Shown here: positions 1-64,000 of the stretch, piece by piece
Layout: every line of letters begins with the position of its first letter
How positions within the stretch are numbered: position 1 is the stretch's first letter
NCBI GenBank assembly: GCA_030426265.1
Contig: JAUHYP010000005.1
Coordinates: 1 to 64,000 of the forward strand
DNA length: 64,000 nucleotides
Direction: 5' to 3'
DNA from: Gammaproteobacteria bacterium
Lineage (GTDB): Bacteria > Pseudomonadota > Gammaproteobacteria > Xanthomonadales > SZUA-36
Notes under the pieces: generated by a model
What the model was told of the DNA's origin: nothing
What the model saw: only the letters and a program-made list of their open reading frames with translations
The model's database searches: none
Made by a program: the position numbers and the translations under genes

Positions 1-797
1 CCGGTGCCGTGAACCGTCAGGGGATGCCCCACCGCGGCCTGCATCAGGAAACGGTTCAAAACCGTGCCGTAGTCTCCGTCGTAGTCGAAGCGGTTGATCA
101 ATCGCTCATCGGTCCGGGTGTCTTCGGTCTCCGTGCCCCAGACGATGCCCTGGTGAAGATCCGTGATTCGCGTTCCGTCATTCTTGTTGTAGAACGCGAA
201 CAACAGCTGGTCCTGGGTTTTCGTCATGTGGTAGATGCTGCCCGGGTTGGGCGGGTAGAGAATTTCCTGCTCGATGACCTCGCCGGTGTCCGTGCTGACC
301 TTGACGGGCAGGTACCCCTCCGGAATCTTCATTCCCGCCGTGCCGTAGCCGTAGACGCCCATCGTGCCGAGGTGGACGAGGTGCGCGTCCAGTCCGGCCT
401 CCACGAGCGCGGTCAGGATGTTGTTGGTGGCGGACAGGTTGTTCTCGACCGTGTAACGCTTGTGCCAGGCCGACTTCATGGAATACGGGGCGGCCCGCTG
501 CTCGGCGAAATGGACGACCGCATCCGGAGAAAAGTCTTTCAGAAGCTCGACCAGCCGAACGAAGTTCTTCGCCACGTCGAACAGTTCGAAATGAATGATG
601 CGGTTCGATACTTCCCGCCAGGCGCGCAACCTGACGCTCATCGGCTGAATCGGCGTCAGCGAGTCCGCCTCGAGCTCGACATCGATCTTGCGACGCGACA
701 GGTTGTCGACGATCACGACTTCGTGACCGGCCTTGGACAGGTGAAGCGCCGTCGGCCAGCCGCAAAAGCCGTCGCCACCCAATACGATGATCTTCAT
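1..797 (-). CDS. sqdB: UDP-sulfoquinovose synthase, C-terminus cut by window edge
   Basis: Partial NAD-dependent short-chain dehydrogenase/epimerase that runs off the left window edge; about 265 residues are visible. The start is the ATG at 797, five bases after a GGGGGGA ribosome site. Visible are the nucleotide-binding GGDGFCGW at residues 7-14, LGTMG with Thr145, and YHMTK with Tyr189 and Lys193. These match the SQD1/SqdB/Agl3 family, including its AEQRAAPYSM and VGHPLTV stretches. The family joins sulfite to UDP-glucose to give UDP-sulfoquinovose. It is the last visible gene of a minus-strand polysaccharide operon, about 100 bp after an APS reductase that can supply sulfite. No SqdX/SqdD lipid transferase is visible, so I infer use in a polysaccharide rather than in sulfolipid. 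A related epimerase with another sulfo-sugar substrate cannot be excluded. Confidence 0.85.
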   Translation of the reverse strand, partial: MKIIVLGGDGFCGWPTALHLSKAGHEVVIVDNLSRRKIDVELEADSLTPIQPMSVRLRAWREVSNRIIHFELFDVAKNFVRLVELLKDFSPDAVVHFAEQRAAPYSMKSAWHKRYTVENNLSATNNILTALVEAGLDAHLVHLGTMGVYGYGTAGMKIPEGYLPVKVSTDTGEVIEQEILYPPNPGSIYHMTKTQDQLLFAFYNKNDGTRITDLHQGIVWGTETEDTRTDERLINRFDYDGDYGTVLNRFLMQAAVGHPLTVHGT

Positions 798-898
798 GGT
801 TCCCCCCACGGATCGTCTGAGATGTGGTTAAACATTGATCAACAGATCATTGCCCACCCGGTTGATGAATCATGTCGATGTCGATGCCTCGCCGGCCG

Positions 899-1588
899 TC
901 AATCGTCGCTGCCGCGCCGGTCTCCGATACTATGAATACCACACTCGCTCTTGTCACTGGCCTTCCAGCGCCCGGAGCGCGGATGCTCTCCCGCCACGAC
1001 CCGGTCCGTACAGGGCAGGCATCCTATGGAGAGGAAGCCGTCTTTCACGAGCGGGTGATTCGGCAATCGATGCTGATCAATATACGCCTGAATGCTTCCC
1101 GCGGACCAATCGGCGATCGGATTGGCGCGCACCAGCCCCTCCAGGATTTCGAGTCGCGGCAGGCTCGAACGCCCCTGGGACTGGAACCGCTTGCGTCCGG
1201 TCATCCAGCACTCGAACGGCGCCAGCGCGTCCATCAGGGGCTTGACCTTGCGAAGCCCGCAACAGGCGTCCGGATCCCTGCTGAAGAGCGTGCCACTGGC
1301 ATCTTTCGATTCGATGTCACCACGGGACGGGCCGATGGTCCGCACGTCCGTCAGGCCCAACAGCATCTGCAGGCGGTCGCGATAGCGCAGGGTCTCGCCG
1401 AACAGCTTTCCGGTATTGATGAACAGGACGGGCACCGAGCAGTCGATCTGCGCCACCAGGTGAATCAGCACGACGGACTCGGCCCCGAACGAGGAAACCA
1501 CGGCCACCCTTCCCCGATACGCCTCCAGAACGCGTTCGAGAAATTCCTGCGTATTGCCCTGGTCCAGGCGTTCGGCCCACTCATTCAC
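899..1588 (-). CDS. cysH: Assimilatory APS reductase of the [4Fe-4S] type
   Basis: 229 aa. It should reduce adenylyl sulfate (APS) to sulfite in the cytoplasm. The PP-loop SSFGAES is at 32-38. The iron-sulfur cysteine pairs are present (Cys109-Cys110 and Cys190-Cys193), which marks the APS-using rather than PAPS-using branch. The catalytic cysteine lies in ECGIH (Cys216). The start is GTG at 1588, nine bases after the upstream sulfotransferase gene, with TTGAGG overlapping that gene's end. It lies between a sulfotransferase and a UDP-sulfoquinovose synthase, away from the usual cys genes. I infer that it supplies sulfite locally for sulfoquinovose synthesis, although it could also be the cell's general CysH. 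Confidence 0.88.
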   Translation of the reverse strand: MNEWAERLDQGNTQEFLERVLEAYRGRVAVVSSFGAESVVLIHLVAQIDCSVPVLFINTGKLFGETLRYRDRLQMLLGLTDVRTIGPSRGDIESKDASGTLFSRDPDACCGLRKVKPLMDALAPFECWMTGRKRFQSQGRSSLPRLEILEGLVRANPIADWSAGSIQAYIDQHRLPNHPLVKDGFLSIGCLPCTDRVVAGEHPRSGRWKASDKSECGIHSIGDRRGSDD

Positions 1589-1597
1589 GATCGAACC

Positions 1598-2476
1598 TCA
1601 ATTGGCCGGCTGCGTGGCGTGACCACTCGAGTCTAGCACCGGGGGCCAGGTTCCTTCCGCCAGGGCCCGGTCCCCTTCGGTCAGGGCCCCGAGCACTTTC
1701 CGCCGCGCGGCGTCGGTCACGCCCGACGCTTCGACCTGGTGGGCGGGGGGCAGCAGGGCATTGCGAATGCCCACGCGCAGCGACCTCGGAATCAGCGCCT
1801 TGATCCGGCGCTGGTACATCCTGCTCTGCACCATGCGCCGGGACAGCTCCCCGCGAAACCGTCGGCGCTGGCCGCCCACATTGGCCTGCACGAACGGTTC
1901 GCTGTAGCCGGTCTCCGGCAACCCCAGGTGCGCGAGGACGCGCCGGGAGACGAGGTCGGGGGACTGGTGCAGATCCTCCAGGCGCACGACCAGCAAGCAG
2001 GCAGGGTCGAATACCTCCAGCCACGGCTCGAGCTGGTATGCGTAACGGCTGAAGCCGATCAGGTCGGGCTCCGAATCCAGCGCTTCTTCGAAGGATGCGG
2101 TGATGCGACCGTTGCCCAGTTCATGGCGATAGTGGCTGTAGGATCGCGCGACCGGGTCACGAACCATGTAGATCAGCCGGAGTGACGGCGAACAGACCGC
2201 CCGCGCACGGGCGGCCACCCCTTCCTGCACGGGCCGCTTGGTATACGCCGTCGACGCTTCGCCGATCCGCTGGCCGGGCCGGGCGGACCGGAACAGGCGA
2301 AGATAGGCCTTCTGTCCGCTTTCATCCAACACCGCGTCATCGCAGAGGTCGTTGGGCTCCTTTTCTTCGGGCATGAACACCTGCGGATGCCCTTTGAGCC
2401 AGCGGTACAGGGTCGTCGTACCCGCCTTCATGGCGCCGATGATCAGGAAATCCGGGGGTCGATCAGTGATCGCCAT
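1598..2476 (-). CDS. Sulfotransferase (PAPS-dependent, heparan-sulfotransferase-like)
   Basis: 292 aa, predicted cytoplasmic. It should move sulfate from PAPS to a glycan acceptor. The 5'-phosphosulfate loop reads IIGAMKAGTTTLY at 12-24. The 3'-phosphate site is RDPVARSYSHY with Arg106 and Ser112. This is the pattern of the Sulfotransfer_1 family related to heparan sulfate N- and O-sulfotransferases. It lies in the polysaccharide operon between the flippase and the APS reductase gene, so the acceptor is probably the repeat unit or a lipid-linked precursor. The exact acceptor cannot be read from the sequence. Confidence 0.85.
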   Translation of the reverse strand: MAITDRPPDFLIIGAMKAGTTTLYRWLKGHPQVFMPEEKEPNDLCDDAVLDESGQKAYLRLFRSARPGQRIGEASTAYTKRPVQEGVAARARAVCSPSLRLIYMVRDPVARSYSHYRHELGNGRITASFEEALDSEPDLIGFSRYAYQLEPWLEVFDPACLLVVRLEDLHQSPDLVSRRVLAHLGLPETGYSEPFVQANVGGQRRRFRGELSRRMVQSRMYQRRIKALIPRSLRVGIRNALLPPAHQVEASGVTDAARRKVLGALTEGDRALAEGTWPPVLDSSGHATQPAN

Positions 2477-2524
2477 GTTCCTGCCATCCCTGTGACCACG
2501 CCAGCAATTGAATCGAGAACCCAG

Positions 2525-3820
2525 TCATTCAGAAACCGGATTCACAGGTGCCTGTCGGGCCCCATATTGAAGCAACTTGCGGACTGCCAGCGAGAAATGC
2601 GCCAGGTTGGCCATGAAAATGGCCGATGCGGTCGCCCACGCGGCCCCGAGCATGTCGAATTGCGGTATGAGCAAAAGAAGCAGAAGCAGGCTGGCCAGGG
2701 CAGCAACGACCAGGACCGCCAGGTTCTGCTTCTCCGCATCAGTCATCATCAGCAACGAACTCGAAGGCCCGGTCAACACGTTGAACAGTTCTGCGGTCGC
2801 CAGGATCCGAAGGACCGGTGCAGCAGCAACGTAAGACGCTCCGAACAGGCCCAGGATCTCCTCAGCAAAGACCATGACCAGAAGGTAGAGAGGCATGCCC
2901 AGAACGATTGCGCCCATGGTGGAGATCCTGAACACGCGCGCCAAGCCAGTGCGATCCCCCTGTTGAAAACGCTTTGCGAACTCCGGCCCCACAGCCAGGT
3001 TGACGATTCGAACCGCGATGCCACACAACAATGCCGTTCGCGCAGCTGCCGCGTAAGGACCGGCATCCTGCATGCTGGAAAGCGCGCCCAGGAGAAAAAT
3101 ATCCCAGCTTCTCACGCCGAATCTCGCCATGCTCGAAATGGCCATCGGGAGCGATACTGGCCAGACATCCCGAAGCACGCTTGCTGTCACCTGCGCTGGC
3201 CTGATCAAACCGAGTGGCAACAACCATCGGAAACAGACCATCTGAACCAGTACAAACAAGCCCACGAAAACCACGACGACCGACGTCAGCGTTTGCGATG
3301 GAACAAACAACAGGTACACCAGCATCACAGCTGGAAGGACGAGCCGCCTCGGCGCCAGGGCCTGTACCAGGTAACCACGGCCCCGTGTGCCACCTTCACG
3401 CCACGTGTCGATCGCATAGAGCGGCAAGGTCATCGCGGCGATCACGAGCCCCCTGACGGTCGGCTCCGATCCAAACCAGTTCGCTGCCAGCAACAACAGC
3501 AAGGCGACCAACATGGAGACAATGATGACCGCTGCCAACGAGGTGACCAGGAGCTGCTGTTCAGTGCCAGCGGCACCTCCAGCCTGGTAGCGCGGCACGA
3601 GCCGCATGAGGCTGAATCCGAACCCCAGGGACGTGAGCAGACAAAGGACCTGCGCCAATGCCAGGGCAGCGCTGAAAATGCCGAATTCTTCGACGGTGAG
3701 ACTTCGCGCCAAAACAACATTCAGCACGTATCCCAAACCGACACCCAGCGGCAGTATCAGAGCCGACATTGTGATGGCCTTGCCGACGTCTTGCCGGCCC
3801 ATTCGTGCCGCGAAGCTCAT
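2525..3820 (-). CDS. Polysaccharide repeat-unit flippase (Wzx/MATE-like)
   Basis: 431 aa with about 12-14 hydrophobic segments over its whole length. This is the topology and size of the MOP-superfamily oligosaccharide flippases, which move undecaprenyl-linked repeat units across the inner membrane. The N-terminal stretch with VLARSLTVEEFGIFSAALA is typical of this family. It sits between two sulfotransferase-fold genes in the same operon as the Wzy-like polymerase, which supports a Wzx role in Wzx/Wzy-dependent export. Base composition here looks more AT-rich by eye than the rest of the window. Confidence 0.85.
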   Translation of the reverse strand: MSFAARMGRQDVGKAITMSALILPLGVGLGYVLNVVLARSLTVEEFGIFSAALALAQVLCLLTSLGFGFSLMRLVPRYQAGGAAGTEQQLLVTSLAAVIIVSMLVALLLLLAANWFGSEPTVRGLVIAAMTLPLYAIDTWREGGTRGRGYLVQALAPRRLVLPAVMLVYLLFVPSQTLTSVVVVFVGLFVLVQMVCFRWLLPLGLIRPAQVTASVLRDVWPVSLPMAISSMARFGVRSWDIFLLGALSSMQDAGPYAAAARTALLCGIAVRIVNLAVGPEFAKRFQQGDRTGLARVFRISTMGAIVLGMPLYLLVMVFAEEILGLFGASYVAAAPVLRILATAELFNVLTGPSSSLLMMTDAEKQNLAVLVVAALASLLLLLLLIPQFDMLGAAWATASAIFMANLAHFSLAVRKLLQYGARQAPVNPVSE

Positions 3821-3862
3821 GGGGCAGTCGACGCGCCAGCTGGTGCCACCGCTGCCGATTGG

Positions 3863-4597
3863 TCAGTCACGTTCGGACCACGACTGGTATTCGGCAAAAA
3901 GCGCCCGGGCCGATTCGAGGATGTGACTGTCCGCCAACCCGTCAATCTGTGACCTGGTTTGCGCAAGGGCCATCTCGCGCTCTTCGTGTGGTCTTGCCAC
4001 CGCTCCGGCCCGGAACTTTGCTCCACCAAACCTCAGTTGGTGAATTCGATCGATCTCCGCAAAGCACTCGCTCACGTGCTCCTCGCTATGGACGAATGGC
4101 TTGAATTCACAGGAAAAACGGTCGTTCAGGCGCTGCATGACCGCTCCGAAGTCCCCGGTAACCTGGTCGAATGTCGCAACCACGAAAGCGTGCTCGTATC
4201 CCACCAGGCGCCGGTAGAATCGCAACCAGCTGCGCAGGGCCTGCCGCACCCTGATGACGGGTTCACGCGTGACGAAGGAAGCAACAGCCGAGCTTGGCTC
4301 GCGGACCAATACCAACGTAGGCAGTTCGAGCCTTGTGGCCCGAATGACCTGGGCGGGCGCATGAAAATGATGTGCCATGTCGATCTGCCTGGACTGGGAC
4401 ATTCGAAAGGCAGTTTCCGCGAACGTATTGGCACTCCTGGGCCACCCCTCGATCACCACTTCAGTTCCGGGACGAACTCCGCGTGCGTTGCCTCGACTGG
4501 CAACGACATTGGTTAGCGGCATATAGATAAATGGATGGTCTGCGGCCCAGGTTCGAAGCTCGTAACGGGCGCGCCTGGGAAATCCTCCAACGTTCAT
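3863..4597 (-). CDS. Small sulfotransferase-fold protein of the polysaccharide operon
   Basis: 244 aa. EGWPRSANTFAE near residue 30 resembles the 5'-phosphosulfate loop. LVREPSSAVASFV resembles the 3'-phosphate site (Arg, then Ser). The start is ATG 4597 because it overlaps the stop of the upstream polymerase as ATGA; a longer reading from 4756 would run deep into the polymerase gene. This coupling indicates co-expression. I infer a second glycan sulfotransferase acting on a different acceptor from the one at 1598-2476. The P-loop core could alternatively belong to a distant sulfotransferase-like family with another donor. Confidence 0.7.
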   Translation of the reverse strand: MNVGGFPRRARYELRTWAADHPFIYMPLTNVVASRGNARGVRPGTEVVIEGWPRSANTFAETAFRMSQSRQIDMAHHFHAPAQVIRATRLELPTLVLVREPSSAVASFVTREPVIRVRQALRSWLRFYRRLVGYEHAFVVATFDQVTGDFGAVMQRLNDRFSCEFKPFVHSEEHVSECFAEIDRIHQLRFGGAKFRAGAVARPHEEREMALAQTRSQIDGLADSHILESARALFAEYQSWSERD

Positions 4598-6099
4598 TCC
4601 GACGCCAGGCCGAATCGCTGCCAGGAAGGGCGTCTCAGTGATCCTGGTCGCCTGCCGATGAACACGAGCGCCAACGCGCTGATCAGAAGGATGGCCATTG
4701 CGTTGGAAACGGCCAGGGAAAAATTGAGCTCGACCGTCTGTTCGAACACAAACCAACTGCTCAAGGAATAAACCAGGACGGCATTTCTCGACTTCGATTC
4801 AAGCAGGGGCCTGAACGAGTTGTACCAGACGCGCAGAAACATGCCTGTCAGAAATGTGATCAACGGGACCCCTGCCAAGCCGAAGTTGAGGTATGCCTCG
4901 CCCACCAGGCCCGGGGGGTACCCACCCACGCCTGTGCGGCGCCCATAAACCTCGGATTTGATGAATTTGCCTATCGAAATGGTCGGTTTTGCTGGCCAGA
5001 CTTGCCTGGGAATCGGTAACGCAAGCAAAGTGGCATAGGTGGCACCTCGCTGATAATCGACCAACTCTGGCACGCGATCGACGATGACGCCCGTTCGAAT
5101 GAAGGGAAAGAAATTTCCGGACCCCACGACCCGGTCCATGACCAGTCCACCTGCACCACCTGCGAAGTCGCTGAGGTCGGTCTCCTCTCTCATCTCGCGC
5201 AACAAGCCCAGGCTGATGAGAACAAACAGCGCAAAAGCCGCAACGCCGAACGCCAGGGAAAGCTTCAGCTTTCGCCGAATGCAGACTGCGGCAACGACCA
5301 TGGAAATGACGTAAACGAGCGTCGCCGACCTTGAGCTGGTGAAGACGCCCGGGCTGAGAACAACGACCAGAAGGAATGCGGCGAGCAGAACGACGAACAA
5401 TAGCTGCGCCCGCGAAAGCGGTGCTCGTGGGCCGCTCACCCAAAGATACAGCAGCAGCAAAGCGACGGCCGACAAGGAGCCGAGATAGCGCAGATAGCTG
5501 AGTGCCACCGGCAGTTCTCCCCCCGCGAGATCATCCACCATCAGTGAGCGCTTCTTGAATGCGGTTTCGAGCGAAGACAGGTCGGCCCCCGTCATGATGA
5601 GCAGAAGGGCCAACATGCCGATGGACACGAGTGCGGAAAAGAGGCAGAACAAGGTCAGGCGGCGGGCGGACCAGTCCGTGCGACGAAACACCTGCAGCCG
5701 TTCGACGGGCCATCGCTTGCGGGAGGTCAGATACCCCAGCGACAGGGTCGCGAGGCCGAAAACGCTCAACAGGCCATGGGTCGCGATGTCACCCAGCGGA
5801 ACGGTATCCGTCAACACGACCACGCGCGGGCTATCTGAATGAGCAACCCAGTAGGCGCGCAGTGTTGCGCCGATGAAGACCGACAGCATGATGAACAATG
5901 GCGGTTCGAACAGGAAGAACTGCTTTCTCAGAAGGAAGGGCAACGATGCCGCAACGAAACAGAGTGTTCCCGTGAAAACGAGGAAACTCTGTTCGGGATC
6001 CGCCACCAGGAGGTGGCACAACGCGGCCAACAACACACCGGCGTTGACGAAGACGACGGACTTGTTGCTGGACCAGGCCTTGATGTGCAGGCGCATCAT
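4594..6099 (-). CDS. O-antigen/exopolysaccharide polymerase (Wzy-like)
   Basis: 501 aa integral membrane protein with many hydrophobic segments and a large loop at about residues 320-390. Near the C-terminus GLVGEAYLNFGLAGVPLITF is typical of Wzy/EpsG-type polymerases, which link repeat units on the periplasmic face. Two adjacent ATGs (6099 and 6096) follow AGGGTGAG. The stop overlaps the start of the following sulfotransferase-fold gene. Wzy proteins vary strongly in sequence, so the call rests on topology, this motif and the operon. Confidence 0.75.
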   Translation of the reverse strand: MMRLHIKAWSSNKSVVFVNAGVLLAALCHLLVADPEQSFLVFTGTLCFVAASLPFLLRKQFFLFEPPLFIMLSVFIGATLRAYWVAHSDSPRVVVLTDTVPLGDIATHGLLSVFGLATLSLGYLTSRKRWPVERLQVFRRTDWSARRLTLFCLFSALVSIGMLALLLIMTGADLSSLETAFKKRSLMVDDLAGGELPVALSYLRYLGSLSAVALLLLYLWVSGPRAPLSRAQLLFVVLLAAFLLVVVLSPGVFTSSRSATLVYVISMVVAAVCIRRKLKLSLAFGVAAFALFVLISLGLLREMREETDLSDFAGGAGGLVMDRVVGSGNFFPFIRTGVIVDRVPELVDYQRGATYATLLALPIPRQVWPAKPTISIGKFIKSEVYGRRTGVGGYPPGLVGEAYLNFGLAGVPLITFLTGMFLRVWYNSFRPLLESKSRNAVLVYSLSSWFVFEQTVELNFSLAVSNAMAILLISALALVFIGRRPGSLRRPSWQRFGLASE

Positions 6100-6161
6100 C
6101 GGCTCACCCTGAATACTCCAGCACCGGTTTGAGCCTGGTGTACGTCACCCACGGGTACACG

Positions 6162-6182
6162 GGAAGCACACCTGCTGCTTCC
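6162..6182 (-). other. Hairpin directly after the S8 peptidase stop codon
   Basis: Seven-base arms (6162-6168 and 6176-6182) with a seven-base loop abut the TAA stop of the upstream peptidase gene. A second weaker hairpin (GTGTAC/GTACAC arms) follows just downstream on the transcript. There is no U-tract, so this may be a weak terminator, a pause site or an mRNA 3'-end stabiliser between the peptidase and the polymerase genes. Confidence 0.3.
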
Positions 6183-9071
6183 TTATTGCTCGGGAATCTC
6201 AAAAAGGCGGTCGGACAACGGCACAATGTTCAAGGCGCTGAGCAGGGACGTATCCCGAATCTGGAGCGTCAGGAACCGATCCGTCACACGCACCCTGAGC
6301 AGAACGATTTCCGGCGCGCCATTGGTATTGACGTCCTGCATCGCTGCATGCTGCCAGATGTCGAAGCCCGAGGACGCAATGAGGTTGCTGATGAAGGCCC
6401 CGCCCTGCGGGTCCCGGTTGTGGACAATCGAAGCCCCGTCTTCGAGACGCAGCAGGTTGACCGAAACGTGGTCGGGCCCCGCGGATTGAATTCCCAGGGG
6501 AATGGCGCCATCCAGCAGTACCCTGTCGGCCAGAAGCGTACCGGCAAAGGCGTCGTGGCAGCGAAGTCGTGGCCGTTCGTTCGACAGTTGATACAACAGG
6601 ACACAGACGTCCGTTCCATCCAGCGTTGCGAGGCCGAGGGGGACATATGTGGCCGAAAACGCGATGGTTGCCCCGGTCTGGATCCCGGACAGGACGTCCC
6701 ATACCTCGAGGCTCGCCACGCCCGAGCCGGAGGACCAGGAGAGCACCGCCACTTCCGTTGCGCTGATCGGCTCCATTCCGCGAACCACCATTCCAGAGCC
6801 CAGCAAGGTGCTTTTGAGTTGGGCGCCCGTGAAGGCGTCCCGAGCCTCCATGATCAGCGTGCCCGTTGCATCTTCCTGCCGTAACGTGGCCACCAGGTCC
6901 GTTCCAAGGCCCGTGAAAGCGGCAACCGAGTATCCCGGGGGCAACAACCGGCTGTGCAGGATGGCGCCATCCAACAGGGCGAGCGTCATGACCTGGGCCC
7001 TGCCGTCGCTGTCGCGCTGGCGCTCGACCAACAGGTGGTCGGTGCCGAGTGCCGCAACGCCTCGGGGCGTAAATCCAGGAGGTAGCAGGTTCGACCAGAT
7101 GGTAACGTCCGTGTCACTGTCTTTCGCCAGGATTCGAATCCGGTCATTGTCCGACCGGACCACCATGACGATGATCTCCGGGCTGTCGTTGCCGTTCTGG
7201 TCGGGCACCACCAGCACTCTCTCGAACACGCCACCGGCGGCACGGACGGCTTCAGGCCCCTCGATCAGGCCCGAACCGCTGTCGAACTCGAACCCGGAAC
7301 CGGTCGGCGATCCGGAGGCCGTCTGCAGGATATCCACGGAAGAGAGCTTGAGCGCCTGGCGAATCTGCCACGGAGTCAGGATCGGATCCTTCTCCAGTAT
7401 CAGTGCCGCCATTGCAGCGGCATGCGGCGCCGCGGCGGAAGTCCCGAAGAAATTCGGGAAGCCGTTGGGTTCGATGTCCTGCCCGAAAAAGGTCGTGTCC
7501 GTCCCGTCCGGCGCGGTGATCTCGGGTTTCTGGCGAAGGATGTTCTGTGGGTCGCCGTCGAGGTCGAACAGGATGGGCGTCCCTCCAGCGGACGAGAAGT
7601 CCTCGAGGCGTGGCGGAGAAACGCCGAAATCCGGCGTGCCGAAGTACGGCGCCGCGCCCACCGCGATGGCGCCCGCGGCGTTGGCGTGTCCGTAACTGGT
7701 GGTGGCATCCACGCCGTCGTAGCTCTCCGCGAAGGAGATGGAGCCCAGGGTGACCAGCTGTATCAGCCCCGGGTCCGGGCCGTCGAACAGCTCGATGGAG
7801 ATTTCCAGGTCTCCCGCCCCGGTGATTTCACCCAATTCGATGGCGTCGCCGCCGGTATTGATGTCAGTGAAGCACGCGAAAGGATCCGTCGCGCCCACCG
7901 GGAAGTAGAAACAGACATCGATGTCGTTGAGCGCACCCGTTCCCCCACTCACCGAGAAAAACGGGTCCTGCCAGTTGAAGACATAGAACGTGTCGCTGGT
8001 CTGGGTGATCGTCAGGCGCGTATCCGTCCCGGCGCCCGGATCGAAATCATGCAGGTCGCCGCCCACGGGTCCGGCAATGCCCGAAGACACGAAGGGCGCC
8101 TGGTACCCCTCGCGGTCGTTGTTGCCGGCGGAAGAAAAATAGACCTTGCGGGCGCGATTCACGGCGTCCGCGGCCTGTGCGATGACACCGTCCTGGAACA
8201 TGGGCTCGGCGAAGTAGATGATGTCGTCGACGATCACGTCCGCGTCCGGACCGAGGGGGTCAGCCAGGTCGAGAATCGCATTGGCGAAGCCGGCCTGGCC
8301 CCCGATGAATGCGGAAGCAAAGGCCAGGTCCGCGCCCGGGGCCACGTCATGAACCAGCTGCAGCATCGCGCGACCCTCGTCGATGCACCCGCTGCCGAGA
8401 TCCGAGAGCACGGTGACCGTCGCAGGGAGATCACCACTGGCGACGTCGTCGGCCGCATCCGGCGCGACACCCGTGCAGTCGTAACTGTCGGACAGTACGC
8501 CGACGGTGACGCCCGAGCCATCCAGGCCGAACGCGGCCCGCACATCGTCGGTCCTCATGGCGGCATCCCCCTGGCTGGTGACCGCGCCGACATTCCGGTA
8601 GGCGGCCGACAGGCGCATGAATTTCAGCTCCGACAGGGCCTCGGCCTCGGGCAGCGCAGTAATGGGAATGACGCCCGAAACCATCCGCCCGAAGGTGTAG
8701 ACCGGGTCCATGCCCAGCGATTCGAACTTTGCGGCAAGCGCCTGGGGATCCCCGGAAGCGCTCGCGTCCACCACGACCGACTCGCCGTCGAGCATCGCCA
8801 TGCTCTGTTCCGACAGGAATTCACCGACCGGCTGGCCGTCCGCCTTGGCCTGCAGGTACGCCTGGTGCTCCTCGTACAGCAAGCGGATGCCTCGCGTGAC
8901 CTTGGTTCGTTCCGGGTCCTTGCGCTGAACGGGTTCCGGCGAACCGACATCCTGTGTCGTCGCCGAACCACCATCCACGCCTTGCGGTATCGCAACCTGG
9001 ATGTCGGAAAATGCCGGACCGGCGATGAGAAGCAAAGAGGCGGTGACTACGAACTGCTTGCAGATGTTCAT
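6183..9071 (-). CDS. Exported subtilisin-like serine peptidase (S8 family)
   Basis: 962 aa with a clear signal peptide (hydrophobic residues 7-20, ending AFS). The catalytic core spans roughly residues 185-580: Asp195 in GVLSDSYD, His241 in LVHDVAPGA, oxyanion Asn317 in SSAGNN and Ser545 in GTSAAAPH. This variant lacks the HGTHV form of the histidine motif but fits a known S8 subgroup with EGRAMLQLVHDVAPGA. About 350 C-terminal residues form repeated beta-strand units of the PDQNGNDSPEI type, like a surface-binding or propeller region. The substrate is unknown. Its place between glycan genes suggests a surface or secreted enzyme, but a role in the polysaccharide pathway is not shown. Confidence 0.85.
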   Translation of the reverse strand: MNICKQFVVTASLLLIAGPAFSDIQVAIPQGVDGGSATTQDVGSPEPVQRKDPERTKVTRGIRLLYEEHQAYLQAKADGQPVGEFLSEQSMAMLDGESVVVDASASGDPQALAAKFESLGMDPVYTFGRMVSGVIPITALPEAEALSELKFMRLSAAYRNVGAVTSQGDAAMRTDDVRAAFGLDGSGVTVGVLSDSYDCTGVAPDAADDVASGDLPATVTVLSDLGSGCIDEGRAMLQLVHDVAPGADLAFASAFIGGQAGFANAILDLADPLGPDADVIVDDIIYFAEPMFQDGVIAQAADAVNRARKVYFSSAGNNDREGYQAPFVSSGIAGPVGGDLHDFDPGAGTDTRLTITQTSDTFYVFNWQDPFFSVSGGTGALNDIDVCFYFPVGATDPFACFTDINTGGDAIELGEITGAGDLEISIELFDGPDPGLIQLVTLGSISFAESYDGVDATTSYGHANAAGAIAVGAAPYFGTPDFGVSPPRLEDFSSAGGTPILFDLDGDPQNILRQKPEITAPDGTDTTFFGQDIEPNGFPNFFGTSAAAPHAAAMAALILEKDPILTPWQIRQALKLSSVDILQTASGSPTGSGFEFDSGSGLIEGPEAVRAAGGVFERVLVVPDQNGNDSPEIIVMVVRSDNDRIRILAKDSDTDVTIWSNLLPPGFTPRGVAALGTDHLLVERQRDSDGRAQVMTLALLDGAILHSRLLPPGYSVAAFTGLGTDLVATLRQEDATGTLIMEARDAFTGAQLKSTLLGSGMVVRGMEPISATEVAVLSWSSGSGVASLEVWDVLSGIQTGATIAFSATYVPLGLATLDGTDVCVLLYQLSNERPRLRCHDAFAGTLLADRVLLDGAIPLGIQSAGPDHVSVNLLRLEDGASIVHNRDPQGGAFISNLIASSGFDIWQHAAMQDVNTNGAPEIVLLRVRVTDRFLTLQIRDTSLLSALNIVPLSDRLFEIPEQ

Positions 9072-9193
9072 CTGATTCCCCCGAGCGTGGACCTTGAAAA
9101 GCCTGCCCCAGTTTCGGGTTAATGCAGGGCCCGCGCAAGTTTGTACACTACGCTGGTTTCAAATCGAATGAATTCGACCGGGGGACGAACACC

Positions 9194-10246
9194 ATGAAGA
9201 GGGCGCTGATTTCAGGCATTACCGGCCAGGATGGCTCGTACCTGGCGGAACTGCTGCTCGAAAAGGACTACGAGGTCCACGGCATCATTCGTCGCGCCAG
9301 TTCGTTCAACACCAGCCGCATCGACCACCTGTACAAGGACCCCCTGATGCAGGAAACCCGCATGTTCCTCCACCACGGGGACCTGACGGATTCCAGCAAT
9401 CTCAATCGCCTGATCGAAAAGGTCGCGCCGGACGAAATCTACAACCTCGGCGCTCAATCCCATGTCCAGGTGTCCTTCGAAGTGCCCGAGTACACGGCCG
9501 AAGTCGACGCCATCGGTACGCTGCGCTTCCTGGACGCGATCCGCGAAACCGGGTCCCCGGCGCGCTTCTACCAGGCATCCACCTCCGAGCTGTACGGCAA
9601 GGTGCAGGAAGTGCCGCAGAACGAGCACACGCCCTTCTATCCGCGCTCGCCCTACGGCGTGGCCAAACTCTACGCCTACTGGATCGTTCGAAACTACCGT
9701 GAAGCCTATGGGCTACACGCCAGCAACGGCATTCTGTTCAATCACGAGTCCCCCAGGCGCGGCGAAACGTTCGTGACACGGAAGATCACCCGCGCCGTGG
9801 CCCGCATCGCGAAGGCACGCCAGTCCTGCCTGTTCATGGGCAATCTCGACGCACAACGCGACTGGGGCTATGCGCCCGAGTACGTCGAGATGATGTGGCG
9901 CATGCTCCAGCAGGACCAGGCGGACGACTACGTCGCCGCGACAGGAAACATGCACACCGTGCGCGAGTTCATCGAGGCGGCGTTCGAGGAGGTCGGCATT
10001 GCCCTGTCGTGGGAGGGCGAAGGCGTGAACGAGACCGGGCGAAACACCGCCACCGGAGAGGCCATCGTTCGCATCGATCCGCGCTACTACCGGCCCGCCG
10101 AAGTGGACCAGCTCCTGGGTGACGCCAGCAAGGCCAGGGACCAGCTCGGCTGGACGCCCCGGGTGCAGTTTTCCGAACTGGTCAGGCTCATGGTCCAGGG
10201 GGACCTCCGGCTGCTGGAAAAGCCCGGCTACGAAATCGGATTCTAG
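9194..10246 (+). CDS. gmd: GDP-mannose 4,6-dehydratase
   Basis: 350 aa. It converts GDP-mannose to GDP-4-keto-6-deoxy-mannose, the first step of GDP-L-fucose synthesis. The NADP site [14 protein letters not shown] is at 6-19 with [15 protein letters not shown] after it. The catalytic residues lie in ASTSELYGK (about 128-136) and in YGVAK (Tyr154, Lys158). The start is ATG 9194 after GGGGGACG. An in-frame start at 9122 would add 24 residues before the Rossmann motif and is unlikely. wcaI follows with no gap and fcl after that, so the three genes form a fucose module transcribed away from the S8 peptidase. Confidence 0.95.
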
Positions 10247-11488
10247 TTGCGCGTTCTCTTTCTCGGACTGAACTACACCCCGGAGAAGATCGGTACCGCG
10301 ATCTACTCGACGGACCTTTGCGAGTACCTCGCCAGCCGGGGCCACTCCGTCCGTGCGGTCGTTGGCAAGCCCTACTACCCGGAATGGCGGATCTACGACG
10401 GCTACCGCGGTGGCGGCGCCCTGCGCTCGACGGAGGGCGACGTGAACGTCACCCGGGTTGCACACTACGTGCCCGCCGACCCCACCGGAAAAAAGCGGCT
10501 GCTGCACCACGCGAGTTTCGCCTGGCATGCACTGTGGCCCATGCTCCGGCATGCCCGGGACCTTCGGCCCGACGTCGTCGTCACCGTCGCTCCCTCGCTG
10601 GTAGCGGCGCCGGTCGCCGCCCTGGCCGCTCGCATCTCCGGTGCGGCCTCCTGGCTGCACCTGCAGGACTTCGAAGTGGAAGCCGCCTTCGCCACGGGCC
10701 TGGTGTCGCCCGATTCGATGCTAGCGTCATGGGCCAGGCGCTTCGAGCGCTTCGCCCTGCGCCGGTTCGACCGCCTGAGCAGCATTTCCCCGGAGATGTG
10801 CGCCAAGGCCGCCCAGCTGCTTCGTGTCGAACAGGACGTCTACCTGTTCCGAAACGGCGCGGATGTCCGGGCCGTGACGCCCCTCGAGCGGCCTTCCCTC
10901 TACCGCGAACGCTGGGGCGTCACGACGCCGCACGTGGCGCTGTACTCCGGAAACATCGCCAACAAGCAGGGCATCGAGATCATTGTCGAAGTGGCGAAAC
11001 GGCTCGCCGAACGAGAGGACCTCACCTTTGTCGTCTGCGGCCAGGGCCCGAACCGACAGAACCTCGAGGCCCAGGCGGAGGGCATCGACAACATCCGGTT
11101 TCATGACCTGCAGCCCCGCGAGTCGCTGAACGAGTTGATGGGCCTGGCGACCGTGCACCTGCTTCCCCAACGCGCCGACGCGGCTGACCTGGTGTTGCCC
11201 TCCAAGCTGACCAACATCCTGGCGTCGGGCCGGCCCGTGGTGGCGACCGCCCACTCCGGAACGGGGCTGGCACGCGAGGTCGAGGGCTGCGGCGTGGTGG
11301 TTCCACCGGAGGAACCCGAGGCCATGGCAGCCGGTATACGGCGACTCCTCGACGATCCCGCCCTGTACCAGGCCCTGGCCACCGCGGCACGCGATCGGGC
11401 ACTGGAGCGATGGGATCGCATCAGCGTGCTGGACGCCTTCGAGGCCCGGTTGCTGGACCTGGTGGCGCCGGGGCGCCAGGCTGGCTAG
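10247..11488 (+). CDS. wcaI: Colanic-acid-type glycosyltransferase WcaI
   Basis: 413 aa GT4-type, GT-B fold glycosyltransferase. The N-terminal LGLNYTPEKIGTAIYSTDL and the GKPYYPEWRIYDGYRGG stretch are characteristic of WcaI, which adds a sugar (probably fucose) to the lipid-linked repeat unit. The donor-binding region near residues 315-370 has PSKLTNILASGRPVVA. It starts with TTG immediately after the gmd TAG stop, so translation is probably coupled to gmd. The acceptor in this organism is inferred. Confidence 0.85.
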   Translation: MRVLFLGLNYTPEKIGTAIYSTDLCEYLASRGHSVRAVVGKPYYPEWRIYDGYRGGGALRSTEGDVNVTRVAHYVPADPTGKKRLLHHASFAWHALWPMLRHARDLRPDVVVTVAPSLVAAPVAALAARISGAASWLHLQDFEVEAAFATGLVSPDSMLASWARRFERFALRRFDRLSSISPEMCAKAAQLLRVEQDVYLFRNGADVRAVTPLERPSLYRERWGVTTPHVALYSGNIANKQGIEIIVEVAKRLAEREDLTFVVCGQGPNRQNLEAQAEGIDNIRFHDLQPRESLNELMGLATVHLLPQRADAADLVLPSKLTNILASGRPVVATAHSGTGLAREVEGCGVVVPPEEPEAMAAGIRRLLDDPALYQALATAARDRALERWDRISVLDAFEARLLDLVAPGRQAG

Positions 11489-11551
11489 GCTGTCGTATCT
11501 TCTCCATTTGCGTACATGGGCCAGGCGCATGACGCGGCGCGCAGGAACGCC

Positions 11552-12517
11552 ATGAATCCAGAATCCAGGATCTTCGTCGCCGGCCACAACGGACTGGTCG
11601 GTTCCGCCATCTGGCGCGCACTCGAGCGTGCCGGCTACAAGGAACTCATCGGCCGACGGAGCGCGGAGCTGGATCTCGTCCGCCAGGCCGACACGGAGCA
11701 GTTCTTCGCCAGGGAACACCCCGAGATTGTCGTGCTCGCCGCCGCCAGGGTGGGCGGTATCGCTGCCAACAACCGCTATCGCGCGGACTTCATCTACGCC
11801 AACCTGATGATCGAACTGAACGTGATCCAGGCGGCGCACCGACAGGGCGTCGAGAAACTCCTGTTCCTGGGCTCGAGTTGCATCTACCCGCGCCTGGCGC
11901 CGCAACCCCTGAAGGAGGAAGCGCTGCTGACCGGCCCCCTTGAGCCCACGAACGAGCCTTACGCCATCGCAAAGATCGCAGGCATCCGAACCTGCGACGC
12001 ATTCAATCGCCAGTACGGAACCAATTTCATCTCCGCCATGCCGACCAACCTGTACGGGCCTGGCGACAACTACGATCCGGAAGGCTCGCATGTCCTGCCG
12101 GCGCTGATACGCCGCTTTCACGAGGCAAAGGCCGGAGGCGTCCGGGAGGTTGTCTGCTGGGGCAGCGGCAAGCCCCTGCGCGAGTTTCTCTACAGTGACG
12201 ACCTGGCGGAGGCCTGCGTGTTCCTGCTGGAGAATGTCGACTACGACGACCTCGCCTTCACGGATGAATCGGGCACCGTCCAGTCACACCTGAACATCGG
12301 CTCGGGCAAGGAGATCTCGATCAGGGCGTTGGCCGAACTGGTGGCGGAAGTGGTGGGCTACGACGGTACGATCACCTGGGACACGGGCCGTCCCGACGGT
12401 ACGCCACGCAAACTGATGGACTCGCGGCGGCTCGAAGCCCTGGGATGGATGCCGAAGGTGAGCCTTCGCGACGGCATCGCACGGGCCTACGAGGATTTCA
12501 AGGATCGCTACGCCTGA
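11552..12517 (+). CDS. fcl: GDP-L-fucose synthase
   Basis: 322 aa epimerase-reductase converting GDP-4-keto-6-deoxy-mannose to GDP-L-fucose. [17 protein letters not shown] binds NADPH at the N-terminus. LGSSCIYP supplies the catalytic serine and YAIAKIAG the Tyr-x-x-x-Lys pair. The start is ATG 11552 rather than the earlier ATG at 11516, because the Rossmann strand begins right after it. It completes the pathway begun by gmd. The gene ends 30 bp before a convergent methyltransferase gene. Confidence 0.95.
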
Positions 12518-12547
12518 GGCGGACCGGGTCGCCCTTCCTCGCGGACG

Positions 12548-13285
12548 TCACTTCTTCCTCAGAAACACCAGCCATACCGGCGTGAAGAATTCCGGCGTCA
12601 GCCGGAAGCTCAGCAGCATCAATCCCCACAGCAAGCGGTTGGACCCGAAGTAGGCCGGCTCCGATGCGTGGCCGTAGCTGAAGTGTTCCCATTGCTCCGG
12701 ATCGAAGGCCTTCTTCAGCCTGGAACGGGTATTGAGCCGGTAACGGGTCGGGAACACATCCACTTCCTTGCGCCCGGGTTGCGCCCATTTGAGAATCCTG
12801 GTGTGGAACTGGTTGGGAACCAGGTTGGTCGCCAGGCCGATGTACCCCCAGCGATTGGGCGTTCGGGCGCAGAACCAGCCACCGGGCCTGAGCACGCGAG
12901 ACAGCTCCGCCGCGACGAACCGGGGGTCATCGACATGTTCCAGGACCCAGTCGGAAACGACGAGGTCGACGGACTGGTCCTTAAGCGGCAGCGTTGCATT
13001 CGGTGAGATGACGTGCGCGGCATCCAGCCCGGGGTTGTCGAGCACCGCATCGTCGACGTCCACACCGATCAGGCGCCGGCATTTGCCCTGCAGGCGGAGC
13101 AACTGGCGCCGCCATTCACAACGGTCTTCCTGAAGATTGACGCCGCGACCCGCCCCGTAATCGAGGACCGTCATTTCAGGCCCGAGCAGTGCGTTGACAC
13201 GTGAATAGAATTCGACGGTTCCGTCCACGCGGGAGTAGCCCCCCACGCTCGTCTCAGGAAAAAAGTGGCGCTTGACGTCCGTCAT
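12548..13285 (-). CDS. Class I SAM-dependent methyltransferase
   Basis: 245 aa. Motif I is VLDYGAGRGVN at about 39-49. The acidic post-I strand is IGVDVDD. Motif IV-like DLVVSDWVLEHVDDP and LRPGGWFCARTPN follow. This is the Methyltransf_11-type fold that methylates small molecules or glycan residues. It lies 79 bp downstream of the WcaJ-type gene on the same strand, so glycan methylation is a reasonable but unproven guess. Confidence 0.8.
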   Translation of the reverse strand: MTDVKRHFFPETSVGGYSRVDGTVEFYSRVNALLGPEMTVLDYGAGRGVNLQEDRCEWRRQLLRLQGKCRRLIGVDVDDAVLDNPGLDAAHVISPNATLPLKDQSVDLVVSDWVLEHVDDPRFVAAELSRVLRPGGWFCARTPNRWGYIGLATNLVPNQFHTRILKWAQPGRKEVDVFPTRYRLNTRSRLKKAFDPEQWEHFSYGHASEPAYFGSNRLLWGLMLLSFRLTPEFFTPVWLVFLRKK

Positions 13286-13364
13286 CGGGAGATCGATTCA
13301 TTCTTGTAGACGACAGGGCTACGGTAACCCTGCACTGGCCGGCTGTCGAACGGCGCCACGCCAC

Positions 13365-14783
13365 TCAGTACGCGTTCTTTCCCCGAATGACACTCCACGG
13401 CGTGGCGAAGACGATCATCAGGTCCATCCAGATGGACCAGTTGTTGATGTACTCCACGTCGAAACGCACCCGTTCGCGCATCTTTTCGTCCGTGTCGGTC
13501 TCGCCCCGGAACCCCTTGATCTGGGCCAGGCCGGTGATGCCGGGCTTGGCCTTGTGGCGCAGCATGTAGCCATTGATCCGGCTGCGGAACTCCTCGTTGT
13601 GGGCCGCCGCGTGAGGCCGTGGGCCCACGACCGACATCTCACCCAGCATGACGTTGAAGAATTGCGGCAACTCGTCCAGTGACGACTTGCGCAGGAACGC
13701 GCCGAACGGCGTGATCCGCGCGTCATCCTTCCTGGCCTGGACAAACTCATCGTCCTGCTCCACCACCCGCATGCTTCGGAATTTCAGCATGTTGAAGGCT
13801 TTCCCGTTCAGGCCATAGCGCCGTTGCCGGTAGATCACCGGCCCGGGCGAACTCAATTTCACGCCCAGCGCGATCAGGAGCATGGGAATGCCCATGACCA
13901 GGATTACGGTCGTGGCCAGGAGCAGGTCCTCGATGCGCTTGGCCAGCGCGTCCATGCCCTGGGTGGGGTTGTCGATGACCGAGACGGTCGGCACGCTGCC
14001 CAAGGAGACCCAGTGGCCCTGCATCACCGAGGCGGTGTAGAAGTCCGGCACCAGGAAGATGGACACCGTGCTGTCGCCCAGTTCGTGGAGGATCGAGTCG
14101 ATCGTCTCGCGGTCCGAGGTGGGCGTGGCGACGTACACGACATCGATCTCTCCCTTCCTGGCCTTGGCGTACAGGGCCTCGAGGTCACCCACCACGGGCA
14201 CCTGCATGGTCCTGCCCTTCTCCTGCGGCACCAGAACGGCCCCACTCACCGTTCGGCTGGCGAATCCCAGCAGGTTCAGTCCCAGCCAGGGGCTGGACAG
14301 CACCTCCGTCGCGAGGCGCTTGGCATTCTCGTTCACGCCGACGATGACCACGCTGCGCGTGTTGTGCCCCTGTCGCCGCAGCGTGCTGAGGACGCTCCGG
14401 ACCAGGAACCGGAACAACAGGAGGAACAGGGGCGTGAACACCAGCCACAGGCCCAGCACCACGCGAGACAGCGTGTGCGTCGACTTGAGCATGTAACCGA
14501 CCAGGAGCAGTCCGCCGACCGTCATCAGCCAGGTCATCAGCAGTCGCGGGGTCTCTTCCGACATGCCACCCAGCCGGTAGGACTGGTAGAGGTGGTTGAT
14601 GTTGGCCGAGATGTAGAAAATGGCCACGCCGAGCAGCGCGGTCATGGACCAGTTGGGGCTCCAGCCGACCTTGTACAGCTGCTTGGCGAGGTACAGCGTC
14701 GCGATGATGATCAGCGCATCCACCACCCGGACCAGGATTCCCAGCTGGTGGTCGTGCCTTCGTATCAGTCCGTTCTTACCCAT
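13365..14783 (-). CDS. wcaJ: Undecaprenyl-phosphate glucose phosphotransferase (WcaJ/GumD-like)
   Basis: 472 aa. It starts repeat-unit synthesis by putting a sugar-1-phosphate, usually glucose, on undecaprenyl phosphate at the inner membrane. There are four N-terminal hydrophobic segments, a central CoA-binding-like domain (VVIVGVNENAKRLA), a further hydrophobic segment near 285, then the catalytic domain with FRSMRVVEQDDE, SLDELPQFFNVMLGEMSVVG and KPGITGLAQIKGFRGETD. The start is ATG 14783, preceded by a strong GGGGGGGAG; the in-frame ATG at 14807 lacks such a site. Glucose rather than galactose specificity is inferred from similarity to WcaJ. Confidence 0.9.
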   Translation of the reverse strand: MGKNGLIRRHDHQLGILVRVVDALIIIATLYLAKQLYKVGWSPNWSMTALLGVAIFYISANINHLYQSYRLGGMSEETPRLLMTWLMTVGGLLLVGYMLKSTHTLSRVVLGLWLVFTPLFLLLFRFLVRSVLSTLRRQGHNTRSVVIVGVNENAKRLATEVLSSPWLGLNLLGFASRTVSGAVLVPQEKGRTMQVPVVGDLEALYAKARKGEIDVVYVATPTSDRETIDSILHELGDSTVSIFLVPDFYTASVMQGHWVSLGSVPTVSVIDNPTQGMDALAKRIEDLLLATTVILVMGIPMLLIALGVKLSSPGPVIYRQRRYGLNGKAFNMLKFRSMRVVEQDDEFVQARKDDARITPFGAFLRKSSLDELPQFFNVMLGEMSVVGPRPHAAAHNEEFRSRINGYMLRHKAKPGITGLAQIKGFRGETDTDEKMRERVRFDVEYINNWSIWMDLMIVFATPWSVIRGKNAY

Positions 14784-15085
14784 TGCTCCCCCCCGGGATT
14801 GACTCACTCGAACAGCGACGAGCCCTGGAACGTGACGCCTGCCGCCCCTGGCTTGGCCAGGCGGACCCCATCGGGTTGTTTTTATACGTTATTCCGGGCG
14901 ATTGAGCTGACTGCCCGGACATCCCCTGGACGGGGAGCGGATTGCGCGTTCCACTCAAATATAACCGCAAGATGCTGAAAATGGCACCCCCGGGGGCCTA
15001 CACTGGATGGCGACATGCCAGCGAGGACCCTGAGATTGCGCCGAGCCGAAGTGAAGCATCCCCGACATGACCCGGGTCACGGGTG
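14784..15085. other. Divergent intergenic region between wcaJ and the M16 peptidase gene
   Basis: 302 bp with no gene seen. It must hold the promoters of the two divergent genes. On the minus strand TATAAA (14881-14886) is a possible -10 box for wcaJ, about 90 bases before its start, but I see no convincing -35. On the plus strand TATAAC near 14959 is the best -10 candidate for the peptidase gene. No repeat or regulator site stands out. Confidence 0.4.
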
Positions 15086-17842
15086 ATGCCATTTCGGCTC
15101 CTGGCAGGGTGTGTCCTGCTGGCCGCCGTCCATTGCCCGGGGGCCGCGGCCGCTGAAGATGCCACGGGGTTCGCTATCGGCGCCCCATCGAGCCGCACAC
15201 TCATCCTGGACAACGGCCTCCAGGCGGTCCTCATCTCCGATCCGGCGCTGACGACCGCGGCCTTCTCGATCGACCTCGCCGTCGGCAACGCCGACAACCC
15301 GCCCGGATGGGACGGGCTCGCACATTGGCTGGAGCACGTACTGGTGGTCGGTCCCGGCGCACGGGGTACCGATGGCGTCAACGGCTACACCAGCTTTGAC
15401 CACACCAACTACCAGGTGGTCGTGCGTCCCGGGCGGCTCGAGCGCGCCCTGGGACGTTGGGGTGCAATGCTGGAGCGCCCGAAAATTTCAGCCCATATCG
15501 TCGAGAGCGAATTGAGCTCGGTGGAGGGAGAGTTTCGGCTCGGACTGTCACACGAGGGGCGGCGCGCCCTGGAGGTGCTGCAATCCCAGATGAACCCGGC
15601 CCATCCCTATGCCCGGTTCTCCCAGGGCAATGCCGCCAGCCTGGGGGTGCAGGACACCGAGGCGGCGGTGGAGGCCATGGAGGATTTCTTCGAGCGCCAC
15701 TACACAGCAAACCGCATGCGCCTGGCCGTGGTCGGGCCGCAAGCATTGGATGATCTGCAACAGTGGGCAAGCCGAGCGTTTTCGGATGTGCCCCCGGGAA
15801 CACCGCCTCGAGAGATTGCGGCGCCGATCTTCACCACGGGCACGCTGCCACGGCAGTTGAACCTGCAACCTGCCGGCACATTGCGCCAGCTCCAGGTGTT
15901 GTTCCCCATTCCGGATCCCCGGCCCGAAAACACCAGCAAACCCGACCGGGTTATCGCCCATCGGATCGGCGACGAGGGGCCCGGGAGCCTGCTGGCGTTG
16001 CTGCGGGATGAAGGGCTGGCCGAGGGACTGAGCACGGGCACCACGGTGTCGTGGCGCGGCGGCGCACTGTTTGGCGTGACCATCGACCTGACGCCACGCG
16101 GGTTGGATTCGGTCGAAGCGGTACTGGAATCGCTTTTCGGATTGTTGTCCGATCTGCGCCGCGCGCCGCCGGACCAGGTCCAGTTCGACGAGATGGCCCG
16201 CATGGCCGAGCTTGGCCATCGCCACGCGGAAACGCCCGAACCTCGAATCCGGGCCGCGACCCTGGCCGCACAGCTGCAGGACCATCCGCCAGGAGCGGTG
16301 TTCGACGGCCCCTGGCTCATGACCGGTTACGACCCGGACGCCATCGAACGCTTCCTGGCGCCCCTGCGGCCGGACAATGCGCTGGTGCTGCTGACCGCAC
16401 CGGGCCTGGCGACGGACCTTCGAACCGAGCACTACGACGTACCCTATGCCATCGAGCCCGTCGGTGCGGAACGCCTGGCCGCCTGGCACGCCGCCGGACC
16501 GGATTCGCGCCTGTTGGCGCCACCCGCCAATCCGTGGATTCCAGGCGAACCGGTGTTGGTCGCTCCCACAACCGGGAGGCCGCCGGCGCCTGAACGCGTG
16601 ATCGACCGAATCGACTTGAGCGCATGGTTCGCCCCGGACGCCACTCAAGGGCAGGCGCTTGGCGCCATCGACCTGCAGCTGCGCGGCCCCGCGATCGAAT
16701 CAGCGAGACAGGAAGCCCACCTCAACCTGCATGCCGCTTTGCTGGTGAATCACCTCGAACCGTTCAGCTATCCCGCCCTGTCTGCCGGAATTCAGCAAGG
16801 GGCCTCCGTCTCGGGGGATGGTCTGTCCATTCGGGTACGCGGTTTCAGCGAGAAGCTCCCCGCGTTCACGCAACAGCTTTGGGCCCGGGCAAAAGCGTAC
16901 CGGCCGGATCCGTCCGATTTCGACACGATACGAAGTGCCCTGATGGCGGAACTGACCGACCGCCAGGTCACAGCCCCGCCCGCCCGCCGTGTTCTGGATC
17001 AGCTGGATGCCGCACTGCTGCCCTATCGAAATGGCCCGGGCGCCGTTGCAGCGGCGCTTGCCGACATTTCGCCCGCGGAGCAGGTGGCCTGGCAAACGCA
17101 GTTCTGGGAGCGGGCAGCAGCGAATCTGCTGGTGACGGGAAACTTCACAAGGGAATCCTTCGATCTGGTCGCGCAGGCCTGTTCGACCACGTTCTCATCG
17201 ACGGCCGCGCCACCGCAACCGCCCCGCATCCGGACGCTGGCCCCCGGCGCCACCGAGCGCATTTCGGAATCACGCCCGGGCGACAGCGCCGCCGCCTGGT
17301 ACCTTCAGTCCGCGAACCCAGGGATCGAACAACGGGTCTTTTTCGCGCTCAGCGCGGAGTTGCTCGGACCGGAACTCCGCCACCAGATCCGTGATCGGGC
17401 GCAGCTCGGCTACTACGTGGAATCGCTCGCCCTGCCCCTGCTCGATCGACCCGGGCTGTTGACGGTGATGCAATCGCCCAGCGCCACGCCGGGCGAGGCG
17501 GCCCGGGCCCTGGAACAGGTCATCTTCAATCTACCGGCCAGAATCGGGCGGGCTGAGTTTTCTCACGGCCAACAGAAACTCGTCCGTCGCCTGGCCCAGC
17601 CGCATCGCGGCCTTTACGGACGTGCCGACGCCCTGTGGACCGACCTGCTCGACGGCAACGAGCGGTTCGACACCCGCGAACGCCTGGCGGAAGCGGTGGA
17701 AGCCCTGGCCTTTCGGGATTGGGAAGCGCGATACGTCGCCGAAGTCATCGACCGCCAGCGGGCGTTACTCATCGAGTCAGGGCCGCCGGGAGACGCGGAT
17801 GTCGAGCAGGCGCCAGGCCCGGTGGGGCTTGCCCACGATTGA
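15086..17842 (+). CDS. Exported M16-family zinc metallopeptidase (insulinase/pitrilysin-like)
   Basis: 918 aa from ATG 15086 (a GTG one codon earlier is possible). A signal peptide covers the first 23 residues, so it acts in the periplasm. The inverted zinc motif HxxEH reads HWLEH (His80, Glu83, His84), with the third ligand probably Glu149 in SVEGEF. The length fits two or more repeated M16 domains as in pitrilysin, with SAAWYLQ and a QLGYYVESL stretch late in the protein, which M16 enzymes use for substrate binding. The substrates are probably peptides. It ends 46 bp before a convergent porin gene. Confidence 0.88.
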   Translation: MPFRLLAGCVLLAAVHCPGAAAAEDATGFAIGAPSSRTLILDNGLQAVLISDPALTTAAFSIDLAVGNADNPPGWDGLAHWLEHVLVVGPGARGTDGVNGYTSFDHTNYQVVVRPGRLERALGRWGAMLERPKISAHIVESELSSVEGEFRLGLSHEGRRALEVLQSQMNPAHPYARFSQGNAASLGVQDTEAAVEAMEDFFERHYTANRMRLAVVGPQALDDLQQWASRAFSDVPPGTPPREIAAPIFTTGTLPRQLNLQPAGTLRQLQVLFPIPDPRPENTSKPDRVIAHRIGDEGPGSLLALLRDEGLAEGLSTGTTVSWRGGALFGVTIDLTPRGLDSVEAVLESLFGLLSDLRRAPPDQVQFDEMARMAELGHRHAETPEPRIRAATLAAQLQDHPPGAVFDGPWLMTGYDPDAIERFLAPLRPDNALVLLTAPGLATDLRTEHYDVPYAIEPVGAERLAAWHAAGPDSRLLAPPANPWIPGEPVLVAPTTGRPPAPERVIDRIDLSAWFAPDATQGQALGAIDLQLRGPAIESARQEAHLNLHAALLVNHLEPFSYPALSAGIQQGASVSGDGLSIRVRGFSEKLPAFTQQLWARAKAYRPDPSDFDTIRSALMAELTDRQVTAPPARRVLDQLDAALLPYRNGPGAVAAALADISPAEQVAWQTQFWERAAANLLVTGNFTRESFDLVAQACSTTFSSTAAPPQPPRIRTLAPGATERISESRPGDSAAAWYLQSANPGIEQRVFFALSAELLGPELRHQIRDRAQLGYYVESLALPLLDRPGLLTVMQSPSATPGEAARALEQVIFNLPARIGRAEFSHGQQKLVRRLAQPHRGLYGRADALWTDLLDGNERFDTRERLAEAVEALAFRDWEARYVAEVIDRQRALLIESGPPGDADVEQAPGPVGLAHD

Positions 17843-17853
17843 TCTCACGCGAG

Positions 17854-17882
17854 GGTCGGGCGCGGGAATCCCGCGCCCGACC
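17854..17882. terminator. Strong palindrome between convergent genes, likely bidirectional terminator
   Basis: A perfect 29-base palindrome has 14-base arms (17854-17867 and 17869-17882) around a single central base. It lies between the stop codons of the M16 peptidase (17842) and the FadL-type porin (17888). There is no T-tract on either side, so intrinsic termination is not certain. It could equally be a REP-like hairpin. Confidence 0.5.
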
Positions 17883-17887
17883 GCCGA

Positions 17888-19246
17888 TTACCTGAAGATG
17901 AACACGCTGGACAGTGAAAAGGTGTCCTCACTGTCGGAAAAGTCGAACGCGAAATCGAGCTGGAAATTGTTGAACACCATGCCGCCACCCACCGAGAAAT
18001 GGGTTTCATCATTCTCCGGACGGGCAAAGGCCGCATTGGTGTTTCTCCCTGTTTTCTCGAGAATTTCCTCCGGAGTATCATCCAACGTCGCCGGTTCGAG
18101 CGGGCCGTTGTACTGGAAGGCCGTGTTCGGCGCCCGCCAGACGCCTGCGCGCAGGGCGATCGGTTTTTCCTTCACCAGGAACAGGTACTCGGCGCCCAGG
18201 CGGTATTCGTTTCCGTCATCGAGCGTCAACTGATCCGTCGGCTCACCCGTGCCACGGACCACGAGTCCGTCGGCGAGGTCGGAGTAGAACACGCGGTTGT
18301 AGTCGAAATTGATGCGGATCGAGTCGGTCGGACCCCACGAGAGGCCAAAGCCCAGGGTATCCGGGAGCGTGAAATCGGTCGTTCCCGTGATGAAGGGGTT
18401 GGCGAGATTGTCGTTGACGGCCACCTGGTAGCTGTAGTCGAACTCGGCCCCGCTGCGATAGGCCACCCCGAGGTTCCATTGGGGCGAAATGTTCCACAGG
18501 ATGCCGGCATTGAACCCAAAACTGTCGTCATCGCCGGTCTGCGTCCCGATGAACCTTGCCGTGCCGCTGAAATCCTGTTCAGCCGTCTCCTGCCCGTCCG
18601 GCACCAGGTAGCGGTCATTGGTCGTGGCGAAGCTGAAGTCGTAGTAAGTAATGGTCAGCCCGATCGAAAAGTTCTCGGCCACCCGGTAGCTGCCCGCAAG
18701 CGCATAGGAAGCGATATCCAGGTCCACCGAGTTCTCGTTGGGAAGCCGGCGCAGGATGTCCATGCCGAGGTCCTGGAGGATGGGCCCCTGGCTCTGGTAG
18801 CGCGTCTCGTAGTTGGCGACCTGGTGTCGGTAGATCCCGTAGGAAAACTCACCGATCCGATCGACGAAGGAGATGAAGGACAGGGAATCCACGGAACTGT
18901 CCGCATCGCCGTAGATGATCTCGTCGTACAGGTCGATTCCGTTCCCCGAGGGGGTTCCGAACAGGCGGCCCCTGTCGGTGTAGAGGGATGAGTACTCCAC
19001 ATGCCGGTACTCGATGGAAATCTCGGGATCGTAGAGATTCACCAGGCCGGCCGGGTTCGTGAACGACGCCGTGGCGTCATCCGCCAGGCCGATGAACGCT
19101 CCACCAAGCGCGAGGCTCCTGGCGCCCGGATTGCTCAGGTTGAATCGAATCGTCGCGTTGGACTCTTCCGTCGTGATGGCCGAGGCGTTCTGGCACAAAG
19201 GCACGACCGCCATCAGCGTCAAAGCTGCATGTATCTGTTTTTTCAT
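17888..19246 (-). CDS. Outer-membrane transport protein of the FadL/OmpP1/TodX family
   Basis: 452 aa. The signal peptide ends at ASA. The mature start has SNPGARSLALGGAFIGLADDATASFTNPAG (broken here only by position), the hallmark of FadL-type long-chain fatty-acid or hydrocarbon channels. Alternating beta-strand patterns run to a C-terminal Phe-x-x-Arg end (FIFR), consistent with a beta-barrel. The start is ATG 19246 after GGTGGGGG; an upstream in-frame start at 19282 would break the signal peptide. The transported compound is unknown. Confidence 0.85.
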   Translation of the reverse strand: MKKQIHAALTLMAVVPLCQNASAITTEESNATIRFNLSNPGARSLALGGAFIGLADDATASFTNPAGLVNLYDPEISIEYRHVEYSSLYTDRGRLFGTPSGNGIDLYDEIIYGDADSSVDSLSFISFVDRIGEFSYGIYRHQVANYETRYQSQGPILQDLGMDILRRLPNENSVDLDIASYALAGSYRVAENFSIGLTITYYDFSFATTNDRYLVPDGQETAEQDFSGTARFIGTQTGDDDSFGFNAGILWNISPQWNLGVAYRSGAEFDYSYQVAVNDNLANPFITGTTDFTLPDTLGFGLSWGPTDSIRINFDYNRVFYSDLADGLVVRGTGEPTDQLTLDDGNEYRLGAEYLFLVKEKPIALRAGVWRAPNTAFQYNGPLEPATLDDTPEEILEKTGRNTNAAFARPENDETHFSVGGGMVFNNFQLDFAFDFSDSEDTFSLSSVFIFR

Positions 19247-19339
19247 TGAAAACCCCCACCGTGAGCCAGAAAAGCTCATCAATTTATGATTGCCCTTAAC
19301 TCTAGGACAAGTCCGGGGATTTCGAAACCGAAGGGGAAT

Positions 19340-20083
19340 TCAGTAAGGCCTGAAGCCCACGAACCCCCGCAAGGTATCCGTAATCCCCTTGATGAATGAC
19401 TTTGCGCCGGACTCGGCGATCACGATGCGGTCGTTGCCAATCACTTCGGGGTCGCGCTTTTCGCCGGCGATGATCTCTTCGAGATTCACCACGTAACCGA
19501 CCACTTCGCCCGGGCCCAGGGTGCGAAAGACGATGATCTCTTCCTCGTCGGCGAGGCGGTTGGTGCCGCCGGCCATGGCCAGGGCTTCGAGCAGGGTGGT
19601 GTGCCCCTTCAAAGGGTAGATGCCCGGCTTCTCGACCGCGCCCATCAGGGTGACCTGCTGGCTGGCATAGTCGGAAATGTCGATGTTGACCTGCGGATCC
19701 TGCAAGTAATCGACTTCGTACAGCTGGGCGATCAGGTCCTCCGCCTGTTCGGGCGTGAGGCCGGCCACCTGCACGTTGCCGATCAGCGGCATGCGGATGA
19801 AGCCGCGGGAATTCACTTTCTCCACGCCGGAAAGCTCATCCACCTGGAAAATCTCGATTTCCAGCTCGTCGGCGGGACCAATCACGTAGCCGGCCTCGGA
19901 CAGCAGAAATCCACTGCCCTTGTCGGCGCCGTCAGGGATGGCGCCCAGCTCACCGCCCGCGCGCGGGCCGGCGCCGGTGTCGAGATCGGTGAAATTGGTG
20001 GCGGGTTGGTCGTCCTGCGCCCAGGCGAGCGAAGTCGCCAGCAGAAGCACAGGGGCCAATCGTCTGAAACGTCGTGCGTCCAT
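19340..20083 (-). CDS. Polysaccharide export protein, short Wza-like
   Basis: About 247 aa. A signal peptide precedes a Poly_export domain with YVIGPADELEIEIFQVDELSG and a following SLBB-type fold (VTLMGAVEKPGIYPLKGHTTLLEALAMAGG). The family forms the periplasmic and outer-membrane channel for capsule or exopolysaccharide. It is much shorter than E. coli Wza (about 380 aa), with one SLBB domain and no obvious C-terminal transmembrane helix, closer to EpsE/GfcE-type short forms. I see no lipobox. Start codons at 20083 and 20086 are adjacent, just behind a G-tract. No Wzc kinase or Wzb phosphatase lies in the window. Confidence 0.85.
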   Translation of the reverse strand: MDARRFRRLAPVLLLATSLAWAQDDQPATNFTDLDTGAGPRAGGELGAIPDGADKGSGFLLSEAGYVIGPADELEIEIFQVDELSGVEKVNSRGFIRMPLIGNVQVAGLTPEQAEDLIAQLYEVDYLQDPQVNIDISDYASQQVTLMGAVEKPGIYPLKGHTTLLEALAMAGGTNRLADEEEIIVFRTLGPGEVVGYVVNLEEIIAGEKRDPEVIGNDRIVIAESGAKSFIKGITDTLRGFVGFRPY

Positions 20084-20157
20084 CATCCCCCCCAGGCGTG
20101 GAACGGAACCGTGAATCAAGTATGGCACGGTTTCATGAAATGTGTGGGTCGGTCGGT

Positions 20158-23100
20158 TCAGGCCTGCCGGGCCGGATCGGTGCCGACGCCGCCGGCTCCG
20201 CCACGGCGTGAGCGTGCGCCCATCCACCGCTGCACGTCATCCAGCGCCATGTACAGGCACGGCACCACCACCAGCATGATCGAGGTCGAGAACAGGATCC
20301 CGAAGCCCAGCGAGATCGCCATCGGCACCAGGTGGTAGGCCTGCAGGGAGGTCTCCATGATGATGGGGGCGACGCCGCCGAAGGTGGTCAGGGTGGTCAG
20401 CACGATGGGACGGAAGCGGCGCGTGCCGGCCTCGAGTACGGCGTCGAAGGCGCCCAGTTCCTCGCGCTTGCCGTTGGCGTAATGCACCATGATCAGCGCG
20501 CCGTTCACCACCACGCCGCTGACGGCCACCACGCCCATCATGCTCACCAGCGACAGGTCGTAGCCCAGGATCATGTGGCCCAGGATGGCGCCCACCACGC
20601 CGAATGGGATGGAGGTCATCACGATCAGCGGCTGGGTGTAGCTGCCGAAGGCGATGGCCAGCAGGGCATAGATTGCGAACAGCGCCAGGCCGAAGCCCCC
20701 CCACAGGCTGGCGGTGGACTCGCGCATTTCCGCCTCATTGCCCTCGAAGGTCCAGGTCAGGCCCGGAAAATCCGCCCGCAGCTGCGGCAACACGTCGGTC
20801 CGGATGGCCGCCAGCAGCCGCCCGGTGGCGCTTTGTGGCACCACGTCGGTGCTGACGGTGATCACGCGGCGCCCGTCGCGGCGGTCGATGTTCCGGAACG
20901 CCGTGTCCTGGCTGACGCTCACCACATCCAGCAGCGGCACCTCGGTGCCGTCGGGCGCGCGCACCACGAAGTTCTCCAGGTAGCGCAGATCCTCGCGCTC
21001 TTCCTCGGGCAGCTTGACGCGCACTTCCACCTCGTTGGTGCCGCGCAGGAACCGCAGCGCCACCGCGCCGAAGAAGGCGTCGCGCACCTGGCGGCCCACC
21101 TCGTTCGGCGTCAGGCCCAGGGCCCGGCCCTCGGGCAGCAGGGTGAAGCTCAGCTGCGACTTGCCCGGCTGGTAATTGGTGTTCACGCCGTCGGCGGCCG
21201 CATAGGCCTCCAGGCGCAGGACCAACTCTTCGCTGGCGCGGGTCAGCAGGTCGACATTCGCGTGGCTGAGGTCGATCTCGATGTCCTTGCGCCAGCTGCC
21301 CGGGCCGCGTTCGGCCTCGAAGGTGATCTGGTCCACGCCGTCGATGTCTCCGATCTGGTCGCGCCACAGCTGGATGACCTCGCGCGCGCTCATGCTGCGC
21401 TCGTCGGGCGGCTTCATGACGATCTCCACGTCCACGAAGCTCGAGCCGCCGCGCACATTCGTCTTCACGCCCTCGGCCGCGCGATAGAGGTCATGCTCGT
21501 CGAACATGCGCATGGTGGCTTCGGTGACCTCCACGGCGATGGCTGCGGCCTGGTCGCGGGTGGTGCCGGTGGGCAGGCGCACGCCGGCCTCGATCTCATC
21601 CGCCGCCAGTTCGGGCATCAGCACCATGCCCATGTGGTCGCTGAGCGCGTAGCCGCCGGTCACCGCCAGCAGCGTGGTCGCGGCCGTCAAGGAAATCAGG
21701 CGATGGCGCAGACACATCGACAGGAAGGGTTTGTAGCGCGTGTCGATCCAGTGGCTGACGCCCTTGGCGAAGGCCCGCTGGCGCCGGTGTAGTGCGTCAG
21801 TGAACCGATTTCGGGTGCGGTCCTTCACGTGGGCCAGGTGGGCCGGCAGGATGAACAGCGCCTCGGCCAGGCTGAACAGCAGCACCGCCACCACCACCAC
21901 GGGCAGTGGCCACCAGTAGTTACCCATGGTGCCGGGCAGGAACATCACCGGCAGGAAGGCCACCACGTTGGTCAGGATGGAGAAGGTCACGGGCCAGGCC
22001 ATTTCCTTTGCGCCCTGGATCGCCGCGTCCATGCCGCTCATGCCCTGCTCGCGGTACTCGTAGACGTTCTCGCCCACCACGATGGCGTCGTCCACCACGA
22101 TGCCCAGCGCCACCAGGAAGCCGAACATCGACACCATGTTGATGCTCACGCCCAGCCAGGGCATAACGGTGATGGAGCCGACGAAGGCGATGGTCATGCC
22201 CATCATGATCCAGAAGGCCAGGCGGTACTCCAGAAACAGGCTGAGGATCAGCACGATGATGACGATGGCCATCGCGCCGTTCTCCAGCAGCAGGTCCATG
22301 CGGTCCTCGAAGTCCTTGGCCGCGTTGCCGTCGATGCGCCAGGAGATGCCTTCGGGCAGGGTCTGGTCCAGGTCGGCCAGCACCACTTCCACCGCGGCGG
22401 CCACATCCAGCGGCGACTGGTCGCCGATGCGGAAGATTTCCAGGTCGATGGAGGGGCGGCGGTTGAACTGGCTCTGGAAGCCGACTTCCTCGAAGCCGTC
22501 GCGGATCTCGGCGATGTCCGCCAGGGTGACGGGTGCACCGGTCTGCGCGCTGCGAATGACGATCTCGCCCAACTGGTCGGCCCATTGCTTGCGCTCGTCC
22601 ACGCGCAGCAGGATCTGCCCGCCGCTGGTGTCGATGGAGCCGGCCGGCACGTCGCGGCTGGACTGCTCGATCAGGTTGGCCACCTCGCCCAGGGTCAGGC
22701 CGTACTCGCGCAGCCGGGCGGACGAGATCTCGACGTGCGTGATGTAGTCCAGTGCGCCGCCAATCTCCACCATGGAAATCGCCGGCTGGGTCAGCAACTG
22801 GTCGCGCACGCGCTCGGCCAGCTGGCGCATGGTCCAGACGTCGGCGTCGCCGTAGAGGGCGATCTCCATCACGTCGCGCACCCGCTCCTGCAGGCGCACC
22901 TCGGGCTCCTCGGCGTCGTCGGGGAAGGTGCGTATCTGCGTGATGGCCTGGTCGATGTCCTGGAAGGCCTTGATGCGGTCGATGCCGGCGACCAGTTCCA
23001 GGCTGACGAAACCGCGGCCTTCCCAGGCCCGGGAGGTGATCTCGCGGATGCCGGGCACGCCGCGGATGGCCTCCTCGATGGGCAGAACGATGCCCTGCTC

Positions 23101-23313
23101 CACTTCCCCCGGCGCGGCGCCGGGATAGTTCACCACCACTTCGACGATATCCAGTGCGAAGTCGGGATCGACTTCCTTCTGCATGGTCCAGGCGGTGTAG
23201 ATGCCCCCGCCCAGCAGGATGAACATCAGCAGGTTGGCAGCGATGGCGTTGTGCGCCATCCAGGCAATGGGGCCGCGACGGGTGCCGTCGGGGGTGCGGC
23301 CGAAGGCGTTCAC
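20158..23313 (-). CDS. RND-family efflux pump, inner-membrane permease
   Basis: 1051 aa, the usual length for AcrB/MdtB-like permeases. A first helix near residues 20-38 is followed by a large periplasmic domain, then a helix block with [29 protein letters not shown]-type helix 4 carrying the two conserved aspartates, then the second half repeated. It works with the adaptor encoded immediately upstream and an outer-membrane channel not seen here. The start is GTG 23313. An ATG-led 24-codon frame links it to the adaptor stop. Substrate class is not clear; it looks closer to multidrug than to heavy-metal pumps. Confidence 0.9.
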
Positions 23314-23384
23314 GGGGTGGCGGCCAGGGTCTGGTCGGGGGCGTTCATCACCGGACGATCGGATACTGGCCCGTCAGGATTCAT
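23310..23384 (-). CDS. Possible 24-codon coupling peptide between pump genes
   Basis: This frame starts with an ATG that overlaps the adaptor stop (ATGA at 23384-23381). It ends with a TGA that overlaps the permease GTG start (GTGA at 23313-23310). The peptide would begin [12 protein letters not shown] and end in LAATP. It could carry ribosomes from adaptor to permease. It could instead be the true permease N-terminus displaced by a one-base indel, since both frames start Met/Val-Asn-Ala. No function is claimed for the peptide itself. Confidence 0.3.
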
Positions 23385-24685
23385 GAGTCAGCCACCCGGT
23401 CATTCCCGCTGCCGGCGCCGGTGCTGACGCCGGCGGTGCGCAGCCGCAGGCGGATGCCTTCCTTCACCGTGGCCAGGTTGGTGGTGATCACCTGGTCCCC
23501 GGCGGACAGGCCCTCGCCGATGTAGGCGTAGGTCGCGTCCTGGAACACCACGTCGACCGGCTGGATGGCGAGCGCGCCCTCGCGCACCAGCCACACGGTG
23601 TCGCCCTGGCGGATGTACTCGCGCGGCAGCTTGAGCGCGCCGGTGATCTCCCGGCCCTCGATGCGCGTGTCCACGAAGGCGCCGATGATCAGCGAGGGCT
23701 TTCCTTCGTTGGCCGGCTGGCGCGACAGCGGGTCCTTCACCACCACCAGCACGCGCGCCAGTCGGGTACCGGCCTCGAGCTGACCCACCAGTTGGTCCAG
23801 CACGCCTTCGCGCACCTCGTCTTCAGGCCAGGCGTTGCGGTGATGCACCAGAACGGGCGAGCCGCCTTCGCCATGCTCGGCGCGATCCCGGTCGGAAAAT
23901 ACCAGCCAGCGCAGCTTGTCCAGCGGCACGGTGGCCTCGACCCAGTATTCGTCCAGGCCGACCAGCTGGGCCAGGGCCTCGCCGGCAGAAATCTGGGAGC
24001 CGAGGTTGATGGTGCGCGACACCACCTGGGCATCGAAAGGCGCACGCAATGTGGTGCGCTCCAGGTTCAGCCGGGCCTGGGCCTCGGCGGCGCGGGCGGC
24101 GGTCACGACCGCCTCGGCGCTGCGGACCTGCGGCTCGCGGAGCACCAGGGCCAGGTTGGCCGGTTGCAGCTCCTCGCCGCGGTCGGCCTTCAGTTCGCGG
24201 TATTCACGTTCGGCCTGCAGGGCGCGGCCCTGTTCCAGTTCCAGCGCGGCGATGGCCTGCTCCAGCTCGCTCTGGCGCTGCAGCAGGGTATTGCGGTAGT
24301 CGGCGTCCTCGATGCGCAGCAGGGTCTCGCCGGCCTTGACGAAGCCACCGGGCACCAGGTGGGGCGACAGTTCCGTCACCTCGCCGGACACGCGCGAGCG
24401 CAACGCCACTTCCTGCGCCGGGCGCACGCTGCCCAGGGCCTGGATCACGGGGCGGAAGGCGCCGGACTCCGGCCGGGTCACGTCCACCAGCATGGCGGTC
24501 TGGCGCACCGCGTCCTCGCGCTCGGCGCCGGGCTCGGTGTTGAAGATCAGCCACAGCGTGGCGGCGCCGGCCGCCAGCAGCACGGCGCAGATGGCCAGTG
24601 TGCGGCCGATGCCCGGGCGCGCAGATTCCGGATGGTTGTGTTCGTCACTCACGAATGACCGTGCCCTTCGCTCGAAAGCATTCAA
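23381..24685 (-). CDS. RND efflux periplasmic adaptor (membrane fusion protein)
   Basis: 434 aa. One N-terminal hydrophobic segment (about residues 29-47, TLAICAVLLAAGAATLW) anchors it to the inner membrane. A lipoyl/barrel-sandwich region (GEVTELSPHLVPGGFVKAGE), a long alpha-hairpin (about 130-200) and a beta-barrel region (LRAPFDAQVVSRTINLGSQI) follow. This is the HlyD/AcrA-like adaptor layout. The listed start is TTG 24685; GTG 24652 is an alternative. A Fur-box-like site lies 46 bp upstream. It is the first gene of the pump operon. Confidence 0.88.
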   Translation of the reverse strand: MNAFERRARSFVSDEHNHPESARPGIGRTLAICAVLLAAGAATLWLIFNTEPGAEREDAVRQTAMLVDVTRPESGAFRPVIQALGSVRPAQEVALRSRVSGEVTELSPHLVPGGFVKAGETLLRIEDADYRNTLLQRQSELEQAIAALELEQGRALQAEREYRELKADRGEELQPANLALVLREPQVRSAEAVVTAARAAEAQARLNLERTTLRAPFDAQVVSRTINLGSQISAGEALAQLVGLDEYWVEATVPLDKLRWLVFSDRDRAEHGEGGSPVLVHHRNAWPEDEVREGVLDQLVGQLEAGTRLARVLVVVKDPLSRQPANEGKPSLIIGAFVDTRIEGREITGALKLPREYIRQGDTVWLVREGALAIQPVDVVFQDATYAYIGEGLSAGDQVITTNLATVKEGIRLRLRTAGVSTGAGSGNDRVADS

Positions 24686-24730
24686 TCATGGTACTGGATT
24701 TGGCCCATCAGCCCGTGAAGGGCGCGCCAA

Positions 24731-24749
24731 AATGAGAATGACTCGCATT
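24731..24749. promoter_or_regulatory. Fur-box-like operator before the RND pump operon
   Basis: The plus strand reads AATGAGAATGACTCGCATT. Its complement, AATGCGAGTCATTCTCATT, is close to the proteobacterial Fur box pattern GCGAATGATTCTCATT. It lies 46-64 bp upstream of the adaptor start, a sensible promoter position. It suggests iron-repressed expression of the pump. The match is imperfect, so this is a candidate. Confidence 0.5.
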
Positions 24750-24784
24750 ATGGGGGTTTGGTTCCCCCAAAGAAAGGTAGGCCT

Positions 24785-24883
24785 GGGGTCAGAGTAAAGG
24801 GACAGAGTAAAAACGCCTGTTGGATGCTCCAGAGACTGAAATGTGTTCAGGGCGTTTTTACTCTGTCCCTTTACTCTGACCCC
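24785..24883. repeat. Hairpin repeat, copy 1 (33-base perfect arms)
   Basis: Perfect 33-base inverted arms lie at 24785-24817 and 24851-24883 around a 33-base loop. The outer ends are GGGGTCAGAGTAAAGGGACA on the left and its complement on the right. A second copy lies at 26560-26646 on the other side of the serine hydrolase gene. GGGGTCAGAGT-type ends are, as I recall, common in REP-like elements mobilised by RAYT transposases in gammaproteobacteria; no transposase is present here. It probably also acts as a 3' hairpin for the hydrolase transcript. Confidence 0.8.
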
Positions 24884-24912
24884 ATCACTGACCCCATCAC
24901 TGACCCCATCAC
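24877..24912. repeat. Three tandem 12-base units at the repeat edge
   Basis: The 12-mer TGACCCCATCAC occurs three times in a row, extending the right arm of the hairpin repeat. The TGA stop codon of the serine hydrolase gene (24909-24911 on the minus strand) lies inside the third unit, so the repeat defines the end of that protein. Confidence 0.85.
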
Positions 24913-26465
24913 TGCACTGCGGCGCGCCGGTAGTTGCGGTCGTCCCATTCCAGGCCGGTGATGGCGCCGTCGGCGTCGCGGCTGAACCGGAAGGCTTCCA
25001 GGGATTCGAAGGGGGCGGTCTGGGCGGCGAACAGGTCCGGGCTGGCCGGTTGCAGGGTTTCGCGGATGTCGCCCCAGTGCAGCACCAGCGAGTCGCCCTC
25101 GCGCACGATGCGCAGGTCCAGGTAGGGCTCGCCCATGGCCCAGTGGCCGACGTAGGCGTCGAGATCGGCCGTGGTGGGGGCCCAGGTCCAGCCGTTCCAG
25201 CGTTCATCGGCCCGCTGCTCGGCGTCCCGCTTCTGGCGGTGGTCGAGCAGTTGCGCGGTGCGTTTCGGGTACTGGTCGATGCGCGCTGTACGCCACTTCT
25301 CCGCATCCGGATCGTCGACCAGGAACTGCAGGAACATGGTCACCGTCCGGCTGGTCAGCCAGCCGGTCATGTTGTCGGAGTTGGAAAAGGCCGCCACGCC
25401 AACGCCCAGGTCCGGGCTGAAGGCCATCATCGTGCGGTTGCCGGTGTAGCCCCCACCATGGATGTAGACGGTGTGGCCCTGGAAGTCGCACAGGTTCCAA
25501 CCCAGGGAGTAGCCGCTGCAGGGCAGCTCGTAGGGGTTGCGGCCATCTTCCATGCCGGTTTCCGCGTACGAGGTCTGGGCCGTCTTGACCATGGACGGCG
25601 TGAGACCCGAGACCGGCATCTCGCCACCCAGCTGCAGCTGGAGGAAGCGCGCCATGTCGCCGGTGGAGCTGACCAGGCCGCCGGCCGACTGCATCTTGCC
25701 GTCGGTCTTGGGTCGCACCGGGTACCAGCCCCCCGCCGCACCCGGCCCATCGCCTTGCCAGATGTGGCTCCAGGCCAGGTCGTCCAGCGGGAAGTCCGTG
25801 GTGCGGGCGGAGGTGTGCGCCAGGTTCAGCGGATCGAAGATCACCTCGTCCAGCCAGGCCTGCCAGCGCTTGCCCGTGGCCTGCTCGAGGATGGCGGTGT
25901 AGAGGTTGTAGCCCAGGTTGGCGTAGCGGAAGCCGGGCTCGCGCGCCTCGCCGAAGTTCTTGATCAGGCGCGGGTAGTCTTCCGGGCGTACGCGGGTGAC
26001 GTAGGCCTCCAGCGTGGTGATCAGCCCAACCTCGAGCGGCACCTCGTGGCTGAGCAGGTCGCGAAGCGTCCAGGCGGTGGGGTCGACGCCCTCGGGAAAG
26101 ATGTCCGCCGGCCAGTGATCGGCCAGGGTGTCGTCCAGGTCCAGGATGCCCCGCTCGTCCAGATTGGCGGCCAACAGGCCCACGTAGGCCTTGGTCTGCG
26201 AAGCGATGTAAATGGGCGTGTCCGGCGTCAGCGGCGCGCCGGTGGCGGCATTGCGCTCGCCGAGCGTGCGCTCCAGCAGCACTTCGTCGGCGGTGACCAC
26301 GGTCACAGCGTAGCCCGGGCCCAGGTCCGGAATGGCCTGGATGAAGGCGTCGAGCTGTTCCGCAGCCTCGCGGGGCGTGGCGGCATGGGCCGTGTTGGCG
26401 CCCAGCATCAAGGCCAGCGTCAGCAAGGATTCAGAAAAGAAAAAGGCGTGTTTGATGTCGGCCAT
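24909..26465 (-). CDS. Exported serine hydrolase, class C beta-lactamase type
   Basis: 518 aa. A hydrophobic N-terminus ends AHA, so export is expected. The catalytic SxxK is Ser89-Gln-Thr-Lys92 (IASQTK), the tyrosine motif is YAN in FRYANLGYN, and the third motif is HGGG in VYIHGGGYTG. This is the beta-lactamase/DD-peptidase/esterase fold. The extra C-terminal domain (about residues 400-518) resembles the lipocalin-like tail of many such hydrolases. The start is ATG 26465 after GGAGGGA. It is flanked on both sides by hairpin repeats and its stop lies within one. The substrate is unknown; esterase or peptidase activity is as likely as beta-lactamase. Confidence 0.85.
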   Translation of the reverse strand: MADIKHAFFFSESLLTLALMLGANTAHAATPREAAEQLDAFIQAIPDLGPGYAVTVVTADEVLLERTLGERNAATGAPLTPDTPIYIASQTKAYVGLLAANLDERGILDLDDTLADHWPADIFPEGVDPTAWTLRDLLSHEVPLEVGLITTLEAYVTRVRPEDYPRLIKNFGEAREPGFRYANLGYNLYTAILEQATGKRWQAWLDEVIFDPLNLAHTSARTTDFPLDDLAWSHIWQGDGPGAAGGWYPVRPKTDGKMQSAGGLVSSTGDMARFLQLQLGGEMPVSGLTPSMVKTAQTSYAETGMEDGRNPYELPCSGYSLGWNLCDFQGHTVYIHGGGYTGNRTMMAFSPDLGVGVAAFSNSDNMTGWLTSRTVTMFLQFLVDDPDAEKWRTARIDQYPKRTAQLLDHRQKRDAEQRADERWNGWTWAPTTADLDAYVGHWAMGEPYLDLRIVREGDSLVLHWGDIRETLQPASPDLFAAQTAPFESLEAFRFSRDADGAITGLEWDDRNYRRAAVQ

Positions 26466-26559
26466 CGCTGGCTCCCTCCATCGTCTGTCGAATCAATCAA
26501 TCGACCCAATGGACGTGGGGGGCGGAGAAATGGTTACGGCGAAAAACCTGGAAAAACCT

Positions 26560-26646
26560 GGGGTCAGAGTAAAAACGCCTGTTGAGCGCTCCAAGCGCTG
26601 AATGTGTGACCAGGGCGTTTTTACTCTGTCCCTTTACTCTGACCCC
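26560..26646. repeat. Hairpin repeat, copy 2 (left arm shortened by 13 bases)
   Basis: The right arm (26614-26646) is identical to copy 1. The left arm (26560-26579) is 20 bases, lacking 13 internal bases that in copy 1 lie between two CAGAGTAAA direct repeats. The loop is related to that of copy 1 but diverged. It lies 11 bp after the symporter fusion gene and before the hydrolase gene. Two tandem GAAAAACCTG units (26541-26560) precede it. Confidence 0.8.
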
Positions 26647-26657
26647 ATCACTTCCCG

Positions 26658-28841
26658 CTACTTCCAGCCGAGGACGTCGTGCATGATGGACCAGCGCCGC
26701 TCGCGTTGTTCGGCGCCCTGGCCGAGCACCCAGTTGCGGTAGGCCTGGTCGACGACGCCGGTGTCGCGGGCGACGATGATCCACTCGTTGATGGTCAGGA
26801 CCAGTTCTTCCGAGCCGGTGGCCACGCCGAAGGCCACGGAGATGCGCACCGGGTCGGGCTGGGGCACCACCGCCGTGTACTCCGGGTGCAGCAGGCTCCA
26901 GCCGGAGGTGTGCTCGGCGGGCAACAGGAAGGCATCGACCTCGGGGTGCTGCCCCTCGAAGAACGGCTTCCAGACTTCGACCACCTTCGTCTCGTAGTCG
27001 GCATCGCCCAGGTAGCGCTCCAGGCTGGTGCTCAGCTGGCTCACGTCGAGCGGCACGCCGATCATCAGGCCCTCGCTCTCGTGCAGGTCGGCAATGCTGG
27101 CGAACTCGTGGCGCCGCTCGTCGCGGACCGCGAAGCCCACCGTGTTCTGCATGTAGGGCGCGCTGAAGTGCAGCCGGCCGAACCAGTTGGGCCGGTACCA
27201 GACCCCGGGCATCACATCGATGGCGCCGCTGTCGAGCATCTCCGGCAGCTTCGACCACTCCACCGGCACGAACACCGGTTCGACACCCAGACCAGTTGCC
27301 AGGCGCAGGGACAACTCCACGTCCAGGCCCACCAGTTCGCCGTTGGCGTTGATGAACGTGAACGGCAGGTTGTCCGGGTCGAAACCGATGCGCAGGCTAC
27401 CCCGCTCATTGATGCGCCGCATGATGGCGCCGCCACCGGCGCCGGTGGCGTCACCGGGCGGTGGCGCATCCAGCACGGAATAATCCCGCAGGTCTTCGGG
27501 CAGCTGCATGCCCAGGGCGCGCTGGTCCAGGTCGTACTCGGTGTCCAGCGTCAACGCCAGGATCCCCCGCACGCCGATCACCGTGGCCACGGTGGCGATG
27601 GCCATGATCGCGCCCGCCCGGAGCAGGCGCCGCGCCTCGAACTTCATGAACCCGGCCATGGCGGCGGCGCCCAGCAGCGCGAACACCAGCAGGTTCATCG
27701 CCGTGACCAGGGAATCGAACTTGCCGGTCACAACGGTGGTGGGGATGTACAGCATGAACAGGTCGTGCGGCAGGCTGAACAGGTCCAGCAGAAATGGCAG
27801 GGCGATCTGCGCCTTGGCGAAGTAGCTGGGGATGCCGGCGCTGAACAGCGAGGGATACTCCGCCAGGCTGAGCGGCGCCCCGGCCAGCCAGGCCGCGAAG
27901 GGGATGAACAGAAGGGTCAGCAGCTTGCCCGCGTTGGGGAAGTTGAACAGCACGGGGATCATCACGTCCGCGGCCGAATCGCTGCGTTCGTCCAGCAGAC
28001 CATGCTTTTCGAACAACTGCTTGGAGCGCTCGATCAGCAGCGGCAGCACGATGAAGGCGCTGTGCGCCACGAAGGCCGTCAGCAGCGCGTCCTTGGCCAC
28101 GCCCACCACCTCGCGGTAGCTGAAGGGCGTCATCGCCGTCACCAGCAAGGGCAGGATCACGAAGCCCACCAGCAGCGACACCGCCGCGAAGGCCAGGAAG
28201 TACGCCTCCAGGCGCACGAAGGTCTCCAGGTCCATGGTGCCGGCAGTGGCGGCCACGATGCAGAACACGCCGTAGGGCGTCAGGGCGATCACCATGTAGG
28301 TGATGCGCACGATGGCCTCGTTCCAGACCCGCAGGGGGTCGAGCAGGCGCGCCTTGTCATCGAGGCCCATCACCGCGATGCCCAGCAGGCAGCTGAACAG
28401 CACCACGGCGGGCACCACGTTGCGCGACAGCGACTCGAAGGGGTTGGAAGTGAAATAGATGTCCGCCAACGAGAAGTCGCGCGGCGGCTCCACGAGCGCC
28501 GAGGAATAGAACGAGGCGCTGACGATGTCCGGAAAGGCAAAGGGCATGGCCGTCAGTACGATGACCATCACCGCCCACACGGCCAGCAACAGCATGCCGC
28601 CACGCAGGGCGAGCCGTTTGGCCTCGCCGGGCGCCAACTGGCCGAAGGCCACCACCAGCGCCGCAACCAGGTAGGGCAGCACCGTCATCTGCATCAGGCG
28701 AATGTAGATTTCGCCCAGCGGCTGCAGGTTCGCCGCCGGCTCACCGAAGAACAGGCCCACCACCACGCCCAGCCCCAGGCCGATGAGAATCTTCGCGGAT
28801 AGGCTCAGGCGCGACCAGGCGCGCCATCCGGTGGTGACCAT
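26658..28841 (-). CDS. Dicarboxylate/amino-acid:cation symporter fused to a periplasmic binding domain
   Basis: 727 aa. Residues about 15-425 form a DAACS/GltP-like symporter with about eight helices and re-entrant loops (LPYLVAALVVAFGQLAPGE, MTPFSYREVVGVAKDALLTA). After a last helix at about 400-425, residues about 478-710 form a family-3 solute-binding domain (RGSLRIGFDPDNLPFTFIN, GELVGLDVELSLRLA). The binding domain would sit in the periplasm, tethered to the carrier, perhaps to feed it amino acids or dicarboxylates. Start ATG 28841 follows AAGGAG. I read it as one continuous frame, so the fusion is not an annotation error. Confidence 0.85.
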   Translation of the reverse strand: MVTTGWRAWSRLSLSAKILIGLGLGVVVGLFFGEPAANLQPLGEIYIRLMQMTVLPYLVAALVVAFGQLAPGEAKRLALRGGMLLLAVWAVMVIVLTAMPFAFPDIVSASFYSSALVEPPRDFSLADIYFTSNPFESLSRNVVPAVVLFSCLLGIAVMGLDDKARLLDPLRVWNEAIVRITYMVIALTPYGVFCIVAATAGTMDLETFVRLEAYFLAFAAVSLLVGFVILPLLVTAMTPFSYREVVGVAKDALLTAFVAHSAFIVLPLLIERSKQLFEKHGLLDERSDSAADVMIPVLFNFPNAGKLLTLLFIPFAAWLAGAPLSLAEYPSLFSAGIPSYFAKAQIALPFLLDLFSLPHDLFMLYIPTTVVTGKFDSLVTAMNLLVFALLGAAAMAGFMKFEARRLLRAGAIMAIATVATVIGVRGILALTLDTEYDLDQRALGMQLPEDLRDYSVLDAPPPGDATGAGGGAIMRRINERGSLRIGFDPDNLPFTFINANGELVGLDVELSLRLATGLGVEPVFVPVEWSKLPEMLDSGAIDVMPGVWYRPNWFGRLHFSAPYMQNTVGFAVRDERRHEFASIADLHESEGLMIGVPLDVSQLSTSLERYLGDADYETKVVEVWKPFFEGQHPEVDAFLLPAEHTSGWSLLHPEYTAVVPQPDPVRISVAFGVATGSEELVLTINEWIIVARDTGVVDQAYRNWVLGQGAEQRERRWSIMHDVLGWK

Positions 28842-29022
28842 GGCTGGGGGCTGCTCCTTGCCTGCCGGAAACGGGTGGGGGCCATGCTAGCACCGCCCGA
28901 CTTTGGATGGCGCGATCGAAAACTGTCGCCTCCTCTCCGTCTAGGAGCCACTTGGCCCCCAGCAGCGTGACGACAATCCAGAAGACGTAAACGACCAGCG
29001 AAATTGACTGGCGCTTGTCCAT
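28741..29022 (-). CDS. Doubtful small membrane ORF overlapping the symporter start
   Basis: 93-aa frame. The first 45 codons encode a plausible single transmembrane helix (ISLVVYVFWIVVTLLGAKWL) and end before the symporter ATG. The rest overlaps the symporter gene in another frame and is low-complexity. Either a short membrane protein whose true end is unclear, or a decayed gene remnant. No recognisable family. Confidence 0.2.
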   Translation of the reverse strand: MDKRQSISLVVYVFWIVVTLLGAKWLLDGEEATVFDRAIQSRAVLAWPPPVSGRQGAAPSHGHHRMARLVAPEPIREDSHRPGAGRGGGPVLR

Positions 29023-29105
29023 GGAATTCCCACCCCGGCTGAAGGTCGACTTCAGTAGTCAAGAAGCACAGAACCGTTTGAGCCAGGCGGCATCCAGGAT
29101 GGATC

Positions 29106-29125
29106 TGGCGCGCTGGAGCGCGCCA
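29106..29125. other. GC-rich hairpin, 9-base arms
   Basis: TGGCGCGCT and AGCGCGCCA form a tight stem 27 bp after the stop of the small exported protein at 29152-29646. There is no T-tract. It may mark the transcript end. Confidence 0.3.
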
Positions 29126-29151
29126 TTCATTCGCTGACGCCGTTTACGGGC

Positions 29152-29646
29152 TCAGGACGCTTCGGCTTCCGGTTCCGAGTCCTCGTCGAACAGGTGCCAG
29201 TCCACTTCCGGGTTGGCCATGAGCGCGTCGACTTCCGCGCAGAAGGGCACGGCGCTGCCGGCGTGTTCGGCGATCATCACGCCCAGCACGATCCCGAAGT
29301 TGGTGGCCAGGGCCGCATTCCAGTGCTTCTGCTTTTCCTCGTCGAGTTCGTCCCAGTTGGCCGGACGAAGCGCCAGCATGGCGGCGCCCACCTTTTCCGG
29401 GTCCGTGTGCACCGTGTCGCAGACCTGTTCCGCGGCCAGGTGGTACGCAATGAGCTGTAGCTTTGAAATGGCGTCCGGCGACATGAAGGGCGCAGCGATG
29501 GCATGCACATGGTCCCAGGCGGCCTGGGCATGGCTTTCGAAGCCCTCGACCACTTCAGACTCTTCCTGCGCCTGGAGCGGCCCGGCCATGAGCCCGAGCG
29601 CGGCGACGGGGGCGAGAAAACGCAATGACGTTCGTTTCGATTTCAT
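29152..29646 (-). CDS. Small exported protein of unknown function
   Basis: 164 aa from ATG 29646, which follows GGGGAGTGACC. The signal peptide ends LQA-Q. The mature part is alpha-helical in character with two cysteines (VCDTV and PFCAEV) that could form a disulfide, and an acidic tail (DEDSEPEAEAS). I do not recognise the family. It lies in a minus-strand group of three small exported proteins. Confidence 0.65.
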   Translation of the reverse strand: MKSKRTSLRFLAPVAALGLMAGPLQAQEESEVVEGFESHAQAAWDHVHAIAAPFMSPDAISKLQLIAYHLAAEQVCDTVHTDPEKVGAAMLALRPANWDELDEEKQKHWNAALATNFGIVLGVMIAEHAGSAVPFCAEVDALMANPEVDWHLFDEDSEPEAEAS

Positions 29647-29657
29647 GGTCACTCCCC

Positions 29658-30203
29658 TCAGTGGAACTCGCGGTTGGTCCAGTAGGCGCTGTAGCCGTGT
29701 CCGCTCTCATAGCACTGGCGGGTGTTGCGGTAGCACGTGACGCCACGGGCGGGCGACCAGGTCGACGAGCGATTGTCGTGATCGCGGTAATCGTTGTGGT
29801 CGTAGTCGTGGTCGTTATCGTGGCTCTTCTTCGCCGAGGCGATGGCGGCGATCACGGCAATCGCGGCGACGCCGGCGGCGACCTTCTTCGCCTTGTCGTC
29901 ATCGTCATCGTCGTCGTAACGGGTCGGCCAGCCGTTGAATTCGAGGTCCTCGACCCGGCCGTTGTCCACCCAGCATTCGAACCAGGCGTTGTCCCCGTCC
30001 CGCTCGGCGTAGCCGGTCACCTTGTAGTCATTGCCGCGGTGGGACACGGTCAGGCCGTGAAAGCGCTCCGCGTCGTGGCGGCGCTCCATGGCCTCTTCGC
30101 ACTCGTACTCGGCGTCGCGGGACGCACGTGATGCCGAGGCGTCTTCCGCAACGATCACCAGGGCGAGCAGCCCGGTGACCAGGGGCAATAACCATCGATT
30201 CAT
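29658..30203 (-). CDS. Exported Asp/His-rich protein of unknown function
   Basis: 181 aa. The signal peptide ends ASA. The mature N-terminal half has a small beta domain with three cysteines (YECEEAM, WFECWVD, VTCYRN). A run of seven aspartates is followed by an alanine-rich hydrophobic segment (VAAGVAAIAVIAAIASA, about 110-126) and an Asp/His/Asn-rich stretch (HDNDHDYDHNDYRDHDN) that could bind metal. The family is unknown. It is separated from its neighbours by 11 and 27 bp, so one operon is likely. Confidence 0.6.
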   Translation of the reverse strand: MNRWLLPLVTGLLALVIVAEDASASRASRDAEYECEEAMERRHDAERFHGLTVSHRGNDYKVTGYAERDGDNAWFECWVDNGRVEDLEFNGWPTRYDDDDDDDKAKKVAAGVAAIAVIAAIASAKKSHDNDHDYDHNDYRDHDNRSSTWSPARGVTCYRNTRQCYESGHGYSAYWTNREFH

Positions 30204-30230
30204 GGGTGTTTCCTCCGCTTGTTGTTGGCC

Positions 30231-30758
30231 TCAGTTCTTGCAGGCGGGGTAGCCGGGCGCACGGCCGACCTTGTCGACCTTGCCGTCGACCACGTCGATC
30301 ACCACGCATTCGGCGGTCCGTGGGCTGAACCACCAGGACTTGGCCAGGTCCGCGCCCTTGAACAGGTCGACCTGTTTGAAACCGTCACGCTCCATGCGCG
30401 AATCGACGGCCGAAGCGCGCGCGCCGACCAGGTCGGAGAAGTCGTGAGGATGGCGGCCCGAACTGCCTCCGCCCTGGTCGCAATCCAGCTTCGGTGCGAC
30501 CACGATCGAGTCGTAGCGCCCGTCGTAGGTCACCACACTGAGGCACTGCTGATTGGACGGGTTCCACCAGTTTGCCCAGATGCGGTCAGTGCCCTTCTGG
30601 GACTTGATGAACTCGTAGCCCCGGCTTTCCAGCTGGGTTTCGCCGCCGGCGGCACGGGCGCCGACCAGGTCCTGCAGGTGGGAAGGCGTGTCCTGGGCCG
30701 CCACGGAGGCGGATAGCGAGGCAACGAGCAACACGGTGGTGGGAACGATGGGTTTCAT
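30231..30758 (-). CDS. Exported protein with a duplicated domain
   Basis: 175 aa from ATG 30758, which follows AAGGAGGAGTTCC. After a signal peptide (ends VAA-Q) there are two copies of an approximately 70-residue unit. Each starts DLVGARA, has an aromatic W-x-x-P centre (NWWNPSNQQC and SWWFSPRTAEC) and ends in V-x-x-x-P-x-x-x-C. One cysteine pair per unit suggests disulfides. No known function. A longer reading from 31118 would overlap the divergent dikinase-like gene and is rejected. Confidence 0.65.
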   Translation of the reverse strand: MKPIVPTTVLLVASLSASVAAQDTPSHLQDLVGARAAGGETQLESRGYEFIKSQKGTDRIWANWWNPSNQQCLSVVTYDGRYDSIVVAPKLDCDQGGGSSGRHPHDFSDLVGARASAVDSRMERDGFKQVDLFKGADLAKSWWFSPRTAECVVIDVVDGKVDKVGRAPGYPACKN

Positions 30759-30960
30759 GGAACTCCTCCTTGTGCCGCGTCGCGCGGCATGCGCGGTTGG
30801 GCGAGGGGGAGCATTCTGGCGGCAGGAGCCTACCGTTCGATGACGGTCGATTCCCCCGAGCCGGGGCATCTCTATCAACGATAGCAGCGGGATTCCGCGT
30901 CCGCCACGCGAAAACCGCTGGCCTATACTGGAATTTCCTGCGCGCCCATGGGGGGACTGC

Positions 30961-33870
30961 ATGACCGGCTCGAAACGCTCGCTCTTCCCGGCCCTGACCA
31001 TTGCGATGGTCATGACGGCCTCCACCATGGCCGACGATGTTCCCACCTGGCGCGGCTGGATCGCCGACATGAAATCCAGCGAACGCGGTCCCTTCCAACG
31101 CATCCGCTGGTTCTGCAATGACGGCCAGGTGCTGCCCCCGAAAGCCTACGCCTGCCAGGATCACGGCGGCGGCGTGCAGCACGGCCAGTGGAGCGAGCAC
31201 ACCCTGCTGCTCCGGCAGAACGGCTACCTGGTCGCCAACCTGCTCGCGGGCCTGGAGCCGGACAGCTGGCTGTCGGGGGACGAGAGCTGCGAGCGTTACG
31301 GCCAGCTGCTGGTGGAGCGCTTCCTTGTGGGCGCCGACGACGGCTGGATCTTCCGCCGCGCGCTGTTCTACCGCGGCGCCATCCAGGAGGAGGACGAGCG
31401 CGAAGGCGCCCGCGCCCTGCTCACCGCCATGGCGACCGACCCCTGGTGGGCCGGTGCCGGATTCCCGGCCTGGCGCATCGGCGCCAAGCTGCTGCCGCAC
31501 GGCGGCGACAGCGCCTCGGTGGACCGGGTCCGCCAGCAATCGGCCAGCCTGTCGGACCGCGACGCGGGCTTCCGCGATCTGCGCGCCAAGATCCACGGCG
31601 CCCCGGACGCCAGCGACGCCGAGCGCGTGCGCGCCTATGCCGCCGGCCTGGACGAGACGCAGCGCGCGCCCTACCTGGCCCTGGCGGAAGAGATCGACGC
31701 GGTCTACTCAGCACCACCGCTGGACGAGCAACTGGCGGCGTTTCTGGAGGGCGGTCCGCCTTCCGAACTGGCCGAAGCCGTTACCGCGGCCCGGGACACC
31801 CTGGCTGCGGCCCAAACGCCGCTGGCCCGCCTGCAGGCATCCGCCGGATTGCTCGCCGGCCTGTTCGAAGCCATCCCCGAAACCGATTCCGCCCGCTGGC
31901 GCCTGGCCGCCCTGGACCTGGGCCTGGCGGTGGAGACGGACTTCTTTGCCCGCGCCGCCGAGATCCGCCCCGCCCTGGGTACCATGAGCCGGGCCGAACA
32001 CGCCGCCGTGCTGGCCGCGGCCGGACAGGCCGCCTACGGGGCGGGCCTGATCAATCTGCGTCTGCATGGAGAGCTGGAGCGCGCCCTCAAACAGCTGGAC
32101 GCCGGCCGGGTGAACCTGTCGACCTATCGCGAGGTGCTCGCCACCCTGAACCGCGTGCCGGGTTGGGGCACCCAGCGCCTGCGCATGCATTTCTTCGGCG
32201 CCATGCAGCAGCTCGGCGAGCTCGAGCCCATGGCCATGCGCTTCATCCAGGACCAGCTGCGCGCCAGCCCCCTGCTGCTGTTCGCCGACACGCTGAAGGT
32301 GCTGTCCAGCGACGCCGGTCAGCTGGCCGGCGTGCGCCACCGCATTTTCGACACCGAGGCCGGCACGGCCTTCAACGCGCTCAACCCCGGCGTCGCCCGT
32401 GGCGTGCTGCGCGTGAAGCCGGACCTGTCCGACGTCGAGACCCTGGCGCCGGACGGCATCTACGTGCTGCCGGAGACGGTGTCCGACCTGCCACCCGTGC
32501 GCGGGATTCTCACCGCCGGCGAGGGCAACCCGCTGTCGCACGTGCAGCTGCTGGCGCGCAACCTGGGCATTCCCAACGCGACGGTGGGCGAGCAGTGGCT
32601 GGAGACCCTGGCGCAGCATGACGGCCAGGCCGTGGTGCTGGCTGTCAGCGCCGCCGGCCTGGTGGAGATCGTCCCCGACGGGCCGGAATGGGATGCGGTG
32701 TTCGACGCCGACGCGGGCGACGAGGAGGCCGCGCTGATCCGCCCGGACCTGGACAAGCTGCGCCTGGACGTGGACGAGTTCCTGCCCCTGGACGGCCTGC
32801 GCGCCGACGACTCAGGCCGCACCGTCGGGCCCAAGGCGGCCAAGCTGGGAGAATTGCGCAGTCACTATCCCGAGGCGGTTTCCAACGGCCTGGCCATTCC
32901 CTTCGGGCTGTTCAAGGCCCAGGCCCTGGAGCAGCCGCACGGCGACGGCACCCTGCGCGAGTGGATGGTCGAGCGCTTCGAGGCGCTGGGGCCGGTGGAT
33001 CCGGGCGACCCGGACCAGGCCCGCCAGTACGAGGCCTTTCGCGCGGAACTTTACGATCGCCTGGCCTCGACCCCGGTGGAGGGCGCCTTCCAGGACCAGC
33101 TGATGGCGGACCTGCGGGGGGTGTTCGGAGATGAACTGCCCGGCCTGTTCATCCGCTCCGACACCAACGTCGAGGACCTGGCCGGCTTCACCGGGGCCGG
33201 GCTGAACCTGACCCTGCCCAACGTGATCGGCGAGGACGCCCTGATGGCCGGCATCCAGCGCGTGTGGGCCTCGCCGTTCACGGCGCGGGCCTTCGCCTGG
33301 CGGCAATCGCTGATGAGCGAGCCGGAGCACGTCTACACTTCCATCCTGCTGCTCGAATCCACGCCTTCGGAGAAGTCCGGGGTGCTGGTGACGCGCGACA
33401 TCGACACCGGCGACGGCGACCGTCTGTCGGTGGCGGTCAACGAGGGTATCGGCGGCGCGGTGGACGGCCAGGCGGCGGAAAGCCTGCGCATCGACCGCAA
33501 GTCAGGTGCGGTGAAGGTGCTGGCCACCGCCACCGCCCCGACGCGGCGGGTCCCGAACCCACAGGGCGGACTGCACGAAGTACCCGCCAGCGGCAGCGAC
33601 ACGGTGCTGCAGCCCGGCGAGGTCCGCCAGCTGATCGAATTCGCCGACAGCCTGCCCGAACGTTTCCCGCCCATCGTCGATGACGAGGGCAATCCCACCG
33701 CGGCGGATGTGGAGTTCGGCTTCGTGGACGGGGAACTGCGGTTGTTCCAGCTGCGGCCTTTCCTGGAAAGCCGCTATTCCATCGGCGCGGCCCACCTGGC
33801 CGCCATGGACGAGGGACTGGCCGACACCCGGCGCGTGCGCGTGGAGATGAACGAGGCGCCGGGGTCATGA
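30961..33870 (+). CDS. Exported glucan-water-dikinase-like / PEP-utilising enzyme
   Basis: 969 aa. A Sec-type signal peptide (residues 1-24, ending TMA) precedes an N-terminal region of about 480 residues without a family I recognise, bearing cysteines at WFCND, YACQD and ESCER. A phosphohistidine swivel domain follows with NPLSHVQLLARN (His527). A C-terminal ATP-grasp domain has VGPKAAKLGEL, RSDTNVEDLAGFTGAG (from about 731) and ends ELRLFQLRPF. The order swivel then ATP-grasp, and the two motifs, resemble plant glucan water dikinases more than PEP synthase. An ATP-using dikinase with a signal peptide is unexpected. Start ATG 30961 follows GGGGGGACTGC. Its stop overlaps the next start (ATGA). 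Confidence 0.75.
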   Translation: MTGSKRSLFPALTIAMVMTASTMADDVPTWRGWIADMKSSERGPFQRIRWFCNDGQVLPPKAYACQDHGGGVQHGQWSEHTLLLRQNGYLVANLLAGLEPDSWLSGDESCERYGQLLVERFLVGADDGWIFRRALFYRGAIQEEDEREGARALLTAMATDPWWAGAGFPAWRIGAKLLPHGGDSASVDRVRQQSASLSDRDAGFRDLRAKIHGAPDASDAERVRAYAAGLDETQRAPYLALAEEIDAVYSAPPLDEQLAAFLEGGPPSELAEAVTAARDTLAAAQTPLARLQASAGLLAGLFEAIPETDSARWRLAALDLGLAVETDFFARAAEIRPALGTMSRAEHAAVLAAAGQAAYGAGLINLRLHGELERALKQLDAGRVNLSTYREVLATLNRVPGWGTQRLRMHFFGAMQQLGELEPMAMRFIQDQLRASPLLLFADTLKVLSSDAGQLAGVRHRIFDTEAGTAFNALNPGVARGVLRVKPDLSDVETLAPDGIYVLPETVSDLPPVRGILTAGEGNPLSHVQLLARNLGIPNATVGEQWLETLAQHDGQAVVLAVSAAGLVEIVPDGPEWDAVFDADAGDEEAALIRPDLDKLRLDVDEFLPLDGLRADDSGRTVGPKAAKLGELRSHYPEAVSNGLAIPFGLFKAQALEQPHGDGTLREWMVERFEALGPVDPGDPDQARQYEAFRAELYDRLASTPVEGAFQDQLMADLRGVFGDELPGLFIRSDTNVEDLAGFTGAGLNLTLPNVIGEDALMAGIQRVWASPFTARAFAWRQSLMSEPEHVYTSILLLESTPSEKSGVLVTRDIDTGDGDRLSVAVNEGIGGAVDGQAAESLRIDRKSGAVKVLATATAPTRRVPNPQGGLHEVPASGSDTVLQPGEVRQLIEFADSLPERFPPIVDDEGNPTAADVEFGFVDGELRLFQLRPFLESRYSIGAAHLAAMDEGLADTRRVRVEMNEAPGS

Positions 33871-35138
33871 GGAGCCTGTTGAGTGCGCTCCTCGCACTGA
33901 CCCTTCCGATATTCCCCACCGGCCCCGCCGGCGCCTGGCCGCTGGACGGCTACCCGGACACCGGCATCCGCCGCCTGGAATACGACCGCCTGGTGGTCGC
34001 CGGAGAATTTCAGGGCACCGCACCGCCGGTCGGAGCCCGCCTGCCGACTTCCGCCATCGACCTGCGCCTCACCGGGCTCGCGGACCTGGACCTGCCCACA
34101 CCCGACCCGGCCTTCACCGATGAGATCAAGGGCCTGCTGGGTGTGAATGCCGATGTCTACGCCCTGGCCGTGCTGGACCTGAGTGACCTCGACGACATCA
34201 CCTACGCCGAGTGGCGTGGTGACTACCACCAGAACGTCGGCAGCGTGGGCAAGCTGGTGGCGGTGCTGGGGCTGTTGCAGGCCCTGGCCGACACCTGGCC
34301 GGAGGATACGGGCCAGCGCTGGGAGGTCATGAAGCAGACCCCCGTGATCGCGGACAGCTTCTCCCAGAGCGACCACCACACGGTGCGTTTCTACGACCCG
34401 GACAGCCGCACCACCCACCGCCGCTCCATCGCCATCGACGACGAGGCCAGCCTGTTCGAGTACCTGGACTGGACGGTCTCGGTCAGCTCCAACTCCGCCG
34501 CCGCCATGGTGATGCGCGAGGCCATGCTGTTGCGCGAACTCGGCCAGGATTATCCACCCGACAACGAGGCCATCCCCGGCATCCTGGACGGCCTGGGCAG
34601 TTCGGGCCGCACGACCCTGTTCCAGGAGACCTTCTGGGCGCCCATGGCGCGCAACGGCATCGACCTGGCCGATTTCCGGCAGGGCAGTTTCTTCACCCGC
34701 GGCGGCAAGGCCCGGGTCAACGGCGGCGGCGACAGCTACGCCACGGTGCGCGCCCTGGCGCTCTACGCCCTGCGCATGGAGCAGGGCCGCCTGGTGGACG
34801 AATGGTCCAGCCGCCAGCTCAAGCGCCTGCTCTACCTCACCGAACGCCGCATCCGCTACGCCAGCTCGCCGAAACTCCGGGATGCGGCCGTGTGGTTCAA
34901 GAGCGGCTCGCTGTACGGTTGCAAGGAAGAGCCCGGCTTCGACTGCGGCGCCTACCGGGGCAACGTGCGCAACTACATGAATTCCCTGGCCATCGTCGAG
35001 CAGGAAGTCGACGGCCAACGCATCCACTACATCTCGGCCCTCATCTCCAACAAGCTCCGCGAGAACGCCGCCGTCGCCCACCAGAACCTCGGCGGCGCCG
35101 TCCACGAACTCATCCTGGCCCGCCACGCCGCGAACTGA
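33867..35138 (+). CDS. Exported serine hydrolase, class A beta-lactamase/PBP type
   Basis: 423 aa with a signal peptide ending AGA. Catalytic SxxK is Ser126-Val-Gly-Lys129 in NVGSVGKL. The second motif is SSN (207-209) in SVSSNSAAA. The third is KSG in WFKSGSLYG. This is the class A beta-lactamase/low-mass PBP fold with an unusual N-terminal region of about 80 residues. It starts inside the stop of the dikinase-like gene (ATGA), so the two proteins are translated together and may act on the same envelope or extracellular material. Confidence 0.8.
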   Translation: MRSLLSALLALTLPIFPTGPAGAWPLDGYPDTGIRRLEYDRLVVAGEFQGTAPPVGARLPTSAIDLRLTGLADLDLPTPDPAFTDEIKGLLGVNADVYALAVLDLSDLDDITYAEWRGDYHQNVGSVGKLVAVLGLLQALADTWPEDTGQRWEVMKQTPVIADSFSQSDHHTVRFYDPDSRTTHRRSIAIDDEASLFEYLDWTVSVSSNSAAAMVMREAMLLRELGQDYPPDNEAIPGILDGLGSSGRTTLFQETFWAPMARNGIDLADFRQGSFFTRGGKARVNGGGDSYATVRALALYALRMEQGRLVDEWSSRQLKRLLYLTERRIRYASSPKLRDAAVWFKSGSLYGCKEEPGFDCGAYRGNVRNYMNSLAIVEQEVDGQRIHYISALISNKLRENAAVAHQNLGGAVHELILARHAAN

Positions 35139-35264
35139 TCCCGGTTGGGGCCGGACGGGGGCCCCGTGTGGGTCCGGATGGGCGCGTTTTGGGTCCGAGC
35201 CATTGTTTTACTGATGCGTGTCGTTTGCCGCCGGTTGGTTCTTGCTTCGTAGGGCGGCTCGGTA

Positions 35265-35451
35265 CGTGACCCCCTGCACCCGGATCGGTCCGTTGGCCTT
35301 CGGCTGCCCTCCCGATCCTGCGCTTGGTGGGGCCGGCCGACAGGCCATCCTGGCCTGATGCGGCCTCAATCCGCCATCCCTGGCGGATTGACCCCAGTCG
35401 CTCCGGCTCACTCGGCAACGGCCCTGATTGATCCGGGTGCAGGGGGTCACG
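35265..35451 (-). repeat. Palindromic element A (187 bp, 22-base inverted ends)
   Basis: The ends are exact 22-base inverted repeats (35265-35286 and 35430-35451; CGTGACCCCCTGCACCCGG core). Read on the minus strand it aligns along its whole length with element B at 35709-35899. Inside is a hairpin with arms CAATCCGCCA and TGGCGGATTG, then an invariant hairpin CAGGCCA-GGA-TGGCCTG. The element is the centre of a larger imperfect palindrome, 35171-35543. No coding potential or transposase. It may be a MITE-like element or a structured RNA. Confidence 0.75.
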
Positions 35452-35708
35452 CACCGAGCCTCGATCGGGTGAGCCGGACCGGCGGCAACTGGGGTATCGC
35501 TTCCTTCCTTGGCCTGGGGAACCCAAAGCACGCCCATCCGGCCCCACCCACCCCGTCCTTCGGGGAAGGGCGATGGTGCATCACGTACTCCGGCCGTTCA
35601 CCGGCCGCCACCTACCACCTCAACGAGACGACCCCAAACCCTCACCAAACCGCTCCCCTGACGGAGGCCGTGTCTTAAGCCAACACGAGTCCCCGGTGTA
35701 GCCCCGTG

Positions 35709-35899
35709 CCCTGACCCCCTTGTACCTGGCTCAATCAGGACCGCTGCCGAGTGGCCCTGTGCGACTGGGGCAAATTGGCCATGGATGGCCAATTTTGGTC
35801 GCATCAGGCCAGGATGGCCTGTCGGCCGGCCCCACCAAGCACAGGGACGCGAGGGAAGCCGAAGGCCAGCGGTTCGAGCCAGGTGCAAGGGGGTCAGGG
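35709..35899 (+). repeat. Palindromic element B (191 bp, 24-base inverted ends)
   Basis: The ends are 24-base inverted repeats with one mismatch (35709-35732 and 35876-35899). The sequence aligns with element A in opposite orientation. The first internal hairpin has arms AAATTGGCCA and TGGCCAATTT, different in sequence from A but still complementary. The second, CAGGCCA-GGA-TGGCCTG, is identical in both. It lies 73 bp downstream of the stop codon of the convergent minus-strand hydrolase gene. Confidence 0.75.
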
Positions 35900-35971
35900 T
35901 ATGGGGCGACCCTACGAAGGACAACGGGCCGAGCCAGGTGCAGGGGGGTCAGGGTGCGGGGCGGCCCTGCG

Positions 35972-36892
35972 CTACGGATTGGGGATGAGCCGGTCGTGGA
36001 CGGCGGGGGCCAGGCGGCGGAGCCAGTTGTCGCCGTTGGGGTCCTGGGCCAGGGCCACGAGGATGTAGGCGTCATTCTCGGTCACGACCACGACGCTGTC
36101 GGCGTGGTAGCGCTTCCAGGTGCCGGACTTGCGGTACATCTCCTGGATGTCGCGGCCCTTCAGGCCCGCCACGAACTTGTGCGGGATCGCCGGTTTCGAG
36201 AGTGCCTCGAGCATGAGCTCGGTCCGCTCGGGGCTGACCAGCTCGCCATTGAGCAGCAGCCAGTAGAAGCGCGCCGCCTGCCAGGTGGTGGCCGCGTGGG
36301 ACAGTCCCTTGAGCGGCTCGCGGTGATGCGCCTGCCGCTTGGCGTAGTCCTTGCCGACCCACAGCCCGCCGCCCATGGCGGGGTCGTAGAACTGGTACCG
36401 GCCTTCGGCCAGCAGGTCGAGCAGCCATTCACGGCCCACCAGGGCCAGCACGCGGGTCGCGCAGGGGTTGCAGGAGTTGCGGATCATGGCGACCAGGTCG
36501 TCGTGCAGGTACTGGTCGAGCTCGAAGCGCCCCTGGTCCAGGGACACGGCCGCGCCGTAGAGGATGGCGATCTTCGGCAGACTGGCCGCGTAGAACATGC
36601 GATGTCCGCCCAGCAGGCCCAGGCCATCGAAGCCCCAGGGATCTTCGCCGGAGCCATCCATGCGCACCAGGGCGACGGCCAGCCGCCCGTCTTTTACGGC
36701 CTTCTGCAGGCCCAGGGAAGCCACGGCCTCGTCCAACACCGCCTGTACGGGTCCACCGCCCTTGGTGGGAAACGTCTCCGAAGACGGGTCGGCCGCCCAC
36801 GCCACAGCGCCGGAACACAGCAGAAGCAAGGCCAGCAGGCGGACCGCAAAACCAGCGTGGCTTCGGTGATGTACAGGAATTTTCTGGTTCAA
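35972..36892 (-). CDS. Exported serine hydrolase, class A beta-lactamase type
   Basis: 306 aa. The N-terminal hydrophobic stretch (VRLLALLLLCSGAVAWA) is a signal peptide. SxxK is Ser104-Leu-Pro-Lys107 in YAASLPKIAIL. SxN is Ser140-Cys-Asn142 in RNSCNPCATR. KTG is replaced by KSG in YRKSGTWKRYHAD. The fold is clearly class A-like; drug resistance cannot be inferred. The recorded start is TTG 36892 and is weakly supported. Confidence 0.8.
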   Translation of the reverse strand: MNQKIPVHHRSHAGFAVRLLALLLLCSGAVAWAADPSSETFPTKGGGPVQAVLDEAVASLGLQKAVKDGRLAVALVRMDGSGEDPWGFDGLGLLGGHRMFYAASLPKIAILYGAAVSLDQGRFELDQYLHDDLVAMIRNSCNPCATRVLALVGREWLLDLLAEGRYQFYDPAMGGGLWVGKDYAKRQAHHREPLKGLSHAATTWQAARFYWLLLNGELVSPERTELMLEALSKPAIPHKFVAGLKGRDIQEMYRKSGTWKRYHADSVVVVTENDAYILVALAQDPNGDNWLRRLAPAVHDRLIPNP

Positions 36893-37020
36893 GTGGGAGC
36901 CGGCCGGAAGGTTTAGCGCCCGCGCATTGTACGCGCGCTACGGGCTGGCCGGCGTGTCTTCCCCGGCCAGGCATTTGGACTATGCTGGATAGACCCCTTC
37001 GACGACAGCGAGTTCGCCTC

Positions 37021-37911
37021 ATGACTCTGAAAGCACCGACGCTGGCCCTGATCGCCTCCCTCACCCCCCTGGTCCTCAACGACACTGCACTGGCGCAGGA
37101 CACCCGCGCCGCGGAACGTGACTGCATCGATACCGTCGAGCGGGATTACCGCCCACGCGGCAGCCTGAGGGTGGTCCACTCGGAGTGGGCCCAGGCCGGC
37201 ACCCAGGTGATCGTCGAGGCCGGCGGCCAGCGCTGGACCTGCATGGCCGACGACGAGGGCGACGTGTGGAACGTTTCCGGCGGGGGCGGTTCGTCCAGCT
37301 CCAGCCACCACGGCTACGATGACGATGATGGGGGCTACGGCGGCGGCGTCACCCTGTACAAGGACACCGAATTCCGGGGCACCAGCGAGACCTTCCACGA
37401 TGACGTGTCCTACCTGGGCAACACGCGCATCGGCAATGACCAGGCCTCCTCCATCCGGGTTTCCGGCGGTTGCCGAGCCACCCTGTTCTATGACGCCAAT
37501 TTCCGCGGGCGGTCCGTTGAGATCAGCCGGGACGAAAGCCAGCTGGCGCACACCGCCATCGGCAACGACGAGGCGTCTTCGATGGAAGTGGATTGTCGGG
37601 GCGGAAGCTACGACGATGATGACGACGACGGCTACGGCGGTGGCTACGGCCGCAGCGTGACGCTGTACAAGGATTCCGAGTACCGCGGGACGAGCTTCAG
37701 CCTGAACCGGGACTCACGTTACCTCGGGGACACGCCCATCGGTAACGACGAGCTGTCGTCCATCCGCGTGCCGAGCGGTTGCCGGGTGTGGCTCTACGCC
37801 GACTCGGAATTCCGTGGCGCCTCCGTCGAGCTCGACGACGACGAGCGCTACCTGGGCAACACGCGCATCGGCAACGACAACGTGTCCTCCATCGAGGTGG
37901 ACTGCCGCTGA
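37021..37911 (+). CDS. Exported beta/gamma-crystallin protein with four calcium motifs
   Basis: 296 aa from ATG 37021; the signal peptide ends ALA-Q. A short Cys-containing N-terminal domain (to about residue 80) is followed by a Ser/Gly/Asp linker and two beta/gamma-crystallin domains separated by a second Asp/Gly-rich linker. Each domain has two Greek-key motifs of the form TLYKDTEFRG. The calcium signature (N/D)(N/D)xx(S/T)S occurs four times as NDQASS, NDEASS, NDELSS and NDNVSS. It is probably a calcium-binding envelope or secreted protein, possibly related to I36-type inhibitors. The earlier in-frame ATG at 36982 is less likely because it precedes the signal peptide by 13 residues. Confidence 0.85.
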   Translation: MTLKAPTLALIASLTPLVLNDTALAQDTRAAERDCIDTVERDYRPRGSLRVVHSEWAQAGTQVIVEAGGQRWTCMADDEGDVWNVSGGGGSSSSSHHGYDDDDGGYGGGVTLYKDTEFRGTSETFHDDVSYLGNTRIGNDQASSIRVSGGCRATLFYDANFRGRSVEISRDESQLAHTAIGNDEASSMEVDCRGGSYDDDDDDGYGGGYGRSVTLYKDSEYRGTSFSLNRDSRYLGDTPIGNDELSSIRVPSGCRVWLYADSEFRGASVELDDDERYLGNTRIGNDNVSSIEVDCR

Positions 37912-37931
37912 GGCTGCCAGGACGCGTCATG

Positions 37932-37959
37932 CGGCCCGTGGGCGCACGCCTGCGGGCCG
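37932..37959. terminator. Hairpin between convergent genes
   Basis: Arms CGGCCCG (37932-37938) and CGGGCCG (37953-37959), with an inner GGCG/CGCC pair, form a long GC-rich stem between the crystallin gene and the convergent phosphoesterase gene. It has no T-tract; a bidirectional terminator role is inferred. Confidence 0.35.
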
Positions 37960-37986
37960 GGCGGGTCGATAGGGCGTGCGCCCGTC

Positions 37987-38970
37987 TCAGTTCCGGAGTG
38001 GGATGGGTCCGCTCACCCGCCGAAGGGTGCCGGCCGGACCGCTGACCTGCTCCGGCAGATCCTCGAAATCCACGCCGGACGTAAAATCCGGCGTGGTCAG
38101 TGACGTCACCACCATGACCTCGCCGATGCGCTCGAGCTCCACGAAGCCGTGCGCCTGGCGGTTGCCGCCCGTGGCGTAGTGCCTTGAATTGCCCCCCAGC
38201 GCGCTGACCGAGAGGTGCAGCATGCCGGCCTCGTCCTGGCCGGCGTAGAACACGTGATGATGTCCGCTGGCGTAGGCGTCGACGCCGTGTTCGTGCAGCA
38301 GCTCCAGGAAGCCGGCGTCCTCGATGATGTCATCCTCCCGGCCGCGCGCCAGGGGCCAGAACGGCAGGTGCGAGAACACCACGGTCCATTCGGCCTCCGC
38401 GCCGTGCGCCTCCAGCATGGCGCGCACGAATTCCTGCTCCCGTTTCGGTACCGCTCCGGGCAACGTGCCGTCGAAGGTGATGGCCAGCAGGCCGTTCTGG
38501 CGCAGGGCGTAGCGCCAGGGCCATTCACTACCAGGTAGCAGGCCCGGCGGTTCACCGAACCCCGCCCAGTGATTTTCGAAACGGTCCCGGTCGGTCTCGA
38601 AGCCCGGGTAGGCGGAGCCGTCATGGTTGCCCACGGTCACTGCCAGGGGAATCCCGGCCTCCTGCAGGGGCGCGCCGAAGGCCGCCTGGAACGCGGCCCA
38701 CATCGCATCGTGGGTTCCGGGCGCCAGGCCTTTCGGCGACTGGCCGGCCACCATGTCCCCGGTGCTGATGACCAGCTTCGGACGGTCGGCGACGATCACC
38801 GCCGCGGCGCGCGAGACGCGTTCGTCGTAGCTGGTGCTGCCGTAGCGGCCGTTGAGGTCGGAGACCAGGGCGATGCGCTCGGCCAGGGGCGAGTCCGCGG
38901 GGGCGGAGAGCGAGGCGCACAGGGCAAGGAGGCCCAGCGGTGCGCGAATCCGGCGTGACAGGAAATTCAT
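37987..38970 (-). CDS. Exported calcineurin-like metallophosphoesterase
   Basis: 327 aa with a signal peptide (ends SAP-A). The metal-site motifs are in order: SDLNG (where the usual His of DxH is Asn), STGDM, VGNHDG, FSHLPF and GHHHVF. This is the two-metal Metallophos fold acting on phosphate esters outside the cytoplasm. The Asn for His change at the first motif is seen in some family members and may alter metal preference. The substrate is unknown. It lies 33 bp after the kinase-like gene on the same strand, an interesting pairing. Confidence 0.85.
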   Translation of the reverse strand: MNFLSRRIRAPLGLLALCASLSAPADSPLAERIALVSDLNGRYGSTSYDERVSRAAAVIVADRPKLVISTGDMVAGQSPKGLAPGTHDAMWAAFQAAFGAPLQEAGIPLAVTVGNHDGSAYPGFETDRDRFENHWAGFGEPPGLLPGSEWPWRYALRQNGLLAITFDGTLPGAVPKREQEFVRAMLEAHGAEAEWTVVFSHLPFWPLARGREDDIIEDAGFLELLHEHGVDAYASGHHHVFYAGQDEAGMLHLSVSALGGNSRHYATGGNRQAHGFVELERIGEVMVVTSLTTPDFTSGVDFEDLPEQVSGPAGTLRRVSGPIPLRN

Positions 38971-39003
38971 TCGCTCTCGGACACGATCAGGGCGGTTTGG
39001 TTC

Positions 39004-40431
39004 TCAGCCATCCCCGATCGCGCAGGACGCCGCCTCGGGGCCACCCTGTCCGGACAACAGCGAGACCAGGTCGAAATCCAGCTTCAACGTCCCGGCCTCG
39101 CACTGGCCCTGCAGCAGGTCGAAGGCCGAGCGGGCCCGCCCGGCGATGCCCTCGGCCTCGCGTTCACCCAGGCCGGCCGCCTCACGCAGCCAGGTCCAGG
39201 CATCGCCGCGGGCCTCGAGGTCCGCGGCCAGGGCGCCGAGCCGCCGGTACAGCGCCGGGTCGAAGTGGGACAGGTCTTCCAGCATGCCGGTGCGCTGGGC
39301 GAAGTCGGCATAGCCCCGACGCACCCCCGCGTCGTTGTCGTTGATGGCGGTCTGGCGCAGCCGCCAGGCCGATTTGCCGGCCAGCGACGCCGGCCGCTCG
39401 GCGCTGTCGGCCGAGTGGTCCTGCAGTTCGCCGTCCTCGATCCAGTACCAGCGCCAACGCCCGTCGATGTTGCCGATGCGGTCCTGCTGGCCCAGCACGT
39501 AGTCCAGCACGACGATCTCCATCACCGCCTGCATCCAGGAGTAGACCTGCTCCACCGGAATGTCGGCGTCCAGGGCGGCGGCCATTTTCGGGTTGCGGCG
39601 GGCGTCGCGAACGGCGGCCGGGACGGCCTCGGGCAGCGCCGCCGGGTTGCGCAGCGCGAGGTAGGGCGCGGTCTGCTGGAAATCCTCGTTCTGGCCGGAA
39701 CCCCAGCCGGATTCGCGCGTGCCGTTCACCTCGGGGCCGTAGCGGTCGCCCTTGTTGTCGATCAACACCCCGAACACCTGGCGCCCTTCGTCGGTGAGGG
39801 CCTCGGCCGCGGCCGTACCGCCCAGGGCGCCCGACTCGAGGGCCTCCATGTAGGCCCAGCCCTCGCTGAGCATTCTCGCGTGGCGGCCCTTGACCAGGCT
39901 GAGCGCCGGCTCGACCACGCGCTCGTGGTGATCGGCCAGCGAAAGGCTGCGGTACACGGCGACCGGGACGTAGGCATGCGTCCGGAAGTATCGGGAATAG
40001 TGGTAGTACACCCAGGACGCCGGCGCGTAGGTCGCGCTGGTCTTCTGGCCGTTGACCGAGACCTTCCAGGTCGCCGGCTTGTCCTTCGCGTAGTCCTTCG
40101 AGTGATGGCCGTCGTCGCAGTGCTGCTGTTCCCAGTCGGCGATGTCGGTCGGGGACGGATCACCCTCGAGCGTGAAGACAATGGTGCCCGGGCTGGTGCT
40201 CCACAGCTTGGGACACAGGGCCGAGCGCGCCAGGTCCAGGGCGCAGTAGGCGGCCTCCTCTTCCCGGTCGTGTTTCGAGAACACCGCCCCGGGCATGGGC
40301 GTGATGCGCACGCAGCGCTCCACCACCCCGTCCGCGCGGGGGTATTCGGTCACCTCGCCGGTGACGGCTGCCGCGATCGGCGCCCCTGAAACCAGCAGGG
40401 CCGCAGCCAGCCCTGGAACGATACGATTCAT
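39004..40431 (-). CDS. Exported protein with atypical (HipA/FAM20-like) kinase motifs
   Basis: 475 aa. A signal peptide ends AAA. Six cysteines in the first 110 residues suggest disulfides. Near residue 310, LDYVLGQQDRIGN (Asp310, Asp317, Asn321) resembles the catalytic loop of FAM20/HipA/PI4K-like kinases. INDNDAG (363-369) resembles their metal-binding DN(D/G) motif. Upstream WKVSVNGQK (122-130) could be the lysine-bearing N-lobe strand. The family is not certain and a decayed kinase is possible. Start ATG 40431 follows GGGGGTTTGG. It is divergent from the LssY-like gene with only 43 bp between. Confidence 0.5.
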   Translation of the reverse strand: MNRIVPGLAAALLVSGAPIAAAVTGEVTEYPRADGVVERCVRITPMPGAVFSKHDREEEAAYCALDLARSALCPKLWSTSPGTIVFTLEGDPSPTDIADWEQQHCDDGHHSKDYAKDKPATWKVSVNGQKTSATYAPASWVYYHYSRYFRTHAYVPVAVYRSLSLADHHERVVEPALSLVKGRHARMLSEGWAYMEALESGALGGTAAAEALTDEGRQVFGVLIDNKGDRYGPEVNGTRESGWGSGQNEDFQQTAPYLALRNPAALPEAVPAAVRDARRNPKMAAALDADIPVEQVYSWMQAVMEIVVLDYVLGQQDRIGNIDGRWRWYWIEDGELQDHSADSAERPASLAGKSAWRLRQTAINDNDAGVRRGYADFAQRTGMLEDLSHFDPALYRRLGALAADLEARGDAWTWLREAAGLGEREAEGIAGRARSAFDLLQGQCEAGTLKLDFDLVSLLSGQGGPEAASCAIGDG

Positions 40432-40474
40432 CCAAACCCCCAACGTCGATCGGAATCCCTCTATTCTAGTGGTC

Positions 40475-41740
40475 ATGCGCCTTCTGTTTCCGATGCTCCT
40501 GCTCCTGCTGTGCGCCGGCTGCGCCAGCTACGCCCCGGTCGCCGTGGATCCGGGCGACAGCGCCGCCGGGATCTACAGCGAAACACGGGACGGCGTCACG
40601 GTCTCCACCACCATCCTCTCCGACGAGGACGCGGCCAGCCTCTACGGCGTCCAGCTGGACGACTTCGGCCTGCAGGCCATCTGGTTGCGGGTGGAGAACC
40701 AGGGCGACCGCGCCCTGTGGCTGCTGGTCTCTGCGTTGGATGAGGCCTATTTCGCACCCGACGAGGCGGCCGTGCTGTTCCATGCCGGTTTCAACGACGA
40801 GGACGAGGCGCGAATCACGCAGCGTTTCCGCGAACTGGCCACGCCGCTGAAGACCCCGGCAGGCGCCGTCAGCGAGGGCTACGTGCTGGCGCCGCATCAC
40901 GAGGGCGGGCGTTACGTGTCCATCCTGCTGGCCAGCGGCGAGGGGATTCGGGACTTCGGATTCGCCGTCACGGCCCCGGACGGGGACTTCGACTTCGAGC
41001 GCCTGGACCCGGCGTCCATCTATGCCGGCGTGGAACTGCCCGACCTGGACCTGGACCAGGCCCGCGACACCCTGAGACGGCTGCCCTGCTGCACGCACAA
41101 GCGCGACGGCAGCGGAACCGGCGACCCGGTGAACCTGGTGCTGGTGGGCAACATCGAGACCGTGCTGGCCTCGCTGTCGCGCGGCGGCTGGTCCTTCACC
41201 CACCGTATCGGCCCGGAATCCATCAAGCGGCTGATCGGCGCCACGCTCTCGGGCACGGCCTACAGCGTGGCGCCCGTGAGCAACCTCTACCTCTTCGACC
41301 GCCCGCAGGACATCGCCCTGCAGCACGCGCGCAACACCATCGTGCAGCGCAACCACCTGCGCCTGTGGCTGGCGCCCTTCCGCGTCGATGGCCGGGCCGT
41401 CTGGGTCGGCCAGGTCAGCCGGGACATCGACGTGAAGCTGACCACCAAGTCCCCCTCGCTGACCACGCACGTCATCGATCCCAACATCGACGAGTCACGC
41501 GAACACCTGCTGCAAAGCCTGATGGTGGAAGGCGCCATCGACCAGTTCGCCTTCGTCCGCGGACAGGCGGAGAACACGGAAGACACGCCCTATTTCAACC
41601 TGACCGACGACCCCTATTTCACCGACGGACTGCGCCTGGTGGCGCGACTGACCGGCGCGCGCAGCATGCCGCTGGAGCACATCGTTTTCCTGGAATGGAA
41701 CAACAGCGAGGACCCGGTCCAGGAATACCAGGGCGACTGA
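40475..41740 (+). CDS. Lipoprotein with an LssY-like C-terminal domain
   Basis: 421 aa. The lipobox LLCAGC places the acylated cysteine at about residue 15. The N-terminal half (about 20-185) is a beta-rich domain without a family I know. The C-terminal half (about 205-400) with PVNLVLVGNIETVLASLSRG, GWSFTHRI, HLRLWLAPFRVDGRAVWVGQ and HVIDPNIDESREHLL matches the LssY C-terminal domain found in membrane-phosphatase and secretion-linked proteins. The role is unknown. It starts a plus-strand pair with the serine hydrolase 27 bp downstream. Confidence 0.65.
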   Translation: MRLLFPMLLLLLCAGCASYAPVAVDPGDSAAGIYSETRDGVTVSTTILSDEDAASLYGVQLDDFGLQAIWLRVENQGDRALWLLVSALDEAYFAPDEAAVLFHAGFNDEDEARITQRFRELATPLKTPAGAVSEGYVLAPHHEGGRYVSILLASGEGIRDFGFAVTAPDGDFDFERLDPASIYAGVELPDLDLDQARDTLRRLPCCTHKRDGSGTGDPVNLVLVGNIETVLASLSRGGWSFTHRIGPESIKRLIGATLSGTAYSVAPVSNLYLFDRPQDIALQHARNTIVQRNHLRLWLAPFRVDGRAVWVGQVSRDIDVKLTTKSPSLTTHVIDPNIDESREHLLQSLMVEGAIDQFAFVRGQAENTEDTPYFNLTDDPYFTDGLRLVARLTGARSMPLEHIVFLEWNNSEDPVQEYQGD

Positions 41741-41767
41741 CGGCCCGGACCTGATATCGTCACGCCC

Positions 41768-43501
41768 ATGCGCCGTTTCACCTTTCTGCTCGCCGCCCTG
41801 CTGTGCGCCTTGCCGCCGGCCGGACGCGCCGCCGCGGACACACGTTCCGACCTGAAAGCCGTGGACCTGGCCGCCGGCCGGGTCCCGGAGACCCCCCTGG
41901 ACACCGCCGTATTCACGCCCTTCGAGGCCGGCAAAACCACCAACAAGTTTCCCGGCCGGCTACGCATCTCGCCGACCGACGACGGCGCCCGGGCCGAGGC
42001 CTACCGCAACCGCGACAACCGGCTCGGCGATCCCGACCGGGCCGCGCACCGCCTGCCGCCGATGGTCATCGACCTGGTCCAGAGCGGCAGCGATCTGCTG
42101 CCCCTGGAGCGCCGCCTGGTTTCCGACACCCACCCCTACTGGGAGTGGTTCGTCGGGCCCGGCCGGGCCTGGGATGAACCCGGGGACGCCGGCTGGACCC
42201 GCGCCGTGCTGCCCTTCGCCCTGCAGGAACGCAACCAGAACTGTACGCACAACGGCCTGCTGAGTTTCCTGTATCGGTCCGACGGCAGCGTGTCCCAGGT
42301 CTACTACCAGGTCGGCAGCGAAACCTGCACCTATTTCCAGGTGGATCTGTGGGGCATGGCGCCGGCGGCGATCGTCGCGACCCCGGCGGCCGCGGGGTCC
42401 GGCGCCGCCGACGCCGTGACCGCCTTCCGCACCGAGCGGGCGCGGCGACTGCCGGTGCGGCCGATCTCCGCGCTGGCGGAGGCCCTGCCCGGCGCGGATC
42501 CCGAGGCCTTCACCCCGCCCTCCCCGGACGAGGCGACGACCTGGGGCCTGGTGGTGGACGGCATCCACTACCGCGGCGGCTGTGAAACCCGCTTTGGACC
42601 CTACCCCCTGTGCGAGGAGCTGCACCTGCCCTCCTACTCCACCGCCAAGTCCGTCTACGCCGGCCTGGGCGTGATGCGCATGGCGCGGCTGTGGCCGGAA
42701 TTCCCGGACCAGGCGATCGCCGGCCTGGTGCCTGCCTGCGACCTGGGCGACGGGCGCTGGGACGACGTCACCGTGGACAACGCCCTGGACATGACCACCG
42801 GCAACTACGCCTCACCCACTTACATGGTGGACGAGGATGACCGGGTGTGGAATTTCCTGAACCCCGAGACCCACGCCGAAAAGTCCGCCGTCGCCTGCGA
42901 GGAGTACCCGCGGGCGGCCGCGCCGGGCAGCCGCTGGGTGTACCACACCTCCGACACCTACCTTGTGGCCACGGCCATGAACGCCTTCCTGCAGGACCGC
43001 CGCGGGCCGGACGCCGACGCCTGGTCGGACCTGGTGGTGGACGAGCTCTGGCGGCCGCTGGCGCTGAGCCCGGTGACGCACGGCAGCCTGCGCACCTTCG
43101 ACACCGTGCGCCAGGGCTTTGGCGGCCTGGGCCTGACCTTCCTGCCGGACGACGTGGCGCGCATAGGGCGTTGGCTGGCCGAAGACGATGGGCGAATCGG
43201 CGGCCAGCCCGTGCTGGATTCCGGAATGCTCGACCAGGCCCTGTTTCGGGGCGCCGGGGCAACGGCGGAGCACAAGGCCACGGCCCTGTTCGCCTACAGC
43301 AACGGCTTCTGGGGGGCGCCCGGCCACGCCTGGGCGGGCTGCGCGGGCAACGTGTGGATTCCGCACATGTCGGGCTTCGGAGGGATTACCATCGCTGTCC
43401 TGCCGAACGGCATGGTGTACTACGTTTTCGCCGATTCCGGCCTGTTCCAGTGGTCCGCGGCCGTGGCCGAGGCGAACCGATTGCGGGACCTGTGTTCCTG
43501 A
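41768..43501 (+). CDS. Exported serine hydrolase with a novel N-terminal domain (paralog 1)
   Basis: 577 aa with a signal peptide (ends RAAA). The SxxK motif is Ser291-Thr-Ala-Lys294 in LPSYSTAKS; the tyrosine motif is YHTSDTY. The C-terminal part (about 255-577) is the beta-lactamase-related fold. The N-terminal part (about 95-230) has HPYWEWFVGPGRAW, AVLPFALQERNQNC and GSETCTYFQVDLWG, which recur in the hydrolase at 46006-47808 but not in ordinary beta-lactamases. Conserved cysteines in both suggest periplasmic disulfides. The substrate is unknown. Confidence 0.8.
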   Translation: MRRFTFLLAALLCALPPAGRAAADTRSDLKAVDLAAGRVPETPLDTAVFTPFEAGKTTNKFPGRLRISPTDDGARAEAYRNRDNRLGDPDRAAHRLPPMVIDLVQSGSDLLPLERRLVSDTHPYWEWFVGPGRAWDEPGDAGWTRAVLPFALQERNQNCTHNGLLSFLYRSDGSVSQVYYQVGSETCTYFQVDLWGMAPAAIVATPAAAGSGAADAVTAFRTERARRLPVRPISALAEALPGADPEAFTPPSPDEATTWGLVVDGIHYRGGCETRFGPYPLCEELHLPSYSTAKSVYAGLGVMRMARLWPEFPDQAIAGLVPACDLGDGRWDDVTVDNALDMTTGNYASPTYMVDEDDRVWNFLNPETHAEKSAVACEEYPRAAAPGSRWVYHTSDTYLVATAMNAFLQDRRGPDADAWSDLVVDELWRPLALSPVTHGSLRTFDTVRQGFGGLGLTFLPDDVARIGRWLAEDDGRIGGQPVLDSGMLDQALFRGAGATAEHKATALFAYSNGFWGAPGHAWAGCAGNVWIPHMSGFGGITIAVLPNGMVYYVFADSGLFQWSAAVAEANRLRDLCS

Positions 43502-43507
43502 CCCGCC

Positions 43508-44818
43508 CTATTGGCTGACGACGCCCGGTCCGGGCAATTGCGCTCCGCAGGTCCTGACATTGTCGTTCGCCACCCTGGATAGCGGAATCGAACCCGCGAC
43601 CGCGGGTGAGGGCAGGTCGTAGTCCAGGGTGGCCGTGGCGCAATCGTGAAAGTGGAGTTCCAGGCTGCCGTAATCGTTGTCCTGGTCCTGCCCCGGGGCC
43701 TGCTGGTCGAAGCGTCCCCCGGTGGTGTTCGAAACGGCCAGGCTCACGCTGGCGGCACCGGGTTCGTACACGCCCGCCGCCGTCAGCCAGCGCTGGCTCG
43801 CGTCGCCCAGGGTGGCCTCGTCCGGATCGAAGGGCGCGCTCACGTCGAAGGTGAACCAGGCGGCGAACACCAGGCGGCGGTCGGGATAGACCTCGACCAG
43901 CACGCCCTGTCCCGAGGTCGCCGGCTCGTACCAGGCGCCACTGAGGCCGCTGTTGATGATCATCTCGCCCGGCGGCAGCAGGACCAGGCGGTAGTCGCCC
44001 GTGTCCCCGGCCTGGAAGCCGGTCACCACCACCCGGTAGTCCGTTCCTGATGCCAGCCAGGTGGCGGCCGCGTCATCGGCGGTCGCCACGAAATTCGTGG
44101 ACGGATTGGCGGCATTGAACGTGCCCCGGTACAACCGGGCCTCGACGTCGAGCCCGTTGTAAAGGCCCGTGTCGACGAGGGTGTAGTAGCCGCTTTGGGG
44201 GACACTCAGCACGCCGGCCACTCGGTAGCGCTCCTGGCCGTCACCGAAATCGGCCTGCGGGGCGCCGTTGCCGAGGGCGCCGAAACTCCAGGCCGGCGCC
44301 GCCTGGGCGTCGGCCCCGTTCACGGCCCCCGGGCCGTCGATGGACACGGCCCAGGCCCCCGGCGCGCCGGCACACTGGCGCTGGACGACGAGGGTGTAGT
44401 CCGTCCCTGCCTCCAGGGCGACCATCCCGCCCCCGTCGAGCAGGGCCAGGCGGCCCGATGCCGGGTTGCCCGGCGTGAACGCACCCCGATGCACGGCCAG
44501 TTGCACGTCCACGGCCGCCAGCTCCCCGGCGTCTCCGAAAGCGTAGTCCCCGGCGGTGCCGACACGAAAGGGCGCCGTGGCCTGCCAGGACAGGGGGCCG
44601 CTGCCGGGACAGGCGCCCGGGAAGGCCGCCGTGGTGGGCTCCTGGCCGGTGAAGGCGCCGGCGAAGTTCGCCGAACCCGCAAATACGGTGGGGCATGTCA
44701 CCAGCCCCAGTAACAGGGCCGACAGGGCCGCCCGGATCCTGCCGCGAAGGACGCCACGCGGGTCGGCCGTGCCGATGGCGGCGTCGATTCGTGGTTCCCT
44801 GTCGTTCATTCCCGTCAT
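43508..44818 (-). CDS. Exported protein with pre-peptidase-like repeats and a GQG domain
   Basis: 436 aa. A hydrophobic segment at about 29-48 serves as signal peptide after a longer n-region. Two beta-domains follow (about 48-165 and 170-290) of bacterial pre-peptidase type (FRVGTAGDYAFGDAG, SGTDYRVVVTGFQAGDTGDYRL). The C-terminal domain (about 293-430) has AWYEPATSGQGVLVEVYPD, SQRWLTAAG and NDNVRTC, closely matched by the protein at 55693-56841. The function is unknown; secretion and a binding role are inferred. Start ATG 44818 follows GGGAGAC; 44809 is an alternative. Confidence 0.7.
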   Translation of the reverse strand: MTGMNDREPRIDAAIGTADPRGVLRGRIRAALSALLLGLVTCPTVFAGSANFAGAFTGQEPTTAAFPGACPGSGPLSWQATAPFRVGTAGDYAFGDAGELAAVDVQLAVHRGAFTPGNPASGRLALLDGGGMVALEAGTDYTLVVQRQCAGAPGAWAVSIDGPGAVNGADAQAAPAWSFGALGNGAPQADFGDGQERYRVAGVLSVPQSGYYTLVDTGLYNGLDVEARLYRGTFNAANPSTNFVATADDAAATWLASGTDYRVVVTGFQAGDTGDYRLVLLPPGEMIINSGLSGAWYEPATSGQGVLVEVYPDRRLVFAAWFTFDVSAPFDPDEATLGDASQRWLTAAGVYEPGAASVSLAVSNTTGGRFDQQAPGQDQDNDYGSLELHFHDCATATLDYDLPSPAVAGSIPLSRVANDNVRTCGAQLPGPGVVSQ

Positions 44819-44851
44819 GTCTCCCAGTGTCTCACGGGCCGGTCCCGTCGT

Positions 44852-46009
44852 TCATGCCCCGGGCCCGCCCGACCGGTCCTGCCCGCGGGCCGGCACCAGC
44901 GCGGCGGCGGCGCAGAACAGCAGCGCCACCACGGAGGCCCAGATGATCAGTGCGTACTGGTCCTCACCCAGCATCACGGCGAACACCGCCGGCCCGCTGG
45001 CCAGGCCCATCTTCGAGGCGAATCCCCCCAACGCCGCCATCTGCCCGTGGTCGTCGAAGCGCGACGCCAGGCCGAGCAGGTAGGGAATCGTGAAGGCCCA
45101 GGTCACGCCGATGGCCATATTGGCCACGATCCACACCCACTCGATGTCGGAGTGCAGGAACGCCCAGCACCCCACCGTGGTCAGGCCGATGCCCAGCAGG
45201 AGGGGCCGTGTGTACCCCATGCGGTCGGAGACCAGGATGACCAGCCCCGCGCCGGCCAGGCCGATCCAGGCGGCGCCGCCCAGGGTGCGGGTGATGAAGT
45301 CCGCCGCCAGGCCGTAGTGCTCGCCCAGGCCGATGATGAACGCGTACAGCCCCATGTTGGCGCCTTGGAACAGGAAGATGGCCAGCAGCACCAGCACCAG
45401 GGAGCCCGACCAGCTCGCCCGGCTGAACAGGGACGGCGGGCGCGCGCTGCGGGTCGCGTAATCGGGAATGAACGGCAGCATCACCAGGGTCACGAGGCTG
45501 AAGGCCACCAGGGACAGGAACAGGATGGCCGTACCGTACAGCGGCACCAGCCCGGGAATGAACATCACGCCCAGGCCGCCAAGGCCGAACTGCACGAACA
45601 GCAGCACGCCGAAGGTGCGGTCCGGGCCCGGCGTGCGGGCGATGACCGAGAACGCCGTGCCCACCAGCATGCCGCCCACCAGCCCGTGCAGGAACCGCAC
45701 TGCCGTCAGCACGCCGGGGCTTTCCAGCGCCAGGGACGCCAGGTCCACGGCGATGAGCACCACCAGGAAACCCAGCGAGGCCTTGCGCCAGGCGATGAAG
45801 CGCACCAGGAATACGATCAGCAGCGCGCCGAAGGCCGCTCCGTACATATTGGCCGAGGCCACCGCGCCGGCCTGCCGGTTGTTGAACCCCAGGGCCTGGA
45901 TCAGGCCGTCCACGATGGCCGGCATGATGTTGACGTAGAACAGCCCGGCGGTGGCCAGGAAGGCGAGAAAGACACGGGCGGCCATGCCCCCCTGCGCGAC
46001 GTGCTTCAT
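44852..46009 (-). CDS. MFS transporter
   Basis: 386 aa with twelve hydrophobic segments, typical of the major facilitator superfamily. The start is ATG 46009, which overlaps the stop of the lipoprotein hydrolase (ATGA); a reading from 46084 would extend into that gene. The loop VRFIAWRKASLGFLV sits at the family's usual position between helices 2 and 3. Coupled to a periplasmic hydrolase and downstream of a TonB receptor, it probably imports the product of that hydrolase, by inference. Confidence 0.82.
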   Translation of the reverse strand: MKHVAQGGMAARVFLAFLATAGLFYVNIMPAIVDGLIQALGFNNRQAGAVASANMYGAAFGALLIVFLVRFIAWRKASLGFLVVLIAVDLASLALESPGVLTAVRFLHGLVGGMLVGTAFSVIARTPGPDRTFGVLLFVQFGLGGLGVMFIPGLVPLYGTAILFLSLVAFSLVTLVMLPFIPDYATRSARPPSLFSRASWSGSLVLVLLAIFLFQGANMGLYAFIIGLGEHYGLAADFITRTLGGAAWIGLAGAGLVILVSDRMGYTRPLLLGIGLTTVGCWAFLHSDIEWVWIVANMAIGVTWAFTIPYLLGLASRFDDHGQMAALGGFASKMGLASGPAVFAVMLGEDQYALIIWASVVALLFCAAAALVPARGQDRSGGPGA

Positions 46010-47808
46010 GGTGTTGCTCCCATTGTGGTGTTCTGGCCGCACAGGCCGGACAGGTCCCGCAGCGCGATGAGGGCGTCCATCCACGAGCCATGGCCGCCGT
46101 CGGTGAAAAACCAGTAGACCGCCCCGCCGGGCGGCAGGGCCCAGCGGATGCCGCCGTAGCCGGACATGAAGGGCACCCAGGCCGGCGCCTCGCAGCCGGC
46201 GTGCGGCGCGATGTCGAAGCCCCAGAAGCCGGCGTTGTAACCCTCGCCCCGCGACAGCGCCCAGGACTGCATGCCGGAGCGGTCCCGGAAGCGGACGCCC
46301 TCGAGGTCCGCTGGATTCAGCAGCCCGGCCAGCGCCGCATCGTCCTGCAGGTACTGGCCCAGTCGCGCGACGTCGTCGGGGTGGAAGTACAGGCCCCAGG
46401 AGACGAACGGCTGCGCCGTGTCGTCGTAGGTCCGCTGCGTGTAGTCCAGCAGCGGTCCGGGATTCTCCGGCGCCAGCAGCTCCGCCACCAGGATGTCCCG
46501 GTGGATATCGGCGGTCTCGCCCAGGCGCGACTTCAGGAAGCGGTTGAGCGCCACGCCCAGCAGGTAGTCGTCGCTGCTGTGGTACACCGGCCGGCTCCCG
46601 GGTTCGGACTGGCGCGGCCAGGCCTCACAGGCGAACCGTAGCTTGTCGGCACTGGTGGTGGCGAGGAAGAAGGCCTGCATCTTCGCCGCGTCCTCGTCGG
46701 CGTGAAACTCGGCGCTGTCGTAATTGCCCGTGGTCATGTCCACGAGGTGGCGCAGGCGCACACCGTCCCAGCGGCCGTCGCCCAGGGCGCATTCGGGCAG
46801 CAGTTGAGGGACTTCCACCGATTCCAGTTCCGGCCAGCGACGCACCATGCGCAGGAACACCAGGCCGGCAAACAGGCTCTTGGCCGTGGAGTAGGACGGC
46901 AGGGCGACCCGGTCACAGAAGGGGTGCGGCCCCTGCCGCGTCGGGCAGTCGCTGCGGTAATGCACGCCGTCCAGCACCACGCCCCAGGCCGTGGCGTCGT
47001 CCACCGCGGGCGGCGCCAGCGCGTCCAGGTCGAGGTCCGGGTCCCGTTCGAGCAGCGCCGCGACGGGTCGGGTGGGCATGTGCGCCGCCTGCTCATTGCG
47101 CCAGGCTTCCCTTGTCGATTCAGCCTCCGGGACCACGCCGGCCGTGAAGGCCGCGCCGCTGCGCCCCCAGGCATCGAACTTGAGGTACAGGCAGGTTTCG
47201 CTGGCGATCTGCCAGTCGACCGGCCCGTCGATGCCGTCCGCGCCATAGGTGAAACGCGCCAGGCCGTAATGGACACAGTTCTGGTTCCCCTCCTTGAGGG
47301 CGAAGGGCAGCACCGCGATGGCCCGTTCCGGCTGACCCGGATCGGCCCAGGCCCGGCCCGGCTCGGCCAGGAACTCCCAGTAGGGGTGATCGGCCGGCTG
47401 CGGGCCGCGTACCGTGGGCAACAGGTCCGGGCCGTCCGCGACCAGTTCCAGTCGCAAGGGTGGCAACTCGCCGATCCGCCAGCGGGGATCGTGGGCCAGT
47501 TCGAACAGGTCGGCATGGACGGTCAGGTCTTCGGCCGGCCCTCCGCCCAGTTCGAGCACGCCTTCCAGGGCATGGGGCGGCGGCGCGGCGGCGGGCGGTG
47601 GTGTGAACCGCTCGGTGGGCCAGGGGCCAGCTTCGAGCCCCGGGATCGGCAAAGTACGGGGCGCGGACTCCGAATGGGTGATCTCTCCCGTCGCCCGGGC
47701 ATCGGTTCCTCCCGGGCGGCCCGGAGGGGCCTCCCCCGCCGGGCAGCCGGCAAACATCAACACGGCAAACGCCAGTCCCACGGCCCGGACGAAGGACGGC
47801 GTCCTCAA
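46006..47808 (-). CDS. Lipoprotein serine hydrolase with a novel N-terminal domain (paralog 2)
   Basis: 600 aa. Lipobox LMFAGC puts the lipid on Cys22. The SxxK is Ser307-Thr-Ala-Lys310 in LPSYSTAKS and the tyrosine motif is YHSSDDY. The N-terminal domain (HPYWEFLAEPGRAW, AVLPFALKEGNQNC, ASETCLYLKFDAWG) is shared with the hydrolase at 41768. Start is TTG 47808, sharing bases with the stop of the TPR-sulfotransferase gene (TTGA). Its own stop overlaps the MFS start, so three genes are translationally linked. It probably works at the outer membrane on imported material. Confidence 0.82.
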   Translation of the reverse strand: MRTPSFVRAVGLAFAVLMFAGCPAGEAPPGRPGGTDARATGEITHSESAPRTLPIPGLEAGPWPTERFTPPPAAAPPPHALEGVLELGGGPAEDLTVHADLFELAHDPRWRIGELPPLRLELVADGPDLLPTVRGPQPADHPYWEFLAEPGRAWADPGQPERAIAVLPFALKEGNQNCVHYGLARFTYGADGIDGPVDWQIASETCLYLKFDAWGRSGAAFTAGVVPEAESTREAWRNEQAAHMPTRPVAALLERDPDLDLDALAPPAVDDATAWGVVLDGVHYRSDCPTRQGPHPFCDRVALPSYSTAKSLFAGLVFLRMVRRWPELESVEVPQLLPECALGDGRWDGVRLRHLVDMTTGNYDSAEFHADEDAAKMQAFFLATTSADKLRFACEAWPRQSEPGSRPVYHSSDDYLLGVALNRFLKSRLGETADIHRDILVAELLAPENPGPLLDYTQRTYDDTAQPFVSWGLYFHPDDVARLGQYLQDDAALAGLLNPADLEGVRFRDRSGMQSWALSRGEGYNAGFWGFDIAPHAGCEAPAWVPFMSGYGGIRWALPPGGAVYWFFTDGGHGSWMDALIALRDLSGLCGQNTTMGATP

Positions 47809-49232
47809 ACCGGAACGCCGCCTTCACGCAGCTTGCCGGCCAGGGGGGCGAGCTGACGCTCGTAGCAGCGCCAGCGCTCCACGGAACTTGTGTACACGGG
47901 TTGGCGCACCTGCGCCGCGCTGGCCGTCGCCGCCGGGGCTGCCTGGCGGTGAAAGTCCAGGCAGGCCGGGTCCCATTCCAGGCCGATGAAGGCCAGCATC
48001 CGCCGGACCTGGCCCTCGGGATCTTCGACCAGCCGTTCGTAATCCACGTCCAGGATGAAGTCGCCCAGGTGACGCCGCCAGTGTCCCATCAGCCGGTGGT
48101 AGGCCAGGTAGTAGCGCCCCGTGTCCTGCAGGCTGTAGCTGAAGGGGTAGCCGGACCGGAACAGGGTCTTGTACATGGCGTAGCAGCTGTCCACCGGGTG
48201 GCGCCGAAGGTGGATCACCTTCGCGCCGGGCAGGGCGCGACGGATCAGTCCCAGGTAGAGAAAGTTCAGCGGCGTCTTGTCGATCAGCCAGGGCGCCTCG
48301 ACCCCGAATCCGCGGCTCGAGTCGAGATAGGACCGGCCGAGCTCGGCCAGGTCCAGGGCGCCCGCGCGTTCGATCAGTGCCGCCTTGTCACCCCCTTCGC
48401 CGGCCAGGCGCGTGACGGCCAGCGCCAGGGTATTGATCTCCCCCAGGCTGGCCACACCCGGGTGGCTGGAGAGCATGCGGTCGGTGAGCGTGGTGCCGCT
48501 GCGGGGCAGGCCGACGATGAACAGGGGCCCGGGCTCCGCCGGCCCTTCGGACGCGCCGGCCAGCCAATCGCGGTCGAACACGGTCTCGATGCGCGCCAGC
48601 GCCGCCTCGTCGGAAGCGATGTCGTAATCCAGCCGCCGCCGGCGCGCCGTGGCGGCACGCTGCAGCCAGGCGAAAGACTCCTCGAAACGGTCCAGGTCTT
48701 CCAGTTCCTTCGCCAGGGCGTAGCCCACCGGCGTCTCGCCCGGGTCCCCCGGTGGAAGGCGGTCGTACAGGGATGCCAGCTGAGCCACGTGATTGCACTC
48801 CGCCGTCCACCGGCGCAGCGTGGAGCGGTTCTGCCAGGCGTCGTAGTCGGTGGAATCGAGCCGCATCACGGCCTCGAATCCCTGCTCGGCAACGTCGATC
48901 TCGCCGACGGCCACCGCGGCCGCGGCCGCGTTGTAGGCGAGGCGGGCATCCCCGGGATGCAATTCGGCTGCCCGCCGATGGCAGCGCCAGGCCGCCTGGA
49001 ACTGTCCGCACTGGGTATGGAATCCACCGGCCCGGGCCAGGCGCTGGGCGTCATCGCCCGCCAGGGACTCGATCCGCTCTCCTTCGGCCAGAGCGGCGCG
49101 TACGTCACCGGCCAGGAACAACAGGCCGGCCAGCTCCAGGCGGGCGCCGAAGGCGTCCGGCGATTGCCGCACAGCGTCGTGCGCGGCCTGGAGCGCGTCC
49201 TCGATGGATTCCGGAAACAGGCGGTGTGGCAT
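47805..49232 (-). CDS. TPR-containing sulfotransferase-family protein
   Basis: 475 aa from ATG 49232 (a longer reading from 49304 is possible; no clear ribosome site supports either). The N-terminal half holds tetratricopeptide-like helices (about 10-200). The sulfotransferase core starts with FIVGLPRSGTTLTD (238-251); the 3'-phosphate motif is LRRHPVDSCYAMY (Arg344, Ser349). As I recall, such genes are frequently found beside TonB receptors in sphingomonads and xanthomonads, as here. The acceptor is unknown; a sulfation role is inferred from the motif. Confidence 0.85.
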   Translation of the reverse strand: MPHRLFPESIEDALQAAHDAVRQSPDAFGARLELAGLLFLAGDVRAALAEGERIESLAGDDAQRLARAGGFHTQCGQFQAAWRCHRRAAELHPGDARLAYNAAAAAVAVGEIDVAEQGFEAVMRLDSTDYDAWQNRSTLRRWTAECNHVAQLASLYDRLPPGDPGETPVGYALAKELEDLDRFEESFAWLQRAATARRRRLDYDIASDEAALARIETVFDRDWLAGASEGPAEPGPLFIVGLPRSGTTLTDRMLSSHPGVASLGEINTLALAVTRLAGEGGDKAALIERAGALDLAELGRSYLDSSRGFGVEAPWLIDKTPLNFLYLGLIRRALPGAKVIHLRRHPVDSCYAMYKTLFRSGYPFSYSLQDTGRYYLAYHRLMGHWRRHLGDFILDVDYERLVEDPEGQVRRMLAFIGLEWDPACLDFHRQAAPAATASAAQVRQPVYTSSVERWRCYERQLAPLAGKLREGGVPV

Positions 49233-49296
49233 GGAAGAAGGGGCCCGGTGTCCCGCCCCAACCGGGCGGACCCCGGAGCGTAGCATCGGAGAAAGC

Positions 49297-49343
49297 GCGG
49301 GCACAGGCGACCTTTGGGGGGGAGGAGGGTCGCCTGTGCCCGC
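49297..49343 (-). terminator. 16-base-arm hairpin after the TonB receptor gene
   Basis: Perfect 16-base arms lie at 49297-49312 and 49328-49343 (GCGGGCACAGGCGACC core) around a purine-rich 15-base loop. It sits 22 bp past the TonB receptor stop and before the TPR-sulfotransferase gene. The transcript continues GCUUUCUCC, a weak U-tract, so it may attenuate rather than fully stop transcription into the next genes. Confidence 0.5.
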
Positions 49344-49364
49344 TCGCGGACCAGGGTCCGGCGA

Positions 49365-51737
49365 TCAGAAGTCGTAGGTCACCGCCACCCCGACCGTGCG
49401 CGGCCGCGCGATGACGGTCTTCGCGCCGCTGCCGTAGTAGTTCTGGGACGGGTCGGTGCCCATGTAGGCCTCGGTGAAGACGCCGACGCGGCCCCGCTCG
49501 TTGGTCAGGTTCTTCACGAACAGGCCCAGCGACCAGTGATCCCCCAGCAACAGCGTCGAGTTGAAGTTGAAGATCGAGAAACTGGGCAGCGTGGCCGTCA
49601 GCGTGCTGTTCTCGTTGACGATGTTCTTGGTGTCGTCCTGGTAGTAGCCCGTCAGGCGGTTGTTCCAGTCCCAGCCGTTGGAGAACAGGTGGGTGTGCTC
49701 GATCATGGCGTTGAGCGTGTGTTCCGAAAGCCCGGGCAGTTCCCAGCCTTCGACGCCGGCGACGTAGAGTTCGTCGGCCGAGAGGAAGGTGTCGTCGAGC
49801 TCGCCCTGGTTCCAGGAGTAACCCACGTTGAAGTGCCAGGCCTCGCCGAAGTAGGTGTCCCACTGGAACTCGATGCCCTGGGTGTGGGCGTCGCCGCCGT
49901 TCTGGGCCGCGTAGAAGCCCCAGTTGGTGGTGGCGGTGTTCAGCTGGATGTCACGCCAGTCCACGTAGTAGCCGGCCACGCTCCAGAAGTTGCCCGAACC
50001 GCCACCCTTGAGGCCGATTTCGTAGTTGTTGGTGAAGTCCGGTCCGTAGGTCTGCCAGGCCGGGTCCTCGGCAAAGGTGCCCGACAGCGGCACGGCGTTG
50101 GCGCCACCGCGGCGGAAGCCCTCGGAGTAGGTGGCGTACAGCAGCTTGTCCTCGCCCACGTCCCAGGACAGGTTCAGTTTCCACAGCGTGTCCTTGTCGC
50201 TGCCGCTGAACTGCGCCTCGTCGGTGATCGCGAACGAGGTATAGAGGCCGACGCCCATGAGGGTGTCGTTCTCGTAGTCGTTGTCGAAGGTGCGGAAGCC
50301 GCCGGTGATTCGGAAGGTGTCGGTGACCCGCCAGGTGATCTCGCCGAACACCGCGAAGTCCTCGAAGTTCTCCTGGCGCTCGTAGCGGAAGTCGTTGTCG
50401 TCCACCACGAAGCCCGGACCCCATGCCGTATCGGCCCAGCGCTGGAAGCCGTGCAGGTAGCTGTACTGGGTGGAGAGCGCGTCCTGGTCTCGGTAGAACA
50501 CGCCGACGATCCAGGGGAAGTCCATGTCGGTGCGTGACACCAGGCGCAGTTCCTGGATGAAGGCTTCGTCCTCGAAACTGCGATCGGCGGAAGCCATCGG
50601 GCGCGGGTAGTTGTAGTAGAAGGCGCCGAGCCAGCCGTTCTGGGCGTAGAAGCCCGTGTTCTCGCTGACGCTGCTGCCGCTGTGGTCGTAGGCCGAGGTG
50701 CTGCTGGTCAGGGTGGCGAAGCCGAAGTCCACGTTCAGTTCCAGGGCGGTCGCGTCGACCTCGCGTTCGGAAGGCTCGCGCTGGATGGTCCCGGTCTCGT
50801 ATTCACCGTAGGGGTCGCCCCAGCCGTCCAGGCCCTCGGTCGGTTGCATGCGCCCACCCACGTCGTCTTCCTGGTGGGCATACCAGAGCAGGGCGTCGAA
50901 GGTGTCGTTGGGCTGCCAGAGGGCGGACACGCGGGCGAAGTCGATCTCGACCGTGTCCAGGTCCTCGACCCGCTCGTAGACGGCGGTGTCGGCCAGCACG
51001 CCGTCCGGCGCCACCGGCAGGCCCTGGCCGTCGAGCACGTACAGGTTGGGCGCATCGACGATGCCGTCGTAGTCCACCGTGCCCACCAGGGCGCGGATGG
51101 CGAAGGTGTCGCCGATCGGGAAATTCAGGGTGGCGTCGGCGTCCCAGTTGTGGCCGCTGGAACCGTCGGTCTGGCTGTAGGACGCCTCCAGGCGGCCCTC
51201 GAATTCACCCAGCACCGGCCGGCGGGTGAGGTAGCGCACCGTTCCGCCCAGCGAGCCGGAACCGTACAGCGTGCCCTGCGGGCCGCGCAGCACCTCCACG
51301 CGCTCCAGGTCCTTGAGGATCATCGGGGCGTAGAGCGGGGTTTCGTTCAGGTAGGTGGACACGGGCGGGACGGCGGAGAGGCGCACGTCCATGTTCACGT
51401 TGGAATCGACCGCCAGGCCGCGGATACGGATGGCGTTCACGGCCCCGGCGTTGCGGGCGCCGAAATCGATCGTGGAAGCGCCAGGGACACCCTGCAGCAG
51501 TTCGCCGGTGTCGGTGATGCGCCCCCGTTCGATGAAGTCGCCGCTGACGGCGGAGATGTTGTACGGAAGCTCCGTCATCGTGGTTTCGCGGCGTGAGGCC
51601 GTGACGACGATTTCCTCGATCAGCAGGTGGGTCTCCTCGTCGCCCGGGTCCTGGGCCAGGGCCGGCAGGGCCATCGAGGCCAGGAGGGAGGTGGAGATGG
51701 CGGTGGTGAGGGCCTTGCGCTCGAAACTGCGTTTCAT
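49365..51737 (-). CDS. TonB-dependent outer-membrane receptor
   Basis: 790 aa from ATG 51737. Signal peptide ends ALA-Q. The TonB box is EEIVVTASR near residue 42. The plug has ISAVSGDFIERGRITDTGELL and RGPQGTLYGSGSLGG; the rest is the 22-strand barrel ending VGVAVTYDF. This is the subtype common in oligotrophic proteobacteria that take up varied organic compounds. No Fur-like site was seen upstream; instead a MocR-like operator lies at 51829-51862. The ligand is unknown. Confidence 0.92.
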   Translation of the reverse strand: MKRSFERKALTTAISTSLLASMALPALAQDPGDEETHLLIEEIVVTASRRETTMTELPYNISAVSGDFIERGRITDTGELLQGVPGASTIDFGARNAGAVNAIRIRGLAVDSNVNMDVRLSAVPPVSTYLNETPLYAPMILKDLERVEVLRGPQGTLYGSGSLGGTVRYLTRRPVLGEFEGRLEASYSQTDGSSGHNWDADATLNFPIGDTFAIRALVGTVDYDGIVDAPNLYVLDGQGLPVAPDGVLADTAVYERVEDLDTVEIDFARVSALWQPNDTFDALLWYAHQEDDVGGRMQPTEGLDGWGDPYGEYETGTIQREPSEREVDATALELNVDFGFATLTSSTSAYDHSGSSVSENTGFYAQNGWLGAFYYNYPRPMASADRSFEDEAFIQELRLVSRTDMDFPWIVGVFYRDQDALSTQYSYLHGFQRWADTAWGPGFVVDDNDFRYERQENFEDFAVFGEITWRVTDTFRITGGFRTFDNDYENDTLMGVGLYTSFAITDEAQFSGSDKDTLWKLNLSWDVGEDKLLYATYSEGFRRGGANAVPLSGTFAEDPAWQTYGPDFTNNYEIGLKGGGSGNFWSVAGYYVDWRDIQLNTATTNWGFYAAQNGGDAHTQGIEFQWDTYFGEAWHFNVGYSWNQGELDDTFLSADELYVAGVEGWELPGLSEHTLNAMIEHTHLFSNGWDWNNRLTGYYQDDTKNIVNENSTLTATLPSFSIFNFNSTLLLGDHWSLGLFVKNLTNERGRVGVFTEAYMGTDPSQNYYGSGAKTVIARPRTVGVAVTYDF

Positions 51738-51828
51738 GGGTGTCACTCCGTGCCGGGTCACGCCGCCGTGGCGTGCGTGACGTTGATTCTGTGCCTCGTC
51801 CCACGGTACTCCGCGGGGCCTTGGTTCA

Positions 51829-51862
51829 ATAGGGCCAGTTGGCCCCCGTTCATGAGTCCAGT
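51829..51862. promoter_or_regulatory. Candidate MocR operator before the TonB receptor gene
   Basis: The 34-bp motif is ATAGGGCCAGTTGG, eight variable bases, then CATGAGTCCAG. It recurs with identical spacing at 52796-52829. On the minus strand it reads CTGGACTCATG then CCAACTGGCCCTAT, so the two halves form a direct repeat of CTGG(A/C)C. It ends 92 bp upstream of the receptor start, a promoter position. CTGGAC-type direct repeats are, as I recall, the operator form described for the MocR-family regulator TauR. Confidence 0.6.
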
Positions 51863-51876
51863 GAGGTCTTCGCGCC

Positions 51877-52728
51877 TCATCCTTCCCGCCTGGGCAGCGC
51901 CAGGGGGCCGAGCTCCGCGAGCGCCCCGGGCCCCGCGCCTTCCTGGTAGACGGGGAAGGTGACCGCGGCGTCACGGAAGGTCTTCAGGGTCTGGCTGATG
52001 CCCTGCATGCCGCGCTCGCGGGCGCGGCGCGCATGGCCGAAATCGAGGTCCACCGTGATCACCTCCCGGGCGACCCCGGCCTCGTGGATCACCGTGCCGT
52101 CGGGATTGACCACGATGGAGCGGCCGTAGCCGAGGCGGCCGGCGCAGTTGACGTTGACCACCCAGGCCTGGCTGACCGCGGCGTTGGTGCGGGCGATGGC
52201 CAGTTCCAGTTCGCGGTCGATGGTGTTCGTGAGGGTCGGCACGATCAGCGCCTCGGCGCCCATCCAGGCCAGCTGGCGGGCCATTTCCGGGAACCACATG
52301 TCGTAGCAGATCATCAGCCCCACGCGGCCCGCGCCGGGAACGTCGAAGACCACGAAGTCGTCCCCGCGCTCGACGCCACGCTCGTACGGTGTGAAGGGAT
52401 AGCGTTTGCGGTAACGGGCCACGACGGCGCCGTCCGGACCGAATACCGGCGCGGTATTGAACACCGCGCCATCGCGACGGTAGAACAGCGAGCCCGGGAT
52501 CAGCCACACGCCGTGGCGCCGGGCGAGGTCGGCGTAGAAGGACTCCACCGCGGCGGGGTCGTCCACCGCGCGGTCGGTGCTGGGGCCGAAGCTGCACAGC
52601 TCCGGCAGCACGATCATCTGCAACCAGGGAAAGCGCAGCAGGGCCAGGTCGATCTCCTGCCCGATGGCTTCCAGGTTGTCTCCGGCGGACAGTTCCATCT
52701 GCAACGCGCCGACGGCCAGGTGCCCCAT
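51877..52728 (-). CDS. Carbon-nitrogen hydrolase (nitrilase superfamily)
   Basis: 283 aa from ATG 52728, which follows a canonical AGGAGG. The catalytic triad is Glu43 (LPELCSF), Lys108 (YRKRYPF) and Cys141 (MICYDMWFPE). It should hydrolyse an amide or N-carbamoyl compound in the cytoplasm. It lies between the MocR gene and the TonB receptor, with a candidate MocR operator at each side, suggesting breakdown of an imported nitrogen compound. Other family roles, such as NAD synthetase or apolipoprotein transferase, are not supported by its length. Confidence 0.88.
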   Translation of the reverse strand: MGHLAVGALQMELSAGDNLEAIGQEIDLALLRFPWLQMIVLPELCSFGPSTDRAVDDPAAVESFYADLARRHGVWLIPGSLFYRRDGAVFNTAPVFGPDGAVVARYRKRYPFTPYERGVERGDDFVVFDVPGAGRVGLMICYDMWFPEMARQLAWMGAEALIVPTLTNTIDRELELAIARTNAAVSQAWVVNVNCAGRLGYGRSIVVNPDGTVIHEAGVAREVITVDLDFGHARRARERGMQGISQTLKTFRDAAVTFPVYQEGAGPGALAELGPLALPRREG

Positions 52729-52795
52729 GCATCCCTCCTGCGATCGCCCGCCAGTCGCGGGCCCATTCAGGTTAGCGGCAGGGATGGAAGAGCCC

Positions 52796-52829
52796 ATAGG
52801 GCCAGTTGGTGAGCTGGCATGAGTCCAGA
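52796..52829. promoter_or_regulatory. Candidate MocR operator before the nitrilase gene
   Basis: Second copy of the bipartite motif ATAGGGCCAGTTGG-N8-CATGAGTCCAG, 68 bp upstream of the nitrilase start and one base past the MocR stop codon. 25 of 34 positions are fixed between the copies, all in the two halves; the eight central bases differ. This pattern fits a dimeric regulator binding two half-sites. Confidence 0.6.
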
Positions 52830-52830
52830 T

Positions 52831-54654
52831 TCAGGCGGCGTCGGGCGCGAGTTCCACCAGGGCCGAGTCGACCAGCCGGCCACCAGGGCGCCACCAGCGA
52901 ATCACGTTGTCGTGCAGCGTGACCTGGTAGCGGCCTTCCTCGCCGTAGGACCACTGGCCCCACTGGCGGCAGTAGAGGTCGTCCTCCACCCACCAGCGGC
53001 CCTCGTCACAGTCCTCGTCCGACTGGCCGGAGCGTCCGGTCATGTGGCCTCCGGGGTGCAGCTCGATGGTGCAGGGGTCGGAGTAGAACGTTCGGTAGTG
53101 GATCACGGCGCCCGGCAACAGCGCGGCCAGCCGCTCGCCGTCCAGAAGGCCCGGGTCCTCGGGGTCGAGGCGGGGGACGTGCTCACCGGACAGTTCACGC
53201 ACCAGCTTCTCGAGCTGGTTGACGCCCTCGCGGATGCGGTCCTCCGGCAGCGAGGTGACGCCGAGCCGGTAGAAGTTCCGCGAGCCCGACTCCTGCCCGT
53301 AGTAGTGGGCGTCCGGTTCGATGAGGATGCCGCGGCGCGCGGCGGCGTCCGCCAGGCGCACCACCGGCACGTAGGCGGGCGCCTGCACCCACAGGGAGGT
53401 GCCGCCCCGGGTGGGCAGCGTGATCTCGGTTTCGCGGTGGTAGTGGTTCAACGCCTGGCGCAGGGCGTCCCAGCGCCGGCCCAGCACGGTGTGCAACCGG
53501 GCCATGGCGGCATCGTAGTGGCCCAGGGAGAGAAACAGGGCCGCCGTGCGCTGTGACTGCAGGCTGGGGCGGCCCACCACCATGTGGCGCAACTTGCGCG
53601 CCTCGCGGATCAGCTCCGGCGCGGCCACGATGAAGCCGATGCGCAGACCGGGCGAGAGCATGCGCGGGAAGCCGGACACGTAGGCCACCCGGTTCTCGCG
53701 GTCCATGCCGCGCAGGGCCGGGTGGGGCGATCCCAGGTAGTTGTGCTCGGTGTCGAAGTCGTTCTCGATGATCAGCTGGTCACGCTGGGCGGCCATCGCC
53801 AGCAGGGCCTCGCGCCGCGCCTTGTCCATGGTCACGGCCGTGGGCACCTGGTGGCTGGGCGTGACGCAGACCACCTGGGCCTGCGCCAGGCGTTCGTCCA
53901 CCACGATGCCGCCGGCGTCCACGCCCTGGTGGATGAGTTCGGCGCCGGACTGGCGCAGCAGCTGGCGCAGGCGCGGGTTGCCCGGCTCTTCCATGGCCAC
54001 GGTGGTGGAGGCGTCGGCCAGCAGGCGTGAGAGCAGGTAAAGGGCGTTCTGCTCCCCGGCGGTGATCAGGATCTCGTCGGGCGAGGCGGCGATGCCGCGC
54101 CGCGGCAGCATCTTGGTGCGGATTTCCTCCACCAGGGCCGGGTCGTCGGAATCGTCCTCATTGACCGATCCGTCCTCCACGAAACGCGTCCCCAGCGCCA
54201 GGCGGCTGGCCTCGCGCCACTGCGCCGTGGGATAGAGCGAGTCGTCGAAGTGGCCCTCGATGAAGGGGAAAGGGTGGAGCTGCCAGTTGCGCGGGACGTG
54301 GAAGCCGGGTTCGGCCTGGGTGCGGATCCGGATCTTGCGTCGCCAGCCCGCGTCCAGGTTCGGCGCCGGTGCCGGGCTCCCGGTGTGGCCCACCCGGCCG
54401 CGCAGGATGTTCTCGCGCACGTAGATGCCGCTGCGATCGCGCGTCTCGGCGAAGCCTTCGCCGATGAGCTGCTCGTAGGCGAGCACCACGGTGTTGCGCG
54501 CCACCCCGAGTTGCTGGGACAGCTTGCGCGTCGACGGCAGGCGGCTGCCCGCTGGAAACGCCCCGCCGATGATGCCCTCGACCACGCGTTGGCGGATCTG
54601 GCTCTGCAGGCTGAGCGGACTCTGGGGGTCCAGGTAGATGAGGGCTTCGGCCAT
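52831..54654 (-). CDS. MocR-type (GntR plus aminotransferase-like) transcription factor lacking the PLP lysine
   Basis: 607 aa. A GntR winged-helix domain (SLQSQIRQRVVEGIIGG at 15-31, RLPSTRKLSQQLGVARNTV at 38-56) is followed by a fold-type I aminotransferase domain (about 115-480). VTPSHQVPTAVTM and IENDFDTEHNY fit PLP-binding MocR proteins. The usual S-K-x-L lysine is replaced: the segment reads SGFPRMLSPGLR with Arg331 (codon CGC). A C-terminal extension of about 115 residues (from about 490), with tryptophans and cysteines, is absent from ordinary MocR proteins of about 480 aa. It probably controls the nitrilase and receptor genes. Confidence 0.88.
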   Translation of the reverse strand: MAEALIYLDPQSPLSLQSQIRQRVVEGIIGGAFPAGSRLPSTRKLSQQLGVARNTVVLAYEQLIGEGFAETRDRSGIYVRENILRGRVGHTGSPAPAPNLDAGWRRKIRIRTQAEPGFHVPRNWQLHPFPFIEGHFDDSLYPTAQWREASRLALGTRFVEDGSVNEDDSDDPALVEEIRTKMLPRRGIAASPDEILITAGEQNALYLLSRLLADASTTVAMEEPGNPRLRQLLRQSGAELIHQGVDAGGIVVDERLAQAQVVCVTPSHQVPTAVTMDKARREALLAMAAQRDQLIIENDFDTEHNYLGSPHPALRGMDRENRVAYVSGFPRMLSPGLRIGFIVAAPELIREARKLRHMVVGRPSLQSQRTAALFLSLGHYDAAMARLHTVLGRRWDALRQALNHYHRETEITLPTRGGTSLWVQAPAYVPVVRLADAAARRGILIEPDAHYYGQESGSRNFYRLGVTSLPEDRIREGVNQLEKLVRELSGEHVPRLDPEDPGLLDGERLAALLPGAVIHYRTFYSDPCTIELHPGGHMTGRSGQSDEDCDEGRWWVEDDLYCRQWGQWSYGEEGRYQVTLHDNVIRWWRPGGRLVDSALVELAPDAA

Positions 54655-54667
54655 CAGGGTCGGGGAT

Positions 54668-55501
54668 TCAGAGTTCGGAACCCAGCCTGCAGCGTTCCTG
54701 CAGGAAGCGCGCGATGCCGTCCTCGTCGTGGTGCCCGATGACGGCGGTGGCGGCCTGCTTCACGTGCTCGGCCGCATTTGCCGGCGCATAGCTCTCGTCG
54801 GCCGCCGCGAACATGCTCAGGTCGTTGTCGCTGTCGCCGAAACACACCACCCGCTCCAGGCCCAGCTGCGCGCGCAGGGTTCCAACCGCCGCGCCCTTGC
54901 TCGCGTCGGTGTGGTGGATGTCGATCCAGCGCCAGCCTTCGCCCTCCCAGGCCTCGCCGGCGTAGGCCACCAGGTGAGGCTCGCCCGCGATCAGCGCCGC
55001 GATGCGGTCGATGGCCGGACCCGGCCCAAGGGCGCTGATGTTGGTGATCTCGGCGTCGGCCGGCAGTTCGGCCGCCGGCCGGATCTTCACCTCGCTGCGC
55101 TTCACGAAGGCCTGGGCCAGCTTGCCCTCGATCTCGTTCTGCAGGGGCGGGTGGTAGATGGCGTGGCGGTTGCCCGGCTCGAGCGTGAACACGAAGGGCG
55201 TCACGTCCTGGGCCAGCACGGCGGTCAGCACATGCTCCACCTCGTCCAGGGCCAGGTAGTTCTGGTGCGAATAGGCGTCGCGTTCCGGGTCCCAGATCAT
55301 CACGCCGTTCTTGTACACCTGCGGCAAACGGAAACCGTGGGGCGCGAGCAGGTCGCGGGCCGCGTGAAGGGTACGCCCGGTGGCGACGGTGTAGGCCACG
55401 TTCCGTGCCGCGAGCGCCTTCAGGGTTTCCCGCGTGAAACCGGAAAGTTGCCCCTTGGCGTCGAGCAGGGTGCCGTCAAGATCGAAAACGATGAGTTCCA
55501 T
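54668..55501 (-). CDS. HAD-superfamily phosphatase, Cof type
   Basis: 277 aa. Motif I is FDLDGTLLD (Asp7, Asp9). Motif II is VATGRT, motif III is the Lys in DASKGAAV, and motif IV is FGDSDNDLSMF. The large C2-type cap between motifs II and III fits the Cof/YidA/YwpJ group of cytoplasmic sugar-phosphate phosphatases. It is 13 bp upstream of the MocR gene on the same strand and is probably co-transcribed. Confidence 0.9.
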   Translation of the reverse strand: MELIVFDLDGTLLDAKGQLSGFTRETLKALAARNVAYTVATGRTLHAARDLLAPHGFRLPQVYKNGVMIWDPERDAYSHQNYLALDEVEHVLTAVLAQDVTPFVFTLEPGNRHAIYHPPLQNEIEGKLAQAFVKRSEVKIRPAAELPADAEITNISALGPGPAIDRIAALIAGEPHLVAYAGEAWEGEGWRWIDIHHTDASKGAAVGTLRAQLGLERVVCFGDSDNDLSMFAAADESYAPANAAEHVKQAATAVIGHHDEDGIARFLQERCRLGSEL

Positions 55502-55692
55502 GGAGCGTGGGACTGGGCAGGGGCGAGGCGGTTCACTCTACACCGGCTGGGGGCCCGATGGGGCGCCGGATCAGCGGAATTGAACTGCGGCTGGGCCGGC
55601 CACACTCCGCCCGACGGGGTGTGGGATAATGCGGCGCACCCGGGCGCAGCCACAGTGGCGCGCCTTCTTACCGTAGTTGCAGGAATCTCGAA

Positions 55693-56841
55693 ATGAATGG
55701 CTTGACCCGATGGACCTCCCTGTTGGCCCTGGCATTGCCGTTGGCGGTGCACGCCGACACCCTCACCATCGCCACGGACGCCGACCTGGTGAACCACTTC
55801 CCGGGCCCGGATGGACTGATCGGCACGAATGACGACGTGGTCTCCGCCGCGGCATCGAGCGTTCAGGGTTCGGAACCCAACACGGTCGGGAGCACGGGCT
55901 ACAACGCCTTTCAGTTCTCCTCGCAGGCCGACGCTTCGATGCCCACGGGCACCAATGCCATCACCTTCGTGCGGGGAACCGTCACCATCGACGAAGACGT
56001 AGCCGCCAACGGTGGAGGCGCCCTGGTCACAGGACTCGAGATCGCTTCCGGTACGGAACCCTTTCCGGGGCACGGCGCCTACACCTCGCGTATCACCGAG
56101 GTGAACAGTGGCAGCTACAACCCAGCGACGGGCGCATTCGAGATTGATGCGGATTTCGCTTACACGATTCTGGGCGTGACCCAGCCCGAACCGAATGTCG
56201 CGCTGAGCGGGCAGGCCTTCTACCGCGAAGCCGCTGACTACGGCACACCGACCGGCAACAGCTACATGGACTCGGTCGCCATTCCGCTGGCCCAGGCCGC
56301 CGGTTCGGATTCGGTCCTGTTCGTCGAGGCCGAGGGGGCGTTGACCAACCTCGGCTACCCCATTCGCCAGGCCCTGGTTGCACTGGGCGGCAACGGCTTC
56401 CTGATCAACCCTGGGCTCAACGACGCCTGGTTCTACGAGCCGACCGCCGGCCAAGGCTTCTTCGTGAACGTGTTTCCCGTGGGTGGCACGATGTTCGTTT
56501 CCTGGTTCACCTACGATACCGAGCGTCCCCCACAGGACGTCACCGCCGTTCTCGGCGAACCCGGTCATCGCTGGCTGACCGCCCAGGGGCCGTTCAGCGG
56601 CGACACCGCCACGCTCAGCGTCTACCTCACCGAGGGCGGCGTCTTCGACAGCGCCCAGCCCCCGGCCACGACCGATCCAACGCCCATCGGCACCATCACC
56701 ATTACCTGGAGCGACTGCGATACGGCTGAACTCGAGTACGCCTTCCTGGGCCTGACGGGGACCATCCCCATCGAGCGCGTGTCCAAGGACAATGTCGTCC
56801 TCTGCGAAGCCTTCCTCTCCGAGGACCCGCCGGTTCGCTGA
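55693..56841 (+). CDS. Exported protein with a C-terminal GQG domain
   Basis: 382 aa. The signal peptide ends VHA-D. The N-terminal beta-rich part (about 22-230) begins TLTIATDADLVNHFPGPDG and has no family I recognise. The C-terminal domain (about 235-375) with AWFYEPTAGQGFFVNVFPV, HRWLTAQG, WSDCDTAELEY and KDNVVLC corresponds piece by piece to the C-terminus of the protein at 43508-44818. Start ATG 55693 follows AGGAATCTCGAA. An extended -10 (TGGGATAAT, 55624-55632) is a likely promoter. The function is unknown. Confidence 0.7.
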   Translation: MNGLTRWTSLLALALPLAVHADTLTIATDADLVNHFPGPDGLIGTNDDVVSAAASSVQGSEPNTVGSTGYNAFQFSSQADASMPTGTNAITFVRGTVTIDEDVAANGGGALVTGLEIASGTEPFPGHGAYTSRITEVNSGSYNPATGAFEIDADFAYTILGVTQPEPNVALSGQAFYREAADYGTPTGNSYMDSVAIPLAQAAGSDSVLFVEAEGALTNLGYPIRQALVALGGNGFLINPGLNDAWFYEPTAGQGFFVNVFPVGGTMFVSWFTYDTERPPQDVTAVLGEPGHRWLTAQGPFSGDTATLSVYLTEGGVFDSAQPPATTDPTPIGTITITWSDCDTAELEYAFLGLTGTIPIERVSKDNVVLCEAFLSEDPPVR

Positions 56842-56967
56842 GGCGCGCCGGCCGCCTGTCGATCCGCCATCTGCCGGCGCGCGTCGCCGGCGACCTGCAA
56901 CCGCTCCCCAGGACGCCCCGGGACGGGCCGGGCTTCGTCCTGGCCCGCACCACTTGAAGCAGCAAAT

Positions 56968-56986
56968 AGTAATGATTATCATTTGG
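56968..56986. promoter_or_regulatory. Fur box before hemP
   Basis: The core AATGATTATCATT (56971-56983) is a perfect 6-1-6 inverted repeat and matches the Fur consensus. It ends five bases before the hemP start codon, so bound Fur would block either the promoter or the ribosome site. Confidence 0.8.
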
Positions 56987-56988
56987 TG

Positions 56989-57153
56989 ATGCAGCGCGCC
57001 CAGGTTCTACCCAAGCCCAAGCAGGACACACCCCGCGAACCCTTGAAGGTCAGCGACCTCATGCGCCACGGTCACGTGCTCGAACTCGATCACGAAGGCC
57101 AGATCTACACCCTGCGCATCACGCGCAACCGCAAGCTCATTCTCACCAAGTAG
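56989..57153 (+). CDS. hemP: Hemin uptake protein HemP
   Basis: 54 aa. The C-terminal half, with LELDHEGQIYTLRITRNRKL and the ending ILTK, is the HemP signature; the N-terminus is a short basic/proline-rich lead (MQRAQVLPKPKQ). Family members are small proteins of haem/iron-uptake loci. Start ATG 56989; a GTG one codon earlier is possible. A Fur box overlaps the region just upstream, matching iron control. No haem receptor gene lies next to it, so here it stands alone. Confidence 0.88.
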   Translation: MQRAQVLPKPKQDTPREPLKVSDLMRHGHVLELDHEGQIYTLRITRNRKLILTK

Positions 57154-57244
57154 CCCGGGCCGGGCCTGTCCACCCTGTCAATTCCTGGGCGAAGAACCGC
57201 CCGGCCGTCCCCCGTGTTCGCCCCTCGTCCCGAAAGGCCCCTCT

Positions 57245-57267
57245 TGATGCACCGATTTTGTGCATCA
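57245..57267. promoter_or_regulatory. NtrC-type enhancer site
   Basis: TGATGCAC and GTGCATCA form eight-base arms around a seven-base centre. The inner 17 bases, TGCACCGATTTTGTGCA, match the NtrC consensus TGCACC-N5-GGTGCA at all but one position. It lies about 120-140 bp before the predicted sigma-54 start, the standard enhancer distance. Confidence 0.75.
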
Positions 57268-57360
57268 CCGGGAGGCACAGCGCCCCAAATTCATGCGCGC
57301 TTTCGGGGCGTTCCCGCGTGGCGAACCCCTAACTCCTTGTAATCAAAACCCTTACGGGAA

Positions 57361-57376
57361 TGGCCCGATAATTGCT
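57361..57376 (+). promoter_or_regulatory. Sigma-54 promoter of the TorF-like porin gene
   Basis: TGGCCCGATAATTGCT fits the -24/-12 pattern TGGC(A/C)C-N5-TTGC with GG and GC ten bases apart. The expected transcript start is near 57387, about 54 bases before the ATG. Confidence 0.8.
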
Positions 57377-57440
57377 TGTAAGGGGGCAAGCGGGTCGCTC
57401 TTGCGAGCCCCAACAACGAGAGAAAGGGAGAGTGAGTCTT

Positions 57441-58082
57441 ATGATGAAGAAAGCCATCCAAACCATGCTGGCCCTCGGTACGCTCACAGCGGCTCCCGCA
57501 GTGCTGGCGGTCGACTGGTCAGCGAACCTCGGCTACAACAGCGAATACATCTACCGCGGTATTCCGCAGAAGAATTCCTCTGCCTTCGGCGGCATCGACA
57601 TGGAAGCCGGTGGCTTCTATGCGGGCGCCTGGGGCGCCGATGTCGGCGACGGCATCGAAATCGACTACTACGCCGGTTACGGTCTGGAAGTGGGCGACTT
57701 CACCCTGGGTGCGGGGTTCACGGTGTACACCTACACCGGTGACTTCGACGACACCTACAAGGAAGTGAACCTGTCCGCAGGCTGGAGCTTCCTGACCTTC
57801 GACGCGGCCATCGGCGAATACGACAACTTCGGCGCCGGCACGCTGGACTACCAATTCTACTCCCTGACCGCTGAGTTCGGCGGGTTCTACGGCACGGTCG
57901 GCACCTTCGAAGACGACTTCGACGGCAGTTACTACGAGGCGGGATACGGCAGCGACCTGACGGTCAACGATACGTACCTGCTCGACTACGCCATCGCCGT
58001 GATCTACAGCGACTCCACCCTGCTGGGCGGAGATTCGGACACCAACCTGGTGTTCACACTGAGCAGGAGTTTTGATTTCTGA
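57441..58082 (+). CDS. Putative outer-membrane porin, TorF family
   Basis: 213 aa. The signal peptide ends VLA-V. The mature protein starts DWSANLGYNSEYIYRGIPQ, the hallmark of the TorF/TIGR02001 family, continues as alternating beta strands and ends in Phe (SRSFDF), as outer-membrane barrels do. Relatives are often found beside glnK-amtB. Here it lies behind NtrC and sigma-54 sites and before glnE, so nitrogen-limited expression is likely. Start ATG 57441 or 57444, after GGGAG. The solute is unknown. Confidence 0.82.
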   Translation: MMKKAIQTMLALGTLTAAPAVLAVDWSANLGYNSEYIYRGIPQKNSSAFGGIDMEAGGFYAGAWGADVGDGIEIDYYAGYGLEVGDFTLGAGFTVYTYTGDFDDTYKEVNLSAGWSFLTFDAAIGEYDNFGAGTLDYQFYSLTAEFGGFYGTVGTFEDDFDGSYYEAGYGSDLTVNDTYLLDYAIAVIYSDSTLLGGDSDTNLVFTLSRSFDF

Positions 58083-58172
58083 GTCCATGGGAAACCCATG
58101 GACCCAAAACGGTGTTCTCCACAGGCCAGGGTCGGATTGAGCCCCCGACCCACTGAGCTGGCCTGAACATTC

Positions 58173-58200
58173 AGCCCCGGTCCCCCCGGGGCTTCTTTTT
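58173..58200 (+). terminator. Intrinsic terminator of the TorF-like porin gene
   Basis: Stem AGCCCCGG / CCGGGGCT with a five-base loop is followed by TCTTTTTG. It lies 90 bp after the stop codon and separates the nitrogen-controlled porin from glnE. Confidence 0.85.
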
Positions 58201-58294
58201 GCCTGGCTGTCGTGCAGCCCGGCTGAATTCATTGCCTTCTTCTATTTGTCTGGCTGTCGCAATTTGGTGCGCCAACCACGGCTAATATAGCTCA

Positions 58295-60940
58295 ATGTCA
58301 CAGGAACGCAACAAACGGGTGCTCGAAAGCAGTCCCTTTCTTCAGAAACTGCACCACCGCCACCCGGATTGGCTCATTTCGCTGAATGACGAAGGGCGCC
58401 TGGAAGGCGATCATCCACCGGATACCGACACCCTGGATGAAACCGTTGCAGGACAGGGGCTTACCGCTGGCCTGAGACAGTTCCGAAACCGGGAAATGTT
58501 GCGCATCACCTGGCGGGAAATCACGCGAACCGCCACCCTGCAGCAGACCCTCGCCGATCTCACGCGCCTGGCCGAATTGTGCCTCCAGGCCGCCATCGAC
58601 CACCACGAAACGGCCCTGCGTGAGCGCTTCGGCACCCCGCGAAGCGAGGAGGGCGAGGCGCAATCCCTCATCGTCCTGGGCCTGGGCAAGCTCGGCGGCG
58701 GCGAACTGAACCTGTCCTCCGACATCGACATCATCCCGTGCTTCCCGAAGGCTGGTGAATGCGACGGACGCCGCGGCCTGGCCAACGAGCAATTCTTCAC
58801 GCGACTGGCGCGCGCGGTGATCGGCTCCCTGTCCGAGGTTACGGAGGATGGTTTCTGCTTCCGCGTCGACACCCGGCTGCGCCCCTTCGGCGATGCCGGC
58901 CCCCTGGTGTGCAGCTTCGGCGCGCTGGAGCAGTACTACCAGCGCGAAGGCCGCGACTGGGAACGCTACGCCCTGCTGAAGGCCCGGCCGGTCGCCGGCG
59001 ACCGGGATGCCGGTGAACGACTGCTGTCCGACCTCGCGCCGTTCGTCTATCGCCGGTACATCGACTACGGCGCCGTGGAGGCGCTGCGCGACATGCTGGA
59101 CTCGGTGCGCAGCGACGCCGCGCGCCGTGACCGGGAGGACGACGTCAAACGCGGCCCGGGCGGAATCCGCGAGGTCGAGTTCCTGGTGCAATGCGTGCAA
59201 CTGCTGCGCGGCGGCCGCGAGCCGGCCCTGCGGACGCCCTCCCTGTACACGGCGCTGGAAGCCATCGAGGGCCTCGGCCTGTTTCCGCCGGGCCGGGTCG
59301 AAACGCTCCGCGAGTGCTATGCCTTCCTGCGCCACCTGGAGAATGCCATCCAGGCCCTGCATGACCGCCAGGAACACCGCCTCCCGCAAGGCGAAGACCT
59401 GGACCGCATCGTCACCATCATGCAAATGCCCGACGAGGCGGCCCTGATGACACGCCTCGCCGAGGTGCGCCGGGAAGTGAGCGCCGCCCTGGACGACAGC
59501 TTTCCCCGCCGGGAAGGCGCAACCCGCAGCGGCAGCGAACCGTGGCGACAACGCGTCGACGAGGGCAAGGGCGAGGCCTGGGAGGATTTTCGCCAGCGCC
59601 TGGTGCGCACCGCGCTCAGCGGCCGCGCGGCCGAACGCCTCGACCGCTTCATGCCGCTGCTGCTGGATGTCCTGGCCGAACGCGACCCGGGCGCCGAGGC
59701 CCTGGGCGCGGTGCTGGCCCTGGTGCTGGCGGTGTGCAAACGCAGCGCCTACCTGGCCCTGCTGGAACAGAATCCTCCGGCGCTGGCGCGCATGGTCGAC
59801 CTGTTCGCGGCCAGCCACTGGGTGGCCGACGCGGTCGTGCGCCACCCGGCCCTGCTGGACGAACTGATCGACCCGGCGCTGGGGCGCACCCTGCCTGAGC
59901 GAGCCGACCTGGAACGCACCGCACGGCGCCTCGGCCACCGCCCCCAGGAGCCCGAGGAAGCCGTCAACGCACTGAATTACCTGAAGCTTTCCCAGACCCT
60001 TCGCGTGGGCGTGGCCGAGCTCGAAGGGGTGATCGACGCCGTCGAAGCGGAGCGCCGCTTGACCGAACTGGCCGAAGTGCTGCTCGGCAGTTGCCTGGAA
60101 CTTGCCGAGGCGGCGATCACGTCGCGACATGGCCGCCCGTCCGGGAATGGCCTGGCCGTGATCGGCTACGGCAGCCTGGGCGCGGGTGACATTTCCTACA
60201 CCTCCGACCTGGACCTGGTGTTCCTCTATCCCGCGGACAGCGGGGACTCGGACGGCGCCCGTCCACTGGCGGCGGAAACCTGGTACACCCGGCTGGTGCG
60301 ACGCCTGCTGGCGCTGGTCACGACCTATTCCCCGGCCGGCAAGCTGTTCGAAGTGGATACCCGCCTGCGGCCCAACGGCCGTGCCGGCCTGTTGGTGTCG
60401 TCCCTTTCCGCCTTCGAGCGCTACCAGCACGAGAACGCCTGGGTGTGGGAGTGGCAGGCGCTGACGCGGGCCCGGCCCGTCGCCGGCAATGCCGAACTCG
60501 GCCGGTCCTTCGCCGCCATCCGCGAGCGGGTGCTGGCGGAACCCCGCGAAGCCGTGGACCTTCGCGGCGAGATCGCCACCATGCGCGTCCGCATGCGTGA
60601 GCAGATCGACAGCGACGACCGGTTCAAGCACGGCCCCGGCGGCCTGGTGGACATCGACTTCCTGGCCCAGCTGGGTGTGCTGGAAAATGCCGCCCGCCAC
60701 CCCGCGTTGATCGCCCCGACCGGGACCCCCGGACAGCTCGAAGCCCTCGGCGGCATCGGCTGGCTCACGGATGAGGAGGTGGCGATGCTCAGGAGCACCT
60801 ACCACGCGCTGACGCGCGCCCGGCACCTCCGGACCCTGTGTCGTGACGGCTGCGGGGCGGCGCCGTACACGGATGCGGCTCGGAAACTCTGCGCGCGCTT
60901 CGGGCTCGCTGCACCTGCCGATGGGGGGGATTCGGAGTAA
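58295..60940 (+). CDS. glnE: Glutamine synthetase adenylyltransferase/adenylyl-removing enzyme
   Basis: 881 aa, somewhat shorter than E. coli GlnE (about 945). It adds and removes AMP on glutamine synthetase in response to PII. The two nucleotidyltransferase cores are present: GLGKLGGGELNLSSDIDI (about 128-145, removal half) and IGYGSLGAGDISYTSDLDL (about 622-640, transfer half). Each is followed by its RVDTRLRPFG or EVDTRLRPNG segment. The shortening is at the N-terminus. It shares a nitrogen theme with the sigma-54-driven porin upstream, though a terminator separates them. Confidence 0.95.
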   Translation: MSQERNKRVLESSPFLQKLHHRHPDWLISLNDEGRLEGDHPPDTDTLDETVAGQGLTAGLRQFRNREMLRITWREITRTATLQQTLADLTRLAELCLQAAIDHHETALRERFGTPRSEEGEAQSLIVLGLGKLGGGELNLSSDIDIIPCFPKAGECDGRRGLANEQFFTRLARAVIGSLSEVTEDGFCFRVDTRLRPFGDAGPLVCSFGALEQYYQREGRDWERYALLKARPVAGDRDAGERLLSDLAPFVYRRYIDYGAVEALRDMLDSVRSDAARRDREDDVKRGPGGIREVEFLVQCVQLLRGGREPALRTPSLYTALEAIEGLGLFPPGRVETLRECYAFLRHLENAIQALHDRQEHRLPQGEDLDRIVTIMQMPDEAALMTRLAEVRREVSAALDDSFPRREGATRSGSEPWRQRVDEGKGEAWEDFRQRLVRTALSGRAAERLDRFMPLLLDVLAERDPGAEALGAVLALVLAVCKRSAYLALLEQNPPALARMVDLFAASHWVADAVVRHPALLDELIDPALGRTLPERADLERTARRLGHRPQEPEEAVNALNYLKLSQTLRVGVAELEGVIDAVEAERRLTELAEVLLGSCLELAEAAITSRHGRPSGNGLAVIGYGSLGAGDISYTSDLDLVFLYPADSGDSDGARPLAAETWYTRLVRRLLALVTTYSPAGKLFEVDTRLRPNGRAGLLVSSLSAFERYQHENAWVWEWQALTRARPVAGNAELGRSFAAIRERVLAEPREAVDLRGEIATMRVRMREQIDSDDRFKHGPGGLVDIDFLAQLGVLENAARHPALIAPTGTPGQLEALGGIGWLTDEEVAMLRSTYHALTRARHLRTLCRDGCGAAPYTDAARKLCARFGLAAPADGGDSE

Positions 60941-60973
60941 AATGCCCGCTCGCACCGCCGAGAGAGATCATTC

Positions 60974-61183
60974 GTGGCCCACCTGACCGACGCCAACGAC
61001 GAAACGCTGGCCCAGGCCAACGCCCAGGGCCACTACGAGGTGCGCCGCGCTCAGTTGCCCCTGTCCTGCCCCATGCCCGAACAGAAGCTCTGGAACTCCC
61101 ATCCCCGCGTCTACCTTCCCATCGAGGAAACCGGCGAGGCGCGTTGCCCGTACTGCGGCGCCCGCTACACGCTGGTGGACTGA
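60974..61183 (+). CDS. Small zinc-finger protein (zf-CHCC/NDUFS6-like)
   Basis: 69 aa, GTG start. HPRVYLPIEETGEARCPYCG with the preceding cysteine (LSCPMP) is the CHCC-type zinc-ribbon seen in bacterial relatives of mitochondrial NDUFS6. The family is short and usually annotated only as zinc-finger domain protein. It lies between glnE and the glycosyltransferase with gaps of 33 and 15 bp. Confidence 0.82.
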   Translation: MAHLTDANDETLAQANAQGHYEVRRAQLPLSCPMPEQKLWNSHPRVYLPIEETGEARCPYCGARYTLVD

Positions 61184-61198
61184 GCCGCTCGCTTTCCC

Positions 61199-62323
61199 AT
61201 GCACGTGGTCCAGGCCCTTGCGGCCCTGAGCATCGGCGGATCGGAATTCGTCGCCACCGAACTCACCGAGTACCTGGTGCGCCAGGGCGTGCGCGTGACG
61301 GTGCTGGCCGCCCCCGGTCCGCTGTCAAAGCGCGTCGAGGCCGCCGGCGCCCAGACCCTGCCCTGGCCGGTCAACCGCAAGCGCCTGGGCACGCTGCGCT
61401 ACATCGGCCGTATCCGGCGCTGGCTGGCGGAAGAACAGCCCGACCTCGTGCACGTCCACTCGCGCCTGCCGGCGCTGCTGGCCTGGCGCGCGCTGCGCAA
61501 GCTGCCCGAGGCCACGCGGCCGGCCTGGGTGACCAGCATGCACGGCCACTATTCGGTCAGCCGCTACTCCGGCCACATGGCCGCGGGTGACGCGGTCATC
61601 GCCGTGAGCGAAGCCATACGCCGTTACACACTGCACAACTACCCCGTCGACCCGGAACGCGTCACCGTGGTGCACGGCGGCGCCAGTCGCGAGGACTTCC
61701 CCTTCGGTTACCGGCCACCGGAATCCTGGGTTCGCGACACCCATGAACGGTTTCCGGAGCTGGCGGGCAAGCGCTGGTTGTGCCTGCCCGGCCGCCTCTC
61801 GCGCTACAAGGGCCACGGGGAGTTCATCAACCTGCTGGCGGGCCTGCGGGACGACTACCCCGACATTCACGGCGTGATCGTGGGCGCCGGGCGCGAAGGC
61901 TCGCGGTACCACGACGAACTGGTGGGCCTGGCCATCGCCGGCGGCGTTCGCGAGCGCATCACCTTCACCGGCGTGCGACAGGACATCCGCGAGTGGATGG
62001 CGGCCTCGGAGCTGGTGTTCAATCTCTGCAGCGACCCGCCGGAAGCCTTCGGGCGAACCGTGCTCGAGGCGCTCTACCTGGGACGGCCCGTGGTGGCCTG
62101 GAACCACGGCGGGGTGGCGGAGATTCTCGCCGACATGTATCCCTTCGGCGCCGTGCCGCCGGACAATCCCGCCGCCCTGCGCGCGCAGACCGCGACCTTC
62201 CTGCGTTCGGCGCCTCCGGTGGAGGAACGCAACGCCTACAGTCTCGAGGCATCGATGCAGCGCACCCTGGAGGTCTACCGATCGGTGCTGGCGGCGCGGG
62301 CCGGAACGGAGAACCCATCATGA
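61199..62323 (+). CDS. Glycosyltransferase family 4 protein
   Basis: 374 aa GT-B fold. The glycine loop AALSIGGSEFVATEL is at the N-terminus. The donor-binding region includes LPGRLSRYKGHGEF, VGAGREG and the E-x7-E motif PEAFGRTVLEALYLG. It transfers a sugar from a nucleotide donor in the cytoplasm, here probably for lipopolysaccharide core or O-antigen, because an O-antigen ligase gene follows 10 bp later. Confidence 0.9.
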   Translation: MHVVQALAALSIGGSEFVATELTEYLVRQGVRVTVLAAPGPLSKRVEAAGAQTLPWPVNRKRLGTLRYIGRIRRWLAEEQPDLVHVHSRLPALLAWRALRKLPEATRPAWVTSMHGHYSVSRYSGHMAAGDAVIAVSEAIRRYTLHNYPVDPERVTVVHGGASREDFPFGYRPPESWVRDTHERFPELAGKRWLCLPGRLSRYKGHGEFINLLAGLRDDYPDIHGVIVGAGREGSRYHDELVGLAIAGGVRERITFTGVRQDIREWMAASELVFNLCSDPPEAFGRTVLEALYLGRPVVAWNHGGVAEILADMYPFGAVPPDNPAALRAQTATFLRSAPPVEERNAYSLEASMQRTLEVYRSVLAARAGTENPS

Positions 62324-62333
62324 GGGGGATGCC

Positions 62334-63653
62334 ATGAAAGTACTGATCCGGAAGTTCCAGGCGGAATGGCCGGCCTGGACCGCCATCGCCTTCATCGCCC
62401 TGCTGCCGCTGAACCGCTCGGAGATTCCGTTGCTGGTGTTCGCCTTCGCCATGCCGTTCCTGTGGTTCTCGAAGGGGCACGCGGAGCGGACGAAACGCGT
62501 GTTCTTCCTGCTGCTTCCACTGTTCTTGTGCTTCTGGCTGCCGATGGTCTTTTCGGCCCTCGACTCCTATGACCCCTCCCGCAGCTGGGGCACCACCGCC
62601 GGCGCGGTGCGCTACCTGCTTGCGGCGACGGCCATGGGGGTGCTGCTGCACCCGCGTTCCCTGCGCGGCAAGGTGCTGGCCTGGTCCGCCTTCATTCTCC
62701 TGTTCTGGGCGGTGGACGGCTTCGTGCAGCTGATCTTCGGCTATGACCTGTTCGGCGTGCCCATCCATGGCGACCGCCTCAACGCGCTGTTTTTCAAGAA
62801 GTACCAGTTCTATGGCCCGGTGATGGCCATGCTTTCGCCGTTGCTGCTCGAATACGCGCGGCGGCGCTGGAACGGCTGGGCCTGGGCCGCGGCCTTCGCC
62901 ATCATCATGGGCGCGGTGATGATCGCCGGCATGCGTTCGGGCTGGGTGGCCATGGCCATGGTGATCGGGGTGTACGCCGTCTTGATGCTGCGCCGCGAGA
63001 ATCGCGAACTGCGCCGCATCACCCTGGCCATCCCCGCCATCGCGATCATCGTGGTGGCAGTGAGTTACGCCGTCTCGCCGCTGATCCAGGAGCGCGTGGC
63101 GCAGACACTCGCCCTGTCCCAGGGCACGACGGAGACCCTGGACCAGGCTTCTTCCAAGCGCGTGCCCATCTTTCGCGCTGCCCTGGCGATGTACCAGGAC
63201 CACCCGGTGAACGGTGTCGGTGTGCGCGCCTTCTCCGAGGCCTACCTTGAATACGCCGAGGCCGACGATCCCCACATTGCCTATCACGAGAAGGTGCTCG
63301 GCGAGCGCATCGGCGCCCGCCACGCGCACAACATCGTGCTGGAGGCGATGGCGGACATGGGCACGATCGGCGTGCTGGCGCTGGTCGCCGGATTCTGGTT
63401 CGGCCTGCGCCTGTGGCGCGGCATGACACCCGATCAGCGGCAGGAGGCGTTTCCCTTCGTGCTCGCCCTGGCCCTGGTGCTGTTCCCGGTGAACACGCAC
63501 TTTGCCATCTACGGCAAGTTCATCTCGTCCCTGGTGTGGGTGCTTGTGGGGCTGTGGGCCTCGGCCACCGAGCCGCCGGAGCGGCCCTGGCGGCGCCGGC
63601 CCAAAGCGCAACGAGAAGCGCAACGAAAGGATTCCGGCGACCGGACGACCTGA
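62334..63653 (+). CDS. O-antigen ligase family protein (WaaL-like)
   Basis: 439 aa with 10-12 hydrophobic segments and a large periplasmic loop (about 230-340). The loop end ARHAHNIVLEAMADMGTIGV carries the conserved H-N-x-x-L/x-x-G pattern of WaaL ligases, which attach O-antigen or other lipid-linked glycans to lipid A-core. The last 30 residues are charged and cytoplasmic. Start ATG 62334 follows GAGGGGG. Confidence 0.85.
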   Translation: MKVLIRKFQAEWPAWTAIAFIALLPLNRSEIPLLVFAFAMPFLWFSKGHAERTKRVFFLLLPLFLCFWLPMVFSALDSYDPSRSWGTTAGAVRYLLAATAMGVLLHPRSLRGKVLAWSAFILLFWAVDGFVQLIFGYDLFGVPIHGDRLNALFFKKYQFYGPVMAMLSPLLLEYARRRWNGWAWAAAFAIIMGAVMIAGMRSGWVAMAMVIGVYAVLMLRRENRELRRITLAIPAIAIIVVAVSYAVSPLIQERVAQTLALSQGTTETLDQASSKRVPIFRAALAMYQDHPVNGVGVRAFSEAYLEYAEADDPHIAYHEKVLGERIGARHAHNIVLEAMADMGTIGVLALVAGFWFGLRLWRGMTPDQRQEAFPFVLALALVLFPVNTHFAIYGKFISSLVWVLVGLWASATEPPERPWRRRPKAQREAQRKDSGDRTT

Positions 63654-63695
63654 GCGCCGAGTGGCCCCCATGGCGGCCGCGGTGGAATCGGACGC

Positions 63696-64000
63696 CTAGC
63701 GCTGGCGCTGCGGCTCGCGCAGCCACACGGTGTCGCGCTGCTCCGACAGGGCCGCGATGTCCTCCGTGCCGCAGGCAGCCCAGCCCTCGCCGTCGTGCAG
63801 GCTCGGCGACAAACCGACATCGGCAAGCGCCTCCAGCATGGCCTGTCCCTCCCCGGGCCCGTAGTACATCGGCGAATACTCCATCACCAGCGCCCGGATC
63901 CGTGGCAAGGCGGCGGCGGCGCCCCGGATCACCGCCGGCTCCAGTCCTTCCACGTCCAGTTTCACCAGCCAGATCGACCGGTCGTCGATTCCCGCCTCGC
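63696..64000 (-). CDS. FkbM-family methyltransferase, N-terminus cut by window edge
   Basis: Only the last 101 residues are visible. LVKLDVEGLEPAVIRGA is the FkbM family's post-motif (usually IKIDVEGHE), and VMEYSPMYY follows as its next strand. The open frame continues past 64000, so the GTG at 63965 is not the real start. FkbM enzymes often O-methylate sugars of surface glycans, which fits the neighbouring genes. Confidence 0.8.
   Translation of the reverse strand, partial: EAGIDDRSIWLVKLDVEGLEPAVIRGAAAALPRIRALVMEYSPMYYGPGEGQAMLEALADVGLSPSLHDGEGWAACGTEDIAALSEQRDTVWLREPQRQR

Follow-up and report, generated by a model that had tools for sequence, protein, structure and literature searches.

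TwoAYGGAY (Rfam RF01731) was listed in 2010 as an RNA of the human gut, gamma-Proteobacteria and Clostridiales (PMC2864571). In 2014 it was still described as a family of unknown function, for which binding to CsrA had been proposed from two motif matches (PMC4333381). The sponge RNAs CsrB, CsrC and RsmX/Y/Z display the CAGGA(U/A/C)G or ANGGAN motif in hairpin loops. In CsrB the motif is repeated as CAGGA(U/A/C)G, exposed in loops or elsewhere in single-stranded segments; an ANGGAN hexaloop is preferred by RsmE, the sites bridged by CsrA are separated by 10-63 nt, and hairpins selected for CsrA by SELEX mostly have four or fewer pairs (PMC7652899). REPINs and BIMEs are found as dispersed units in the form of inverted doublets, which are intergenic, form hairpins and undergo compensatory changes (PMC3116915). 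Dispersed intergenic repeats are found also in P. fluorescens, among which R200, 320 bp long and present in 47 copies in strain SBW25 (PMC2718517).

The window analysed here is a stretch of 64,000 nucleotides (G000:C27:1-64000) from a 3.6-Mb draft genome. It hosts two elements, A and B, which resemble the TwoAYGGAY RNA in having a stem that carries two hairpins with GGA loops, but cover only part of the 168-position model (positions 45-113 in A, 43-124 in B). Both have a long outer stem, are arranged as a divergent pair and belong to dispersed repeats, all features of which the descriptions of TwoAYGGAY in the accessible portions of PMC2864571 and PMC4333381 make no mention. Like REPINs and BIMEs, the unit is an inverted doublet; in contrast to them, each arm is a branched structure of about 200 nt, against 20-40 bp for a REP, and has no link to RAYTs. 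Dispersal in intergenic regions is shared with the P. fluorescens repeats as well, but identity with R200 is only a lead. No report of the paired dispersed form, or of a CsrA/RsmA-linked repeat of this kind, was found in a literature search that extended neither to supplements nor to most subscription journals.

Architecture of the paired elements

Elements A and B lie where the first-pass annotation had placed them, and their hairpins match its description. They are alignable in opposite orientation, as inverted arms of 177 nt (35270-35446 and 35716-35892), 82% complementary and 269 nt apart. The arms of hairpin 1 do differ between A and B on both sides with pairing kept (Table 1). The extent proposed for the region, 35171-35899, has instead to be enlarged: positions 9-766 of a 771-bp query align to contig C56 of the same genome, and the repeated unit spans about 35158-35915. 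Read on the sense strand, each element consists of a long closing stem leading to a branched region with two apical GGA-loop hairpins. In the family alignment the branched region comprises, besides the two apical hairpins, a small GCCGAAGGC hairpin and a helix bearing a G-A/G-A step; as the copies are aligned, 80 of 125 retain this tandem step on both sides. Only the loop of hairpin 1 in B is a literal AYGGAY.

Table 1. Features of the composite repeat in the window
Feature	Position	Strand	Basis
Composite repeat unit holding A and B	35158-35915		C56, C41, C78 and C98 of the same genome match nearly end to end, 74-90% identity
Element A, 31-bp outer stem (arms 35256-35286 / 35430-35460, 97% complementary)	35256-35460	sense minus	inverted-repeat search and fold
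RNA core of element A	35288-35424	minus	R1 128.8 bits; RF01731 at 35329-35394
Element A hairpin 1, CAATCCGCCA-GGGA-TGGCGGATTG, sense loop AGGGAT	35367-35390	minus	sequence and fold
Element A hairpin 2, CAGGCCA-GGA-TGGCCTG, sense loop AGGAT	35341-35357	minus	sequence and fold
Middle spacer	35461-35697		consensus scan and alignment
Element B, 35-nt outer stem (arms 35698-35732 / 35876-35910, 89% complementary)	35698-35910	sense plus	inverted-repeat search and fold
RNA core of element B	35738-35874	plus	R1 139.4 bits; RF01731 36.6 bits
Element B hairpin 1, AAATTGGCCA-TGGA-TGGCCAATTT, loop ATGGAT	35772-35795	plus	sequence and fold
Element B hairpin 2, CAGGCCA-GGA-TGGCCTG, loop AGGAT	35805-35821	plus	sequence and fold
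Right-end 55-bp tandem duplication (35860-35914 / 35915-35969, 84%)	35860-35969	plus	repeat comparison

The gap hosting A and B is bounded on the left by a plus-strand gene ending at 35138, which has no Pfam match, and on the right by a minus-strand gene ending at 35972, which encodes a Beta-lactamase2 domain. A further 27-nt inverted repeat (35168-35194 and 35521-35547, 89%) encloses element A inside the composite. Near the repeat, the gene at 36982-37908 has matches to Beta/Gamma crystallin and to peptidase inhibitor I36.

Structure and family of the core

Folded as RNA, element A reaches -149.2 kcal/mol (z -10.6) and element B -157.6 kcal/mol (z -12.9), and in either case none of 200 shuffles is as stable. 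For the opposite strand of B the fold is weaker (-134, z -9.1). The sense strand of B is nearly as striking when folded as single-stranded DNA (z -11.8), and folding alone therefore cannot separate RNA from DNA.

The compensatory change noticed between A and B was followed over collected copies by means of a covariance model and pair covariation, and turned out to be real and general, in 24 and then in 125 copies. In 24 copies, drawn from four genomes and aligned with MAFFT, with the structure taken from the folds of B and of these copies, 33 of the 48 core pairs change on both sides, a level reached by none of 500 shuffles. Paired cells amount to 91%, against 72% in shuffles, and drop to 41-43% when the structure is slid by one column. 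The structure that RNAalifold itself derives from a longer alignment of the same copies shows compensatory change at 23 of 35 pairs. With 125 copies, double-sided change extends to each of the 48 pairs, and double-change cells number 1751 against 520 in shuffles, in an alignment which is fitted to the model and biased towards it; here as in the smaller set loci were hand-chosen from search matches, copies are related, and counts do not equal events. The changes are well illustrated by one pair of hairpin 1, which is A-U in 37 copies, U-A in 36, C-G in 26 and G-C in 22. Hairpin 2, defined as invariant in the first-pass annotation, has indeed the same sequence in the two elements of the window; elsewhere in the family, however, 4 of its 6 pairs have undergone change on both sides. 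The covariation observed in the two sets strongly supports a selected structure.

Wobble pairs in the core stems are polarized to one strand, with G-U exceeding A-C by 41 to 12 in one count, where two columns supply 22 of the 41 G-U, and by 247 to 74 in the 125 copies. We take this polarity to reflect a core selected as RNA or as single-stranded sense DNA. The G-U excess is located in the lower helices, hairpins 1 and 2 being almost wobble-free and devoid of it. Polarity in the outer arms is small (69 G-U versus 46 A-C in 39 copies of the genus, counted with a permissive aligner, and 141 versus 98 in a further count), and these arms could be maintained at either the RNA or the DNA level. In 63 of 123 copies the outer stem scores better than all its shuffles; a looser stem aligner run on the 123 copies, similar to the one behind the 39-copy count, left real and shuffled arms inseparable. 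A long outer stem had been considered as a trait defining the family, and was discarded because it fails in most copies of genomes G139, G199, G211, G293, G321, G063 and G325.

A match to a described family, which the first-pass annotation had named as an outcome speaking against its reading, was found for the RNA core. Element A scores 44.9 bits against RF01731, above the gathering cut-off of 43, and element B remains under the cut-off and fails on its own. Seven of the 11 matches listed for this genome reach the cut-off, and matches to RF01731 occur in 4 of the 6 genomes of the genus. Among 26 selected carriers of the repeat, 21 match RF01731 at E <=1e-4 and 19 hold at least one copy above the gathering score. 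The core belongs to RF01731, or stands at its edge; what is new is its paired and dispersed form. Both the identity of the core and its structure may be regarded as highly probable. Copies of RF01731 number at least 69 and at least 71 in two genomes of about 6 Mb, with 71 candidates scored in each genome. An element from one of them aligns to a Pseudomonas phage record with 94% identity over 68% of the query, and the genus of the two has been taken as Pseudomonas for this reason.

Dispersal of the repeat and candidate mobilizing enzymes

The 771-bp query has 36 DNA matches in its own genome. In addition to the four near-whole units listed in Table 1, partial copies reside on contigs C21, C4, C65, C51 and C97, and the sequences flanking the unit do not align between copies when compared by eye. 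Matches at the DNA level were found in 4 of 41 genomes, all of the same genus. The composite is a multi-copy sequence residing at different loci, the structure of which is kept by compensatory change.

The distribution widens when copies are searched by structure. R1, a covariance model built from 24 copies, identifies matches in 24 of the 39 genomes of the family at E <=0.001, with 15 matches in this genome, 20 in G002 and 7 in G050. At E <=1e-4, under stricter filters by which weak matches are lost, matches were found in 19 of 274 genomes of the class and in 25 of 398 genomes of the phylum; all the latter fall inside the class, from which part or even most of the 398 may come. A pattern scan retrieved 22 contigs, including one of Hydrocarboniphaga effusa AP103. 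R1, run on three of the 22, confirmed this species and a Hydrocarboniphaga MAG, and did not confirm a contig from the scan labelled as Spirochaetaceae.

In the 75 sources scanned we counted 83 units, 43 of which are single, 38 double and 2 triple. All but one of the two-element units (37/38) are divergent. The inverted doublet typical of REPINs is found here too, yet 43 of the 83 units are single copies. A dispersed repeat unit is very likely. Units of G211 and G321 are bounded by ten-base inverted ends, TTTCGCACGC and GCGTGCGAAA, with an inner AT-rich hairpin, and comparable AT-rich hairpins were noticed in G139 and G063, in all cases by eye. Terminal inverted ends, as expected for MITEs, were not seen in G000, nor were target-site duplications seen, by eye, in nine G211/G321 units. 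In G325 (L099) the palindrome CCGTCATTCCCGCGAAAGCGGGAATCCAG, which we take to be a common repeat, lies near an element.

The first-pass annotation had left open a choice between a structured RNA and a mobile element recognized by its shape. The former is sustained by the RF01731-like core and its wobble polarity, and the composite is dispersed as a mobile element would be; no accompanying transposase, to which recognition by shape might be attributed, has been found. RAYTs were suggested as mobilizers by the presence of GGGGTCAG in the outer stem in G000, and of single RAYTs in G000, G001 and G005. They have been rejected because their presence does not track the elements and their loci host none. 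Y1_Tnp (RAYT) genes were found in 14 of 18 carriers and in 8 of 12 non-carriers among 30 genomes (Fisher p 0.68), and the carriers lacking them are G002, G008, G009 and G050, three of which are assemblies less than 90% complete. R1 finds no match in the three loci where the genus has a RAYT, and the arrangement of REPINs, in which the cognate RAYT is beside the repeat, is thus missing. RAYT genes with GGGGTCAGAGT ends (L028, L029, L030) adjoin in G001 and G005 a gyrB/parE-like gene, identified by eye. The RAYT copy in G000 is shorter, apparently interrupted, and lies near a contig end.

Autonomous copies were searched for in the compared loci among stop-to-stop ORFs of at least 90 aa, considering the 25 largest recurrent groups, and none was found. 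The longest member of ten of these groups was compared to Pfam. Five of them have no family, and are taken to be spurious ORFs of the repeats; the others match PriA, CN_hydrolase, glycyl-tRNA synthetase, RNB/RNase R-type and aminotransferase families, and none is a transposase. A coding role of the middle spacer is equally unsupported, the recurrent family-less ORFs having been scanned with no Pfam family. A gene annotated as transposase beside a TwoAYGGAY element in Pseudomonas phage record MT121968.1 (L191 3030-4465) was discarded too: it is of IS3 type (rve, HTH_21), and judging by eye it appears to have split the repeat.

Apical loops, CsrA and alternative readings

Outside the G002 loci, 108 of 110 copies have GGA in hairpin 1 and 99 have it in hairpin 2, the other 11 lacking it there; wherever GGA is found in both loops (99 copies), the two motifs are separated by 22-27 nt. 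The three most common loops of hairpin 2, CAGGATG, CAGGAAG and CAGGACG, are those repeated in CsrB as CAGGA(U/A/C)G, and for hairpin 1 the ANGGAN hexaloop is matched in most cases. Consensus GGA loops at a distance that CsrA could bridge, as in sRNAs targeting this protein, are present in most copies, hairpin 1 in most copies of G002 being the exception. In this genome 13 of 15 copies lack the GGA in hairpin 1, yet R1 matches are 20, and therefore the GGA loop of hairpin 1 is not necessary for spreading. Many repeats of G002 (L036-L042) have an altered hairpin 1 loop, CTTCA for instance, with hairpin 2 replaced by a longer unrelated segment. In 100 of 125 copies the stem of hairpin 1 runs for 8-10 pairs with no interruption; it is longer than most SELEX hairpins, and may bind CsrA less well. 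The csrA gene was found in 27 of the 30 genomes tested, including this one; G050 has 7 R1 matches but no csrA match, in an assembly 82% complete. As csrA is nearly everywhere, also in element-free genomes, its pattern is not diagnostic. The elements differ from CsrB, CsrC and RsmX/Y/Z in having two loops each and many copies per genome, rather than many loops per RNA, and in that binding is putative. That RNA from the elements binds CsrA is, judging from these motifs, a serious possibility just short of probable.

A and B may be viewed as the diverging arms of one palindromic repeat, REPIN-like, dispersed and non-autonomous. Each arm encodes, in the direction leading away from the middle, a core of TwoAYGGAY type made of a closing stem, a helix with the tandem G-A step and two GGA-loop hairpins held at a fixed distance. 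We infer that the elements are transcribed; a transcribed arm might engage both sites of a CsrA/RsmA dimer through its pair of GGA loops, and as a consequence either titrate CsrA, or place it on a transcript. Against this reading, single copies between co-directional genes have no sense preference (5 sense, 10 antisense), and no promoter-like site was recognized in 35100-36000. Copies would be spread by an enzyme acting in trans, as REPINs are, which judging from the RAYT distribution is not a RAYT. The entire chain, from the dispersed palindromic repeat to the CsrA-binding arm RNAs, is to be taken as tentative, falling slightly below an even chance. If gamma-proteobacterial TwoAYGGAY is the arm of a dispersed paired palindrome, and its loops fit a CsrA dimer, the binding partner of the RNA becomes directly testable, and so does the notion of a mobile repeat acting as a distributed regulator sponge. 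One may go further, and imagine that mobile palindromic repeats carry CsrA/RsmA decoy RNAs in their arms, about 70 copies or more in some genomes, and that gain and loss of repeats tune the Csr/Rsm regulon. Such an extension, drawn from sequence comparisons, appears unlikely at present. If true, a selfish repeat would act at the same time as a distributed sponge, and an explanation would be at hand for TwoAYGGAY, an orphan RNA family.

Alternatively, the palindrome may be mobile at the DNA level, its hairpins and long stems being recognized as single-stranded DNA in trans by an HUH or another transposase, as for REPINs and IS200/IS605 ends, with no role for RNA. The dispersed unit is indeed a composite of two inverted elements, its outer stems often beat every shuffle and have little strand polarity, B folds nearly as well as DNA, the G211/G321 units have inverted ends, and G002 is rich in copies most of which have lost the GGA loop of hairpin 1. 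Compensatory changes and doublets are moreover known for REPINs (PMC3116915). Yet Y1_Tnp does not track the elements and the RAYT loci of the genus hold none, the core helices have sense-strand polarity, and the CsrA consensus and the spacing of the loops would be left unexplained; a scenario confined to DNA is somewhat unlikely.

The elements might also serve only as terminators, or stabilizers of mRNA ends, between convergent genes, copies being kept where they are least harmful. Gaps hosting elements have convergent flanks in 26 of 63 cases, and the other gaps of these loci in 9 of 96 (odds ratio 6.8, p 3.5e-6), as counted with a crude ORF caller on copies that are partly non-independent. 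The window copy lies as well between a plus-strand and a minus-strand gene, and the same Tail-repeat-Tail bias is known for P. fluorescens repeats (PMC2718517). The bias may however only reflect purging elsewhere, and termination requires neither a conserved branched core nor a pair of loops constant in motif and spacing. A consensus scan of 35100-36000, middle spacer included, found neither sigma-70-like promoters nor terminators. A terminator or stabilizer function as the sole role is improbable.

The arm RNA of a dispersed repeat has finally to be weighed against an ancestral chromosomal sRNA gene, located for example beside rnpB and passively duplicated, a highly improbable origin. In favour of it, 5 of 27 genomes have R1 elements no more than 300 nt from rnpB (G001, G005, G008, G009 and G025, the copy in the latter being the only match found there in the class search). 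Against it, no such copy was found in the other 22 at E <=0.001, some rnpB loci being at contig ends, and the copies upstream of rnpB differ in orientation between G001 and G005. The copies near rnpB are L173 1285-2345, L180 1287-2343, L164 483-619, L182 1943-2081 and L187 2136-2259. The pair downstream of rnpB has the same place and orientation in G001 and G005, and its outer arms differ between the two genomes by paired changes, as seen by eye.
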